A DNA stretch of 44,314 nt, taken from positions 1-44,314 of IMG/VR virus record IMGVR_UViG_3300020122_000140, one strand, 5' to 3'. Origin of the DNA: a virus. The position numbers and the translations under genes were made by a program. Positions 1 through 44,314 of this stretch are shown piece by piece; the stretch's first letter is position 1, and each line of letters opens with the position of its first letter. The notes beneath the pieces were generated by a model. The model was not told the origin of the DNA, made no database searches, and saw nothing but the letters and a program-made list of their open reading frames with translations.

Positions 1-127
1 CATCCCAGAGGTTGGTACTCGAGGGAGCCGTCACCACCGTCTTTTGCGGATACCGCAACAGGAGGTGGTGGACCATGAGACAGGCCAAGGCCGTGGACTT
101 TCCGACACCGTGGCCCGACTTCACCGC
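1..127. repeat. terminal redundancy, left copy (circular contig overlap)
   Basis: These 127 bases are identical to the last 127 bases of the window (44188..44314). An exact overlap of this length is what an assembler leaves at the ends of a circular or circularly permuted molecule. The terL reading frame continues across the join without a break, which supports a 44187-bp circle rather than a linear genome with biological terminal repeats. A true direct terminal repeat is the alternative, but its position inside terL makes that unlikely. Confidence 0.95.
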
Positions 128-271
128 CATGTAGCGGGTGCGCTGGTCGTATTGGGTGAAGAGCTCGGCCTGCCAGGGATAGACGGTCTGGAGGCCGAGA
201 ATGTCGCGTGCGAAGCCGGCCGCGTCGCAGAGATAGCGACCGACGTATGGGGCGAACGGCGAATCCGTCAC
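1..271 (-). CDS. terL: terminase large subunit TerL, N-terminal part (continues at 44187)
   Basis: This is the start of the ATP-driven DNA packaging motor and nuclease. Reading leftward from a GTG at 271, the frame gives about 90 residues to the window edge and continues at 44187 to the stop at 42980, a total of 492 codons, normal for TerL. Visible here are the adenine-binding-type stretch with PWQ at residues 32-34 and the Walker A loop SGHGVGKS at residues 52-59. The in-frame stop just upstream is at 296-298, so few starts are possible. GTG 271 has no strong Shine-Dalgarno; ATG 130 lies too close to the Walker A to be credible. The preceding gene (tailspike) ends at 342. Confidence 0.9.
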   Translation of the reverse strand, partial: MTDSPFAPYVGRYLCDAAGFARDILGLQTVYPWQAELFTQYDQRTRYMAVKSGHGVGKSTALACLMVHHLLLRYPQKTVVTAPSSTNLWD

Positions 272-341
272 GCCATAGGGATCACCACAGTGTGGTTAAT
301 CGTGCGGGCCGACATGGCGCGCGCCAGCCGGGCGGGGGCGA

Positions 342-2057
342 TCATAGGGACCCGCTCGCCGTTTCGATCCAACTCCCCGTCTGCTGTAGCACGACGTCTA
401 CCCATTGTCCTGCGACGGTCAGGGCTTTCAGTGGCCCTGCGCCGACATTCAGGTTGAAGGCTCCTGTTGCCCCCGCACCCCGGACAATGCGAAACTTCGC
501 GCCCCAGGCGTTGAGCGCCGTGTTCAGTGTAACCGCCCGCGCGGCTGTGAGCGGCGTGTTGAAGAGTTGCGTCTGGAAGTCAGTCACCGGCGCGAGCGTC
601 ACCGCCGCATCGCCACGATCCGCACTCAAGGTCTCAGGCAATGGCAGCAGTCCGCAGATGCCTGTCGAAGTTCCGGAGAAATAGGCGGTCACATTCGTGC
701 CCAACGGTGTCGGCAACACGGTCGGCTCGATATAGACGCTCGCCGAGCCGGAGATCGTGACAAAGGGCAACGAGGCCGCATTGACACTGGCGGCACTCCA
801 GCGGCCGCATATGGTCGCGTTGCCCTGACTCCAGGCGATGACGCCGTTGGTCGTGCTCTGGGAGAGGAAGAAGTCCCCGATGCTTGTCCAGTTGCCCCCG
901 GGATTCTGGCTGATGACAAGGGAGGTCGTCGCCAGTTTGTTGTTCGGGTCCTCGAAGTGGCACCCGGTCGTCGTGACGGTCCCGTTCTGGATCACGAGCC
1001 GGACGGAATCGAAGCTACACGAGGTAAAATGGTAGTCGGCGCTGGCCTGCGAAGGTTGGACACCGAAGGCGCCCACGGCCAGACTGATATTTTGGGAGAA
1101 GGAGCAATGATTGAAAACGGTGTTCTCGGTCGAGCCCGTGGCCGCACTGTCGTTGTAGCAAGTGGCGCAGTTCGAGAAGAAGCAATGTTCGAACTCGCCA
1201 AACGAGGTATTCGTGAGCGACCCGATGGCGGTCTGGACGCCGCCACCGGCCCCGACGCCGCCGAACATGCACCGCGAGAATACGATGCCTTGGCAGGCAT
1301 TGAGCGTGAAGAGCGTCTGGCCATCCGTGGCGCTCTGTCCGGCGAACGAGAGGTCGCGCGCTCCGAAGCCGAAGCGCACGCGTGGGGCCAGATGGTTGTC
1401 CCACGCGACGCAGACTCCGGGCGCGGTCAGGTTGAAATTGATGACGGACCCCTCGTAGGCGTAGCCACGCAAGGTCAGATATGCCGTGATGCTCAGGGCT
1501 GACCGCACGAGATAGGTGCCCGGTCCGAAAAAGACTTCCACGCCCTGCCCTGGGGATTGGCCGGTCGCAATAACGCTCGCGCGATTGATGGCTGCCTGAA
1601 TCGCGGCCGTATCATCAGCGACATTGTTAGCGGAGGCGCCGTACGCCATCACATCAATGGCGTCATTGGCGGCGAGCCCACCTTCCCGGAGCATCATCAC
1701 CGCCGTGTTAAACGTGACGAGGCTCGCGTTGTAGGGGAGCATCGAGGCAGGCATCCACACAGCCGTACAGCCCAACCCCGGCGCGGCATTGATCGCGAGT
1801 TGCGCCGCCGCCGCATAGAGATCCCCCGGCAGACTCGTATATGTTGGTGCCGACGCCGCCGACGGGTAAACCGACGGGACGGGTTGACCCGCCCCTTTAC
1901 CTGTCCACGCGTCGTCGCGAGTGTCGGAGGTCTTCGGCCTGAAGGACTGGTCAATCAGGGTCAGCGTGGTGCCGACCCAACGGTAGAGTTTGGCCGTCTC
2001 GAGATAGAGACTCGCGTCTAACGTCTTCTGCGCTGCAAAATCGCCTAGGGCGGGCAC
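342..2057 (-). CDS. beta-helix tailspike / pectate-lyase-fold receptor protein
   Basis: Predicted 571-residue virion protein. The motif DVMAYGASANNVADDTAAI, about residues 133-151, is the entry motif of phage pectate-lyase-like tailspikes, where DG-x-xDDT/AAIQ introduces a right-handed parallel beta-helix. It is followed by a long run rich in Ser, Thr, Asn and Gly with short strands such as FNHCSF and FTSCSF. The extreme C-terminus ends with a tryptophan-containing SWIETASG segment resembling the end of the gene at 28209. Function inferred: receptor binding or cell-surface glycan cleavage. The frame is open up to ATG 2156, but that start would overlap the zinc mini-gene at 2092..2217; GTG 2057 gives a better N-terminus. 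Located directly upstream of terL. Confidence 0.75.
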   Translation of the reverse strand: MPALGDFAAQKTLDASLYLETAKLYRWVGTTLTLIDQSFRPKTSDTRDDAWTGKGAGQPVPSVYPSAASAPTYTSLPGDLYAAAAQLAINAAPGLGCTAVWMPASMLPYNASLVTFNTAVMMLREGGLAANDAIDVMAYGASANNVADDTAAIQAAINRASVIATGQSPGQGVEVFFGPGTYLVRSALSITAYLTLRGYAYEGSVINFNLTAPGVCVAWDNHLAPRVRFGFGARDLSFAGQSATDGQTLFTLNACQGIVFSRCMFGGVGAGGGVQTAIGSLTNTSFGEFEHCFFSNCATCYNDSAATGSTENTVFNHCSFSQNISLAVGAFGVQPSQASADYHFTSCSFDSVRLVIQNGTVTTTGCHFEDPNNKLATTSLVISQNPGGNWTSIGDFFLSQSTTNGVIAWSQGNATICGRWSAASVNAASLPFVTISGSASVYIEPTVLPTPLGTNVTAYFSGTSTGICGLLPLPETLSADRGDAAVTLAPVTDFQTQLFNTPLTAARAVTLNTALNAWGAKFRIVRGAGATGAFNLNVGAGPLKALTVAGQWVDVVLQQTGSWIETASGSL

Positions 2058-2091
2058 CTGAGATTCAGCACTGGGCCTCCAACCACACTGT

Positions 2092-2217
2092 TTACGGCGT
2101 CGTCTGACTCTGACAGACCGAGCACACCCACCGATATGCCCGCACGATCTCACCATCCGGGGCTACGACTTCCCCCACCGTCTGCACCATCAGCCGGTTA
2201 CAGGTCGGACAGGTCAT
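2092..2217 (-). CDS. small zinc-ribbon protein (41 aa)
   Basis: A 41-residue protein with two Cys pairs, CPTC at residues 3-6 and CSVC at about 33-36, separated by roughly 26 residues: a minimal zinc-ribbon layout. The start ATG overlaps the stop of the upstream gene (ATGA at 2217..2214), and the reading frame is compact and complete. Function unknown; small phage zinc ribbons often bind nucleic acid or host proteins, but nothing here says which. Confidence 0.6.
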   Translation of the reverse strand: MTCPTCNRLMVQTVGEVVAPDGEIVRAYRWVCSVCQSQTTP

Positions 2218-2390
2218 TGCCAGGTACCTACCGTCGTCTGAGTCGGCGTCATGCCAATAAGCTGCCCCTGCGGATACTGCAGATACCAGCCGCCCCAGGG
2301 GATGGTCGGCGGGACGTAGTAGGGCTGGAACGTGTTAGGCCAATAGTTGCGCCGACCGCATGCGGGACAGTAACTACAGTTTGGACACAT
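2214..2390 (-). CDS. small Cys- and Trp/Tyr-rich protein (58 aa)
   Basis: A 58-residue protein whose N-terminus carries five cysteines, in CPNC, YCPAC and CGRR, a knuckle able to bind one zinc. The rest is rich in Trp, Tyr, Pro and Gly (YWPNTFQPYYVPP, PWGGWYLQYPQGQ), a composition that suggests an extended or aggregation-prone surface rather than an enzyme. AAAGGA lies eight bases upstream of the ATG, a good ribosome site. It overlaps the next gene by four bases. No family recognised. Confidence 0.6.
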   Translation of the reverse strand: MCPNCSYCPACGRRNYWPNTFQPYYVPPTIPWGGWYLQYPQGQLIGMTPTQTTVGTWQ

Positions 2391-2410
2391 CTTCGGTATC
2401 CTTTCGGGGC

Positions 2411-2653
2411 CTATAGGCCGTGCTCGGCAATGAATCGGGCCGCAATGTCCTCGCGGGCGGCCTGGCGATCGTCCAGCAGAACACGCAGTCGGCCCTCCCG
2501 TTCGGCATCCAGCAGCAAATTGATCTCGTACCCGCCGTCGCCCGTACTGATCTCAAACAGCAGAAGACCGTTCGGAAGGGCACGCACCTTTAGGGTGTTG
2601 TCGTCATCCTCAAGGCGTAGAGCGCGCCTGAGCCGCTCGTCATGGTCCGACAT
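2411..2653 (-). CDS. hypothetical protein (80 aa)
   Basis: An 80-residue acidic protein with a charged N-terminal helix (SDHDERLRRALRLEDDD), a beta-like centre (LLLFEISTGDGGYEINLLLD) and a C-terminal helix with many Arg, Asp and Glu. No cysteines, signal or membrane segment. GGAG is only two bases from the ATG, so the true start is slightly uncertain. It heads the group of small late genes leading into the tailspike. Not recognised. Confidence 0.6.
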   Translation of the reverse strand: MSDHDERLRRALRLEDDDNTLKVRALPNGLLLFEISTGDGGYEINLLLDAEREGRLRVLLDDRQAAREDIAARFIAEHGL

Positions 2654-2979
2654 TTCTCCGTACCCCCACTCAAAAATTTTCAGAAATCTGGCCTCTCGGG
2701 CTGCCTCGTGCTGGCTCCGGACCAGTCCGCCGACCTGGAACGGGACTCGGGGGGCTCTCCGGGTCCCCTTTTACTGTCGCCTTACTGTAGCTATCCCCTG
2801 GCCCGCTCCCACCAGTTCGGGCGGACAACGGGACGACAGCCAGCCTGCTAGTCTGCCCAACGTGCTGCACCGTACCGCGTTACGCTACTCTGTCGGCTTG
2901 AGGCATACTCAAGCGGTGACGACACCATCACGACACTGTGTCGGTTTCACACGCGCGAGATACCGTCGCGCTGGCCCGC
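2654..2979. other. 326-bp stretch without a convincing gene
   Basis: Between the 80-residue gene and the tiny membrane peptide no open frame has a ribosome site and gene-like composition; a 66-codon minus frame here looks like random GC-rich translation. The stretch holds a short A/T-rich patch (2672-2681, AAAAATTTT) just upstream of the gene at 2653, which may belong to a leftward promoter, but no clear -35/-10 pair is visible. It is the longest non-coding stretch of the genome. Confidence 0.4.
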
Positions 2980-3072
2980 CTACCTCGTCTCTTTCGTCGG
3001 CACCGAGCCGACAATTGCTGCCACCGTCGCTAGGACTGCAAGGCCCGCAATCACCGCAAAGGCGAATGCCAT
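2980..3072 (-). CDS. tiny single-pass membrane peptide (30 aa)
   Basis: A 30-residue frame almost wholly hydrophobic (AFAFAVIAGLAVLATVAAIVG) with a short charged tail, PTKETR. A perfect GGAGG lies ten bases before the ATG, and the ATG follows the upstream stop by one base (TAAG-ATG). These two features argue that this very short frame is translated. Such peptides in phages act as membrane adaptors, holin-like or superinfection peptides; which applies here is unknown. Confidence 0.5.
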   Translation of the reverse strand: MAFAFAVIAGLAVLATVAAIVGSVPTKETR

Positions 3073-3073
3073 C

Positions 3074-3343
3074 TTACCGTCGCCTCCACGCATTGCTGTC
3101 GGTAATCACTGGGCTATTCACGTCTATGCCAGCGAACAGGCTTACTACGTCATGGGCTGCACTGGGCTGTTCAATGACACAGGGCTTACACAGGAAGCTC
3201 ATCACGACGCCGACGCATCCGCGTTTCGTGGGAAGTTGTGTCAGGACGACCGCGTAGTCTGACAGCACGTTCCCACAGCGGACACAGAGCAGGCGTGAGT
3301 CTACGTTCTCGGCGATATCGGCGAGCGTGCTATTCGCGTTCAC
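3074..3343 (-). CDS. putative zinc-ribbon protein (89 aa)
   Basis: Contains two Cys pairs, LCVRC and FLCKPC, about 32 residues apart, with a hydrophobic strand region between: a zinc-ribbon arrangement. The frame extends up to 3397, but GTG 3343, overlapping the end of the upstream probable terS gene, gives the more economical start. Ribosome site weak. The N-terminal half has no recognised domain. It sits between probable terS and the tiny membrane peptide, in the same leftward run. Confidence 0.5.
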   Translation of the reverse strand: MNANSTLADIAENVDSRLLCVRCGNVLSDYAVVLTQLPTKRGCVGVVMSFLCKPCVIEQPSAAHDVVSLFAGIDVNSPVITDSNAWRRR

Positions 3344-3899
3344 TGGTACTCGCTGGCAGGGCCTTGCGTTCGCGTTCGGCTGCGAGCCGTGTCTCAAGCG
3401 CGGCCTTGGCCTGCTTAATGAGCCCGGGATCGCTCACCGCTTGTAGGTGCAGGGTACCAAGCGAGACAATGTTGGTTGTAGGCCCGCTTGCTGGCGTTTC
3501 CCCGTATACGGCCCGATTGCGGATTGCCGCCATGCGCATCGCGAAGTCCACCCGCAGCTTGGCGAGGTTGATGACGTCACGGTCGGCTGTGGCGTTCTCG
3601 GCGTTGAATTGCGCCTTTTCTTGCCACACGTCGGCGCTGAGCTGCTGCGCTTCCGTGTATGCTTCGCGCATCCGCTTGTGTCGGAGCTGGATGTTCAGCC
3701 ACGGTCGGCTGGGCATCGTGGGCGGTACGACGATGCCCTGAGCCTTGCACCATGCCTGGAAGCCTGGGCGAATGGCTGCGGCGATCGCTTCAATGGACTC
3801 GGCGTTCGCAACCCGCTCGAGAATGCCAGCCCAGCCCCCGTCTTGCTTGAGGTAGCGATTGAATGCCGTCAGGCCTTTGAATCCCCCACCGCCAGCCAT
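3330..3899 (-). CDS. probable small terminase subunit
   Basis: A 189-residue, mostly helical, charged protein. The middle and C-terminal pattern, REAYTEAQQLSADVWQEKA followed by a segment with KLRVDFAMRMAAIRNRAVYGE, matches the layout of phage small terminases, in which a DNA-binding N-terminus precedes helices ending in an R-x-D-x-R...YG motif. The short Ala-rich N-terminal helices (about 30-50) could be the DNA-binding part. Position a few genes upstream of terL fits. Family assignment rests on this motif alone; a scaffold-like or internal protein is the alternative. Confidence 0.5.
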   Translation of the reverse strand: MAGGGGFKGLTAFNRYLKQDGGWAGILERVANAESIEAIAAAIRPGFQAWCKAQGIVVPPTMPSRPWLNIQLRHKRMREAYTEAQQLSADVWQEKAQFNAENATADRDVINLAKLRVDFAMRMAAIRNRAVYGETPASGPTTNIVSLGTLHLQAVSDPGLIKQAKAALETRLAAERERKALPASTSERE

Positions 3900-3902
3900 T
3901 CC

Positions 3903-4226
3903 CTAGACTCCGATGAACACTTCGACGCCCGAGGCAGAGGCGACGTTGCCGCCCTCGGTCGTGGTGCTCGCGGCGCTAATTCCGGCGCTGAACAGGGCAC
4001 CGTCCACGAACGAGTTGTTCGAGTTCGCCCCTGCTGCGACTTCAAACTCCAGGTCTGGCGTGGTGGTCCCGAGCGTGATGCCGGCGGTCGCGTTGAAAAG
4101 CTGCACGAAACAGGTGGCAGCGGTCGAGTTGAGGACCTGCACCCACTTGATGTTTGCGGGTCCGGTCACGACCAAAGAGCCCCCGGCGGGGGCGACAAGG
4201 TTGCGAATCTTGATCGGTGTAGCCAT
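3903..4226 (-). CDS. small virion-type protein (107 aa)
   Basis: 107 residues rich in Ala, Thr, Gly, Ser and Val with few charges, predicted mostly beta strands (LVVTGPANIKWVQVLN, CFVQLFNATAGITLG). This composition is typical of capsid decoration or fibre-tip proteins of phages. The ATG directly follows the stop of the upstream gene (TAG-ATG). No specific family recognised; structural role inferred from composition and location. Confidence 0.6.
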   Translation of the reverse strand: MATPIKIRNLVAPAGGSLVVTGPANIKWVQVLNSTAATCFVQLFNATAGITLGTTTPDLEFEVAAGANSNNSFVDGALFSAGISAASTTTEGGNVASASGVEVFIGV

Positions 4227-4391
4227 CTAGTCGGCTCTCCGCTTCCGTAGGTGGGTGTTCCCGCGCTTCTTCATGCGGTCGGGTTGGACGTGCGTGCCGT
4301 GTGCGTCAGCCACAAACTGCTTGGCCCACTTCACGCCACGCGCCGCCTCTGCGTGAATGAATGCCGCCTGCTTCTTGCTTCTATAGGGCAT
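4227..4391 (-). CDS. small basic protein (54 aa)
   Basis: A 54-residue basic protein starting PYRSKKQAAFIHAEAARG with a second basic end (RMKKRGNTHLRKRRAD) and FVADAHGTH in the middle. The pattern S-K-K-Q-A-A-F-I-H-A-x-A-A-x-G is one I associate with short uncharacterised phage proteins encoded near morphogenesis genes. Tandem stop-start joins on both sides (TAA-ATG upstream, TAG-ATG downstream) leave little doubt that it is a gene. Function unknown. Confidence 0.65.
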   Translation of the reverse strand: MPYRSKKQAAFIHAEAARGVKWAKQFVADAHGTHVQPDRMKKRGNTHLRKRRAD

Positions 4392-4919
4392 TTACTGGCC
4401 CGTGGCCTCCGCATCGAGCGCACGCTTCTGAGCCTCAACCTCTGCCTGCTTCCTCATGTGCTCCGCCCACTGCTTCGCGAATCCAATGGCGAGCGTGATT
4501 TGCTTCTTGTAGTGCTCTTCCTCACGGTGGCGGATCTCGGGCAGCTCGCGCGCCCGGTTGGAGCGGAAAGGCAGTGCGCCTGCATCTGGCGCTGAGGTCT
4601 CATCAAAGGCGTTGCACTGATCCACGCGGGCGTTGGACTCCCGTGACCAGCGAATCCGGCCCCCGTTCTTCCCGGCCGAGAATTCGTGCGCGTAGCAGAT
4701 GTTCTCGATGTCGTCCGACGCTTCGTCTACCCGCTTGATGACGACACCGATGTTCACCCCGTGCATCACAGGCTTGCCCATAATGGCGTTGCGGAGCTTC
4801 CGCATCCGGTCCCGGAGCCGCTTCATCTCCATGTTGCGCCGGGCCAGCGCCTTCACCGCCGCATCCGCTTCTTGCTGCTCTGTCAGTTCGTCCTCGTAAA
4901 TCGTGCTCACGCCACTCAA
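4392..4919 (-). CDS. hypothetical helical protein (175 aa)
   Basis: 175 residues, with a predicted coiled coil in the first 50 (ELTEQQEADAAVKALARRNMEMKRLRDRMRKLRNA) and another charged helix at the C-terminus (ITLAIGFAKQWAEHMRKQAEVEAQKRALDAEA). The centre contains VMHGVNIGVVIKRVDEASDD and a run with several charged residues. No catalytic motif, cysteine cluster or membrane segment. The gene lies in the small-gene section preceding the packaging genes; a virion assembly or internal role is possible but not shown. Confidence 0.65.
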   Translation of the reverse strand: MSGVSTIYEDELTEQQEADAAVKALARRNMEMKRLRDRMRKLRNAIMGKPVMHGVNIGVVIKRVDEASDDIENICYAHEFSAGKNGGRIRWSRESNARVDQCNAFDETSAPDAGALPFRSNRARELPEIRHREEEHYKKQITLAIGFAKQWAEHMRKQAEVEAQKRALDAEATGQ

Positions 4920-4940
4920 TCCCCTTTCCGGGCCTTCAGG

Positions 4941-5222
4941 TTAGCGGGCGATGCCGCCCGTTTTCGTCACCAGCTTCGACTCCGGAGGCAGGGCGTCCGA
5001 CTGCTTCTCTGCCCCCCGGTGTTCGTAGAACTTGAGCCCGGAATTGTGCCGATCGACGATGTTCCGTTCAGACCGATGCACCTCCTCGACGGGCGTGTCG
5101 CCGTAATGCTTGATCCCAGGCTCTTCGGGGTGTGTCGTCTCGCGCCGCTTCTTCCAGAGATGCGAAAGCCGCGGCATCACCCCTTTGATCCAGGCGGATT
5201 TGTAGTGGTCGCGGAGCCCCAT
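4941..5222 (-). CDS. hypothetical protein, C-terminal paralogue of the next gene (93 aa)
   Basis: 93 residues. The segment PGIKHYGDTPVEEVHRSER and the following NIVDRHNSGLKFYEHRG...ALPPESKL align with the C-terminal half of the protein encoded at 5224..5724 (PGIKHYGNSPAELAQFHQD, IIDKHAPAESIFQHKKG, ALAPESKV). The N-terminal 30 residues are basic and different. The two genes are adjacent, separated by one base, so they look like a tandem duplication of a C-terminal module. Function unknown; the shared module may be an assembly or docking tag. Confidence 0.65.
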   Translation of the reverse strand: MGLRDHYKSAWIKGVMPRLSHLWKKRRETTHPEEPGIKHYGDTPVEEVHRSERNIVDRHNSGLKFYEHRGAEKQSDALPPESKLVTKTGGIAR

Positions 5223-5223
5223 C

Positions 5224-5724
5224 TTAGTTGCGCTTCGAGAGGGTGCTCTCGACCTTCGACTCAGGGGCTAATGCGTACGCCGCCTTGGAGCCCTTCTTGT
5301 GCTGGAAAATCGACTCTGCTGGCGCGTGCTTGTCGATGATCCGGTCCTGGTGGAACTGCGCGAGCTCGGCCGGCGAGTTGCCGTAATGCTTGATGCCTGG
5401 GTCGATTTCGTGCTCGTCCTCGTTGATCCGCTCCCCCGCCCCATCCACGTTGTCCTCACCCGAGCCGTAGACGGCTGCGCGGGCCTGGTTGCCGGAGAGG
5501 TCGGGATCGGGATCTTTCCAGAGGCCGCGATTGCGGCGCGCGTTCTCGTCCAGCTCACGGGCCGAAGGACGCTCGTTCTTGCGCCGAAACTTCGGCTCGT
5601 CGGCGAGCTTCTCTTCGCGGTTGCCGTACTCGGAGGCCGACCCCTTCCGGCCTTCGGACGGTACGTCCTGCTCGTCCTGAATGCTGGACTGACGGGTGCT
5701 CTTGGGATGCTTGAAGTTCGACAT
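5224..5724 (-). CDS. hypothetical hydrophilic protein (166 aa)
   Basis: 166 very hydrophilic residues; the first 100 are dominated by Glu, Lys, Arg, Asn, Asp and Ser with little predicted structure, followed by a module (about 105-160) with PGIKHYG and ALAPESKV that is repeated in the neighbour at 4941. AAAGGGG six bases before ATG 5724 sets the start, rather than the upstream in-frame start at 5757. A disordered linker plus docking module is the simplest reading. No enzyme motif. Confidence 0.65.
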   Translation of the reverse strand: MSNFKHPKSTRQSSIQDEQDVPSEGRKGSASEYGNREEKLADEPKFRRKNERPSARELDENARRNRGLWKDPDPDLSGNQARAAVYGSGEDNVDGAGERINEDEHEIDPGIKHYGNSPAELAQFHQDRIIDKHAPAESIFQHKKGSKAAYALAPESKVESTLSKRN

Positions 5725-5796
5725 TAACGGCCCCTTTCGGGGACTCGCGGTACTCACGCCGCGATCGTGCTGGGGCGCATCGCCCCGTCCACTCAG

Positions 5797-6192
5797 TTAC
5801 TCGGTGACTTCCGTCTTGCGCCGCTCGCCTACCTTGGCGTCAGGCGCAGCGTACACGTCGCCCTCAATGGGCTCATGCTCGACGTACTTGAGTTCGCCGT
5901 GTCGTGGTTCGTCTAATGGGAGGCCAAAGCGCGTGCCCATGCCGGTGCCAGCGAGACGCTTGCCGGCGCCGCTCGTGGTGCCCGTCTGGGCGCGCCACTG
6001 ATACTCGACTTCGGCGGCCATCTCGGGACCGTCGCCGCGGATGTAAATGCAGCCCTCTTCGGACTGGGTTTCGTCGACCCCACGCCCCGGCGGCACGTCA
6101 TCGCGGGACCCGACGCGACCTGGAGGGCCCGGAACCTTGGAGGACTTGCTCTTCCCGACTAGCCGACCGGGGTCATGGAGTTTTCGCGGCAC
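5797..6192 (-). CDS. hypothetical protein, first gene of the late leftward block (131 aa)
   Basis: 131 hydrophilic residues with a Gly/Pro/Lys-rich N-terminus. Its end (GELKYVEHEPIEGDVYAAPDAKV) resembles the C-terminal motif of the two following genes (FYEHRG...ALPPESKL; IFQHKKG...ALAPESKV), making a probable three-member tandem family. GGAG seven bases before GTG 6192 chooses this start over TTG 6213. The gene is the first of the leftward run that ends in terL and lies beside a divergent promoter region. Confidence 0.6.
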   Translation of the reverse strand: MPRKLHDPGRLVGKSKSSKVPGPPGRVGSRDDVPPGRGVDETQSEEGCIYIRGDGPEMAAEVEYQWRAQTGTTSGAGKRLAGTGMGTRFGLPLDEPRHGELKYVEHEPIEGDVYAAPDAKVGERRKTEVTE

Positions 6193-6232
6193 CGAAGATT
6201 CTCCGAACCACAAGAGACACCAGCATAGTGGA

Positions 6233-6250
6233 CCGGGGTGTATGCCCCGG
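6233..6250. promoter_or_regulatory. inverted repeat in the leader of the late leftward block
   Basis: Perfect 6-base arms CCGGGG / CCCCGG around a 6-base loop, 41 bases upstream of the GTG at 6192. In the leftward transcript this would be a small stem-loop in the 5' leader. No U-tract follows, so a terminator is unlikely; a regulator site or mRNA structure is possible. Confidence 0.35.
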
Positions 6251-6316
6251 ACGCTGCAGCCCTTGACCCCCTCCCTGCAGTCGTCGCCATCGCGTGGCGA
6301 GAGTTACTCTGGCGAT

Positions 6317-6345
6317 AATCTACCAATGTCGCGACACTGGCGCAA
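6317..6345 (-). promoter_or_regulatory. candidate leftward promoter with an operator-like dyad in its spacer
   Basis: On the minus strand TTGCGC (6345-6340) and TAGATT (6322-6317) are spaced by exactly 17 bases, a sigma-70-like arrangement. The spacer, together with one flanking base (6323-6340), is the imperfect palindrome CCA-A-TGTCGCGACA-C-TGG with a perfect 10-base core. Its place between two divergent genes and upstream of the late block makes it a good candidate for a controlled promoter. The hexamers match the consensus only partly. Confidence 0.4.
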
Positions 6346-6391
6346 TGTGTGTTAGTTCGCTACATTCGCTGGACTCCTTCTTGTGGGTGGA

Positions 6392-6601
6392 ATGTTCCCC
6401 CGAAAATTAACCGTAACCGTCGAGCTCTACGAAGACGACGCCCGCGACTTCTTGGAAGTGCTCAACGAAGACGACGGACTGCGGACACTCGCCGTTGAAC
6501 GGCTCTTACAGCAACACACCGCGCCGGCCATTGCACGCCGGACACGGTGTGTGGCAACCTTGGGATGTCTTTCGGCGGCGATTAGTGCGGCGCTGGGTTA
6601 G
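6392..6601 (+). CDS. small plus-strand protein between early and late blocks (69 aa)
   Basis: One of few rightward genes. The protein begins FPRKLTVTVELYEDDARDFLEVLNEDDG, a basic strand followed by an acidic amphipathic helix, continues with a Leu-rich helix (LRTLAVERLLQQH) and ends in an Ala/Leu-rich hydrophobic tail. Start ATG 6392 (GGTGG just upstream) or GTG 6383. It ends tail-to-tail with the leftward gene at 6602, the two stops forming TTAGCTAA. Placed between the end of the early operon and the start of the late operon, it is where a late-switch regulator could be, but no DNA-binding motif is clear. Confidence 0.5.
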   Translation: MFPRKLTVTVELYEDDARDFLEVLNEDDGLRTLAVERLLQQHTAPAIARRTRCVATLGCLSAAISAALG

Positions 6602-6739
6602 CTAATGCCCAGGTCGAGGGCGGCGGACCAGTGGGCGCCTCTCTAACTGCGCTACCAATCGTCCCACTTTCGTGACCCACGATTGCAGGGCCTTCCGCCA
6701 CGTTCCACGCGGCAAAAGATGCCCGAACTTCGATTGCAC
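6602..6739 (-). CDS. small basic protein at the end of the early block (45 aa)
   Basis: A 45-residue Arg-rich protein (QSKFGHLLPRGTWRKALQSW, then many Arg and Pro). GGGAGG lies eight bases before GTG 6739, whereas ATG 6745 would have a spacing of only two. Its stop abuts that of the plus-strand gene. A warning sign is that the DNA for its second half looks like a tRNA D-arm (GGTAGCGCAGTTAGAG on the minus strand) and contains a stem-loop, so the frame may be a by-product of an RNA or attachment region. Confidence 0.35.
   Translation of the reverse strand: MQSKFGHLLPRGTWRKALQSWVTKVGRLVAQLERRPLVRRPRPGH
6656..6685 (-). other. stem-loop with GAAA tetraloop
   Basis: The minus strand can fold with a perfect 7-base outer stem, CAATCGT / ACGATTG, an internal loop and an inner CAC-GAAA-GTG hairpin, a GNRA tetraloop. 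No U-tract follows. It sits beside a tRNA-like D-arm sequence inside the small basic frame. It could be part of a small RNA or an attachment site; neither is established. Confidence 0.35.
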
Positions 6740-6782
6740 AATCATGGCCTCCCTACGCCACCCGTTTCGAGGACACCAGCAC

Positions 6783-7052
6783 TCACCGGCCCTTGAAGAT
6801 TGCGCCGAGCGCGCCACCGATTGGGAAACACCGATACATACCCGTGGCGGGACTCACGCCCTGCATTCCCGCAAGTTGCTGCAACATCACGTCGGGCTCG
6901 GGCTTGGCCTGCTGCATCAGCGGGGCGACTTCTCGGTAGAATCGCCGCTGGGCCCGAGCCTGACGTCCCTCGGCCCGACGCTCGGCCACGAACTCCCCCA
7001 GCGTCAGGCCCCGGTCATCGGCCAACCACCTACGATACAGTTCACCGCGCAT
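6783..7052 (-). CDS. hypothetical protein (89 aa)
   Basis: 89 residues with an Arg-rich helical first half (LYRRWLADDRGLTLGEFVAERRAEGRQARAQRRFYREV) and a Gly-rich hydrophobic end (GMYRCFPIGGALGAIFKGR). The segment LADDRGLTLGEFVAERRAEG could be a short helix pair but is not a clear HTH. AGGCGG lies seven bases upstream of the ATG. Part of the run of small genes after the integrase. Not recognised. Confidence 0.6.
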   Translation of the reverse strand: MRGELYRRWLADDRGLTLGEFVAERRAEGRQARAQRRFYREVAPLMQQAKPEPDVMLQQLAGMQGVSPATGMYRCFPIGGALGAIFKGR

Positions 7053-7063
7053 TGTTCACCGCC

Positions 7064-7255
7064 TTACGCTACGCGCTTCGACGACACCAGGACAATCTCG
7101 TTCCACGCCCCACAGGGACACTTCCCCACCATGCCCCACCCCAGTAACTCCATCCGCCGCTGAAACGCCCGGACAAAGGGCGGGTTCCAGTCGGCGGGGA
7201 TCTCGAGGATGGTGCGCCCGCATTGCCCGCACGGCACGAGACGGAGCTCTTTCAC
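7064..7255 (-). CDS. small zinc-ribbon protein (63 aa)
   Basis: Two Cys pairs, CGQC near the N-terminus and CPCG near residue 47, flank a central ILEIPADWNPPFVRAFQRRM helix: a zinc ribbon with an inserted helix. It starts at GTG 7255 in a GTGA overlap with the upstream gene. Downstream of the integrase in the same transcript. Function unknown; probably one of the numerous small metal-binding proteins of this phage. Confidence 0.6.
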   Translation of the reverse strand: MKELRLVPCGQCGRTILEIPADWNPPFVRAFQRRMELLGWGMVGKCPCGAWNEIVLVSSKRVA

Positions 7256-7479
7256 GTGCCGGACCCAAACGCGAACGGCTCACACTTCGACCTAACGGGT
7301 CCACCCTCCGGCCATTCGGCATGGCAGTCGGCGCACCAGGTCCAATAGCCATAGTCACTCATCAGTCGGTCAAAAACATGCTTGTGCGGCCCGACCTTGC
7401 GCGGTCCCACCAACTTCGGCAGGTCATCTGGCGGAAAGAGGTCTCGTGCGCGGATCAGTGGGAGTTCGCTATCGTTCAT
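7252..7479 (-). CDS. hypothetical protein with CxxCH motif (75 aa)
   Basis: 75 residues starting NDSELPLIRARDLFPPDD; the second half contains HKHVFDRL and WTWCADCHAEWPEG with one further Cys at SKC, so a metal site from Cys and His is plausible. ATG 7479 overlaps the upstream stop as ATGA, fixing the start (an in-frame start at 7533 would overlap more). No family recognised. Confidence 0.6.
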   Translation of the reverse strand: MNDSELPLIRARDLFPPDDLPKLVGPRKVGPHKHVFDRLMSDYGYWTWCADCHAEWPEGGPVRSKCEPFAFGSGT

Positions 7480-8087
7480 GCCACCTCCGAGCGGTACGTT
7501 CCCGCCGTCCACTTGATGCCGTTCTCGGGCCACTCCCCGTCACGCTCTATTGGCTCGCACGCGGACCCGACCATCTTTGCCAGATACTCAATCCGTTCTT
7601 GCGTCGCGCTGTAGCGTTCGAAGCTTGGGGGGCGAATCACGGGCACCAAGCGGGTGAGCCCTTCGTCGCAATGGCACCACATGACCGCCACCCCGTTGAG
7701 ATTGGTTCCGTAGCGTATGGCGCTGCGACATTTCTGACAGACCTGCGAGCCTTCGCGTTCGGGCAGCGAGAACTCCGCGCGGCTCTGTACGTCACGCAAG
7801 CTCCGGCCAGAGTGACTCGTTGCATTCGTGCAGTCCTTGCATCGGCTCTGATAGCCTCTCATGCGAGCGGAGACGGAGCGGTAGAATCCCGTCTTGAACG
7901 GCTTCCACACTCGGCACTTCGAGCAGACGCGACCTCGAAGTTTCCCGCTCGCACCGCCGGCCCTCTTGGAGAGCAGATTCTTCTTGGCGCACGGCGTGCA
8001 GGACTGGCGCTGGCGGCCCTTGGAGCCGACGAATTCAGCCCACGGCTTGAGCTGGCGACAGCGCGTGCAAATCTGGGCTGGTCTCAT
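7476..8087 (-). CDS. triple zinc-finger protein (203 aa)
   Basis: Three consecutive Cys-rich units: ICTRC...CTPC (about residues 7-33), VCSKC...CKDC (about 54-86) and VCQKC...WCHC (about 116-139). The first two have the form CxxC-x-x-KP-x-x-F...C-x-x-C, which in other phages forms the zinc-binding N-terminus of HNH or endonuclease VII-like enzymes, but no HNH catalytic His-Asn is present. The C-terminal 60 residues are helical. ATG 8087 overlaps the integrase stop. A nucleic-acid-binding role is inferred. Confidence 0.65.
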   Translation of the reverse strand: MRPAQICTRCRQLKPWAEFVGSKGRQRQSCTPCAKKNLLSKRAGGASGKLRGRVCSKCRVWKPFKTGFYRSVSARMRGYQSRCKDCTNATSHSGRSLRDVQSRAEFSLPEREGSQVCQKCRSAIRYGTNLNGVAVMWCHCDEGLTRLVPVIRPPSFERYSATQERIEYLAKMVGSACEPIERDGEWPENGIKWTAGTYRSEVA

Positions 8088-9244
8088 GGCGTGTCGGTCC
8101 CGTTGTCGGCCCGCTTCGGCGTCTTTTCGCGGGTTTTCCCGGCTTTTTCGTTCGGTTCTCTTTCGGGGTTTTCGCTATAACCCGCACCGTTGCGTAGGGG
8201 GGTGGGTTGAGCCGACGTCAAGCCGTTTTGTGCGTAATTTCCCGTTTGTCCGTCCAATAGTCGGCCCAATTTCGCGGCCGATTCCTCAAGTATCCGCTCC
8301 GACTCAAGCCAGCCGTACTCCTGCGTTACGTCTGCGGCCGCGTGGCCCATCAATGCCCGCTTCCAGCCGATCGGCAGACTCGCCAGGTCGCACCACAGCG
8401 CGAATGTGTCGCGGCCATCTTTGGGCCTAACTCCGAGTCCAGACTTCCGCAGTCGCTTCTCGAATACCTCTTGGCTTAACGGTACGGCTTCAACGTCCGT
8501 GAGCAACGGCACGAAGCGGTCGCGGGCTTCGCGTTTTGTGCCCTTGACGTGCAGTCGCCCATCTTCAATCGCCCACTTGCCAGCGAAGTATTCATCTGGG
8601 AGCATTCCAGAGCAGCAGAGCATCCACCAAGCGCGACCTACGTCTCCACCTAGCGTTTCACGGATCGCTGCCGCCTGTTCTGGCCGTTGGGGATTCTTGG
8701 CGCGCTTCACAGGCTCTGGGAGTCTCGCAATCCCCCGCACGTCAGCATAGAGCTGGTGATCCGTCGTGAGCGTATCCCGCAGAAAGGCTTTGACCACCGA
8801 CATGACGTGATTGAACATCGCACCCTTGTTCTCGGTCTCGCAGGCAGCTCGGTACTTGAGCAGCACGGTGCGGAGCTCGGCCAGTGTTTCGGGCGTTCCG
8901 AGTGCCGTTGAGACGTACTTGGCATAGCGAGCGTACTCTTTGCCCTTCGTCCCGCGCCACGCCTCGAACTGTTCACTGAACGAGAGCGCGTGCTGCGCCG
9001 TGGGAAGCCGTTTCCACTCGCCCGTGCGATAGACCGCCCAGACCTGGCGCAGGGTGAGTCGCCCCGCCTGCACGTCACGCAAGATCTCGTCCTTGCCAGC
9101 CTCGTAGAGGCAACGGCACATCTCCCGCAGCCGGTCGAGCATCTTGGGGTCATGGAATCCCGTGGCGCGCCGAATCCTTCCGACCCCTTTTAGCGATAGT
9201 TTCAGAATCGGTGTCCCGCGATCGTGGCTCTTGAAGGCACTCAC
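8084..9244 (-). CDS. int: tyrosine recombinase-like integrase (non-canonical active site)
   Basis: 386 residues with an N-terminal DNA-binding region and a C-terminal catalytic domain. Visible: a TKRE segment with the beta-hairpin Lys (about 237), KDGR at 275-278, MGH with His 301, and TQEYGW with the nucleophile candidate Tyr 310. The box that normally reads T-G-x-R-x-x-E reads S-G-M-L-P-D-E (212-218), so the first catalytic Arg appears replaced by Leu, and the His of HxxR is Lys. Start GTG 9244 has AGGAGG four bases upstream and a GTGA overlap with the excisionase gene. Expected to integrate or resolve phage DNA; whether it is active is open. Confidence 0.8.
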   Translation of the reverse strand: MSAFKSHDRGTPILKLSLKGVGRIRRATGFHDPKMLDRLREMCRCLYEAGKDEILRDVQAGRLTLRQVWAVYRTGEWKRLPTAQHALSFSEQFEAWRGTKGKEYARYAKYVSTALGTPETLAELRTVLLKYRAACETENKGAMFNHVMSVVKAFLRDTLTTDHQLYADVRGIARLPEPVKRAKNPQRPEQAAAIRETLGGDVGRAWWMLCCSGMLPDEYFAGKWAIEDGRLHVKGTKREARDRFVPLLTDVEAVPLSQEVFEKRLRKSGLGVRPKDGRDTFALWCDLASLPIGWKRALMGHAAADVTQEYGWLESERILEESAAKLGRLLDGQTGNYAQNGLTSAQPTPLRNGAGYSENPEREPNEKAGKTREKTPKRADNGTDTP

Positions 9245-9420
9245 GCCGCCTCCTTGGTTTTTGCCCACCGTTCAAGCGTCTCCCTACGGTAGCGTCTACG
9301 CGGTCGCTTCAACCCGTTACCGACCTCCACATACGGAATGGGCATCTTGTGGAGGGTCTCGACGGTGACGGCCATGGTCTTTGCCGCCTCTGCCGAGGTG
9401 AGTAAAATCGCCTCGTTCAC
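9241..9420 (-). CDS. xis: excisionase-like / MerR-type HTH protein (59 aa)
   Basis: A 59-residue protein with LLTSAEAAKTMAVTVETLHK followed by PIPYVEVGNGLKR and RRRYRRETLERWAK. This is the winged-helix pattern of small excisionase or DNA-binding proteins: helix-turn-helix, basic wing and terminal helix with RW. GTG 9420 overlaps the upstream stop, and its own stop overlaps the integrase start, so the two are co-translated. The pair xis-int is the standard directionality module of temperate phages. Confidence 0.75.
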   Translation of the reverse strand: MNEAILLTSAEAAKTMAVTVETLHKMPIPYVEVGNGLKRPRRRYRRETLERWAKTKEAA

Positions 9421-9956
9421 CGCTCCACCGCTTTCCGAATCCGGTCCACCGCGGCCAGCACGACCTCCTGCGGCGAGTCGCCTCCTGGGGGCGCCTTTGG
9501 TGATACGTAGGCGCGGATCACCTGCTCAAGCTCGTCCCAGGCGACCGGGAGCAGCGCAGGTATAGCGGCCTGAGTCAGATACTTCTCCGTGTTTGTGAGT
9601 ACCACGCGCGCCCATTGTGCGTGCAACCTGTCGCTGCCCCACTCGCCAAGCGTCTCCACAATGGCGTTGACGCCCCGTTTTACCTCGGCGTCCGTGAGCG
9701 GTGTGAACAGTTCGTAGGCGCGACGCTGCTCACGTACCGCTTCAATCGCTGCCGCGCTCGCCGTCGCAGGCGGCGTGGCCCGCTGTTGAACCCACGCCGC
9801 AAGCAATCTGTCGCGTTGCGGCCAGCACGAGCACATCCCTTGATTGGGCGCGTTGCGCGGACAGTCAGAAGCATGGCCGAGAATGCTCTCAATCGTTGGG
9901 TTCCCCGCATCAGCTAGTTCTTGCGCCGCGCGGTCGGGGGGCGTGGGCTCAGGCAT
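9417..9956 (-). CDS. hypothetical protein (179 aa)
   Basis: 179 residues starting PEPTPPDRAAQELADAGN. It contains HASDCPRNAPNQGMCSCWPQRD near residues 26-47, which may bind a metal, and a long helical remainder with ELFTPLTDAEVKRGVNAIVETLG and a helical end. AAAGGTG eight bases before ATG 9956 sets the start; upstream in-frame codons to 10043 overlap the neighbour. No enzyme motif recognised. Just upstream of the excisionase. Confidence 0.6.
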   Translation of the reverse strand: MPEPTPPDRAAQELADAGNPTIESILGHASDCPRNAPNQGMCSCWPQRDRLLAAWVQQRATPPATASAAAIEAVREQRRAYELFTPLTDAEVKRGVNAIVETLGEWGSDRLHAQWARVVLTNTEKYLTQAAIPALLPVAWDELEQVIRAYVSPKAPPGGDSPQEVVLAAVDRIRKAVER

Positions 9957-10281
9957 CGGATGCACCTTTCGGGCCGTGCTTCGGACAGGGCAATGGATTG
10001 AGACATGGCTCGTCGTAAACCTCGTAGCCAGCGTCGTCGCCAAGCCAGACCGCGTGCGTTACGTCCTCCATACACACGGGAGATGGTTCTTCCTGATCCA
10101 CTCCACTACCGTCGCATGCCCAACACGGCCAGTACAGATCAGGCCCCATTGCCCCAGTGCCTAATCCACCGCAGTAGCGGCATGGTTTTCGTCTCGGTAA
10201 CCTGTCAAGTAGCGAGCAGACCCCAACGGCTGTCGCGAACACCAAGAACATGGCAGCAAGACGCAGCAGGTCGTCGCTCAT
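9949..10281 (-). CDS. membrane-anchored protein with DnaJ-like zinc motifs (110 aa)
   Basis: A hydrophobic N-terminal segment (LLRLAAMFLVFATAVGVCSLL) suggests a membrane anchor. It is followed by CRYCGGLGTG and CWACDGSG, the CxxCxGxG repeats of the DnaJ zinc domain, about 18 residues apart, and a Cys-containing tail (PLPCPKHG). A single pair of such repeats binds one zinc. GGAGGAG lies eight bases before ATG 10281. This start and ribosome site lie inside the 124-bp repeat that is also present before the MazG-like gene. Confidence 0.6.
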   Translation of the reverse strand: MSDDLLRLAAMFLVFATAVGVCSLLDRLPRRKPCRYCGGLGTGAMGPDLYWPCWACDGSGVDQEEPSPVCMEDVTHAVWLGDDAGYEVYDEPCLNPLPCPKHGPKGASDA

Positions 10282-10398
10282 GTTACCGCTCCTCCGCATC
10301 GGACACGCTGGCGAGCGCGGCGCGGCTTCATCCACTTCTTTGGACGTCCCACAACATCTCCATCGTTTTCACCGCTCTCCCGTCAGACGCGGCAGGAG
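10275..10398. repeat. 124-bp start-associated repeat, copy A
   Basis: Differs at five positions from 10893..11016 (offset 618). It covers the end of the MazG-like gene, the intergenic leader, the ribosome site and the ATG of the gene at 10281. The two copies therefore flank the MazG-like gene as direct repeats, with the reading direction of the leader preserved. Recombination between them would exactly remove or duplicate one gene. Confidence 0.9.
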
Positions 10399-10899
10399 CC
10401 ACGCGGCTCGATCCTGCGCCCAGCGATCATCATATGCCGTGTCCGCTAACTGCAAACATTCCCCCAGTAACGCCGCCAGCCGCTCGACCGTGAGCGGCAC
10501 GGGGCGCGCGTCGATAGCATACGGCGCACCGATCTCCTGTGACTTCCGGTTGAATACCTCTCGCACCACTGTCGCCAAGTCGAAGCCCACGGCTGCCATT
10601 GCCAAGTCGCAGTAGATCACGACATCGGCCAGCTCCTCAGCGATCCGGCGGCGAAGGCTCGCCTGGTCTCGATCTTCCGGTTTGTTGTTGCCTGCCACGC
10701 CGTCACGAAAACGGATCAGCTTCTTGGCGAGATTGCAGGCTTCCCCTGCCTCACCTGCAACGGCGTTCGTCCACTCTGCGATGCTCCAACTCTCCAACGG
10801 ATGCTTGAAACCATCCGGTGCAGTACACCGCGCGAGATTCACCGCTGAAAGATTCAGTCCCGCCGCGCTCGGCGTGGGAGAGAGAATTGGCTCGCTCAT
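10369..10899 (-). CDS. MazG-like nucleotide pyrophosphohydrolase
   Basis: 176 residues. WSIAEWTNAVAGEAGEACNLAK carries the E-x-x-E pair and RRIAEELADVVIYCDLAMA the E-x-x-D pair of the all-alpha NTP pyrophosphatase (MazG/dUTPase-like) fold, which chelates magnesium to hydrolyse NTPs or dNTPs to monophosphates. ATG 10899 has GAGGAGGAG upstream, within repeat copy B. Phage MazG proteins are thought to shift nucleotide pools or alarmone levels; here this is inference. An extra C-terminal helical segment follows residue 125. Confidence 0.75.
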   Translation of the reverse strand: MSEPILSPTPSAAGLNLSAVNLARCTAPDGFKHPLESWSIAEWTNAVAGEAGEACNLAKKLIRFRDGVAGNNKPEDRDQASLRRRIAEELADVVIYCDLAMAAVGFDLATVVREVFNRKSQEIGAPYAIDARPVPLTVERLAALLGECLQLADTAYDDRWAQDRAAWLLPRLTGER

Positions 10900-11016
10900 G
10901 TTACTGCTCCTCCTCATCGGACACGCTAGCGAGCGCGGCGCGGCTTCATCCACTTCTTTGGACGTCCCACAACATCTCCATCGTTTTCACCGCTCTCCTG
11001 TCAGGCGCGGCAGGAG
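10893..11016. repeat. 124-bp start-associated repeat, copy B
   Basis: Second copy of the repeat at 10275..10398, five mismatches in 124. It contains the leader and ATG of the MazG-like gene. Its far end reads like the last codons of the MazG-like gene (a near copy of the coding end at 10369-10398), although here it is followed by different sequence: a footprint of a duplication or deletion at gene boundaries. Confidence 0.9.
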
Positions 11017-11031
11017 TCTCACCGTACTCGC

Positions 11032-11613
11032 TCATGCGGGTCCTCGGCGTGGGGAGGCCCCGTCCACAAATGGCAAGTTCGGATGCTCGATATACGAGCG
11101 CCAATCGTAGCGTGCGACCTGTGCAGGCAACGCTTTCCAATTCCTGCACCCCGGCGGATGACGCAGCCGCTCATGCTCCACCAAGTAGCGGATGCCCGCT
11201 TGTTCTGAGGGCACAACAGTCCACCAGCGGCGAATCCGTTGGCCCTGTCCATGACCGCCCATCGAATGCGGCGAGAACCACCATACCGCGTGACGCGCCA
11301 GACAGAGCGCCGGCCGGATACAGGATTCCCACATGCCGAGCGCCCCACGATACGGCGGATCGCAGATCACTACGTCAAAACTCTCACATGCGAACGGCGG
11401 ATAGAACGCATTACCGATGACGTGGGGTCGCGTCGTGCCGTCTGCATCCAGTCGGACACCAAAATCCGCACGGCCTCCGAAGAGATGCAGCACCGTCATT
11501 CCCGCCGTCTCCCGTTTGAGCAGGTCGGCCACTTCGCGGGGGAACGCCCACGTGCGCTGGTATCCCCGACACGCGATAAGTCCCTGGAAACTGCGTTCCA
11601 CGGCTCGGCTCAT
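11032..11613 (-). CDS. DNA methyltransferase-like protein (DPPY motif)
   Basis: 193 residues. VLHLFGGRADFGVRLDADG resembles the AdoMet-binding motif I region and ICDPPYRG is the DPPY catalytic motif of amino-methyltransferases (N6-adenine or N4-cytosine). Spacing is compact, about 40 residues, and no separate target-recognition domain is obvious, so specificity is unknown. ATG 11613 lies in a copy of the short start-associated repeat; an in-frame ATG 11634 is possible. No restriction gene adjoins it, so it is an orphan methyltransferase candidate for self-protection or regulation. Confidence 0.7.
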   Translation of the reverse strand: MSRAVERSFQGLIACRGYQRTWAFPREVADLLKRETAGMTVLHLFGGRADFGVRLDADGTTRPHVIGNAFYPPFACESFDVVICDPPYRGALGMWESCIRPALCLARHAVWWFSPHSMGGHGQGQRIRRWWTVVPSEQAGIRYLVEHERLRHPPGCRNWKALPAQVARYDWRSYIEHPNLPFVDGASPRRGPA

Positions 11614-11628
11614 CGGGCCATCGCCTGC
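11609..11628. repeat. short start-associated repeat, copy 1
   Basis: CTCATCGGGCCATCGCCTGC, identical to 11838..11857. The first copy spans the ATG of the methyltransferase gene (CAT at 11611-11613). The homology with copies 2 and 3 ends at base 11628. Confidence 0.8.
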
Positions 11629-11635
11629 ACGCATG

Positions 11636-11827
11636 TCATGGCAGAACCTTGCCGAGAGCGCGTTCGATCACGACGCCCCACTTATATACCCAGGGGGCGC
11701 GGTCCCAATCGCGCCACTTATTCTCACCCTCTGGAATCGCCGCCATTTCTGCGGCCACGGCGCGCTGCGCTTCCACGACGGCATCGGCAAACCGCCGGAG
11801 GTCGATCTCATCCATGATGACTTTCAC
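11636..11827 (-). CDS. hypothetical helical protein (63 aa)
   Basis: 63 residues beginning KVIMDEIDLRRFADAVVEAQRAVAAEM, a helix rich in Ala, Glu and Arg, followed by a segment with several Trp (WRDWDRAPWVYKWG). AAGGAG four bases before GTG 11827 sets the start; an ATG 12 bases further on is possible. Not recognised. Lies between two copies of the short start-associated repeat. Confidence 0.55.
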   Translation of the reverse strand: MKVIMDEIDLRRFADAVVEAQRAVAAEMAAIPEGENKWRDWDRAPWVYKWGVVIERALGKVLP

Positions 11828-11837
11828 TTGGCTCCTT

Positions 11838-11874
11838 CTCATCGGGCCATCGCCTGCCGCTCGACGCCGCTCAT
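11838..11874. repeat. short start-associated repeat, copy 2
   Basis: Contains the 20 bases shared with copy 1 and extends through CGCTCGACGCCGCTCATG, shared with copy 3 at 12041..12076. It lies just upstream of the gene at 11827 and covers the stop of the gene at 11871. Confidence 0.8.
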
Positions 11875-12029
11875 GGCTCCCACAGGCAGCGCCTACAGTA
11901 CGAGTAGTGGGAGATTTCGTACTTCTCAAATCGCCAGTCATGGCCGCATATCCGGCAGATCAGGCGCCGCACCCAGTGCAGCGGCCCCCATGTCAACTCG
12001 TCCCAGAGATATTCCACGAATGCCGTCAT
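11871..12029 (-). CDS. small zinc-ribbon protein (52 aa)
   Basis: 52 residues: an N-terminal aromatic segment (FVEYLWDELTWGPLHWVRR) followed by CRICGHDW and YCRRCLWEP, two Cys pairs about 20 residues apart, a zinc ribbon. ATG 12029 follows AAGGGTGATGCC. Downstream of a repeat copy at 12041. Function unknown. Confidence 0.55.
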   Translation of the reverse strand: MTAFVEYLWDELTWGPLHWVRRLICRICGHDWRFEKYEISHYSYCRRCLWEP

Positions 12030-12040
12030 GGCATCACCCT

Positions 12041-12076
12041 TCGGGCCATTGCCTGCCGCTCGACGCCGCGCGTCAT
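12041..12076. repeat. short start-associated repeat, copy 3
   Basis: TCGGGCCATTGCCTGCCGCT and onward match copy 2 with one substitution and a three-base insertion. It lies immediately upstream of the ATG at 12029 and covers the stop of the gene at 12073. Confidence 0.8.
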
Positions 12077-12480
12077 GCCACATCACCTTCACGTGCCATC
12101 CGCATCGCCTTGTTCAGAATGCCGCCGATCTCCCGCAACGTTTGCTTCTTGGGCTTCCGCCGCTCAACGTGCCAGAACCAACTCGTCGCGAGCTCAAACA
12201 TCTGCGTCACCCCGCTTCTGGAGTTGTACAGCGCCCGACACGTCACTTTGTCCCCAGGCTTCAGCCAGTCCACCTGCGACGTGTCCCGCAACTGCGCCAG
12301 CCCAATGATCGCCGCCTCGAGCTGCGACACGCTCCGGTGCCGGAGTAGTTGTTTGACCACGGACCCCTCGCGCCGGTCATCCCACCCCGCCGGCGGTTTC
12401 CCGTCCGGCACCCAGAGATGCTTTCGAATCAACGGCAGTAGTTCGGCCATTGCTCGCCTAGTTGGGGTCTGTTCTCTCAT
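12073..12480 (-). CDS. hypothetical protein, first gene after a candidate operator (135 aa)
   Basis: 135 residues, basic and helical, with ELLPLIRKHLWVPDGKPPAG, KQLLRHRSVSQLEAAIIGLAQLRD, GDKVTCRALYN and a basic end. The pattern suggests a small DNA-binding or replication accessory protein but no family is recognised. AGG lies seven bases before ATG 12480, and a TATAAT hexamer with an inverted repeat lies just upstream (12494-12516), so this is probably the first gene of an internal transcript. An alternative start is ATG 12450. Confidence 0.6.
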   Translation of the reverse strand: MREQTPTRRAMAELLPLIRKHLWVPDGKPPAGWDDRREGSVVKQLLRHRSVSQLEAAIIGLAQLRDTSQVDWLKPGDKVTCRALYNSRSGVTQMFELATSWFWHVERRKPKKQTLREIGGILNKAMRMAREGDVA

Positions 12481-12493
12481 GCAAAAACCTGCA

Positions 12494-12516
12494 CGGTGCC
12501 GAAGGCACCGATTATA
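12494..12516 (-). promoter_or_regulatory. TATAAT box with a perfect inverted repeat over the expected start of transcription
   Basis: On the minus strand TATAAT occupies 12516-12511. It is followed at once by CGGTGCC-TTC-GGCACCG (12510-12494), a perfect 7-base inverted repeat with a 3-base loop. Transcription would begin inside it, the classic position of a repressor operator. No good -35 was found, so an activator may be needed. The hairpin could alternatively act as a leader structure; no U-tract follows directly. Confidence 0.5.
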
Positions 12517-12550
12517 GCCTTTGACTGTAATCTCCTTCTCCTTCTACTTC

Positions 12551-13000
12551 TCATTCTACTTCTCCCGACGTAGCGTGGCCGTTACGTTGACCGTTACGTA
12601 GACGTGACGATGTAGCTTTAGCCGTCTGGCGCCGCCTCGCCCGTAGCCCCGCCATCTGCTCACGCCGGATACGCTCAAGTGTGCGATTGATAAGGCGTTC
12701 CGGTAGCTTGGGGTGCTTCGCAAAGTGGCCCTCGATCTCAGTCCACACGTACTCCCAAGTGTACGACCTGTCGCCGTCCCCCTTGTCGCGGAACATTTCC
12801 TCGGCGACGTTCCAGCCAGCGAGCGCACGCAACGCGCTCCGGTCATCGGGCAGCGAGCCGTCGATCCACTGACGAACGAGCAACGTGACGTAGCATCCAC
12901 GAGCCTCGGGCGTCATCGTTCGCACCCACTCGTCTTGGTCCCACGCAATCGCATGGAATGGGAACCAGTCGAGCACTTCGCGACCGCTGGGTAACCTCAC
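12551..13000 (-). CDS. DUF1376-like replication/DNA-binding protein (149 aa)
   Basis: 149 residues. The N-terminal pattern WFPFHAIAWDQDEWVRTMTPEARGCYVTLLVRQWIDGSLP matches the DUF1376 (YdaU-like) family, in which a Y/F-F-P-F-x-x-x-x-W-x-x-D motif opens a winged-helix domain found next to phage replication genes. The C-terminus is Arg-rich. GTG 13000 overlaps the stop of the nuclease gene upstream. A role in replication initiation or helper loading is inferred from family context. Confidence 0.7.
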   Translation of the reverse strand: MRLPSGREVLDWFPFHAIAWDQDEWVRTMTPEARGCYVTLLVRQWIDGSLPDDRSALRALAGWNVAEEMFRDKGDGDRSYTWEYVWTEIEGHFAKHPKLPERLINRTLERIRREQMAGLRARRRQTAKATSSRLRNGQRNGHATSGEVE

Positions 13001-13284
13001 GACGTGATGCCGAGTGCGCGCGTGTACGTCTGCGCTGCCTTGAGACCCCCAACAATCACGTCTCCCCCCGCGTCCAGTTCCCTGCCGGCGAACTCCACCT
13101 GTGCGGCGCTCAACCTCCCCGCCTCCGTCTTGCTCTCATGCCACCACCGCTTCCCCTTATACTGCACGTACAGGTCCGGGATACCTGGGGTCTGCCGCGT
13201 CTTGCGGCCTTGAGAGAACACGTAGACGGAGCAGCCGATCGTGCGGTAGAACGCCACCACATCGCGCTGCACGTCGCGCTCCAT
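12997..13284 (-). CDS. VRR-NUC-like endonuclease (95 aa)
   Basis: 95 residues beginning MERDVQRDVVAFYRTIGCSV, then GIPDLYV with Asp 37, HESKTEAG with Glu 50 and Lys 52, and Gln 62 of SAAQVEF. This is the PD-(D/E)XK core of the VRR-NUC family, with G-I-P-D, E-x-K and Q in order, which in other organisms cuts Holliday or other branched DNA. ATG 13284 overlaps the HNH gene stop (TGATG). The catalytic set is complete, so it should be active. Confidence 0.8.
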   Translation of the reverse strand: MERDVQRDVVAFYRTIGCSVYVFSQGRKTRQTPGIPDLYVQYKGKRWWHESKTEAGRLSAAQVEFAGRELDAGGDVIVGGLKAAQTYTRALGITS

Positions 13285-13589
13285 CACGCAGCCCACCCGT
13301 ATCGTTGCCATTCCTTCCAGAGCTGCCCCGCAATCGCCGGCAGGTCCACCCCATACTTCTGCTTGAACGACTTGCGGCCCAAGACGTGATACTGCTGGTG
13401 ATGGGCCTTGCATGTCGGCGCGGCGGTGTCATCTCCCCCACCCGCCCCTCGAGACGTAGTGTGGTGCGCCTCGGTTCGCGTTTTCTGCACCTCGCCGATG
13501 AACGCACACACGGCACACGGCATCTCGCGGAGCCACTTGGGGTATTCCGCATCACGCACCCGAAGCGTCTTAGGAGCCGACGGTAACAC
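13284..13589 (-). CDS. HNH-type endonuclease (101 aa)
   Basis: 101 residues. PCAVC is followed by EAHHTTSRGAGGGDDTAAPTCKAHHQQYH, the HH...C-x-x-HH pattern of small HNH nucleases with a zinc-binding Cys set, and a C-terminal helix (FKQKYGVDLPAIAGQLW). GTG 13589 has GGAG seven bases upstream. The pair with the VRR-NUC nuclease (one-base overlap) suggests joint DNA processing or recombination. Confidence 0.75.
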   Translation of the reverse strand: MLPSAPKTLRVRDAEYPKWLREMPCAVCAFIGEVQKTRTEAHHTTSRGAGGGDDTAAPTCKAHHQQYHVLGRKSFKQKYGVDLPAIAGQLWKEWQRYGWAA

Positions 13590-14289
13590 TCGTTGTCTCC
13601 GCAAGCACTTCCCGTAAGCGTACCGCGATCATGGGACGTTCGGCGACTTCGCCCACCGCACACATGCGCTTTCCCAGCTCGGTGGCGCTGGCTTGAAGCT
13701 CTGTTACTGTGGGGGAGAGTTTTTCCCCGGCAGCGTCCCTGGCAGCGTCCCAGGCAGCGTCCCTGGCAGCGGCCCAGGCAGCGGCCCCGGCAGCGTCCCT
13801 GGCAGCGGCCCCGGCAGCGTCCCCGGCAGCGTCCCCGGCAGCGGCCCTGGCAGCGGCCCTGGCAGCGGCCCTGGCAGCGGCCCCGGCAGCGTCCACCACG
13901 GATTGCGACGCGACGGCGATTTCAGCACAGGTGTACGGTGGCAGATTCCGCAGCGCCCTTGCATGGTCCTTCAGGCCAGCGAGGTTGAGCCATGCCGGTG
14001 TGTAAACGCGCACGAGCCAGTCTGTCGCCATCCACGCGCGGGTTTCCTCATCGGCGGGCGTCGTGCGCGTATGGAGGACGAGGGGCAAGAGGGGCTTCAA
14101 GAGCCTGTCCCTATCAGCGTCGTTTGGGAGGCCGTCGTTCCAGCCGATCATAAACGCCGCAATCACCGGAGACACACACTCTGGTTTGTCAGAATGCTTC
14201 TCCCCGGCGATGTACGCCGCCGCCTCCATCGCGCACATCCCATCTGTACGCCGTTCGTGGTTGCCACTTGTGAGATGCACCAGGTTCAT
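13570..14289 (-). CDS. phage protein with Ala-rich tetrapeptide repeats (239 aa)
   Basis: The first 120 residues contain the pattern L-x-x-G-N-H-E...DG-M-C-A-M-E-A-A-A-Y-I-A-G-E...CVSPVIAAFMIGWNDGLP, which I recognise from uncharacterised phage and actinobacterial proteins of this size. A run of about 14 units of the type A-A-[G/R/W]-[D/A], about residues 130-190, follows, encoded by a 12-bp minisatellite, and then a short charged C-terminus. GGAG upstream of ATG 14289. Function unknown; repeat number probably varies between relatives. Confidence 0.65.
   Translation of the reverse strand: MNLVHLTSGNHERRTDGMCAMEAAAYIAGEKHSDKPECVSPVIAAFMIGWNDGLPNDADRDRLLKPLLPLVLHTRTTPADEETRAWMATDWLVRVYTPAWLNLAGLKDHARALRNLPPYTCAEIAVASQSVVDAAGAAARAAARAAARAAAGDAAGDAAGAAARDAAGAAAWAAARDAAWDAARDAAGEKLSPTVTELQASATELGKRMCAVGEVAERPMIAVRLREVLAETTSVTVGS
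13729..13896. repeat. 12-bp minisatellite, 14 copies
   Basis: Fourteen tandem units of the form GGCAGCG[T/G]CCC[T/A/C]. Substitutions occur only at two positions in most units. It lies in frame in the gene at 13570 and codes for the Ala-rich tetrapeptides. Perfect periodicity with little drift suggests recent expansion. Confidence 0.95.
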
Positions 14290-14314
14290 GTCTCCGCTCC
14301 GTCCTCTTGGGTGG

Positions 14315-15094
14315 TTACAGTTTCATGCCAGCCGCTTGCAGGGCGCGCCGGGCCGCAAGTAGCGCGACGAATGCTGCGACGCGCTCACTCCGCTGGCCCA
14401 CGCTGCGGATCTCCAAGTCGTCCGCGTCGTCCTTGCCAATGCGGATAATGCACAGATCCTCAATGCGCTGGCCCTGCGTCTCCTCCCACATCGCCGCGTA
14501 GGTTGCCACCTGAATCAGGTGCTCGTCGTAGACTCGCGCCGAAGTCTTGAGGTCAGGCATCACGAGCGTGCCATCGGGCCGGAGGGCTACCAGGTCAGCG
14601 GTGCCCCCGACACGCCAGCGTTCGGACACCATTGCGTGCTCGGTTTTCACGACGGTGAGCTGTTCCCGGTCCCACCAGTTCAAGAACTTGATAAAGCCCG
14701 TTTCCGCGCGGTCCAGCACGTCGGGCGCGATGTTCGTTCGGTCGAGCTCCATCCCCCGCAGATGGGCTTCACACAGGGCATGGGCGACGGTTCCCACGGT
14801 CGCGGCTTTCCCGCTCGTGGCCTTGTAGTCGAGTCCAGCCTTCCCCTGTTGCCACGCCCACGCGATAAGAGCTGGCTTGGCTAACATGCCCAACACCGTG
14901 GTCACGCCGGGGACGCGCTCGCCGTCCTGGGTCTTGTAGACTGTGTGCTCTTTCGTGAAGTCGAGCGTGAGCTTCGGCTTCGCGGGCTTGTCCAGCAACC
15001 CGTATGGGTCCAAGTCCCACCCGGCCGGGAGCGGGGCGACGGGCTTCAGGTCGCCGACCACGGTAGTCTTAATCTCAGAACGGGATTGAGTCAT
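14315..15094 (-). CDS. PD-(D/E)XK exonuclease, RecB/Cas4-like (259 aa)
   Basis: 259 residues with the core signatures of the RecB-like nuclease fold: GTVAHALCEAHL (His 105), GGTADLVAL (Asp 167), MPDLKTS (Asp 181, Lys 183) and QVATYAAMWEE (Gln 195 with Tyr 199). These give the metal-binding H, D, D-x-K and the Q-x3-Y motif. Phage homologues work in recombination-dependent replication, often next to an SSB or annealase. Its stop is at 14315 and its start overlaps the SSB-tailed gene. Confidence 0.8.
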   Translation of the reverse strand: MTQSRSEIKTTVVGDLKPVAPLPAGWDLDPYGLLDKPAKPKLTLDFTKEHTVYKTQDGERVPGVTTVLGMLAKPALIAWAWQQGKAGLDYKATSGKAATVGTVAHALCEAHLRGMELDRTNIAPDVLDRAETGFIKFLNWWDREQLTVVKTEHAMVSERWRVGGTADLVALRPDGTLVMPDLKTSARVYDEHLIQVATYAAMWEETQGQRIEDLCIIRIGKDDADDLEIRSVGQRSERVAAFVALLAARRALQAAGMKL

Positions 15095-15491
15095 CGTCCC
15101 CTTCCGGCTCCGGCGGCGGCTCCTGCTTTGGCACGTCCGGTTTCACGCCGTCTCGGGTCGCTGCGATAAAAACGGTCGCGCCCGCTGACAGGAAGTCGGC
15201 GACGGTCGGCTCGAGCTTTGCGACGCCGGTCATGGCGATCACGCTCTTGCGCGCCTCCAACAGCGAGCGGCGGTAGGTCGCCGACAACTCCTGCCAGGTC
15301 CACTTCGGGCCGTGCCCGTTCGTGGTCTGCTTCGCGGCCGGCTTCGCGTCCTTGAGCCAATACGCTTCCCCGCAGTCCTTGTCCTTGCACTTGAAGTCCG
15401 GGCCCTTTGGCGACTTCTTGTTCTGGCGGTTATCCCAACACGGACCGCCGCACTTAAGGCATTCGCTGATCGGCTTTTCGATACTCGGCAT
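15075..15491 (-). CDS. zinc-ribbon protein with SSB-type C-terminal tip (138 aa)
   Basis: N-terminal zinc ribbon with CLKCGG, FKCKDKDCGEAYW and basic residues (about 11-45), a middle helical/basic region and an acidic Pro-rich end finishing DDDSIPF. Bacterial SSB ends in the same D-D-D-x-I/L-P-F tip, which recruits partner enzymes. No OB-fold segment was recognised, so it is not a plain SSB. GAGGAGAGG eight bases before ATG 15491. Next to the RecB-like nuclease, it may recruit host SSB partners. Confidence 0.65.
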   Translation of the reverse strand: MPSIEKPISECLKCGGPCWDNRQNKKSPKGPDFKCKDKDCGEAYWLKDAKPAAKQTTNGHGPKWTWQELSATYRRSLLEARKSVIAMTGVAKLEPTVADFLSAGATVFIAATRDGVKPDVPKQEPPPEPEGDDDSIPF

Positions 15492-15526
15492 GTGGTTATC
15501 CTCTCCTCAGGTTGCCACGGGTTGAC

Positions 15527-15697
15527 CTACAACTGCTTGAGATTCCTCGCGTACTCGTCGCTGCGTGTCCGCTTCTCAAACTCCTGCACGCCCGCCGCCT
15601 GACGGTCCGCCACGTCTTTCTCTTTCCGCCGTTCCTGCCACACCAAGAGGGCGATGAGGACGACGTAGAAGCCAAGAGCACCCCAGAGCGCGACCAT
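15527..15697 (-). CDS. small membrane protein (56 aa)
   Basis: 56 residues: an N-terminal hydrophobic helix (LWGALGFYVVLIALLVW) then a charged helix (QERRKEKDVADRQ...). AAGGA seven bases before ATG 15697 is a good site; the upstream stop is two bases away. A one-pass protein with a cytoplasmic or periplasmic coiled-coil tail, paired with the similar gene at 15700. Confidence 0.6.
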   Translation of the reverse strand: MVALWGALGFYVVLIALLVWQERRKEKDVADRQAAGVQEFEKRTRSDEYARNLKQL

Positions 15698-15699
15698 CG

Positions 15700-15960
15700 C
15701 TAGTTCCTTTTCGCGTACGCGGCGTCGCGCCAACGTGGTGGTAAAAGACGGGCGCGATTTTCCAGCGTGTCGCGTTGACGTTGCTCGGTCAGGAGTCGCG
15801 CCTTGAGCTCGCGCCACATCCGTTCCTCGAAGGCTTGATCTTCGGCGGCTTCGCGGGCCTCTTTGGCGCAGTCGCGTGCGCGTTGACGGTCGCGTTCCCA
15901 CCGGACACCAACGGCCAGCCAGCACACGGCGGTGATGAGGTAGGCGACGACGACGCTCAC
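15700..15960 (-). CDS. small membrane protein with coiled coil (86 aa)
   Basis: A hydrophobic N-terminal segment (SVVVAYLITAVCWLAVGV) is followed by a long Arg/Glu/Ala-rich helix over about residues 20-75. GTG 15960 overlaps the upstream stop. The topology matches spanin-like or other single-pass phage proteins, but the genes lie in the early block, away from lysis genes, so the role is open. Confidence 0.55.
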   Translation of the reverse strand: MSVVVAYLITAVCWLAVGVRWERDRQRARDCAKEAREAAEDQAFEERMWRELKARLLTEQRQRDTLENRARLLPPRWRDAAYAKRN

Positions 15961-16175
15961 AGGCCACCGGCCTGCCGGAGGTCCTCAGCGTTGTGCGCGG
16001 CCCGCAACAGGGCTTCGCGGTCGAGTAGTTGTACGATGCGCTCGAGTCGGTCGCGCACCGCCTTGAGCAGTCCCGGCGTGTAATCGCAATCCGCGAGGCT
16101 GAGCAGCGTGATGGCATTCAACGCGTGCTCGCGAGCCGTCTCGTCCTCCGGCCAGACTCGGGTGGGCACGATCAC
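15957..16175 (-). CDS. hypothetical helical protein (72 aa)
   Basis: 72 residues with helical segments ALNAITLLSLADCDY and LLKAVRDRLERIVQLLDREALLRAA. GGAGG five bases before GTG 16175, plus a GTGA overlap with the upstream zinc gene, fixes the start; the open frame up to 16250 is ignored. No domain recognised. Confidence 0.6.
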   Translation of the reverse strand: MIVPTRVWPEDETAREHALNAITLLSLADCDYTPGLLKAVRDRLERIVQLLDREALLRAAHNAEDLRQAGGL

Positions 16176-16621
16176 GCGAACCTCCGCCACCAGCCGCTGG
16201 TCCCGCAGGTCGGGCAGATAGGGTTGTGGGGAACTGACGCGACGGTCCACTCACGATCGCATCGGCCACACCACCACACGTCGGTGCGGGTCTGATTGAC
16301 TTCGACGCCGAACTTGTTGCCATCCTCCGGAAGTGCTGCCTTCTGAACGGCACGAGTGAGCACGCGGCCTTTGCCGTCGCACTTGAAGCACGGCACCTCC
16401 ACGTAATCGTCCTTGTCGAACGACCACGACGTGCGCTTGCCGGTCCCGTTGCACGCAGGGCACGGCTTTGATGGTGAGTGCGGGTCGTCCACGGGAAGGG
16501 TGCGAACATCCTTCGCCCGCGCTGCACCGTGGAATGCGCCCCCACAACGACACTTGCACGTCTTATGGAGTGCATTCTCGCACTCAGACGCAGCCCGCAG
16601 GCTCAATGCTCGCTGTCTCAT
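16172..16621 (-). CDS. multi-zinc-site protein with DnaJ-like motifs (149 aa)
   Basis: Contains, in order, CKCRCGGAF, CPACNGTGKR, PCFKCDGKGRV, WWCGRCDREW and PICPTCGTSGWW. The CPACNGTG/CFKCDGKG pair is the DnaJ zinc repeat; WCGRC/CPTCG is a zinc ribbon. At least two metal sites are expected. Short basic linkers join them. ATG 16621 overlaps the upstream stop. One of the larger members of the phage's zinc-protein set. Confidence 0.65.
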   Translation of the reverse strand: MRQRALSLRAASECENALHKTCKCRCGGAFHGAARAKDVRTLPVDDPHSPSKPCPACNGTGKRTSWSFDKDDYVEVPCFKCDGKGRVLTRAVQKAALPEDGNKFGVEVNQTRTDVWWCGRCDREWTVASVPHNPICPTCGTSGWWRRFA

Positions 16622-16791
16622 GTGTCGTCCAAGCCCTGTTCGTAGGCGTCGCGGGCCTCTCGTTCGTAAACCGCGTCACAGGCCGCGCAAATCGTGGTCC
16701 CCGTCCGCGCCCCACAGAACGGGCACGCGCCCATCGGGGGCTGTGTCTCGTCTCCTGGGTCTGTCTGGTCGAGGAAATTGAGGCCGCTCAT
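16618..16791 (-). CDS. small zinc-ribbon protein (57 aa)
   Basis: 57 residues with CPFCGAR at about 23-29 and CAACDA at about 35-40, a tight zinc knuckle, followed by an acidic helix (YEREARDAYEQGLDD). The ATG overlaps the stop of the basic gene upstream (ATGA), and its stop overlaps the next start. Function unknown. Confidence 0.6.
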   Translation of the reverse strand: MSGLNFLDQTDPGDETQPPMGACPFCGARTGTTICAACDAVYEREARDAYEQGLDDT

Positions 16792-16937
16792 GCAGCCGCC
16801 TTTCCCGCGCGCTTCGCCAGTTTGGCGGCGCGCTCTGCATCGTGGTCCCGCATCCCGCTCGCGATCCGCCAGCGGCGGTACGCGCCCTGACGGGCCTTCG
16901 TGGTTTTCGTGTTGGCCCGGCGGCTGACGCGGCTCAT
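16788..16937 (-). CDS. small basic protein (49 aa)
   Basis: 49 residues, very basic and Ala-rich (RRANTKTTKARQGAYRRWR...AAKLAKRAGKAA), typical of DNA- or RNA-coating peptides. The start at ATG 16937 lies in an ATGA overlap. An upstream in-frame codon at 17006 is less likely because it would overlap the next gene by about 70 bases. Confidence 0.55.
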   Translation of the reverse strand: MSRVSRRANTKTTKARQGAYRRWRIASGMRDHDAERAAKLAKRAGKAAA

Positions 16938-17134
16938 TGGGCTGACACCGAGAACGGGCGCGAACGCCGCTTCAAGTAGAGCGGCGGCAGGCCGGGAGTC
17001 TTCCAATCATCGACGGTGAGTTCGGCAAGTTCCCGCGTCGGCGTGCGGACGTACTCGACGCCTTCGCAGATGAACACCTCGTAGCGCCGGAAGCCGGAAC
17101 GCGAATCGCGCCAAAGCACCTGTCCGTGTTTCAC
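16934..17134 (-). CDS. hypothetical protein (66 aa)
   Basis: 66 residues: beta-like N-terminus with GQVLWRDSRSGFRRYEVFICEG and a charged, Pro-containing remainder (TVDDWKTPGLPPLYLKRR). GTG 17134 overlaps the upstream stop. No domain recognised; embedded in the run of co-translated early genes. Confidence 0.6.
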   Translation of the reverse strand: MKHGQVLWRDSRSGFRRYEVFICEGVEYVRTPTRELAELTVDDWKTPGLPPLYLKRRSRPFSVSAQ

Positions 17135-17442
17135 GCGGCGCCCTTCGGCTGAGTCACCCGGCCCAAGATTTCCTGTAACGACGGTGTCGCCGGGGGCGTC
17201 TTGCGCGTGCCGTGGAGTTCAAAGCCCCGCGTTCCATGAATGGGCGTGAGGTTGTGAAACTGGTGGAGCGACTTTCCGATCGTGCGCTGCCGGGCGAGGA
17301 GCGTCGTGAGGCGGTCAAGGGCCTCACAGAGACCCCGCCACGTCGCATCCGTGGGCGTCCCTTCGTAGATGCGAATGGCGGCGAGATAGGCGGTGACGGC
17401 CCGCTCCGAGTCGTAGATCAAGAGCCGGGGGTCGAGGGTCAT
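17131..17442 (-). CDS. hypothetical helical protein (103 aa)
   Basis: 103 residues with Tyr/Leu/Ala helices in the first half (LLIYDSERAVTAYLAAIRIYEG, LCEALDRLTTLLARQRTIG) and a Pro/Thr-rich C-terminus. GGTGAGG precedes ATG 17442, with an ATGA overlap. Second gene of the early leftward operon. Not recognised. Confidence 0.6.
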   Translation of the reverse strand: MTLDPRLLIYDSERAVTAYLAAIRIYEGTPTDATWRGLCEALDRLTTLLARQRTIGKSLHQFHNLTPIHGTRGFELHGTRKTPPATPSLQEILGRVTQPKGAA

Positions 17443-17672
17443 GCGGCCTCACCAGGGGTAGGCGTAGTTGCGCTATAGCGCGTTGTGGCGCATGATGGGG
17501 CGCTGGGGAGGCGGGGATGGGCTGCTGCCCATGCCTGCCAGCGGTGATTCTGGGTGCAGAACTTCTGCCACTTCGTGACTGGGGCGAACAGGCTCCGGCA
17601 CCAGGCACAGCGCCGTTTCGGCACGCGACGTGCTACGGTTGGCTGCTTTAGACCCGAAGTGCGTGTGCTCAC
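17439..17672 (-). CDS. early zinc-finger protein, first leftward gene after the switch (77 aa)
   Basis: CAWC at about 22-25 and FCTQNHRWQAW at about 38-48 form a C-x-x-C...C-x3-H metal site, as in short phage zinc proteins and MYM/HNH N-termini. The rest is Pro/Thr-rich. GTG 17672 lies within the inverted repeat and at the predicted transcription start, so the message would be leaderless; GTG 17624 is an alternative. First gene of the early operon, opposite the repressor. Confidence 0.5.
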   Translation of the reverse strand: MSTRTSGLKQPTVARRVPKRRCAWCRSLFAPVTKWQKFCTQNHRWQAWAAAHPRLPSAPSCATTRYSATTPTPGEAA

Positions 17673-17684
17673 GCACCCAATATG
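17659..17684. promoter_or_regulatory. operator-like palindrome and candidate early leftward promoter
   Basis: GTGCGTG-TGCT-CACGCAC (17659-17676) is a perfect inverted repeat with 7-base arms. On the minus strand CATATT (17684-17679) sits just upstream of it, and TTGCGC lies 17 bases further upstream, a sigma-70-like pair whose start would fall in the palindrome. It separates the divergent repressor and early genes, the standard place for a repressor operator. Confidence 0.5.
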
Positions 17685-18308
17685 GGGGCATCACTGCAAT
17701 CGCGCAAGGCCCGACAAAAGCCCGAAACCGCGCCCGGCGTGGGCAGTTCCATGCGGGAACGGCTTGACTGGGTGCTCTGGCTCATCAGTCCCTCCCCCGT
17801 CCGCCCCGTCTCGCTGTCGTTCCTATCTGAAGCATCGGGCGTCCCTTACGGCACGGCCCGCCGCTGGCCTCGAGGCCACAACATTAGTCGCGACGACGCC
17901 GCAGAAGTGGCGCGGACGCTACAGGCGATGGGCTATTGGTGCGACGAAAAATGGCTCTTTGACGGCAGCGGGCCTGCGCCGCACAAGATGCTTCCGGGGG
18001 CATCCGTGGCCCAAGAAATGCCCACGATTCCTCCAGGTGACATTCTCCTCCCTCGGCAAGTCTTGGAGTGGATCATGGCGGGACCGACGCGCGACAATCG
18101 CACTGAACGTATGGCGGGCACCGTAGCCCGTACCGTGGCGCGCGCCATCCATGACGCCCTCGCCACGGACGAGCTCAGCAAGACGCGCAAGGGCCAGGAG
18201 GCCATCGCCGCCGCTCTCCACGACTTTGCCTCGCGGCTCAACGCCGAACGCATGGATATGTCGGGGGTCCTGGCCGTCGAGAAGCTTCTACGGGATGGTA
18301 TCCTGTGA
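17682..18308 (+). CDS. CI-like repressor with HTH domain (208 aa)
   Basis: 208 residues. LSFLSEASGVPYGTARRWPRGHN (about 45-67) has the helix-turn-helix spacing of HTH-XRE-type phage repressors, and the following segment ends CDEKWLFDGSGPAP, the W-L-x-x-G-x-G-P form typical of such repressors. The C-terminal part has no LexA-type Ser/Lys protease signature that I can see, so cleavage-based induction is doubtful. It starts at ATG 17682; ATG 17751 is possible. The only long rightward gene here, divergent from the early operon, so it is the lysogeny repressor candidate. Confidence 0.7.
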   Translation: MGASLQSRKARQKPETAPGVGSSMRERLDWVLWLISPSPVRPVSLSFLSEASGVPYGTARRWPRGHNISRDDAAEVARTLQAMGYWCDEKWLFDGSGPAPHKMLPGASVAQEMPTIPPGDILLPRQVLEWIMAGPTRDNRTERMAGTVARTVARAIHDALATDELSKTRKGQEAIAAALHDFASRLNAERMDMSGVLAVEKLLRDGIL

Positions 18309-18490
18309 AGTTGTTTGACAAACAGGACGAGCCGATTGTCGAGATACTCCAAAACGCTCGGCAGGTACTCCGGGCCGTGATTCACGAACTGTCGGGTCCT
18401 CACCCGGATTGCGTGGCGTCCTCCAGGATGCTCGCTGGCGTGGACGATCGGCTCGTTCATGTCCTCGGCCTCTTGATCTACAACCCCTGA
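18305..18490 (+). CDS. small helical protein, co-translated with repressor (61 aa)
   Basis: GTG 18305 overlaps the repressor stop (GTGA). 61 residues with two hydrophobic helices: VEILQNARQVLRAVIHELSG and VDDRLVHVLGLLIY. The helix LVHVLGLL resembles LVHVLEAI in the next gene, so the two may be weak paralogues. No membrane anchor is definite. Probably part of the repressor transcript. Confidence 0.6.
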   Translation: MKLFDKQDEPIVEILQNARQVLRAVIHELSGPHPDCVASSRMLAGVDDRLVHVLGLLIYNP

Positions 18491-18495
18491 GTGTC

Positions 18496-18702
18496 GTGGC
18501 AACCAACCACCCAAAGCGGCGCCGGACAGACCATGTGCTCGCCCCGACCGAGAGCGTGACGGAACATCTGCGGACGGCAGCGCAAATCCTCTATCTCTTT
18601 GACGAACAGAACCCCACCCAAGCCGTTCAGCTCGTGCGGGATGCGCTAGTACATGTCCTTGAGGCGATCCAGCTAGTAACGGGAATTACCCTGACGCCCT
18701 AG
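18496..18702 (+). CDS. small helical protein (68 aa)
   Basis: 68 residues starting VATNHPKRRRTDHVLAP and continuing with helices EHLRTAAQILYLFDEQN and QAVQLVRDALVHVLEAIQLV. The GTG 18496 follows the upstream stop by five bases. It ends at a TAG shared in CCTAGG with the stop of the leftward gene at 18699. Function unknown. Confidence 0.55.
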   Translation: MATNHPKRRRTDHVLAPTESVTEHLRTAAQILYLFDEQNPTQAVQLVRDALVHVLEAIQLVTGITLTP

Positions 18703-18938
18703 GGGGCGGTCTTGGGTGGCGGGACGATGGCCTTGAGCTTTAGGGGCTCCGAGGCGCGAGGATTGAATATCCTGCCGCTACGGTCGGAGCACCGCGCCGA
18801 GTCCAACGCGACTGAGCGCCATATACGAGCGTCCGCCCGATACGGGGCAGCGAACAGCAGGGCGACGAGGGCGACGGTCACCGCTCCGAGGATGACTCCA
18901 AGCGTCAGGAGCAGCCAGCCGAAGTGCGGCGCCCTCAC
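18699..18938 (-). CDS. small membrane protein (79 aa)
   Basis: A long hydrophobic stretch, FGWLLLTLGVILGAVTVALVALLFAAPY (about residues 6-33), is followed by a basic tail. GTG 18938 overlaps the stop of the zinc gene upstream (GTGA). Membrane insertion with the C-terminus on the cytoplasmic or periplasmic side cannot be decided. Last gene of the accessory leftward run, ending tail-to-tail with the repressor transcript. Confidence 0.55.
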   Translation of the reverse strand: MRAPHFGWLLLTLGVILGAVTVALVALLFAAPYRADARIWRSVALDSARCSDRSGRIFNPRASEPLKLKAIVPPPKTAP

Positions 18939-19096
18939 TGATCCGCCTGGTAGCACTCGGGACACGAGCCCTGCGGGGGAATCCGGTTGGCGAAGTTCCT
19001 ACCCCCGCACTTGGGACAGGCGGTCAGGTTTGATGCGTCCGGAATGATGATCTTCGTTCCGCAGCTCTGACACCACCACGCCGTTGTATGGCTCAC
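18935..19096 (-). CDS. small protein with three CxxC pairs (53 aa)
   Basis: 53 residues with WCQSCGTK, ACPKCGGRN and SCPECYQ, an unusual third Cys pair after a standard zinc ribbon. GGAGG five bases before GTG 19096, within a GTGA overlap, is a strong start. Not recognised beyond zinc binding. Confidence 0.65.
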   Translation of the reverse strand: MSHTTAWWCQSCGTKIIIPDASNLTACPKCGGRNFANRIPPQGSCPECYQADQ

Positions 19097-19323
19097 CTTA
19101 GCCTCCAGTAGGTCACCACGCTGCCCGTCTTGCCGGGGCACTTGACCTGTTCCGCTTTCCCCTCGGCCAAGAGTTTCCCCATGCGCTCGAGAATGGTGTA
19201 GCGCGACAACCCCGACTGTTTCACCAACTCCGTAGTAGACAACCAGCCGTCACCGACCGGCTTGGGCTGCGTCGGGCCAGCCGACCGGACGAGCGCGATG
19301 AGCGCGTTCGCTGTTGGCTTCAT
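19093..19323 (-). CDS. winged-helix DNA-binding protein (76 aa)
   Basis: WLSTTELVKQSGLSRYTILERMGKLLAEGKAEQVK has the helix-turn-helix spacing of MarR/GntR-like winged helices, followed by a basic wing and strand TGSVVTYWRLR. An extra 25 residues precede it. It starts at ATG 19323 in an ATGA overlap with the phosphoesterase gene. A transcription regulator for the lysis or accessory block is likely. Confidence 0.65.
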   Translation of the reverse strand: MKPTANALIALVRSAGPTQPKPVGDGWLSTTELVKQSGLSRYTILERMGKLLAEGKAEQVKCPGKTGSVVTYWRLR

Positions 19324-20219
19324 AGGCGCTTACCGTTCGCGTGAATCTGGGCGTCTATTCGACCATCTTCGCGGAGCACCACGCTCGCTAGGCCACGCGA
19401 TCCCGGCGGGTAGCGTTTGGTGGCGGAATAAGTGGAGAAGTACTTGAGGTAGCTGGGAGATATGATGACGAGTCCGTTGCGCTCGTGAAGTCGTCCGGTT
19501 TTCTGATCGGCGTCGGTTTGGTATAGCACATCAATCAGCGCAGAATGCAAGTGCCCGGTCCAGAACAGGTCGAAGGGCCGCGCCCAGGCAATGTCCTTAC
19601 GGGCCGCGTTTCGCTGTCCTCCCGCTGTCGCGGCGGCCCCTGAGCCGTGGTGCGCGAGAATGCGAAACTTGTTTCCCCGCCATGCGATTGTGCAGAAGCA
19701 GTAGTCCGGGTAGTACGGGACTTCCAGCAGCGCGGCCATCCACGACGCGACAGAGAAGCCCATCATGTCGGTGCGGGACTCGTGATTCCCCGGCAGGCTG
19801 AACAGCATCTTGTGCGCGACATCGGCCAGTTTGAGCAGCGCCGCAACGAGCTGGTTCTGGGGCGTCGCGTCCTGCTCGTAGACCCCCGAGCCAACTGAGA
19901 GCTTGGAGGCATTCTCGATTAAGTCCCCGCCATTCCACGTCAGAACGTTGGGGGTCTCCCGAATCCAGCGCAGGTGGCGCTTGAACATCTCCGCGTCGTG
20001 TTGTGCATGGCCCATATGCACGTCGTAGAGGGGAGCGAGTTGGATACTCTCCCACGAGTCGGGGACGGTGACGAGTAGTTCGGGGAATTGGGAGGTGGGG
20101 CGCTGGCGGGAGATGCGACATTGACGACGACGTTTTCTCACCCACGACACGAGCTGGTCCGTGGTGGCTTGAATCTTCGGGTCCGGGTGATTGTCGAGAA
20201 CGGCCGCGAGGTCGCTCAG
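19320..20219 (-). CDS. calcineurin-like metallophosphoesterase (299 aa)
   Basis: Signatures of the phosphoesterase fold in order: LYDVHMGH (DxH), WNGGDLIEN (GD), SLPGNHES (GNHE), LAHHGSGA and FWTGHLHSA (GHxH), the dimetal residues of the family. The frame is open from the stop of the small zinc gene and begins CTG-AGC-GAC at 20219, six bases after AAGGGGG, while GTG 20150 has no ribosome site. The added 23 residues, SDLAAVLDNHPDPKIQATTD and on, read as coding. Substrate unknown; phage members may act on nucleotides or DNA ends. Confidence 0.75.
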   Translation of the reverse strand: MSDLAAVLDNHPDPKIQATTDQLVSWVRKRRRQCRISRQRPTSQFPELLVTVPDSWESIQLAPLYDVHMGHAQHDAEMFKRHLRWIRETPNVLTWNGGDLIENASKLSVGSGVYEQDATPQNQLVAALLKLADVAHKMLFSLPGNHESRTDMMGFSVASWMAALLEVPYYPDYCFCTIAWRGNKFRILAHHGSGAAATAGGQRNAARKDIAWARPFDLFWTGHLHSALIDVLYQTDADQKTGRLHERNGLVIISPSYLKYFSTYSATKRYPPGSRGLASVVLREDGRIDAQIHANGKRL

Positions 20220-20387
20220 TTACGCCCCCTTGAGGTAGGAGAGACTTTCTCTAAGTCCGCATTTCGAGCAGACGGCGACGGGCGACGGCTCGCCTTCGAC
20301 GTAGAGGACGAGCCAGTAGTTGCAGAGCGTGCATCGGCACAGCGATGACGGCTCGGCCCACGCTTTGCCATCCGGCCGGTATTGCAT
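20220..20387 (-). CDS. small zinc-ribbon protein (55 aa)
   Basis: 55 residues with CRCTLC at about 17-22 and VCSKCG at about 39-43, a zinc ribbon, then LRESLSYLKGA. The stop TAA directly precedes the CTG of the phosphoesterase gene. The ribosome site is weak. Function unknown. Confidence 0.55.
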   Translation of the reverse strand: MQYRPDGKAWAEPSSLCRCTLCNYWLVLYVEGEPSPVAVCSKCGLRESLSYLKGA

Positions 20388-20397
20388 CGCGCGCGAC

Positions 20398-21003
20398 TCA
20401 CGGCCTGCCGCACTTCAGTACCGGCACGTCCAACTCAGCATCATAACTGCATACATCGGCCGGATCGTTCGGGCGCGACCCCTGCCGTTGGACATACATC
20501 TTCCCAACTCCACAAATCACGACATTCAGGCGCAGCCCGCTGGCGATGAACGTTCGGATATCCGGGTACGACTCATAGCACGGGTCGCTGGCGGGATCGT
20601 CTTGCGGGTGCATGGATTCGGAGTCGCGCACCTGTAGCCCGCACGCTGCGCCGCCTCCGCCGCGACATGTCTGAGGATGGTTGTGGACGATTCCCACTAA
20701 CGAATCGGTATTCTGTGGGCAGACACCATCCGGCTGGGGAATGACGGTTGTGGGCCGCGAATGGGATGGCTTCACGTCTGCCATGATCGCGTAGAGAACG
20801 ATCGTGGTATCGCTGTTCACGCGCCCGTAGAGGCATTCCAGGTACTCGGTATGAAACTCACGGTACATGAGCGCGGATTCGTGGAGAAATAGATTGGCAA
20901 TGAGCGTATGTGCGGTATCTTGGCGCACCATAGCCATCTGCCCGAACGCCCCGCCCGCGCTCACGGCCCACCAGAGCAGCCACGCCAGCACGGTCCGCGT
21001 CAT
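20398..21003 (-). CDS. exported JAMM/MPN-like metalloprotease homologue (201 aa)
   Basis: Residues 1-21 (TRTVLAWLLWWAVSAGGAFG) form a signal peptide or anchor. The mature part has the JAMM order: a Glu (53 or 56, HTEYLECLYG), LVGIVHNHP (His 107, His 109), then SYPD (Ser 145, Asp 148) followed by a hydrophobic strand with VVICG. In typical JAMM the HxH and SxxD motifs are about 8 residues apart; here about 35 residues rich in Cys, Gly and acidic residues intervene. Six or more Cys suggest disulfides. GAGGA six bases before ATG 21003. Either a secreted protease or isopeptidase, or a degraded relative. Confidence 0.6.
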   Translation of the reverse strand: MTRTVLAWLLWWAVSAGGAFGQMAMVRQDTAHTLIANLFLHESALMYREFHTEYLECLYGRVNSDTTIVLYAIMADVKPSHSRPTTVIPQPDGVCPQNTDSLVGIVHNHPQTCRGGGGAACGLQVRDSESMHPQDDPASDPCYESYPDIRTFIASGLRLNVVICGVGKMYVQRQGSRPNDPADVCSYDAELDVPVLKCGRP

Positions 21004-21182
21004 GTCGCGTCCTCGTCTGGCGGCAAACCATCTCTCTGGATCAAATACGCCTCGGGATTCGTCAGCCACCAGTTGCGACAGAAATCGCAGCCGCAATAAT
21101 CGGGGTGCTCCCGTTCGACGCTGTGGGTATCACCGCGCCACGGCTCCAACTCCGAGTCGTCCTGCTCGTCCGGGTATCTCAC
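21000..21182 (-). CDS. small Cys-rich protein (60 aa)
   Basis: 60 acidic residues with YCGCDFCRNWW in the centre (C-x-C-x-x-C), short His/Asp context and NPEAYLIQRDGLPPDED at the end. GTG 21182 overlaps the upstream stop, and its stop overlaps the exported JAMM gene start. Not recognised; a metal site is possible. Confidence 0.6.
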   Translation of the reverse strand: MRYPDEQDDSELEPWRGDTHSVEREHPDYCGCDFCRNWWLTNPEAYLIQRDGLPPDEDAT

Positions 21183-21391
21183 GGGATGCTCGCGCAGCGC
21201 ACGGTCTCAAGGCTCTGCTCCAACTGGTAGATGCTATCCGACTGCGCGTTGATGAACGCCTGCACGTCGCGCCACGCCACGAATTGCGTCTGAGTTTCCT
21301 CGTAGGCGCTGCCCCGGCCCGCGCGGTAGGATGCGACCGCGACCCAGGCCATGAGGACCGCCACGATGAGGACGTACCAGCGGCGTTTCAT
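21179..21391 (-). CDS. single-pass membrane protein with coiled coil (70 aa)
   Basis: An N-terminal hydrophobic helix after two Arg (RRWYVLIVAVLMAWVAVASY) is followed by a helical polar tail (EETQTQFVAWRDVQAFINAQSDSIYQLEQSLETV). This is the topology of an inner-membrane spanin. The ATG at 21391 overlaps the stop of the small lipoprotein gene. It forms a pair with the lipoprotein at 21388, a likely spanin pair, although the lipoprotein precedes. Confidence 0.6.
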   Translation of the reverse strand: MKRRWYVLIVAVLMAWVAVASYRAGRGSAYEETQTQFVAWRDVQAFINAQSDSIYQLEQSLETVRCASIP

Positions 21392-21537
21392 GGCCCGTTT
21401 TTCACGCACTGGTCTTTGATGCCAGCCGAGTCCGCGACGAAGTGGTAGCCAGCCGGGCAGAGGTGGGTCTGGCCGGGGGCGAAGCCAAATGGCGCTTGGC
21501 ACGCCGCCAAAAGGCCGAGTAGGGCGAGCTTTACCAC
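21388..21537 (-). CDS. small lipoprotein (49 aa)
   Basis: VKLALLGLLAACQAPFGF is a short signal peptide ending in a lipobox (L-A-A-C) with Cys 13 as the lipid site. The remaining 37 residues include GQTHLCPAGYHFVAD. AAGGA six bases before GTG 21537. Outer-membrane spanins are often small lipoproteins, so this may be the partner of the neighbour at 21179. Confidence 0.6.
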   Translation of the reverse strand: MVKLALLGLLAACQAPFGFAPGQTHLCPAGYHFVADSAGIKDQCVKNGP

Positions 21538-21971
21538 GCCACGTCCTTGAGACTGTCCAGCGTGTATTCCATCTGGTACGAACAACGTCCGGACTGATAG
21601 ACGTTGCTGCACGTCAGGAGCTCGAAGACCGGCCGCGCGTGGAGCGTGAACGTCGCGGTCCATCCGAGCTGCGGCGGCAGTCCGGGAGCACCGTTCGCCG
21701 TGAAATACATGAAGTAGTTGTTGTGTCCCGTTGAGTCGGTGAGTCGCGCCTCCCACGCTCTGAGGTCGAGCGTGGCGCACTCTTTGGCCTCAGGGGTTAG
21801 GTGAATGTCCCCGCATTGGGGCTCGTACTCCCACCGCTCTTGAATCTTCGTGATCGTCCCATGCACGACGCGGATCGGCGCCATGTGCGGGAGGACGCAG
21901 CCCGCGAGTGCGAGGAGGGCGAGCACCAAGAGGGGGAACACGATCAGGCCCAACAGGATGTGACGGGTCAT
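21531..21971 (-). CDS. lipoprotein (146 aa)
   Basis: The signal-type N-terminus TRHILLGLIVFPLLVLALLALAGC ends in a lipobox (L-A-G-C) with Cys 25. The mature part is beta-rich with TKIQERWEYE, GHNNYFMYFTANG, GWTATFTLH and several more Cys. ATG 21971 overlaps the coiled-coil gene upstream. A spanin partner or a host-surface-modifying lipoprotein is possible. Confidence 0.65.
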   Translation of the reverse strand: MTRHILLGLIVFPLLVLALLALAGCVLPHMAPIRVVHGTITKIQERWEYEPQCGDIHLTPEAKECATLDLRAWEARLTDSTGHNNYFMYFTANGAPGLPPQLGWTATFTLHARPVFELLTCSNVYQSGRCSYQMEYTLDSLKDVAW

Positions 21972-22534
21972 ACGCGGCACGTTACCCCGGCCCCGAGCGC
22001 GTAGCCGTGAAACCCGACCGTTGCGGAGGGACCGATAATGCAGCGGGGATTCCCGCGCTTGAGGGCCTCGCGCAGTTGAAGCGCGGTCCCCTCTTGCAGC
22101 GTGCGCCATGACCACGCGGCCGAGTCGGCGACTTGCCAGTGTCGCGTCGCGAGGCCCAGGGCTGCGGTGAGGGACGCAATCTGTGCTGATTGCAGGGTTG
22201 TGACGGAATCCTTCAATGCGATGATGCTGTCGAAATCCGCACGCCGAACGCCCCCGAGTACCGCACGAAGGTCGGCCGCGAGCGAGTCCGCGCGGCGTGA
22301 CAATCTGTCGGCACTTGCCGCCAACTGCCGACGTTCCGCGTCGAGTGTGGCGATGCTGTCGCGGGCCGTGGAGTCGTCCCGCGCGCGGGCTACTTCCGCC
22401 GCGACGAGGTGTTGCCGCACAGCCGCTAATGAGTCGGCCCGTTCCTGGGCGAACGGGTCGGAGGTGCAGCGAAACAGCGCCCACCCACCGATGAGTCCGA
22501 GCAGCGCCGCGACGCCAAGCGGCCAGAGCTTCAC
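21968..22534 (-). CDS. membrane-anchored coiled-coil protein, i-spanin-like (188 aa)
   Basis: N-terminal hydrophobic helix (LWPLGVAALLGLIGGWALF) followed by a very long Ala/Asp/Arg-rich coiled coil (about residues 30-140) and a globular end with Cys. Such a layout is typical of phage inner-membrane spanins, which fuse inner and outer membranes. It starts at GTG 22534 in a GTGA overlap with the membrane gene upstream. Partner could be the lipoprotein at 21531. Confidence 0.6.
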   Translation of the reverse strand: MKLWPLGVAALLGLIGGWALFRCTSDPFAQERADSLAAVRQHLVAAEVARARDDSTARDSIATLDAERRQLAASADRLSRRADSLAADLRAVLGGVRRADFDSIIALKDSVTTLQSAQIASLTAALGLATRHWQVADSAAWSWRTLQEGTALQLREALKRGNPRCIIGPSATVGFHGYALGAGVTCRV

Positions 22535-22821
22535 CAGAGGGCTACCACGACGAGTGCGGTGAGGACTTCGACGGCCACGTCATAGACGAGCCACCGCACC
22601 GGATACGTCCCGTCCGGCTTGGGCTCCCAGAGCGTGAGCTGCCATGCCAACGCCGCGCCGAGCGTAAAGAGCACGGGCTTGAGTCCGCCGTCCGGCCACC
22701 ACAGGAGGAGCGCCCAGAACGTCCAGGCGATTCCCCCAAAGGCATGAGCCACGGGTTGCTGGAAGTACCAGCGGGATTGACCCGACCACCATGCGCGGTC
22801 TTGCCACGGCCACCACTTCAC
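22531..22821 (-). CDS. multi-pass membrane protein (96 aa)
   Basis: Three or so hydrophobic stretches (FGGIAWTFWALLLWW, LFTLGAALAWQLTLW, VAVEVLTALVVVALW) and many Trp suggest an inner-membrane protein. It lies in the lysis cassette between the wall hydrolase and the spanins, as holins often do, but no holin family is recognised. Starts with GTG immediately after an upstream stop. Confidence 0.5.
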   Translation of the reverse strand: MKWWPWQDRAWWSGQSRWYFQQPVAHAFGGIAWTFWALLLWWPDGGLKPVLFTLGAALAWQLTLWEPKPDGTYPVRWLVYDVAVEVLTALVVVALW

Positions 22822-22977
22822 CTATGACTCGAACCGTCCGTAGACGTAGGCACCAGCAGCGAGACCGAGCGCGATACCAAACACCCACCACGAGAGCCCT
22901 GCGGCGCTCAAGAACTTCGCGCCCAGCACAGCACCAGCGACGATGAGTCCGATGCGTTCCACCGATTTCGCGATCAT
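22822..22977 (-). CDS. small membrane protein, holin-like (51 aa)
   Basis: 51 residues with two hydrophobic stretches (IGLIVAGAVLGAKFLSAAG, WWVFGIALGLAAGAYVYG) separated by a short polar turn and ending in a charged tail (RFES). ATG overlaps the stop of the endolysin gene. Two short membrane helices suit a class II holin or a membrane accessory. Confidence 0.55.
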   Translation of the reverse strand: MIAKSVERIGLIVAGAVLGAKFLSAAGLSWWVFGIALGLAAGAYVYGRFES

Positions 22978-23438
22978 TCAGTCTCCTTGTAGAACCTGAA
23001 GTAGTCCCGTGAGAGTCCGGGTATCAGCACTTCCGTGCGACCGCTGACCCACGTGGGTTCGCGATACGGCGGCACCATGCTGACCGGGGAGTAGTACCAG
23101 CACATCCGTGCGTCGAAGTGCGGCCACGTCGGCTCACGCCAAGCTGCAAGCGCACCGGCGACGTGCGCGGGAAACCAGACGCCAGCCATCGCGTTCCGCC
23201 AATAGTCCTGCTGACAGACCGCGGAGAATTGGCCGCGCTGCAACACCACTTCGACGGGAGTCTTTGGAAACAACGGACTCGCGACGCGATTTCGTATTAC
23301 ATCACACACCGCGCGAAGCGCCGCGGGAATCATGTCGATGGTGAAATCGCCCACCGGGATCGGCGGAACCTCTGTGCTGATAACCGCCGCGACCACGTAG
23401 TCGCGTCCCGTCACGCAATCAGTGGCGAGGTCGGTCAT
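22974..23438 (-). CDS. SleB-like cell-wall hydrolase (endolysin) (154 aa)
   Basis: The pattern ALRAVCDVIRNRVASPLFPKTPVEVVLQRGQFSAVCQQDYW matches SleB/Hydrolase_2, in which an N-x-x-V-NR segment and a G-Q-F-S motif mark the glucosaminidase/transglycosylase-type core. ATG 23438 with GGAG five bases upstream starts the protein; longer frames are not needed. No signal peptide, so release through a holin is expected. Position in the lysis cassette supports it. Confidence 0.7.
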   Translation of the reverse strand: MTDLATDCVTGRDYVVAAVISTEVPPIPVGDFTIDMIPAALRAVCDVIRNRVASPLFPKTPVEVVLQRGQFSAVCQQDYWRNAMAGVWFPAHVAGALAAWREPTWPHFDARMCWYYSPVSMVPPYREPTWVSGRTEVLIPGLSRDYFRFYKETE

Positions 23439-23629
23439 GCGGTCTCCACCTTTGCTAGGGCCCAACCGGCGAGACGGCTACCCGCTGCGGCGAGAACACC
23501 AACAGCCAGTGATTGCCACTTCGGGATAGAACCACCAGCGAGCGCGCCGGAGAGGTACGCAAGGCCGCCCGACAGCGCAGCAACAGCCGCCGAGTGAAGC
23601 ACCTTTTTCGTCGTAGGGCTGAGAGTCAA
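23435..23629 (-). CDS. holin-like membrane protein (64 aa)
   Basis: 64 residues with two hydrophobic helices (LHSAAVAALSGGLAYLSGALAG, LAVGVLAAAGSRLAGWAL) joined by a basic turn and ending with a short charged tail. Starts at TTG 23629 with GGGGG seven bases upstream. Small two-helix protein beside an endolysin: a class II holin candidate. The transcript's upstream side holds promoter- and terminator-like signals. Confidence 0.55.
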   Translation of the reverse strand: MTLSPTTKKVLHSAAVAALSGGLAYLSGALAGGSIPKWQSLAVGVLAAAGSRLAGWALAKVETA

Positions 23630-23644
23630 ATGCTGCCCCCTAGA

Positions 23645-23684
23645 AACGAAAACACGCAGCCCGTGAAGTCCGCGGAGCCGCGTG
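23645..23684 (-). terminator. possible rho-independent terminator or attenuator
   Basis: Reading leftward, an 8-base stem CACGCGGC/GCTGCGTG with one G-U pair and a GC-rich inner loop (23684-23653) is followed by TTTTCGTTT. It lies between the structural operon and the lysis genes and would stop or slow transcription entering them. The loop is long, so confidence is limited. Confidence 0.35.
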
Positions 23685-23742
23685 CAGGTCTACGTTTAAG
23701 TTGTGTCCTACCGGCCGGCCATCCTCGCACCAGCCTGCCCGT

Positions 23743-23748
23743 ACTATA
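23743..23748 (-). promoter_or_regulatory. candidate extended -10 box upstream of the lysis genes
   Basis: On the minus strand TGT-TATAGT, an extended -10 form, sits about 114 bases upstream of the TTG at 23629. No matching -35 was found, and the terminator-like hairpin lies downstream of it. Confidence 0.3.
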
Positions 23749-23759
23749 ACAGCCTCTCG

Positions 23760-23948
23760 TTATTTATGCCACGGGTAGACTATGGAACTGAGGACGCCAA
23801 GGATGGCGCCGCTCACCGCCCCATAGATAGAGGCCCGCTGTTCCACCTTCGTGAGGCGGTGCTCGGCGGTAACACGAAACTCAAGCAGCTCCCGCCGGAT
23901 CTCGCGCACGTCCTCGGCGATGTTCTCAAGCAGCTCGTCGCGGGTCAT
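23760..23948 (-). CDS. XhlA-like membrane protein (62 aa)
   Basis: 62 residues beginning TRDELLENIAEDVREIRRELLEF and continuing HRLTKVEQRASIYGAVSGAILGVLSSIVYPW: a coiled-coil N-terminus and a C-terminal membrane helix. This is the layout of XhlA-type phage hemolysin/holin accessory proteins, which act with a holin in lysis. ATG 23948 overlaps the stop of the ejection protein upstream. Confidence 0.65.
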   Translation of the reverse strand: MTRDELLENIAEDVREIRRELLEFRVTAEHRLTKVEQRASIYGAVSGAILGVLSSIVYPWHK

Positions 23949-25900
23949 GGCTCTTGTCCTTGGCTGATCGCGCCGGTTCCCGCCCCCACGGTCCCAGGGG
24001 CCAGCCGTCCCCCAAGGGACGCAAGGCGTTGGTGCCACCCCCTGAGCGCCTCGATACGCTGCATGAGCTCGTCCACCGAGTTCGCGGGCTGGAAGAGCAC
24101 GGGGCCCATGTGTCCGGCTGCTCGTTGGGCGGCCGCGTTCTTGCTTTCTCCAATCGGCATCCGGATGAGCGCCCGTGGGCTGACGCCTTCCGGGCCGACA
24201 TAGCCCCGCAGGACCTCAGTCAGCGGATGCTGGGCCTCTCCTTCCACCTCGCGAGCGTGGGTCTGGGAGCCGCCGAACGCCTTGAGCGTCCGGGCGTAGT
24301 TGTTCTCAGATTGAAGCGCGTTCTTCCATTGCTCGAGGTTCTGGTCCGAGCCGAACACGAGCTTGAGCTTTTGGTCTAGGTTGCCGCTGCCGACGAGATA
24401 CCGCTGGGCCGTGCCTTGGCCCGAGCGCACGTCGTTCAACTCCTTCACGAGTTGGCTGGCGAGGCCGTAGCGGAGCTGTTGCTGCTCCTCGGGTCCCAGC
24501 GTAGAAAACTGCCGTTCAAGCGCCCGATAGTCCGTGCCTTGCGCGAACTTCTTGGCGAGGTCCAGGGCGTTCTGTTGGCCCTTCACGGCCGCATAGGCTT
24601 GGTTCTGTTCCGTATATCCGGGGACGGATTGAGAGAGCGCGTCGTCCATCGCGCGCCCCGCTTCCTTCAACGGCACGCCCTGAATGCCCTTCGGAGCGGA
24701 TTCCTGGCCCGTCATGATGTCGTGGGCGCGGTCGCGCACCCACTGGCGGACGGAGTTGTATGCTGAGTAGTCCCCCGACTCGAGCGCCTTCTCGGCTGTC
24801 CGTGCCACGGACGCGTCCGTGAGGAGGTGATTCTCTTGGAGGCTCTGAATGGTGCTCTCAAGGGCTTGATTACCCTTTAGGTTGGGGGCGTTCGCTCGCA
24901 GGTCGGCATAGCCCTGCGAGACTTTCTGGCGCACGGCCTCCAACTCGTCGGCACGGTCGAAACTGTTCGGTTCCGCACCGAGAATGTCTCCCACGTCATT
25001 GACAAGCCTCTCGGCGGTTCCCCCTACCCGTTTCGCCATGATGGGGAAGTAGCGGTCCATGACGGCACTGTGATTCTGTGCGGCGAACTGCGCGGCACCA
25101 GCCGTCGAGGACGTGAGGTCGGCCGGCACAAAGGGACGGCCAGCCGCTTGCATCTTGCCAGCCGCATCCCGCAGGACCTCTTCGCCTGAACGGCCCGTTT
25201 CAGGGTCGGCCGACTCTTCAATCATTTGCTTAAGACGATCGCTGGCGCTGCCCGTGCCTTTCCCGCCAAGCCAGTGCGCGCCCAGTCCAGCAAGCGCACC
25301 GAACGGTGCTGCAACCGCCGCGCCCGTCGCCGTACGGCCCGCGATTTCGCCAGGGCTTGCGATAGAGAAATCGGGCGTCGAGCCCGCACCGTAGAGCGCC
25401 CCAGCAAGTCCGGCACTCCCGGCGCCCTTGGCCGCTTGGACCATTGCACGACCACCCGTGAGGGTGGGGTTCATTCCCGGAACCATCGAGAGCATTCCGC
25501 CGCCTTCGATGTTCTCAAGAATCGACGCGAGCGGATGCACGTCACGCATGACCCCCTGCTCCTTGCGTACTGCCGCCAGATTCTCTTTGTAGGGACCATG
25601 GCCAGTGAGGCTCGCAACGCCCGCCATAAGTCGGTCCCCGAACGGGAGGCCTGAGAGGAGGTTGAACGCCGCGGCTGGCGCGTCGAGCGCGGCACGTTGC
25701 TTCAATTCAGCGTGAGAGGTAAATGCCCCATCGGTAGCCGTGGAGACGAACTTATCCAGCAAGTCGGCGGGGGCACCCTTCGCGGCGTACCCATTGGCCT
25801 CGTGGAGAATATCTCCAAGGTCGTCCGTTCGGATGGGCGTAGGCAGCGCCGCCGATGCGTCGGTCACAGCGCGCGGGACGGGAAGAAACGGCGCGGTCAT
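23945..25900 (-). CDS. large internal virion / DNA-ejection protein (651 aa)
   Basis: 651 residues, helical, rich in Ala, Gln and Glu. A central hydrophobic Gly/Ala-rich stretch, about residues 150-215 (AGSAGLAGALYGAG, AGRTATGAAVAAPFGALAGLG), could contact or cross membranes during ejection. No lysozyme or enzyme motif seen. ATGA overlap with the preceding gene. Position near the end of the structural block and composition match podovirus ejection proteins, whose sequences diverge rapidly. Confidence 0.6.
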   Translation of the reverse strand: MTAPFLPVPRAVTDASAALPTPIRTDDLGDILHEANGYAAKGAPADLLDKFVSTATDGAFTSHAELKQRAALDAPAAAFNLLSGLPFGDRLMAGVASLTGHGPYKENLAAVRKEQGVMRDVHPLASILENIEGGGMLSMVPGMNPTLTGGRAMVQAAKGAGSAGLAGALYGAGSTPDFSIASPGEIAGRTATGAAVAAPFGALAGLGAHWLGGKGTGSASDRLKQMIEESADPETGRSGEEVLRDAAGKMQAAGRPFVPADLTSSTAGAAQFAAQNHSAVMDRYFPIMAKRVGGTAERLVNDVGDILGAEPNSFDRADELEAVRQKVSQGYADLRANAPNLKGNQALESTIQSLQENHLLTDASVARTAEKALESGDYSAYNSVRQWVRDRAHDIMTGQESAPKGIQGVPLKEAGRAMDDALSQSVPGYTEQNQAYAAVKGQQNALDLAKKFAQGTDYRALERQFSTLGPEEQQQLRYGLASQLVKELNDVRSGQGTAQRYLVGSGNLDQKLKLVFGSDQNLEQWKNALQSENNYARTLKAFGGSQTHAREVEGEAQHPLTEVLRGYVGPEGVSPRALIRMPIGESKNAAAQRAAGHMGPVLFQPANSVDELMQRIEALRGWHQRLASLGGRLAPGTVGAGTGAISQGQEP

Positions 25901-27138
25901 TTGTACCGCTGAAGCTGCGCGCGGACGGCATCAACCGCGCTCGAACCCGTGCTGCCCTCCGGCAGAGAATCATCCGGCACCGGAAACACAGCTTTCGGAT
26001 TCACCCGCGACCGGCCGGCCTGACCCTGATACCCCTTGAAGACCTTCTGCCATTGCTGAATCGTGGAATTGTGGCGCTGGCGAAGAAGGCCGCTCAACTC
26101 GTCCACTTCGGTGGGTGTTAGGAGTTGCGCCTTGCCCGCAGGGCCGGCAAGGAAGGACTGAATCTTCCCATACAGCGGCTTGCTCTTTTCGATAAGTCCA
26201 AGCAGAGCCTCACCGCGGCCTGATCCTTGGACACCCCCCGACATCGCGCTTGCGGCAGCCGCAATGAGGTTGGCCTGCGCGATCGCGTTCTTGCCGGTGC
26301 GTGCTTCTGGGGCAAACTGGAGCGCATCCCGATACATGGCAGCTCGCGTCTGGAACTCTTTGGTCGCTCCCTGGTACTCATTGCGTAGCTTGCTCTCGTT
26401 ATCAATGTCCTGCTGCACGGTCGCGCCGGGCGTGAGTGGACTACCTCCAGCACCGCCGCTGGGCGCCCCACCACCGGGTGCCCCACCACCAACGCCGCCG
26501 ATCTGTCCGTTCGCGGCATTGATGCGCTCAAATATCGGCCTGCCGTCTGGCCCCACGCCTTGCACAACCGTCCAGTCCTGCGGATTGATGGCCTTGTAGC
26601 CTTCCGACAGAGCCTTGACCGTCTCGTAGTCCCCGATCGACGTGAAGAAGGGAATAGCCTTCGCCATCCATTGGCCCACGTCGTCTTTCGAGGCGTTCGC
26701 CTTGAGCGGGTTCTGTGAGAGAAACTTCTGTCGGCCCTCCCACATCGACTGTTGGCGTTCCATCTGCCAGCGTTGGAATCCTTGCTGGACGGCCTGCTGC
26801 TGCATCTCGTTCCAGTTCTGGCCAGCGCCACTCATGGCGCCCCCGAGACGCGACCCAAAACTCTGTGTTCCCTGTGGGGCAGGCCCAGAGGCTTGTAGGA
26901 GTCGCGAGGCGAGCTCCATCTGCTGGCGCGACTTCAGGTAGTGCTGTTGCTCGGGCGACAGGAAGTCCGCTATTCCAGGGTCAATCTGGAATGGCGACTT
27001 GAACAGTCCTCCCAACCGCGACAATAGACCCGGCGCGTGCAAGGCATTAATCGCCGCCGGTCCCGGTGGGGCGTTCGGGGCCTGCGTCGCCATCTGAATC
27101 TGCGACGGGTCAATCGGCGGAATCATCGGCCCAGTCAT
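25897..27138 (-). CDS. virion / ejection-type protein (413 aa)
   Basis: 413 residues with a Pro/Ala N-terminus, a Gln-rich middle (QQQAVQQGFQRWQMERQQSM) and a Gly/Pro spacer around residue 225 (GGVGGGAPGGGAPSGGAGG). Helical regions follow. Composition and position, between two other large Gln/Ala-rich genes, suggest an internal or ejection protein. No recognised domain. Confidence 0.55.
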   Translation of the reverse strand: MTGPMIPPIDPSQIQMATQAPNAPPGPAAINALHAPGLLSRLGGLFKSPFQIDPGIADFLSPEQQHYLKSRQQMELASRLLQASGPAPQGTQSFGSRLGGAMSGAGQNWNEMQQQAVQQGFQRWQMERQQSMWEGRQKFLSQNPLKANASKDDVGQWMAKAIPFFTSIGDYETVKALSEGYKAINPQDWTVVQGVGPDGRPIFERINAANGQIGGVGGGAPGGGAPSGGAGGSPLTPGATVQQDIDNESKLRNEYQGATKEFQTRAAMYRDALQFAPEARTGKNAIAQANLIAAAASAMSGGVQGSGRGEALLGLIEKSKPLYGKIQSFLAGPAGKAQLLTPTEVDELSGLLRQRHNSTIQQWQKVFKGYQGQAGRSRVNPKAVFPVPDDSLPEGSTGSSAVDAVRAQLQRYK

Positions 27139-27141
27139 GCG

Positions 27142-27795
27142 TCAACCACCACCAAAGAGTCCGCCCAGGCCACCGGCGATCATGCCGCCCGGGCCAAGCG
27201 GTGCGCCGGCGAGAATCCCGCCGAGACCGCCGAGCAGCGGACTGCGCTGGGTCGGCGTGGTGGTCGTCTGGCCCGTGGGCCCAATTCCCATGCCGAGAAT
27301 CCCCATCTGCCGCCCCTGGTACTGCTGGGGGTCGAAATACCGCGCCATATCGAAGCTTTGCCCCGCTCCCTGTAGGGCGCGTTGCATCGCGTCGTTGAAC
27401 GCCCCGTAATTTGTTTGCGCTTGCAGGTTGTTCACCCCCTGCATTTCCGTGCCTTGCAAGACGGCTGCGCGCGTCGAGTCGAACGGTGTGATGCCACCGC
27501 CCCCGAGCGTCGCCTGGGACATCGCGTCTTGTTGAGCCCGCTGGCGCATCTGGTCGAAGAAGGGATTCATCTGCGACAGGTAGGGATTCATGAACTGCTG
27601 CGCTTGGGCGGGATTGGTCAGCGCGCCAAGTCCAGCCTGAGCCTGCCCGAGTGCCGTCTGGAATTGGTTCTGATAGGGGGAATTCCCGTTGCCTAGCGCG
27701 TAGGCACGGATCTGCTCGAGATACTTTTGTGTCTGCGGGTCAACCGTGGTGGTTTGGACCTGCGGTTTGCCCTGCTTGGAAAAGAGACTCGACAC
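27142..27795 (-). CDS. Gln-rich virion protein (217 aa)
   Basis: 217 residues, Gln-rich (QTALGQAQAGLGALTNPAQ, FFDQMRQRAQQDAMSQ) with a hydrophobic Gly/Leu-rich C-terminus (LLGGLGGILAGAPLG, GGMIAGGLGGLFGGG). The end might insert in a membrane. It is the first of three large consecutive proteins that probably form the ejection apparatus. No family recognised. Confidence 0.55.
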   Translation of the reverse strand: MSSLFSKQGKPQVQTTTVDPQTQKYLEQIRAYALGNGNSPYQNQFQTALGQAQAGLGALTNPAQAQQFMNPYLSQMNPFFDQMRQRAQQDAMSQATLGGGGITPFDSTRAAVLQGTEMQGVNNLQAQTNYGAFNDAMQRALQGAGQSFDMARYFDPQQYQGRQMGILGMGIGPTGQTTTTPTQRSPLLGGLGGILAGAPLGPGGMIAGGLGGLFGGG

Positions 27796-27818
27796 CTAGT
27801 GCGGCGTACTTTCCCCCA

Positions 27819-28205
27819 CTACAAGCGTTTCTCTAAGATGAGTTGCGTTACGTCCCAGCCTTCACGAACTAAGAACGACCTGGCGAATCCGTGCCGCCCC
27901 GCAATGAATGCGGAGTCGCACCGTTCTTCCCGGGCCCATGACAGGATGTCGGGAAGCATCTGTTGTAATTCGCCAAGTGTCCCCGAGGCCAGCCAAACGG
28001 CGAGAATCTTCGAGCGGGGGTATACCTGGATCATCGTCACGACGACGGAGCCGTCGCCATGCCAGCACTGGAATTCACCGCGCGCGATCCCGTCCAGCAC
28101 ATCTTCGAGGGTATGCGTCGGCGGCGCGTGTTCCAGCGCCTTAGAAATGTAATGACAGAGCCGACTTGGCGCTAGGAACCCGCTAGGCGTAAGGGCTCTA
28201 TGCAC
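27819..28205 (-). CDS. hypothetical protein, possible GNAT-like fold (128 aa)
   Basis: 128 residues of alternating strands and helices: LEDVLDGIARGEFQCW, SVVVTMIQVYPRSKILAVWLASG, LPDILSWAREERCDSAFIAG and FARSFLVREGWDV. The order and the last GW segment resemble a small GNAT-type acyltransferase fold seen in phage structural operons, but the acetyl-CoA loop is not clearly present. GTG 28205 start. Function uncertain. Confidence 0.5.
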   Translation of the reverse strand: MHRALTPSGFLAPSRLCHYISKALEHAPPTHTLEDVLDGIARGEFQCWHGDGSVVVTMIQVYPRSKILAVWLASGTLGELQQMLPDILSWAREERCDSAFIAGRHGFARSFLVREGWDVTQLILEKRL

Positions 28206-28208
28206 GCC

Positions 28209-28739
28209 CTACGCCTGGTCCGCCGCCGTGCGGCTTGTCTCAATCCAGAAACCGGACCCCTGCCACCATTGAAACGTGATCGTGCGACGCTTGTTTGTCG
28301 CCGGGTCTACCCAAGCGCCAGCCAACGAAAAGCCCCCTGCGCCGGTATTCCACGTCGTCGTAATGGCCCCGGCAGTATTGTTGAAGATAGTCACAACTAT
28401 TTGCTGGGTAAGCGTGTCCACCGCAGGTGCGTTCGTCGGCACGGCAATCGTCCGTGACCCACCAGCGAGCAACGTGAAGTAATTTCCCAAGCTCGCATCA
28501 ATGGTGACGGTCGCACCATCGGTAAGAACGACATGGTGTCCCGTGGTGGGTGGTGAGAGCATGGCCGAGGTGATCGTGCCCGGATCGGGAACGGAAACCT
28601 GGGTGAACGCGAGCTCGATGGCCCGTGTCAGCTTGGACAAATACGTTGGGTCAAACTTGTGCGGCGTATCCGGCAGTCGGATGTTCTTCACCGCGCGCCC
28701 CCAGGAATCAGGGCGGCTCGCATCGTCCCAATCCGCCAA
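28209..28739 (-). CDS. virion protein, probable tail or fibre component (176 aa)
   Basis: N-terminus DDASRPDSWGRAVKNIRLP and a beta-rich Thr/Ala/Gly-rich C-terminal half (VVLTDGATVTIDASLGNYF, IVVTIFNNTAGAITTTW) ending GFWIETSRTAAD. The end resembles the end of the tailspike at 342 (SWIETASG). Overlaps the start of the next gene by about 50 bases. Tail/fibre role inferred from composition. Confidence 0.6.
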   Translation of the reverse strand: MADWDDASRPDSWGRAVKNIRLPDTPHKFDPTYLSKLTRAIELAFTQVSVPDPGTITSAMLSPPTTGHHVVLTDGATVTIDASLGNYFTLLAGGSRTIAVPTNAPAVDTLTQQIVVTIFNNTAGAITTTWNTGAGGFSLAGAWVDPATNKRRTITFQWWQGSGFWIETSRTAADQA

Positions 28740-30220
28740 CTCTTCGCGTTTACCTGGTCGAACCGCAACCGCATCTGTCTGCCGGAGGTTCTCAGGGCCA
28801 GGGGCGCGGCCATGGTGAACGGGCCATTGACCGTCTCGGTGTCGGTCGGGTTGAACGCCGTGTAGATGGTAAGCTTCACGTCGCCCAGGGTGGACTCGTC
28901 AGACAGGAACCGCTCGATGCGGTACACCGTGTCCCCGGCGGTCTGTATCATCTGCGAACCGTAGGCGACACCGAGTTCGATAGGGCCGCTCTCGAGGAAG
29001 GGAAGCTGAGAGGCCCCGGTCATGCTTGAGCCTACTTCGTGCTCGAAGAGGTTTCCCGTGGAATCAAGGGCCATCGAGTACGAGAACACCCCTGCCGGGA
29101 CGGCGGCGTTGCGCTGGAGGCTCCCGAGCGCCCAGTGGCCTTCTACGTAGTTGTACGAGACGTAGGAGTCGTTCTCCAGTGCATTCGCGGACGGGTAGAA
29201 CCACCACACCTCGTTGAACTGCGGGACCGCGACGGCGGTGATTTTCGACTGCTGGGTAAAGCTGATGTTGCCGAACACAAAGTCCAAGACGTCGCAGGGG
29301 ATTTCTTGAACGGCGCCGTTGTAGAGAAAGAACTTCCCGTAGGACATCCAGAGGGCAATGTCTCCGGTGGTGGCGACCGCATTCGGTGCGACGAGCCCGC
29401 AGTTATCTGCGACCTGCTGGACGGCATAGACCAGCGTTCCACCGACGTAGAGCATGGTGTAGAGGTCCACGTCGGTCCACACAAGCGTCTGGGCGCGCAT
29501 TCTCCGACCCGCACTAAGCCTACCCTTGCTGGCGATGACGACGGCCCCCGCAGAGTTGGTCGCTGCCGCAGCCCACACCGTGGTGCTGCCTTGCGAGGCC
29601 CACGCGATTTGCCGGGGATCGTTTGAGGCCCCAAGCGCCACAAGGAAGCGTTCTGGGGTGACGACGACGCCCGTGCACTGGGTGGGAGAGTTCGCAGCCT
29701 GGGCTGCGACCGCCCCCGGAGTCGCGCAAATGTAGATTTTGCCATCTGAGGTCAGGCAGGAGACGAGTTGTTCCCCGAAGTTGTCGAGCTGCCAGGTGTC
29801 GGCCGCGACGACGCTAGTGGTGCCGCCCGAGCCGACCCCGTAGAGGCCGGTGCCGTATGTCCCCGCGCCGTAGTTTCCACCAAGGCCGCCGTCCGTGCGG
29901 CCCGTCGTCAGGCCGACTGGCGTGATGTCGGTGAGGGTTCCGCTATTGAACGTGTAGAGCTTGTTGGGCCCCCCAACGGCGAGATATGAGCCAGACGTGT
30001 TCGTGCGCCACGCATGGGCCGCGCGAGCTTTGTCGCTGATGGCGACGTTGTTGTTGCTGTTATCGACCGCATTCCGCCACCCGCCCACGGGCATGATGCG
30101 GCCCTGGTGGAACCGCACCTTGTCCCCAGCGTACCAAAACCCCTTATTCTGGTAGCGGGTCCCGTTGCGGTGCAGGCCCGGTGGGAGGGCAATCGCGACG
30201 AACTTCTCAGCGACCGGCAT
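28688..30220 (-). CDS. gp10-like packaged-DNA stabilisation / tail hub protein (510 aa)
   Basis: 510 residues. N-terminus: YQNKGFWYAGDKVRFHQGR, PVGGWRNAVDNS and AAHAWRTNTSG, then TFNSGTLTDITPVG. This is the pattern of P22 gp10-like stabilisation proteins, with x-x-G-W/R, VRF-x-x-GR, GGW and D-I-T-P segments, which plug the portal vertex after packaging. The remainder is beta-propeller-like in repeated short strands. ATG 30220 was chosen over in-frame 30271. The gene upstream on the opposite strand is the HExxH protein. Confidence 0.65.
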   Translation of the reverse strand: MPVAEKFVAIALPPGLHRNGTRYQNKGFWYAGDKVRFHQGRIMPVGGWRNAVDNSNNNVAISDKARAAHAWRTNTSGSYLAVGGPNKLYTFNSGTLTDITPVGLTTGRTDGGLGGNYGAGTYGTGLYGVGSGGTTSVVAADTWQLDNFGEQLVSCLTSDGKIYICATPGAVAAQAANSPTQCTGVVVTPERFLVALGASNDPRQIAWASQGSTTVWAAAATNSAGAVVIASKGRLSAGRRMRAQTLVWTDVDLYTMLYVGGTLVYAVQQVADNCGLVAPNAVATTGDIALWMSYGKFFLYNGAVQEIPCDVLDFVFGNISFTQQSKITAVAVPQFNEVWWFYPSANALENDSYVSYNYVEGHWALGSLQRNAAVPAGVFSYSMALDSTGNLFEHEVGSSMTGASQLPFLESGPIELGVAYGSQMIQTAGDTVYRIERFLSDESTLGDVKLTIYTAFNPTDTETVNGPFTMAAPLALRTSGRQMRLRFDQVNAKSWRIGTMRAALIPGGAR

Positions 30221-30356
30221 AGGAGAAGGGCGCCAGCGGACACAGGCGACGCACTTGGGAGTGGGGGCCAAGCCACCCGACCCTGTGCCGCTGGACGCCC
30301 TCGTTTCGGTGTTTGTTCGCCTTGTATTCGGTCAGAACGCCCCCCACTGTTCATGC

Positions 30357-30833
30357 ATGGTCATCGTACTCCTTGCGGCGATTGTCCTGCTCCTGTTGGG
30401 CTTTTGGCGTACTGCGCTCGCCGTGGTCATTGTCGGCGGGTGGTTGCTCGTGGTCTCGGTCGCTGCAGCCCAAGAACGGCAGCCAATCGACGCCCTGGTG
30501 CAGTCCTCCGTCCCCTACGTTCCGCCAGCCGCCTACACAGCGTGGTGGGCAGACGTGGTTCGCGACTGCAACTGCACGCCCAAGGTCGAGCTCACCAGCA
30601 TTTGGTGGGAGCGCGTTGACCGGCCATCCTTTGACTGCATCGAGCATGACCGCTGCCGCGGGTCGTACATCCCGGACCTAAACGCGGCATTTATCGCCGC
30701 CCCCGACACGCTGCGTGAGATCATCGTCAAGCACGAGATGCGACATGCCGTGCTGGGCGGCGACCCGACACATCGTGCGCTCCTGTGGCGTAGCGATGTC
30801 GTCATGCGGATGGTCGCCAATGGAGAGTGGTAA
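30357..30833 (+). CDS. exported or membrane-anchored HExxH metalloprotease-like protein (158 aa)
   Basis: A plus-strand gene inside the leftward structural block. Two hydrophobic segments occupy residues 1-38 (signal/anchor; possible cleavage at AAA-QE). The rest contains paired Cys (CNC, C...C) and HEMRHAVLGGDPTH: His 126, Glu 127 and His 130 of HExxH, with His 139 as possible third ligand. Start ATG 30357 has no strong ribosome site. Its stop TAA directly abuts the TAA of the gene at 30834. An independently controlled moron-type gene. Confidence 0.55.
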   Translation: MVIVLLAAIVLLLLGFWRTALAVVIVGGWLLVVSVAAAQERQPIDALVQSSVPYVPPAAYTAWWADVVRDCNCTPKVELTSIWWERVDRPSFDCIEHDRCRGSYIPDLNAAFIAAPDTLREIIVKHEMRHAVLGGDPTHRALLWRSDVVMRMVANGEW

Positions 30834-31622
30834 TTAGGGCGTGTAGCTAATCACGATGACGCCCTGTATACCGGCTCCTCCGTTCCCAAAGAGCGTACTC
30901 GTTCCACCACCACCGCCACCGCCAGCGCCGTAGTTCCCACCGGGTCCGCCGTTATTCGCGCCGGAGTTTCCACCGCCGCCTCCACCACCTGCTCCGGCCG
31001 TAGCGGTAAAGTTCGATCCTGCTCCACCCGTACCACCGCCGCCTGAGCCAGCCGAGCCGCCGTTCGTCGCCCCACCGGCCCCGCCCGCTGCCCCGCTGCT
31101 ACTTCCAGAGGTGCTACCGGCTGTGCCGTTTCCGGTATTGCCGCCGGCGCCGCCTCCTCCACCACCACCGTTTGACCCCAGTGCGGCTGATCCGTCGCCG
31201 CCATTGCCACCGTTGTGGTTCCCGCCTGCTCCAGTGCCCCCCGAACCCCCAGCACCATGCAGGCTACCGCCGCCCCCGCCGCCACCGCCCTTGGCAATGA
31301 GCGAACTTGTGTTGAACGTCGTATCACCGCCGCCAGTACCATTGGCGGCATTGGAACTGCCACCACCGCCGCCGGTCCCAATCGCGAACGGGATGTTCGA
31401 CCCTGGAGTGGCGCTGAAGTTGACGATCTTGCGGTACTCACCACCCCCGCCACCACCGCCACCATTCGGATTCGCCGTTCCGCCCGCGCCTCCACCGCCG
31501 CCGCCCCCAATGGCCTCAATGGAGTTGTTTGAGGAGTTCCAGTTACCGGGAACGTTCCACGAGGTGCCACTCGAGAGCACGATGACGTTTTGGCCGTGGC
31601 CGCCGAGGAGTGCGAACAGCAT
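30834..31622 (-). CDS. glycine-rich adhesin/tail-tip protein (262 aa)
   Basis: VIVLSSGTSWNVPGNWNSSNNSIEAIGGG, then more than half of the protein is glycine arranged in polyglycine runs with Ser, Asn, Ala and Thr between, ending GIQGVIVISYTP. This matches glycine-rich tail-fibre tips, where polyglycine-II sandwiches hold receptor-binding loops. ATG 31622 overlaps the upstream stop (TAATG). The G-rich DNA is highly repetitive, prone to change in repeat length. Confidence 0.7.
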   Translation of the reverse strand: MLFALLGGHGQNVIVLSSGTSWNVPGNWNSSNNSIEAIGGGGGGGAGGTANPNGGGGGGGGEYRKIVNFSATPGSNIPFAIGTGGGGGSSNAANGTGGGDTTFNTSSLIAKGGGGGGGGSLHGAGGSGGTGAGGNHNGGNGGDGSAALGSNGGGGGGGAGGNTGNGTAGSTSGSSSGAAGGAGGATNGGSAGSGGGGTGGAGSNFTATAGAGGGGGGGNSGANNGGPGGNYGAGGGGGGGTSTLFGNGGAGIQGVIVISYTP

Positions 31623-32425
31623 TAGAGGCCGCTGTAGTTCTGGCCCGACACGACACTGGCATAGTTCGAGCCGTTCCAAAGAAAGGCGAACATGTCAGCG
31701 GCACTCGCTGCGGTACTGAGCGTTGGGGCCACACCACTCGGCCATTTGACCGTCCCCGGCCAAGTGACGGTGCGACTGCCAGACCCGTCCTGATAGATCA
31801 AGAGCGCGATGATCGTTCCGACTACTGGCGGGGCCGTGAAAGTGATCGCCAAGGAAGTTCCTGCGATCGTGACCTTCTGTGCCGAGCCGTTCGCGTTCCA
31901 GTCAATGGTGAACCCGGCCGACTTACTGCCATTATCGAAAAGGTTGTACCCGAGGGTGCCCTTTGTAGAACCGTGCTTCGGATACCGCGGCGCCCCGAAC
32001 CAGGTCGTCCCGTTGTCCTTCGTTACCAGGTCGATGATGTCCACGCCCGACGACTGTAACGTTGGGGCGACTCCGGAGAGCCAAGTGATGGAGCCCGGCC
32101 ACGTAATCGTCTGCGACCCGCCGTTCGTTATTACCAGCACAATGGGCGACGAAAGTTGCACCGCCGTGATGTTCGCGGGTACGTTCGAAAACGCGATGGT
32201 CGAGCCCCCGGTGGCAACGGTGAAGAAGAACACCGTCCCCGTTGAGAGGTCGAGCGTTGTCGTCCCCCCGTTGTTCCAAGTGACGGACTTCGCCGCCACC
32301 CGCAACATGCCGAGGTAGCTGTCTTGGTTGATGAGGTTGGTGTTGAGGAGTCCGCCCCAAGTGCCGGAATCGGCGCCGACCGTGGGTTCCGTCCACCCGT
32401 AAACTGTTGTCGTAGGATCAGGCAT
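31622..32425 (-). CDS. tail-fibre/virion protein with internal duplication (267 aa)
   Basis: 267 residues, beta-rich. Two segments are alike: VLVITNGGSQTITWPGSITWLSGVAPTLQ... (about 90-130) and LLIYQDGSGSRTVTWPGTVKWPSGVAPTLS... (about 210-250). The shared W-P-G-S/T-x-x-W...S-G-V-A-P-T-L suggests a repeated surface module. N-terminus TTTVYGWTEPTVGADSGTWG is typical of fibre proteins that attach to a virion. Receptor role is inferred. Confidence 0.65.
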   Translation of the reverse strand: MPDPTTTVYGWTEPTVGADSGTWGGLLNTNLINQDSYLGMLRVAAKSVTWNNGGTTTLDLSTGTVFFFTVATGGSTIAFSNVPANITAVQLSSPIVLVITNGGSQTITWPGSITWLSGVAPTLQSSGVDIIDLVTKDNGTTWFGAPRYPKHGSTKGTLGYNLFDNGSKSAGFTIDWNANGSAQKVTIAGTSLAITFTAPPVVGTIIALLIYQDGSGSRTVTWPGTVKWPSGVAPTLSTAASAADMFAFLWNGSNYASVVSGQNYSGL

Positions 32426-32428
32426 AGA

Positions 32429-33406
32429 TCATCCGAACGTGCGGAATCGGGCGCGCTTCGGCACGTCACTCGACTGTGCGCGCTCAACCTCAGTGTTGGC
32501 GACTTTCAATGCTTTCTCGAACAACGCCTGCCAGACCGGAATGCGCTCGTCGTGCTGGAGCCACGGAGCCGTCTGCAACAGACTCCCGTACAGGTAGACC
32601 TGCGGGAACAGCGTCAGGAGGCCGTTCTTTCCCGTCCCGTTCGTCACGATGGGCGAGAGGTCGCGGATATACGTGATGTCGATGGCGAACCCGGCAAAGG
32701 CGACGGTCGGAGCGCTCGTGTATCCTGAGCCACCCGCCGTGACCGTGACGGCCGTGACCGCCCCCCCAGAAATCGTGACCGACCCAGCAGCTCCCGTCCC
32801 AGGTCCCCCCCCGAGAAACATGACGCTGGGCGGGTTGTTGACATCGTAGCCCGAGCCGCCGGAATCCACGACGACCGACCCCACGGCATTCCCGGAGAGG
32901 ACGCTGTGGGCCGTCGCCCCGCCCGCGCCCGGTACGGGCGCGCCCGTGGGCGACGGCCAAAACTCAACCCACGGACCAATGCCCGAACTCGCGCCAGCCG
33001 CGCCCATCCAGTTCGCCATCTGGGGCTCCACGACGGCAATGACGGGAATCCCCGGCATGGGCTGATTCCAGCTTCCCGAGAGACTGGTCGTCTGACGTTC
33101 GGCCAGGTCGGTACGGGTTACCAGCGTAATGGGGTGTCGATAGGCCCCGGAAGCCGCTCGCATGGACTTGACCCGGCGCACGTAGTCTGGAAGCTGAAAT
33201 GGGTGGTTCGTGACGGGGAGTGCGTTGCCGAGATTGGTAATGGAGTACCGCTCAACGAAGAATTCCTGCCGGGCGCGGATTTCGGTCTCCGCGAGGTTGA
33301 TGAAGTCGGGAATGCGCGCGATAAGCGTCGTGTCGCTCGCGCGGTTCAACTCCTCTCCAATGGCTGTCTGGAGGCTCGCGTAATCGACAATCGCGGGAGT
33401 CGCCAT
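32429..33406 (-). CDS. gp4-like head-tail adaptor with an inserted domain (325 aa)
   Basis: The N-terminal pattern [20 protein letters not shown] and [19 protein letters not shown] matches P22 gp4/T7 gp11-type adaptors, in which short helices bind the portal ring. The C-terminal part [15 protein letters not shown]...[18 protein letters not shown] resumes it. Between them (about residues 150-240) is a Gly/Thr-rich insertion with [15 protein letters not shown] and [13 protein letters not shown]. Such an insertion is a surface domain resembling fibre repeats. Stop and start overlap with neighbours by a few bases. Confidence 0.7.
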
Positions 33407-34089
33407 TAGGGCACCACCACCAGTTTCGGGCCGTCCTGCATTTCCCTCGCCCGGAGCGCATGGTCATACGTCAATTCCACCTCTCCGATGTGTTTCACGT
33501 CTTTCGTGAGGTCGTGGTCCACGTAGATGCCGACACCAGCTTTCCCCGCCTTGTGGCAGAAAAACATGTCTTCCCCGATGTGGTCATCCTGTTCAGGGCT
33601 CCACGCCCAAGTAAACCGGGGACGGGGCACCGCCTCGAAGGCATCCCGGCGGATGAGCACCACGCCAAACCCAATCCCGGCCACGGGCTCGGTCCCCGTA
33701 TGTTCTCGGAGCGTGTAGAGCCGTTCATCGCTGGTGAGGTCTTTCACCACCGCTGGGCTATAGGGGACGTGCCGCTCCGTGTAGCCGGCCCCGACGATCG
33801 CCACGTTGTGGTCCAAGAGTCGGACAAGCGTCTCTTTCGGGAATCGCATGTCGGTGTCGAGAAAGAGCGCGTGGCTATAGTCCTGGTCGATGACGGCTTG
33901 GGCGAGGAGTTCCCGTTGCGCGGGAATCCGCGAGCCGCGAGCGACGAGAATCCCGATGGCGTCACTGGACAGGTGGACGGCGCTGTGGGCCATCAGGCGT
34001 GCGAGGTCGTAGGCGAAGAACGTCTTCGTCTCGTCCCCTGCCGCCAAACAGACGGCAATCTTCCGCGCCTTCCCGTTCTTCTTACTCAC
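33406..34089 (-). CDS. glycosyltransferase-like protein (227 aa)
   Basis: [16 protein letters not shown], then [12 protein letters not shown], which is the DxD metal/donor-binding motif of GT-A glycosyltransferases, followed by [10 protein letters not shown] and a segment [25 protein letters not shown], the E-D-x-x-F acceptor-side motif. It starts at GTG 34089 overlapping the upstream stop. An enzyme in the virion operon could glycosylate capsid proteins, host surface or DNA; donor and target unknown. Confidence 0.65.
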
Positions 34090-34424
34090 TTGGCAATCTC
34101 GCGGTAGGACGTGCGGAAGTCCGGATGCTCTTTCAGCCAGCGTAGGAGTCTTCGCTGGTGGGGGTCTTCGTGCATACTGACGATGACCCCCTGTTTCTTG
34201 AGCATCCAGTGGATGTGTCCGGGAATGGACGCGATGAGCTCCCACTCCTTCGTCTTCGAGACGGTGGCTGGCCCGTTCTTGAGCCGCCTGTTGCGCTCAA
34301 TGATGGGCTCCACGTCGTGAGACTCTTGGAGCATCATCGTCTCGGATACCGGGTCGAAGTGATACCACAACTGGCCCTTCGTCACCGGGTCATCGAAGAC
34401 GAGCCCTTCCGTCAGCATCCCCAC
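34086..34424 (-). CDS. hypothetical phage protein (112 aa)
   Basis: 112 residues: VFDDPVTKGQLWYHFDPVSE, MLQESHDVEPIIERNRRL, IPGHIHWMLKKQGV and RRLLRWLKEHPDFRTSYREI. I recognise the pattern of a short conserved protein in podovirus structural operons but know no function. AGGAGG five bases before GTG 34424 is a strong start. Confidence 0.65.
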   Translation of the reverse strand: MGMLTEGLVFDDPVTKGQLWYHFDPVSETMMLQESHDVEPIIERNRRLKNGPATVSKTKEWELIASIPGHIHWMLKKQGVIVSMHEDPHQRRLLRWLKEHPDFRTSYREIAK

Positions 34425-34433
34425 TCGAGCCTC

Positions 34434-34991
34434 CTAGATCGCCAAGCTGGTGAACGAGACTCCACAGATCGGCAATAGGCTGCGCGCGGATGTGACCGGC
34501 GTCCATGTTGCGGGCACCCCAGAACTCAATCCAGTCTGTTCGAGAACGCCGAGCATCCGGTTGACGTTGGTCGCGGCAGCCGACGTAGACCACGCCAGGA
34601 ACGTCTGCGTACCAGACGAGGCCATGAGCGCCATGTAGTAGCGGCCGGTGGTGAGCATGACCGGGGACCCGAACGCGGTCGCCTGCGGCGCGCTCGTGCC
34701 GGAAGCAGCGATGACGCCCGACGTGGCGATCTTGTTGCCGTACTCATCGTACAGGGCACATTCGACGTTTCCGGCGACGGCGGTGCCGTTCTGCCAGAAG
34801 ATGCCTTGCGCGAGCCCAGGGGCCGCGACGTAGAATGGGATGTAGAGCGCGAGTCCGGCGGTCGGCCATGCCGTTGACACGGCAGCGGTGTTCCCGATGG
34901 CGTACTCTTCTTGCGCGAAGAAGTCGTCCGTCGAGAGGTTCAGGAAATTCCAGCCAGTGGGCTGGGGCTTTAGCGTAATGCCGTCTGCCAT
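34434..34991 (-). CDS. virion protein, paralogue of the next gene (185 aa)
   Basis: 185 beta-rich residues: LALYIPFYVAAPGL, WQNGTAVAGNVECALYDEYGNKIAT, LTTGRYYMALMAS. These align with LYFPFTVTG, MNGAAVSGNVDVGVYDALGNRLGS and LAPGRYYLAIAMD of the protein at 35001, so the genes are duplicates. Likely a capsid-bound or fibre protein. Confidence 0.65.
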   Translation of the reverse strand: MADGITLKPQPTGWNFLNLSTDDFFAQEEYAIGNTAAVSTAWPTAGLALYIPFYVAAPGLAQGIFWQNGTAVAGNVECALYDEYGNKIATSGVIAASGTSAPQATAFGSPVMLTTGRYYMALMASSGTQTFLAWSTSAAATNVNRMLGVLEQTGLSSGVPATWTPVTSARSLLPICGVSFTSLAI

Positions 34992-35000
34992 ATCAGCCTC

Positions 35001-35579
35001 CTAGCTGTTGACGTTCTCGACGAGCGTGACCCATGGGACATAGGCCCGCGTGGTGCCCACCCACGTCGCGACGGACGCGGGGAGCGGGAACGAACTCGCG
35101 CGCTCGCGCACCCCAGCACCTCGTGCGGTCTGTGCGGTCGGTGCCCAGCGGACGAGTGCGCCGGTCGCGTTGTCCATCGCGATAGCGAGGTAGTAGCGCC
35201 CCGGTGCGAGTTGGAGTGGGACAGTGAAGTTGATACGCTGCGGTGCGGTCGTACCGGACTGCGCGGTGGACCCGACTGATCCAAGGCGGTTCCCAAGCGC
35301 GTCGTAGACACCAACGTCTACGTTCCCGGAGACGGCGGCGCCGTTCATAATGATGACGCCGCTATAGGCCCGCGGCGCCTCGTCGGCGTTGCCGGTCACC
35401 GTAAACGGGAAGTAGAGCGAGGTATTCGCGGCCGGCCACGTCGCGGAAGTCCCCGCGCCGACGCCGTGCGAGATTAGGACGTTTCCGACTTCTGACTCGG
35501 GACAGATGGTGCTGGTGGCGAACCGATCCGGGTCGCCGCAGTCTGCGTAGGCTTGCTGCAAGGTTCTGGCGTAAGTCAT
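35001..35579 (-). CDS. virion protein, paralogue of the previous gene (192 aa)
   Basis: 192 beta-rich residues with the shared YDxLGN and GRYYLA motifs described for 34434..34991. The N-terminus (TYARTLQQAYADCGDPD) differs and may hold an anchoring site. ATG 35579 has GGGG close upstream. A duplication followed by divergence is the simplest origin; the two proteins may form mixed assemblies. Confidence 0.65.
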   Translation of the reverse strand: MTYARTLQQAYADCGDPDRFATSTICPESEVGNVLISHGVGAGTSATWPAANTSLYFPFTVTGNADEAPRAYSGVIIMNGAAVSGNVDVGVYDALGNRLGSVGSTAQSGTTAPQRINFTVPLQLAPGRYYLAIAMDNATGALVRWAPTAQTARGAGVRERASSFPLPASVATWVGTTRAYVPWVTLVENVNS

Positions 35580-35622
35580 TATCCCCTAGACTTCCTTCCG
35601 ACTTCGTGAGGGTGAGGGACGA

Positions 35623-35643
35623 GCGTTCCCGGAATGGGAACGC
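35623..35643. other. stem-loop after the major capsid gene
   Basis: Perfect 8-base stem GCGTTCCC/GGGAACGC with a 5-base loop GGAAT, 15 bases past the capsid stop in the leftward direction. No U-tract follows, so it may protect or process the capsid message or partly terminate. Confidence 0.45.
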
Positions 35644-35658
35644 CCGTTCCCGTGTTGG

Positions 35659-36615
35659 TTACAACAGATCGTAGATTCCCGCGTGGGCCTTCTCCGCGTG
35701 GACTTTCAGACCAAACTCCACGAGCAGGAGTCGCTTCTCAGCGTCCCCAGTTTTCGCCAGCGGCTCGGTGAAGAACGGCCGCAGGTACATGATGCCGTAA
35801 TACTCGGGGTCGAGCAGGAAGCACTCGCGCTGCCGCATGAACCTGTTGGCGACCACGCTGATGGTGCCGAAGTCGGACACGTACACATCGGCCGCGCCGA
35901 TGATTGCCGTCTCTTCGACCGCATCCTGGTAGAACGTTCGCGTCGCCACACCGGCAAACGCCGAGATGTTCTGCTTCTCGGTCGAGTTCACCATGGCGAA
36001 CTCGGGCTTGCCGCCTTGCGACCACGCCTGCGACATGCCGGTCTTCAGCATGGCCTCGGCGAAGGTCTGCTGGGTCCCGTCCGTCCGAGTGGCCGTGGGC
36101 TCCGTGGTGTACGACGGGTCCGCGCCGCCTGAACCCTTCTGCGTGTTCGTCTTCAGGAACGCGAGCAGCGAAGCGGTCTGGCGCGCCGTGGTCGAGTTAC
36201 CGGCCACCGACGCCAGGTTGACGAGCAACATCGCTTCCATGTCGCGCTTCAACTCGGCCGACTTCTTGGCGAGCTGATACCCGAGTTCCGACTTGCGGCC
36301 GGCCTTGACCGAGACTTCCTCGGTCCCGGAGACGATGACCGTCTTGCGGGAGATCTGGCACCGATTACCCAGCCGGGTGGTGGCCGTCACCGAGTCGAAG
36401 GACGCGATGTCGTCACCTTCCAACTGCTGGTTGGCGGTGTTGGTGGCGGCTAGTGCGTCAAGCTGCCACTCGAAGAACGGCTGGTTGGCGCGGCCAAACT
36501 TCCCGTTCGAGATGAACGGGGTGTCCTTGGGACTGATGTTGTAAATCGCGTCCGAAAGGTCCTCACGAATGCCCGCCGCACCATAGGTGAGGAATGTGTT
36601 TGCTACGATCGACAT
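35659..36615 (-). CDS. major capsid protein, SU10/DUF5309 type
   Basis: 318 residues. GIREDLSDAIYNISPKDTPF, the WQLDALA segment and TRLGNRCQISRKTVIVSGTEE match the SU10-like (DUF5309) major capsid protein family, which has the HK97 fold. The later REDLSD...ISPKDTPF spacing fits. A C-terminal segment (FEFGLKVHAEKAHAGIYDL) is typical of the family's edge strand. Directly downstream of the scaffold gene, the usual order. Confidence 0.85.
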   Translation of the reverse strand: MSIVANTFLTYGAAGIREDLSDAIYNISPKDTPFISNGKFGRANQPFFEWQLDALAATNTANQQLEGDDIASFDSVTATTRLGNRCQISRKTVIVSGTEEVSVKAGRKSELGYQLAKKSAELKRDMEAMLLVNLASVAGNSTTARQTASLLAFLKTNTQKGSGGADPSYTTEPTATRTDGTQQTFAEAMLKTGMSQAWSQGGKPEFAMVNSTEKQNISAFAGVATRTFYQDAVEETAIIGAADVYVSDFGTISVVANRFMRQRECFLLDPEYYGIMYLRPFFTEPLAKTGDAEKRLLLVEFGLKVHAEKAHAGIYDLL

Positions 36616-36650
36616 ACCGCGTCACTGGCCTTTACTCCCACCCTGATGGT

Positions 36651-37706
36651 TTAGACCTTCTTGCCCGCCGCCAACAACTTCTCGAAGTAATCCCCCGCTG
36701 CTTCGATACTGCCCTTGCCCGTCTTGCTCTTCGCCGCCGCAGCCAACCGCGCCCTGGCTTCCTCAAGCGCCGTCTTCGTCTTCGGCGTCCCCTGCGCTCC
36801 TGCACTTGGTACGGACTTCGGCACCGGGGGCTTTTTCGTTACCGGGGCCCTAGTGTCTCCACCAGCGACCGCATCCAAGAGAAGCGCGATGCGGTGGTCG
36901 GCCTGAATCGGCCCCGCCAACTCCTCGTCGGTGAACCCGAACTTCTCCTTCGCCGTCCGGATCACCCGATCCTGCCAGGCTTTCCGTTTCGCCTCGTCCA
37001 GGAGCTCGGGACGCTTCTCGTAGAGTTTCTGCTGCTCCGCAGTGAGGCGCTCATTCCACTGGCGCGCCTGGTCGGCCTTCCGCTCGTCCTCAATCTTTTT
37101 TCGTTCGGCTTGGAGCGCGTTCAGGTTGCGCTGGTACACGTCATACTCGTCGCGTGTCCGCGCATACTCGTCCGGGGTCATCCTCGCCCGGATCTCGGCC
37201 CAGTTGATTTCCTTGGGCACCGCCGCAACCATCGTCTCTTCCAACTGGGCGAGGTTCGCGTCGTAGCGTTCGCGCCGTTCCCGGATGACCTGCCGCTCCG
37301 CTTCGAGTTCCTTGTCCTTGGCAGCAACCGCTTGGGTCTTCCGGGTGTAATCCGCCTGCATCATGCTGCCGCGCTTGAGCTGTTCGAGTTCGGCCTTGGA
37401 GATCGCGACCGCCTCTTCGTCGGTCGATTCCTCGGGGCGTGACTCTGGCTCGGGCGTTGTGGAGGCTTCCGGCTCCTTGGGGGGAGCCTCAGTCTCCGCC
37501 GGGGTGTCTTCGGCCGCGGGCTCGGATTGCCCTGTGGGTTCCGGTGCGGTTTCGGACTTCTCGGGTGCTTCGGGCTCGGTGGTCGCTGAGGCCAGCGAAT
37601 CGAGTTCTGCGGCTTGTGCGTCGCTGATGCTGAAATCCCCACCCCGTTTGCGATTCTCTCGTTTGATCGGGGCACGGCGCTCTTCAGCGATATTCTGCTC
37701 CGGCAT
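36651..37706 (-). CDS. scaffolding protein (351 aa)
   Basis: 351 residues: a long acidic Pro/Glu/Ser-rich disordered N-terminal third, then a coiled-coil section (AAKDKELEAERQVIRERRERYDANLAQLEE; NLNALQAERKKIEDERKAD) and a helical end. This layout and the place between portal and capsid genes are those of phage scaffolds that guide procapsid assembly. AGGAGG precedes the ATG. Confidence 0.75.
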   Translation of the reverse strand: MPEQNIAEERRAPIKRENRKRGGDFSISDAQAAELDSLASATTEPEAPEKSETAPEPTGQSEPAAEDTPAETEAPPKEPEASTTPEPESRPEESTDEEAVAISKAELEQLKRGSMMQADYTRKTQAVAAKDKELEAERQVIRERRERYDANLAQLEETMVAAVPKEINWAEIRARMTPDEYARTRDEYDVYQRNLNALQAERKKIEDERKADQARQWNERLTAEQQKLYEKRPELLDEAKRKAWQDRVIRTAKEKFGFTDEELAGPIQADHRIALLLDAVAGGDTRAPVTKKPPVPKSVPSAGAQGTPKTKTALEEARARLAAAAKSKTGKGSIEAAGDYFEKLLAAGKKV

Positions 37707-37722
37707 AATACCCTCCTATGGT

Positions 37723-37742
37723 GCCACTGTCAAGACAGTGGC
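37723..37742. other. stem-loop at the end of the gene before the scaffold
   Basis: Perfect 8-base stem GCCACTGT/ACAGTGGC with loop CAAG, overlapping the stop of the gene at 37730 and lying just upstream of the scaffold ribosome site. It could modulate scaffold translation or message processing. Confidence 0.5.
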
Positions 37743-38047
37743 GTCCGTGCGGGTGACTGCCGCTCCTCACTCACCTGACCCGCGGCTTGGTCAGCCTTCT
37801 CGAGCGCTGTGCCAATCTCAATCCGCATCTTGAGCTCGGCGTACAGCGCATACAGCCCCCGGAGCTTGGACCACATGTCCTCGCGTTCCTGGGGGGTCTT
37901 CGCCTGCATCCCCGCCTTGATGGTTTGCTTCTCCATCGCGGCGAAGAGTTCCATCAGCCCGTCGTTTTGTGTGATGGAGACCGCGACGCGCTTCCCCTCA
38001 AGGGCTTGGCGCTTCTGCGGCCCGCTGTACCCACTCTTTTTGCTCAC
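37730..38047 (-). CDS. hypothetical helical protein (105 aa)
   Basis: 105 residues, basic N-terminus (SKKSGYSGPQKRQALEGKRV) then LMELFAAMEKQTIKAGMQ and a helical segment LYALYAELKMRIEIGTALEKADQAA. Position before the scaffold suggests a head-assembly helper. ATGA-type overlap with the upstream gene. No family recognised. Confidence 0.6.
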   Translation of the reverse strand: MSKKSGYSGPQKRQALEGKRVAVSITQNDGLMELFAAMEKQTIKAGMQAKTPQEREDMWSKLRGLYALYAELKMRIEIGTALEKADQAAGQVSEERQSPARTPLS

Positions 38048-38343
38048 ACCACCTCCGCGATAATGAGCGCCACGATCACGTCGTGGAGCTCGTTGGGCTT
38101 CCCTCGCGCCTTGGCCTTCACGTTCTTGACCGCCTTCGCCACACGCGCGGGCGGGGCGGTTGTCTCAATCGTGATCCGCGTCGTACCGCTGACGAGCCGG
38201 CGCTCCCCGTCCGCCCCCTGGCGCCACGTCAGCGTGCCGTCGCGCTTGACCTCAACCGTGTACTTGCGCTTGCGTGCGCTCCCCGCGGACGGGGCGGCTG
38301 GTCGCCCAGGCCGCCCGACGTTCGAGAAGAGAAAGAACAGCAC
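38044..38343 (-). CDS. hypothetical protein (99 aa)
   Basis: 99 residues with a hydrophobic start (LFFLFSNVG) and a basic, beta-rich remainder (RKRKYTVEVKRDGTLTWRQG, RITIETTAPPARVAKAVKNVKAKARG). GTG 38343 follows the upstream stop directly. Not recognised; in the head-protein section. Confidence 0.5.
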   Translation of the reverse strand: MLFFLFSNVGRPGRPAAPSAGSARKRKYTVEVKRDGTLTWRQGADGERRLVSGTTRITIETTAPPARVAKAVKNVKAKARGKPNELHDVIVALIIAEVV

Positions 38344-38970
38344 TTACGCTGGAAGTTCAGCCCACGTAATCGCGCCGACGACGGTCACGGCGGCGACAAG
38401 CGCCTCGATGCAGACCAACTGGCCCGGCGCGACGATGAGTGCGCCGGCGATTTCGTCTTTCGAGTAAATCTGCGCGACGGGCGTGCCGCCGGTGACCCAA
38501 TCAATGCCCGACAGGGGCCGTAAGACGGTCGGTGCCGCGCCGAGCGTCGCGGATGCGCCGACCTTCGCGACGGACGGTACCGCACTCCCAACGAGCATGG
38601 GGTTCGGGCCCGCAGAGTTGCCGGCCGCCAGCGCCACCGCCGCAGCCGACCCCAGAACGATGGCAGAGACCGCACCGACAGCGGCCGCGAGCGCCACTGA
38701 CACGTCGAGGATGATGAGGTTCTTACCTGAGCCGGCCGGGTTCGAGACCGCAAGGCCCGTAAACGTGGTTGAGTTGACCGAGAGGGCCTGCGCCGCCGTA
38801 TTCGCACCGCTGAAGACGACGCCCGCCTGGACGAGTGCCGCATACCGCGGCAGCAGCTCCGAGAGGAGCAGCTCGTTGTGCCAACCCGTACTGAGCGCGG
38901 CTGGCGCGCCCGACTTCTGGGAAGCGGAGAGGACGATCCCCTGCGCCTGCCCGGTGACCTGTAGTGCCAT
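38344..38970 (-). CDS. Ala-rich virion protein (208 aa)
   Basis: 208 residues dominated by Ala, Val, Leu, Gly and Thr with very few charges, many short hydrophobic segments and a C-terminal AITWAELPA. The type is common next to SU10-like capsid genes and probably decorates the head or fills the tail. No specific family recognised. Confidence 0.6.
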   Translation of the reverse strand: MALQVTGQAQGIVLSASQKSGAPAALSTGWHNELLLSELLPRYAALVQAGVVFSGANTAAQALSVNSTTFTGLAVSNPAGSGKNLIILDVSVALAAAVGAVSAIVLGSAAAVALAAGNSAGPNPMLVGSAVPSVAKVGASATLGAAPTVLRPLSGIDWVTGGTPVAQIYSKDEIAGALIVAPGQLVCIEALVAAVTVVGAITWAELPA

Positions 38971-38979
38971 GCTGCGCTC

Positions 38980-39318
38980 CTATTCTGCTGCTTGGACGAT
39001 ATCGTCCGTGGTGACGCTCCCACCGGCGATATTCGCCGTGAGGAGCAGGTTGAGCGCCTCGACGGCGCCCAGAATACGAGTCAAAAGGTCTACAATCTGA
39101 AGTTCTGGGAGTGACGGCGTGGCGGACGGATCAACCACAAGCGCACCAGCAGCCGTTACCCCAGCGCGACGACTGCCAGTTGTCGGATCGCCAATGGAGA
39201 CGGCCTGACGGTCCGCCGCCGTAACGCCGTCTTCCTGTGTGATGACGGTGAAGTCAACGGGCTTCCCGAGCCCAGAATCGGGTGTGCTGGTGACAATGAC
39301 CGCTGGAGTCGTTGCCAC
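38980..39318 (-). CDS. hypothetical virion-type protein (112 aa)
   Basis: 112 residues, beta-rich and low in charge at first (TPAVIVTSTPDSGLGKPVDFTVITQEDGV), with a helical end (LQIVDLLTRILGAVEALNLLLT). Position just after the portal gene in the transcript and the composition suggest a capsid-associated protein. Not recognised. Confidence 0.55.
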   Translation of the reverse strand: MATTPAVIVTSTPDSGLGKPVDFTVITQEDGVTAADRQAVSIGDPTTGSRRAGVTAAGALVVDPSATPSLPELQIVDLLTRILGAVEALNLLLTANIAGGSVTTDDIVQAAE

Positions 39319-41808
39319 TTATTCCCCCTCTCCGTGCGAAATGGTGACGTGGACGCTCTTGCTCTCCCCGGCCGCTTTCGCCTCGGCGTCGGCCTTCTTA
39401 TCGGCGGCGGCACCGGCGTGGTCCACTTCCTTCTCCCGCATCCGCTTCTCGTGCTCGTGCTTGTCGGCGGCCAGGCTTCTCTCCTGGGCGGCCTTTTCGC
39501 GCGCAAGCTCCATTTCCTGGGCAAGCTTGATCCTCTCCAACTCCATCTCGAGCTTGAGTTCTTCGATTTTCAGTTCATGCTCGCGGCGGATCTTCTCTAA
39601 CGCGGTTTGGTGTTTCGCCGCCTCGCTCTGTTCCTCAATTCGGACCCGCATGAGTTCGGCCTCGATTTCGGCCTGTCGCTTCTGGGCCTCCGACTGCGCC
39701 CGCACCTGCTCAGACTGAGCCGTCGCCTGAGCGCGCAACATGTCCGCCTGGGCGTCCGCCTGGGCTTTCTGTTGCTCGATTTGGGCCTTCTGTTGCTCCG
39801 GGTTCGGTTGCGGGGGCGGTTGCCAACCGTCTTGTGGGATGCCGAAGAATTCGTCCGCGTCCATCCGGCCCCGCTGCTTCGCCACCTTGACCAATGTCTT
39901 CGCGTAGCGGGGGAAGTCCACAATCGGAGAAGGCCCGATGGTCTTGAGCAACTCCTCCTGCTTTTGGATGACACCGACGAGGAAGTCGAGTTTCTCGGCA
40001 TCCAGCCCGGCTCCGATGGCGACGTTCACGCGGACATCCAGGTCCGCATCCCATGCCCGTGGGGAAGCCGGGACGTACTGGCCGCGGAAGCGGAAGACCC
40101 GCTCGGGAGACGGATGCTTCACCACTTCCTTGAGCAGCCCCTTCATCAGCGGCTTGACGCCCATCTCCGCGAAGACGCGGGCGATCATCTCGATGTGCTG
40201 CTGTGCCGCAGAGACCGCCGAGGAAATCGCGACGGCCGTCGTGGACTGGAGCGTCTCGGGATTCAAGCCAGCAGTGTCCTTCGACACCCCGACCCGGTTC
40301 TCCAAGACTTCCTCGAAGAACGTCATCAGGACTTCGACGGCATCCTTGCCTACGAAGTCGTAGACGATGGGCTCCACCATGCCGGGCTGCGACATCCGGA
40401 TGGGCGCCCCAACGTCCGTGTTGAGCACGTCCTCGAGCGAGACCTCGCCTTCGACGTAGCCCATCCGGGGGTTGACGGAGAACGCGAGCGAGTCCAACGC
40501 CGCTCGCGCCACCATCGACATGACCCGCTGGAGGTCTTGGGTGTAGTCCCCGACCCCGAGCCCGATGATCGTATGCGGCTGGGGGTCGGGGGTCAGGATG
40601 GCGAACGGCCGTTCGTCCCACGCTTCGACGGAGATGACCTTATAGGACGGCCCGAGCATGATGACGCGGCAGAGTTCGGCAATCCCGTCGCCGTCTATGT
40701 CGAGGTACGGATACCCTTCGATATAAAGGGCGCGGCGGGTTTCGACGGGTCCGACTTCCGCGATTTCCGGTTTGACGATCGCCTGTCGCGAGATTTCTTC
40801 GACGTTGTGGTCGAGGCTCGCGTCGCGGAACGCGTAGGCGTCGATGTCCTCGTCGGAGACTCCGGCAGCTCGAAGCTGGGAGCGGGTGAGTTGGGTGCGG
40901 TGGCCCACGAAGAGCGCCACCCCCGGCTGCTCCGAATCGTCCACCACGGTTCGGGCGCCACGGGTGTGAAGAAACTCTTCCGGTGGGATGCAGACGAACC
41001 GTTGGGTGACGTGTTTCCGTTCGCGGATGTAGGTGACATCGAAGGTGCCATCGCCATCGTCCTCATGCGACAGGTTCGTGACTTCGGGGTCCTGGTCGAG
41101 GGTTTCGACCTGCTCCGCGGTCATGCCGGATTGCCGGTAGGTACGCTTATGGATGGAGCGGTCGGTCCACCACTTCACGATCCCCAGGTTCTTGAGCAGG
41201 GCATCCATAAACCACTCGTGGAAGACCTGGAAGCCGCGGTTGTCTTCGTTGATGACCACCTGGGTGATGTATTCGGTCTGCTGCTCGGCTTCGGCGACCT
41301 TCTCGGCGCGTCGGGGGGCGTACTCGACCGCATGGTCCGCCCCGAAGAAGATGCGGAGCAGACTCGGCATCATGCGCTTGATTGTGTCGCGGACCACCGT
41401 CATCACGAAGGTGGAACGGCCCTCTTCCTCGTTGCCGAACGCTTTCCCAGCGTAGAGGTCCGCAAGCTTTGCTCGCTGGGGGGAGAGTTCCCCGTCGACG
41501 TAGAGAATCGCGTCCGTGACCATGAGGTGCATGGCGGACTGAATCTCCGATTCGGACATCCCTTCGCCTTCGGAATCCTCGAAATCCGTGGCGAGCGAGG
41601 TCCCGCGCCCACCACCCGCCCGACCGCGAGCTGGTGCGCCCGACGTGGCGTTTGCGTCGGCCAGCCTATCGCGGGCGAGTCCCGAGAACGGCCGCTTGCC
41701 TTGCTTCTTGGGTTTTCCGGGTCTGTGTGCATCACCCGCGTCGGCGGGACTTGTGAAGACGGCCCCTCCGGCCGGCATGGTCGATTGCGTCGAGGAGAGA
41801 TCGGCCAT
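39319..41808 (-). CDS. portal protein (829 aa)
   Basis: 829 residues. The portal-like core starts around residue 85 (ESEIQSAMHLMVTDAILYVDGELSP) with RDTIKRMMPSLLRIFFG, MSMVARAALDSLAFSVNPRMG and ETLQSTTAVAISSAVSAAQQH, the latter resembling the helices that line the portal channel. An 83-residue Ser/Gly/Pro-rich N-terminal extension precedes it. The C-terminal 200 residues form a long Gln/Glu-rich coiled coil, perhaps a barrel inside the head. The TAA-ATG join with the preceding gene is at 41809-41808. Confidence 0.8.
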   Translation of the reverse strand: MADLSSTQSTMPAGGAVFTSPADAGDAHRPGKPKKQGKRPFSGLARDRLADANATSGAPARGRAGGGRGTSLATDFEDSEGEGMSESEIQSAMHLMVTDAILYVDGELSPQRAKLADLYAGKAFGNEEEGRSTFVMTVVRDTIKRMMPSLLRIFFGADHAVEYAPRRAEKVAEAEQQTEYITQVVINEDNRGFQVFHEWFMDALLKNLGIVKWWTDRSIHKRTYRQSGMTAEQVETLDQDPEVTNLSHEDDGDGTFDVTYIRERKHVTQRFVCIPPEEFLHTRGARTVVDDSEQPGVALFVGHRTQLTRSQLRAAGVSDEDIDAYAFRDASLDHNVEEISRQAIVKPEIAEVGPVETRRALYIEGYPYLDIDGDGIAELCRVIMLGPSYKVISVEAWDERPFAILTPDPQPHTIIGLGVGDYTQDLQRVMSMVARAALDSLAFSVNPRMGYVEGEVSLEDVLNTDVGAPIRMSQPGMVEPIVYDFVGKDAVEVLMTFFEEVLENRVGVSKDTAGLNPETLQSTTAVAISSAVSAAQQHIEMIARVFAEMGVKPLMKGLLKEVVKHPSPERVFRFRGQYVPASPRAWDADLDVRVNVAIGAGLDAEKLDFLVGVIQKQEELLKTIGPSPIVDFPRYAKTLVKVAKQRGRMDADEFFGIPQDGWQPPPQPNPEQQKAQIEQQKAQADAQADMLRAQATAQSEQVRAQSEAQKRQAEIEAELMRVRIEEQSEAAKHQTALEKIRREHELKIEELKLEMELERIKLAQEMELAREKAAQERSLAADKHEHEKRMREKEVDHAGAAADKKADAEAKAAGESKSVHVTISHGEGE

Positions 41809-42978
41809 TTAACTTGTGCTATCCGTGACGAGGCCGTAGTTCGCGAGGGCGGTCATCAGGCTCGTCAGAGCGGCATTGGCACCCTTCGAGCCGGTGACGC
41901 TCGGCTTCGTAATCGGTGTCGCCCCATTGAAGCCGTGGAACGCGCCGGTGCCTGTCTTGAAGATTTGGTTCCCGCTCCCGTCCGCGCTCCCGAACTGCCA
42001 CGCAAAGTGACTCGCATCGCTCACGTCGCCAGGACTACCCGTGCTCATCATCCCGATGATGGCCGTAAGATTCGCATTGCTGCCGAGTTTGATGACATGG
42101 GCAGCCGTGGAGCTGGTGCCCAGAAACAGCGTGCGCGACGGGTGGAAGCCCGTGATGGGGTTGTTGACGAGCACGCAGTAATTCGTCCCTGCGTGATCCT
42201 CGAATGAGCAACTGATGAATCGATTGTTCACCCCGTCTTGCACTGTGACATGCGAGCCATCCGCCGTGACGCTGAAGTTCCACTTACAGTCCACGAAGTC
42301 GCACTCGTTCCCGTTAATCAGCACCGCGACCGAGCCACTGGCGAAGTTGAAGTTGTTGGCGTGACAGGTAAACCCGTTTCCGTTGACGACGTTGATACCC
42401 GTCGAGATGGCATCCCCCACCCAAGTGCAGTGCGTCAGGAACCCATAGGCGGTATCGTTGGCCATGTCGAGATTGAGACAGATACTACTCCCCGTGCTCC
42501 CGCTCGTGATGTGAAAGTTGCAATGGTCGAACGTCCAGTGATTGGTATCCTTGATGCTCGCGAGCGTGACGCCTGTCTTGTCGTTGGAGTTAAAGTGGAC
42601 GCCGCGAATCCTCGGCCCTTGGTGCACGAGCGACGTGTTTACGTTGTTGAGCAGCGTCATGCTGTTCGCGCCGCACAGGAGCTGCACGCCGTACCCGCTC
42701 GTGCCTACCGACTCGTTGAAGGAATCGACGAAGGACCCCTGGAGGACGAGCGCGGTCAGGTTGTGAATGTCGAGGCCAGGACTCCCGATGACATATCGGC
42801 CGGGCGGGAAATACACTGTGCCACCAACGAGGGCACCGGATTGCGGGACGGCATTGATTGCGGTCTGAATCGCCAGCCGATCATCCGTGACGCCATCCCC
42901 GACCGCCCCGTAAGCCTTGATATCAAACACACCCTCGTTGTTCGTGAAGGGATTCGTGAGCCACTGGAGGTAGCTCAT
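41809..42978 (-). CDS. second beta-helix tailspike-type protein (389 aa)
   Basis: 389 residues. GVFDIKAYGAVGDGVTDDRLAIQTAIN at the N-terminus is the canonical pectate-lyase-like entry with D-G-x-x-D-D motif. It continues with short repetitive strands (FDHCNFHITSG, LTHCTWVGD, FISCSFEDH) and ends AALTSLMTALANYGLVTDST, a trimerisation-type tail seen on phage spikes. It begins one base after the terL stop and differs from the 571-residue spike at 342..2057. Receptor or glycan cleavage role inferred. Confidence 0.75.
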   Translation of the reverse strand: MSYLQWLTNPFTNNEGVFDIKAYGAVGDGVTDDRLAIQTAINAVPQSGALVGGTVYFPPGRYVIGSPGLDIHNLTALVLQGSFVDSFNESVGTSGYGVQLLCGANSMTLLNNVNTSLVHQGPRIRGVHFNSNDKTGVTLASIKDTNHWTFDHCNFHITSGSTGSSICLNLDMANDTAYGFLTHCTWVGDAISTGINVVNGNGFTCHANNFNFASGSVAVLINGNECDFVDCKWNFSVTADGSHVTVQDGVNNRFISCSFEDHAGTNYCVLVNNPITGFHPSRTLFLGTSSTAAHVIKLGSNANLTAIIGMMSTGSPGDVSDASHFAWQFGSADGSGNQIFKTGTGAFHGFNGATPITKPSVTGSKGANAALTSLMTALANYGLVTDSTS

Positions 42979-42979
42979 G

Positions 42980-44314
42980 TCAGGCTATCTCCATCATCTT
43001 CAGGGGTCGGCCGATGGGGCGGTTCCATGACGTGCTCTGAAACCGGCCGTGCGTGAGGCGCATGGCATCAGAGGCCAGAGTCAGGATGAACGCGTCCGCC
43101 AGGTCGGGAGAGTCCACGCCGTACAGCTTCTTCATGTCCTTCTTCGAGAGAACGTAGATTTTCCCCGACTGCGGCGAGTAGTCGTACTTCTGGACCGTCA
43201 GTTGCTTCAAGAGGTCGTCTTCCGACTCCGCGTTCTTGTAGGCCGTGGGCAGTTTGTAGTCTCTCCGGGCAAACCACTCTTTCGCCTTGAACCAAAGTTC
43301 GGAGCGGAGATCCCGGTAGCGGTCCTGAAACGAGAGGGCCGGCGACTCGGAGACGTTGATCCCGCGCGCGGGCATCCCGAGTTGACGTAACCGATCTACA
43401 ACCCCCGCCCCAATACCGATCACGTCGATATTGACTTCGGCCGGCCGGAGGTGGATCGGTTCGGAGTTGTATTCCTCGTAGAGAATCCCCGCGAACGTCA
43501 TGGTGTCGAGCTTCCGCCACCACCTGACCTTTTCCAAGAGTTCTGTCCCACGCCGCTTGGCGAGCGCGCAACGGTCATCTCCGAACCGGGCCACGTCCAC
43601 GCCCCAGACGACAGGCGTGTGGACGGACGACTGCACGTCGCGGTTCATGGCGGCCTCCACGAGCTCGAACGGAATCACGGCGTCCGATTCCGTCGTGGGG
43701 AATTCTCCCAAGACGCGGACGCGATACTGGTTCGAGTTCTTGCCGTAGGTCCTGCGGACGAGCTCTTCGAACGCGGTGACGGCGACAGCCTGCGGGACAT
43801 CAAAGCACGACACCGTTTTCGTCCACCAGAGGTCTTGGTTCTTGGTGAACGTGTCGTGAAAGAAGCCTGTCGTCCGAACGGGGTTTCCGGTCAGGATCGT
43901 CATGGCGTTGTGACCGGACATGGACCCGATCGCCGCCTCGAACACGGGATCTGGAATACCGGACGCCTCGTCTCCAATCAGCAGGACCGATTCATTCCCG
44001 GTATAGAGGCTCTGGTCGGCGTGAATCCCCTGAAGGGCGTCGGGGACTTCTGCCCGTGAGGTTCTGGCCGACACGAACGAGTTGTCGGGGGCCGCTTTCA
44101 GGAACACCTTTTCGCTCTGGGGCTCGAGCTGGTCCTGCCAGGTCTGGGGGAGCCGCTGGAGGAGTGACTTGAACGTGGCCCAGAGGGCATCCCAGAGGTT
44201 GGTACTCGAGGGAGCCGTCACCACCGTCTTTTGCGGATACCGCAACAGGAGGTGGTGGACCATGAGACAGGCCAAGGCCGTGGACTTTCCGACACCGTGG
44301 CCCGACTTCACCGC
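42980..44314 (-). CDS. terL: terminase large subunit TerL, main part (starts at 271 across the junction)
   Basis: Continues the frame from 1..271. The GHGVGKS Walker A is at the very start of this part. SVLLIGDEASGIPD is the Walker B with catalytic Glu, and the GNPV segment following could be the coupling motif. The nuclease half has VWGVDVARFGDD (metal Asp), VNIDVIGIG and DLADAFILTLA (a second and third acidic residue), the RNase H-like set. The complete 492-residue protein is assembled by joining 271..1 with 44187..42980. Confidence 0.9.
   Translation of the reverse strand, partial: AVKSGHGVGKSTALACLMVHHLLLRYPQKTVVTAPSSTNLWDALWATFKSLLQRLPQTWQDQLEPQSEKVFLKAAPDNSFVSARTSRAEVPDALQGIHADQSLYTGNESVLLIGDEASGIPDPVFEAAIGSMSGHNAMTILTGNPVRTTGFFHDTFTKNQDLWWTKTVSCFDVPQAVAVTAFEELVRRTYGKNSNQYRVRVLGEFPTTESDAVIPFELVEAAMNRDVQSSVHTPVVWGVDVARFGDDRCALAKRRGTELLEKVRWWRKLDTMTFAGILYEEYNSEPIHLRPAEVNIDVIGIGAGVVDRLRQLGMPARGINVSESPALSFQDRYRDLRSELWFKAKEWFARRDYKLPTAYKNAESEDDLLKQLTVQKYDYSPQSGKIYVLSKKDMKKLYGVDSPDLADAFILTLASDAMRLTHGRFQSTSWNRPIGRPLKMMEIA
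44188..44314. repeat. terminal redundancy, right copy
   Basis: Identical to 1..127. Together they show that the contig closes into a circle inside terL. It should be counted once, giving 44187 unique bases. Confidence 0.95.

Follow-up and report, generated by a model that had tools for sequence, protein, structure and literature searches.

The minus-strand gene P0001 of a soil bacterial virus (IMG/VR virus record IMGVR_UViG_3300020122_000140; the window analysed is the whole stretch of 44,314 nucleotides) encodes a 201-residue protein that, judged from its sequence, is an orphan of a known enzyme kind, namely JAMM-like, with unusual features. That it is exported from the cytoplasm and that it has a JAMM fold are both highly likely, and catalytic activity is likely, whereas the complete reading favoured here, a JAMM/MPN+ metallopeptidase that is exported, is stabilised by disulfides and acts in the envelope, most probably at about the time of lysis, is put forward tentatively.

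The gene, its phage and its neighbours

P0001 is a real coding gene and is translationally coupled. The open reading frame at 20398-21003 starts with ATG and is intact, and its GC content by codon position (0.62/0.47/0.72) is that of the sure genes of the phage; the five other frames of the same interval are without such a pattern, and stops are found in all of them. The ATG, with GAGGA 7 bases 5' of it, overlaps the stop of the upstream ORF (ATGA, 4 bp), the next ORF starts 10 bases past the end of the gene, and P0001 sits within a run of genes. On the basis of an exact terminal direct repeat of 127 bp (1-127 = 44188-44314), the genome is taken as complete, at ~44.2 kb. Thus, two starting points of an earlier, sequence-only reading of this DNA, that an ORF is present here and that it is encoded by a phage, are both borne out. 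The ends of the contig meet, and the terminase gene spans them. Terminase and portal group the phage with Sinorhizobium phage phiM5 and the LUZ24-like podoviruses; its nearest complete relative (43,954 bp, terminase 57%) matches in head and tail genes, and no JAMM-like ORF was found there. Features of the genome distant from P0001 are the following.

342-2156 and 41809-42978, minus strand: two pectate-lyase-like proteins, likely tail spikes (PF12708)
7476-8087, minus strand: HNH/endonuclease VII-like protein, matching HNH families
8084-9268, minus strand: integrase of the tyrosine type, diverged and not picked up by Pfam (phrog_1, E=2.7e-9)
9241-9420, minus strand: excisionase-like ORF

Given the integrase and the excisionase-like ORF, the phage is probably temperate. 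Both pectate-lyase-like proteins flank the terminase, outside the usual tail cluster. Within 181532-202320 of CP070811.1, a 5.35-Mb single-contig Anaerolineales chromosome, lies a relative of the major capsid protein (56% over 267 residues), and this locus is possibly a prophage of the same phage group in Chloroflexota. A Gemmatimonadota host, suspected from similarity of protein style, is not claimed; a Gemmatirosa plasmid gave no match.

P0001 and its neighbours, with the lysis genes upstream, are the following.

22974..23465, minus strand: endolysin, a cell wall hydrolase of the Hydrolase_2/SleB type (Pfam PF07486, E=4.2e-10)
22531..22977, minus strand: two small membrane proteins of 51 and 96 residues, holin candidates from sequence
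21968..22534, minus strand: membrane-anchored coiled-coil protein, inner-spanin candidate from sequence
21531..21971, minus strand: lipoprotein (LALAGC lipobox), outer-spanin or surface candidate from sequence
21000..21182, minus strand: 60-residue upstream ORF (YCGCDFC), the one sharing the 4-bp ATGA overlap with P0001
20398-21003, minus strand: P0001, predicted exported JAMM-like protein
20220..20387, minus strand: 55-residue downstream ORF with two CxxC pairs, zinc-ribbon-like
19320-20150, minus strand: metallophosphoesterase ('DNA repair exonuclease'; phrog_7339, E=7.5e-30)

A further small membrane protein is also encoded upstream of P0001 on the same strand. The two tiny Cys-pair ORFs that bracket the gene are possible zinc-binding partners. 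The metallophosphoesterase lies 250 bases downstream and has relatives in three phage records only (Bacillus, Moorella and an archaeal host).

The N-terminus of P0001 reads MTR-TVLAWLLWWAVSAGGAFG/Q and, as judged by eye and by hydropathy, is of the signal type, with an uncleaved anchor possible. Export is predicted because of this N-terminal sequence and of the eight Cys residues of the protein; the earlier claim of an exported form is therefore favoured by a hydrophobic segment ending AFG/Q and by the Cys content, on a sequence basis. The same two features, taken with the lysis-gene context, favour action in the envelope. As to the periplasmic or outer-surface role that had been suggested, during lysogeny or lysis, the gene adjoins the lysis genes and lies outside the tail cluster, and the phage has an integrase, so that either occasion may apply.

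In the proposed scheme P0001 would be made late, together with the lysis genes, would leave the cytoplasm by the Sec route, and would most likely cut a peptide or isopeptide bond of the host envelope, helping lysis, candidate bonds being a peptidoglycan cross-link or a protein-to-wall link. (Iso)peptidase chemistry in the envelope would fit: in a meso-DAP cross-link a side-chain amine carries the amide, and this bond closely resembles the lysine isopeptide that JAMM deconjugases cleave. Zinc binding, substrate and timing are what we infer here, and a role in lysis is a guess with something less than an even chance of being right. The main functional rival, which is rather unlikely, places the protein in lysogeny, as an exported JAMM peptidase that trims a surface protein, e.g. 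a phage receptor, and so blocks other phages. With an integrase and an excisionase-like gene, a lysogen expressing P0001 may exist, and its neighbours are small exported proteins, a lipoprotein among them, as is common for exclusion genes; however, it is on the same strand as the late lysis genes, with tight spacing, and a simple scan found no minus-strand promoter-like site near it, which weighs weakly against a role in exclusion.

Evidence for a JAMM domain

Whether it acts in lysis or in exclusion, P0001 is read as a JAMM protein because it is collinear with AfJAMM (AF2198, PDB 1OI0/1R5X; sequence confirmed against PDB 1OI0) across the whole domain. After the signal-type N-terminus come a helix and then E53-YLECLYG; a long loop separates this from GIVHNHP (104-110), and between GIVHNHP and C142-YESYPD lies a stretch rich in Gly and Cys. 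C142-YESYPD is in turn followed by a hydrophobic strand whose last residue is Cys164. The elements on which the sequence-only reading had relied (signal-type N-terminus, Glu53, HNHP at 107-110 and SYPD at 145-148, in JAMM order) are all present.

20941..21003, minus strand: residues 1-21 (MTRTVLAWLLWWAVSAGGAFG/Q), predicted to be a signal peptide of the Sec type or a signal anchor, from sequence, hydropathy and a model helix at 2-16
20824..20847, minus strand: EYLECLYG, residues 53-60, with Glu53 the predicted acid-base Glu (AfJAMM EFIALLSG, Glu22)
20674..20685, minus strand: HNHP, residues 107-110, with His107 and His109 predicted zinc ligands
20581..20673, minus strand: Gly/Cys-rich catalytic-loop stretch, residues 111-141
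20560..20580, minus strand: CYESYPD, residues 142-148, with Cys142 corresponding to AfJAMM Cys74
within 20560..20580, minus strand: Ser145, predicted oxyanion Ser, and Asp148, predicted zinc ligand
20512..20514, minus strand: Cys164, located past alpha-2 on the next strand and predicted to pair with Cys142 in a disulfide (AfJAMM Cys95)

In such an active site zinc would be held by His107, His109 and Asp148, Glu53 would activate water and Ser145 would stabilise the intermediate. Block by block, EYLECLYG stands against AfJAMM EFIALLSG, GIVHNHP against GTVHSHP, and CYESYPDIRTFIASG against CRPSEEDLSLFTRFG, each of the latter pair being followed by a strand ending in Cys (VVIC and IIVC, respectively), so that the extended blocks read CYESYPDIRTFIASGLRLNVVIC and CRPSEEDLSLFTRFG-KYHIIVC; further towards the C-terminus, KMYVQRQG faces KCYNRKG. 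The two proteins also agree in a loop Cys at S-3, a Phe at D+4 and a Gly at D+8, and the hydrophobic strand before HxH is common to P0001, AfJAMM and the MPN+ group of Rpn11 and CSN5. The loop Cys (S-3) of AfJAMM is bonded to a Cys on beta-5 (C74-C95; PMC300881), and a Cys pair of this type is present in P0001, with Cys142 at S-3 and Cys164 on the following strand, although one residue out of register (D+16 as against D+15). The predicted loop-to-strand disulfide would suit an oxidising compartment.

With respect to the published motif EXnHS/THX7SXXD (PMC300881), P0001 has E53, H107, H109, S145 and D148 in order, with HNH in place of H(S/T)H, as in RadC and the phage K-type proteins, and with X35 between His109 and Ser145 instead of X7 (PMC300881), in agreement with the spacing of about 35 residues between HxH and SxxD noted earlier. 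The HP-to-S spacing is 34 residues, against exactly 6 in 40/40 other JAMM frames (the distinct ones among the fetched loci), and HP-to-Cys is 31, against 3 in Rpn11 and AfJAMM. The resulting 28-residue Gly/Cys-rich insertion, from HP to Cys142, may form a flap over the active site, which would probably set substrate choice.

Statistical support for JAMM identity from the sequence is moderate (z ~4). The three-block JAMM score of P0001 is 4.1 sd above shuffles (z=4.1) and ranks just under the true JAMMs among 5,938 frames, nearly all of it coming from the VGIVHNHP block and little from a poor SxxD block; the split-alignment score with AfJAMM, a partner picked after looking, is 3.7 sd above shuffles (p ~0.003). 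The loose motif E..hydrophobic-HxHP..SxxD gives ~4 chance matches, to non-JAMM frames, in 7,161 frames, and when C-x-x-S-x-x-D is added, a scan of 9,268 frames returns only P0001, a phage JAMM present in three copies and a single unrelated protein.

Profile searches of Pfam and NCBIfam gave no match up to E=1, Prok-JAB (PF14464) and RadC included, nor did the PHROG and PADLOC profiles. Since no family profile matches, P0001 is not filed in any named family and is classed as JAMM-like only. By tblastn or peptide-pattern scans, only chance matches were obtained in viral contigs, genome contigs, 50,697 phages and 72,556 plasmids, in ~100 related phage or host records, and in 1,285 genomes (95 + 400 + 392 + 398) of four phyla, those of Methylomirabilota, Anaerolineales/Chloroflexota, Phycisphaerae and Kiloniellaceae MAGs. 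Of the degenerate DNA patterns, GIVHNHP returned phage K-type JAMMs, CLYG..HxHP no relatives among the matches listed, and HNHP..CxxSxxD..F none. That these searches found no homologue counts against the JAMM reading. Two further comparisons were set aside: hhalign with the K family aligned the HNHP stretch only and was circular, the set having been chosen by that motif, and the 'putative peptidase' beside the terminase of phiM5, considered as a counterpart, lacks HxHP and does not belong to the JAMM proteins.

AF2 without an alignment gave P0001 a pLDDT of 34, and a mean of 57 with a hand-guided alignment of 21 rows (A4: P0001 and 20 half-domain rows, taken from RadC and from K-type JAMMs of phages, adopted as a guide after several MAFFT row sets had misplaced E53 or SYPD). 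The aided model runs alpha1-beta-beta-beta-[loop]-alpha2-beta-beta, the JAMM order of elements, at low confidence; pLDDT is ~80 at residues 31-60 and 101-110 and <50 in the SxxD region, and residues 113-144 form an unmodelled loop. Because the rows were chosen and cut to align the motifs, the model speaks for compatibility and is not independent proof. No Foldseek match reached E<=0.001: APOBEC deaminases led the PDB matches (E 0.23), and in the viral library the best match was an unnamed one (E 0.026), with a phage JAB protein fifth (E=0.22). The AfJAMM fold has itself been likened to cytidine deaminase (PMC300881).

The JAMM identity proposed earlier is thus moderately supported by the collinear AfJAMM match and by the element order of the aided model, and goes without a curated family, a relative or a significant Foldseek hit. 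Chance resemblance is the main structural rival: P0001 would be an unrelated exported Cys-rich phage protein in which HNHP and SYPD fell into JAMM order by accident. We regard this as unlikely. It draws on the missing family and homologue, on a combined shuffle p of ~0.001-0.003 only, with AfJAMM chosen after looking, and on the unrelated protein (L419) that also fits the extended motif; yet it would have to account for Glu, HxHP, CxxSxxD, Phe at D+4, Gly at D+8 and the beta-5 Cys, all in AfJAMM order, as well as for the JAMM order of the aided model. Alternatively, the fold may be JAMM while the insertion blocks the metal site, leaving a binding domain such as a periplasmic inhibitor or adaptor. 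Inactive MPN- domains are common in eukaryotes, and 28 residues inserted within the catalytic loop, so near the metal, could mean lost activity, as could fit the poorly scoring SxxD block; however, none of the five catalytic residues (E, H, H, S, D) has been lost, nor has the loop Cys, and such retention would be improbable in the absence of selection. A non-catalytic protein is given a low probability. It is very improbable that P0001 is an HNH-nuclease remnant: VHNHPxxCRGGGG recalls VDHIHPxSxGG, a motif of HNH endonucleases, around HNHP and the GGGG run, but the downstream Asn and His/Cys of that motif are missing in the next 45 residues, the N-terminus is signal-type, and P0001 matches no HNH profile, although the protein at 7476-8087 does match HNH families.

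Comparison with known JAMM systems

JAMM enzymes are familiar either as deconjugases of the cytoplasm or as components of phage tails, and no description of exported or phage-borne free JAMM proteins was found in the literature, within partial coverage. Among phage proteins, the tail-tip protein K (JAB and NlpC/P60) is one of the nearest parallels to P0001. The GIVHNHP of P0001 is identical in an apparently K-type phage family, in which the SxxDI..C.A.G.. after HNHP is also similar. This family (loci L087-L137; EACG...GIVHNHPDADNTPSEGD...YYIFSYP) recurs in many viral contigs, with HP-to-S fixed at 6 residues. The K-type frames compared here start without a signal peptide and have those 6 residues where P0001 has a signal-type N-terminus and 34. 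K proteins sit within tail gene clusters (PMC1779556); unlike them, P0001 is a separate ORF after the lysis genes of a podovirus-like phage, and no NlpC/P60 domain was found adjoining it.

The RadC JAMM domain (PDB 2QLC) shares with P0001 the E-x3-CL-[FY] at the Glu strand and HNHP, and differs in having no Cys at S-3 and PSxxD six residues past HP; the two align at 16-22% identity, and RadC is not known to be exported. Two bacterial deconjugases of the ubiquitin type, BilC (PDB 8TYX) and the CBASS protein Cap3, would have JAMM isopeptidase chemistry in common with P0001, if the latter is active. Both are cytoplasmic proteins with a coupling to E1/E2-like genes; no gene of that type was found in this phage.

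If an exported viral JAMM protein does lie beside lysis genes, isopeptidase chemistry would be placed in the envelope, with a route to learning what phage and RadC-type JAMM domains cut, targets already called unknown in the 2003 structure paper (PMC300881); the long catalytic-loop insertion would also probe the tolerance of the JAMM site. As an orphan with a predicted activity, P0001 is a lead. It is a doubtful, speculative step further to see in it a class of secreted JAMM isopeptidases, made by viruses and stabilised by disulfides, that would act in the envelope of bacteria on peptidoglycan cross-links or on isopeptide bonds between proteins and the wall, and would carry at the active site a flap that none of the JAMM enzymes compared here has.

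Overall, the sequence places P0001 nearest to the AfJAMM/Rpn11 group, to which it is probably related and with which it would probably function similarly: Rpn11, too, has GxxHxHP and C-x-x-S-x-x-D. From AfJAMM, Rpn11 and CSN5 it is set apart by the signal-type N-terminus, HNH, the 34-residue HP-to-S spacing, eight Cys residues and its being encoded by a virus.
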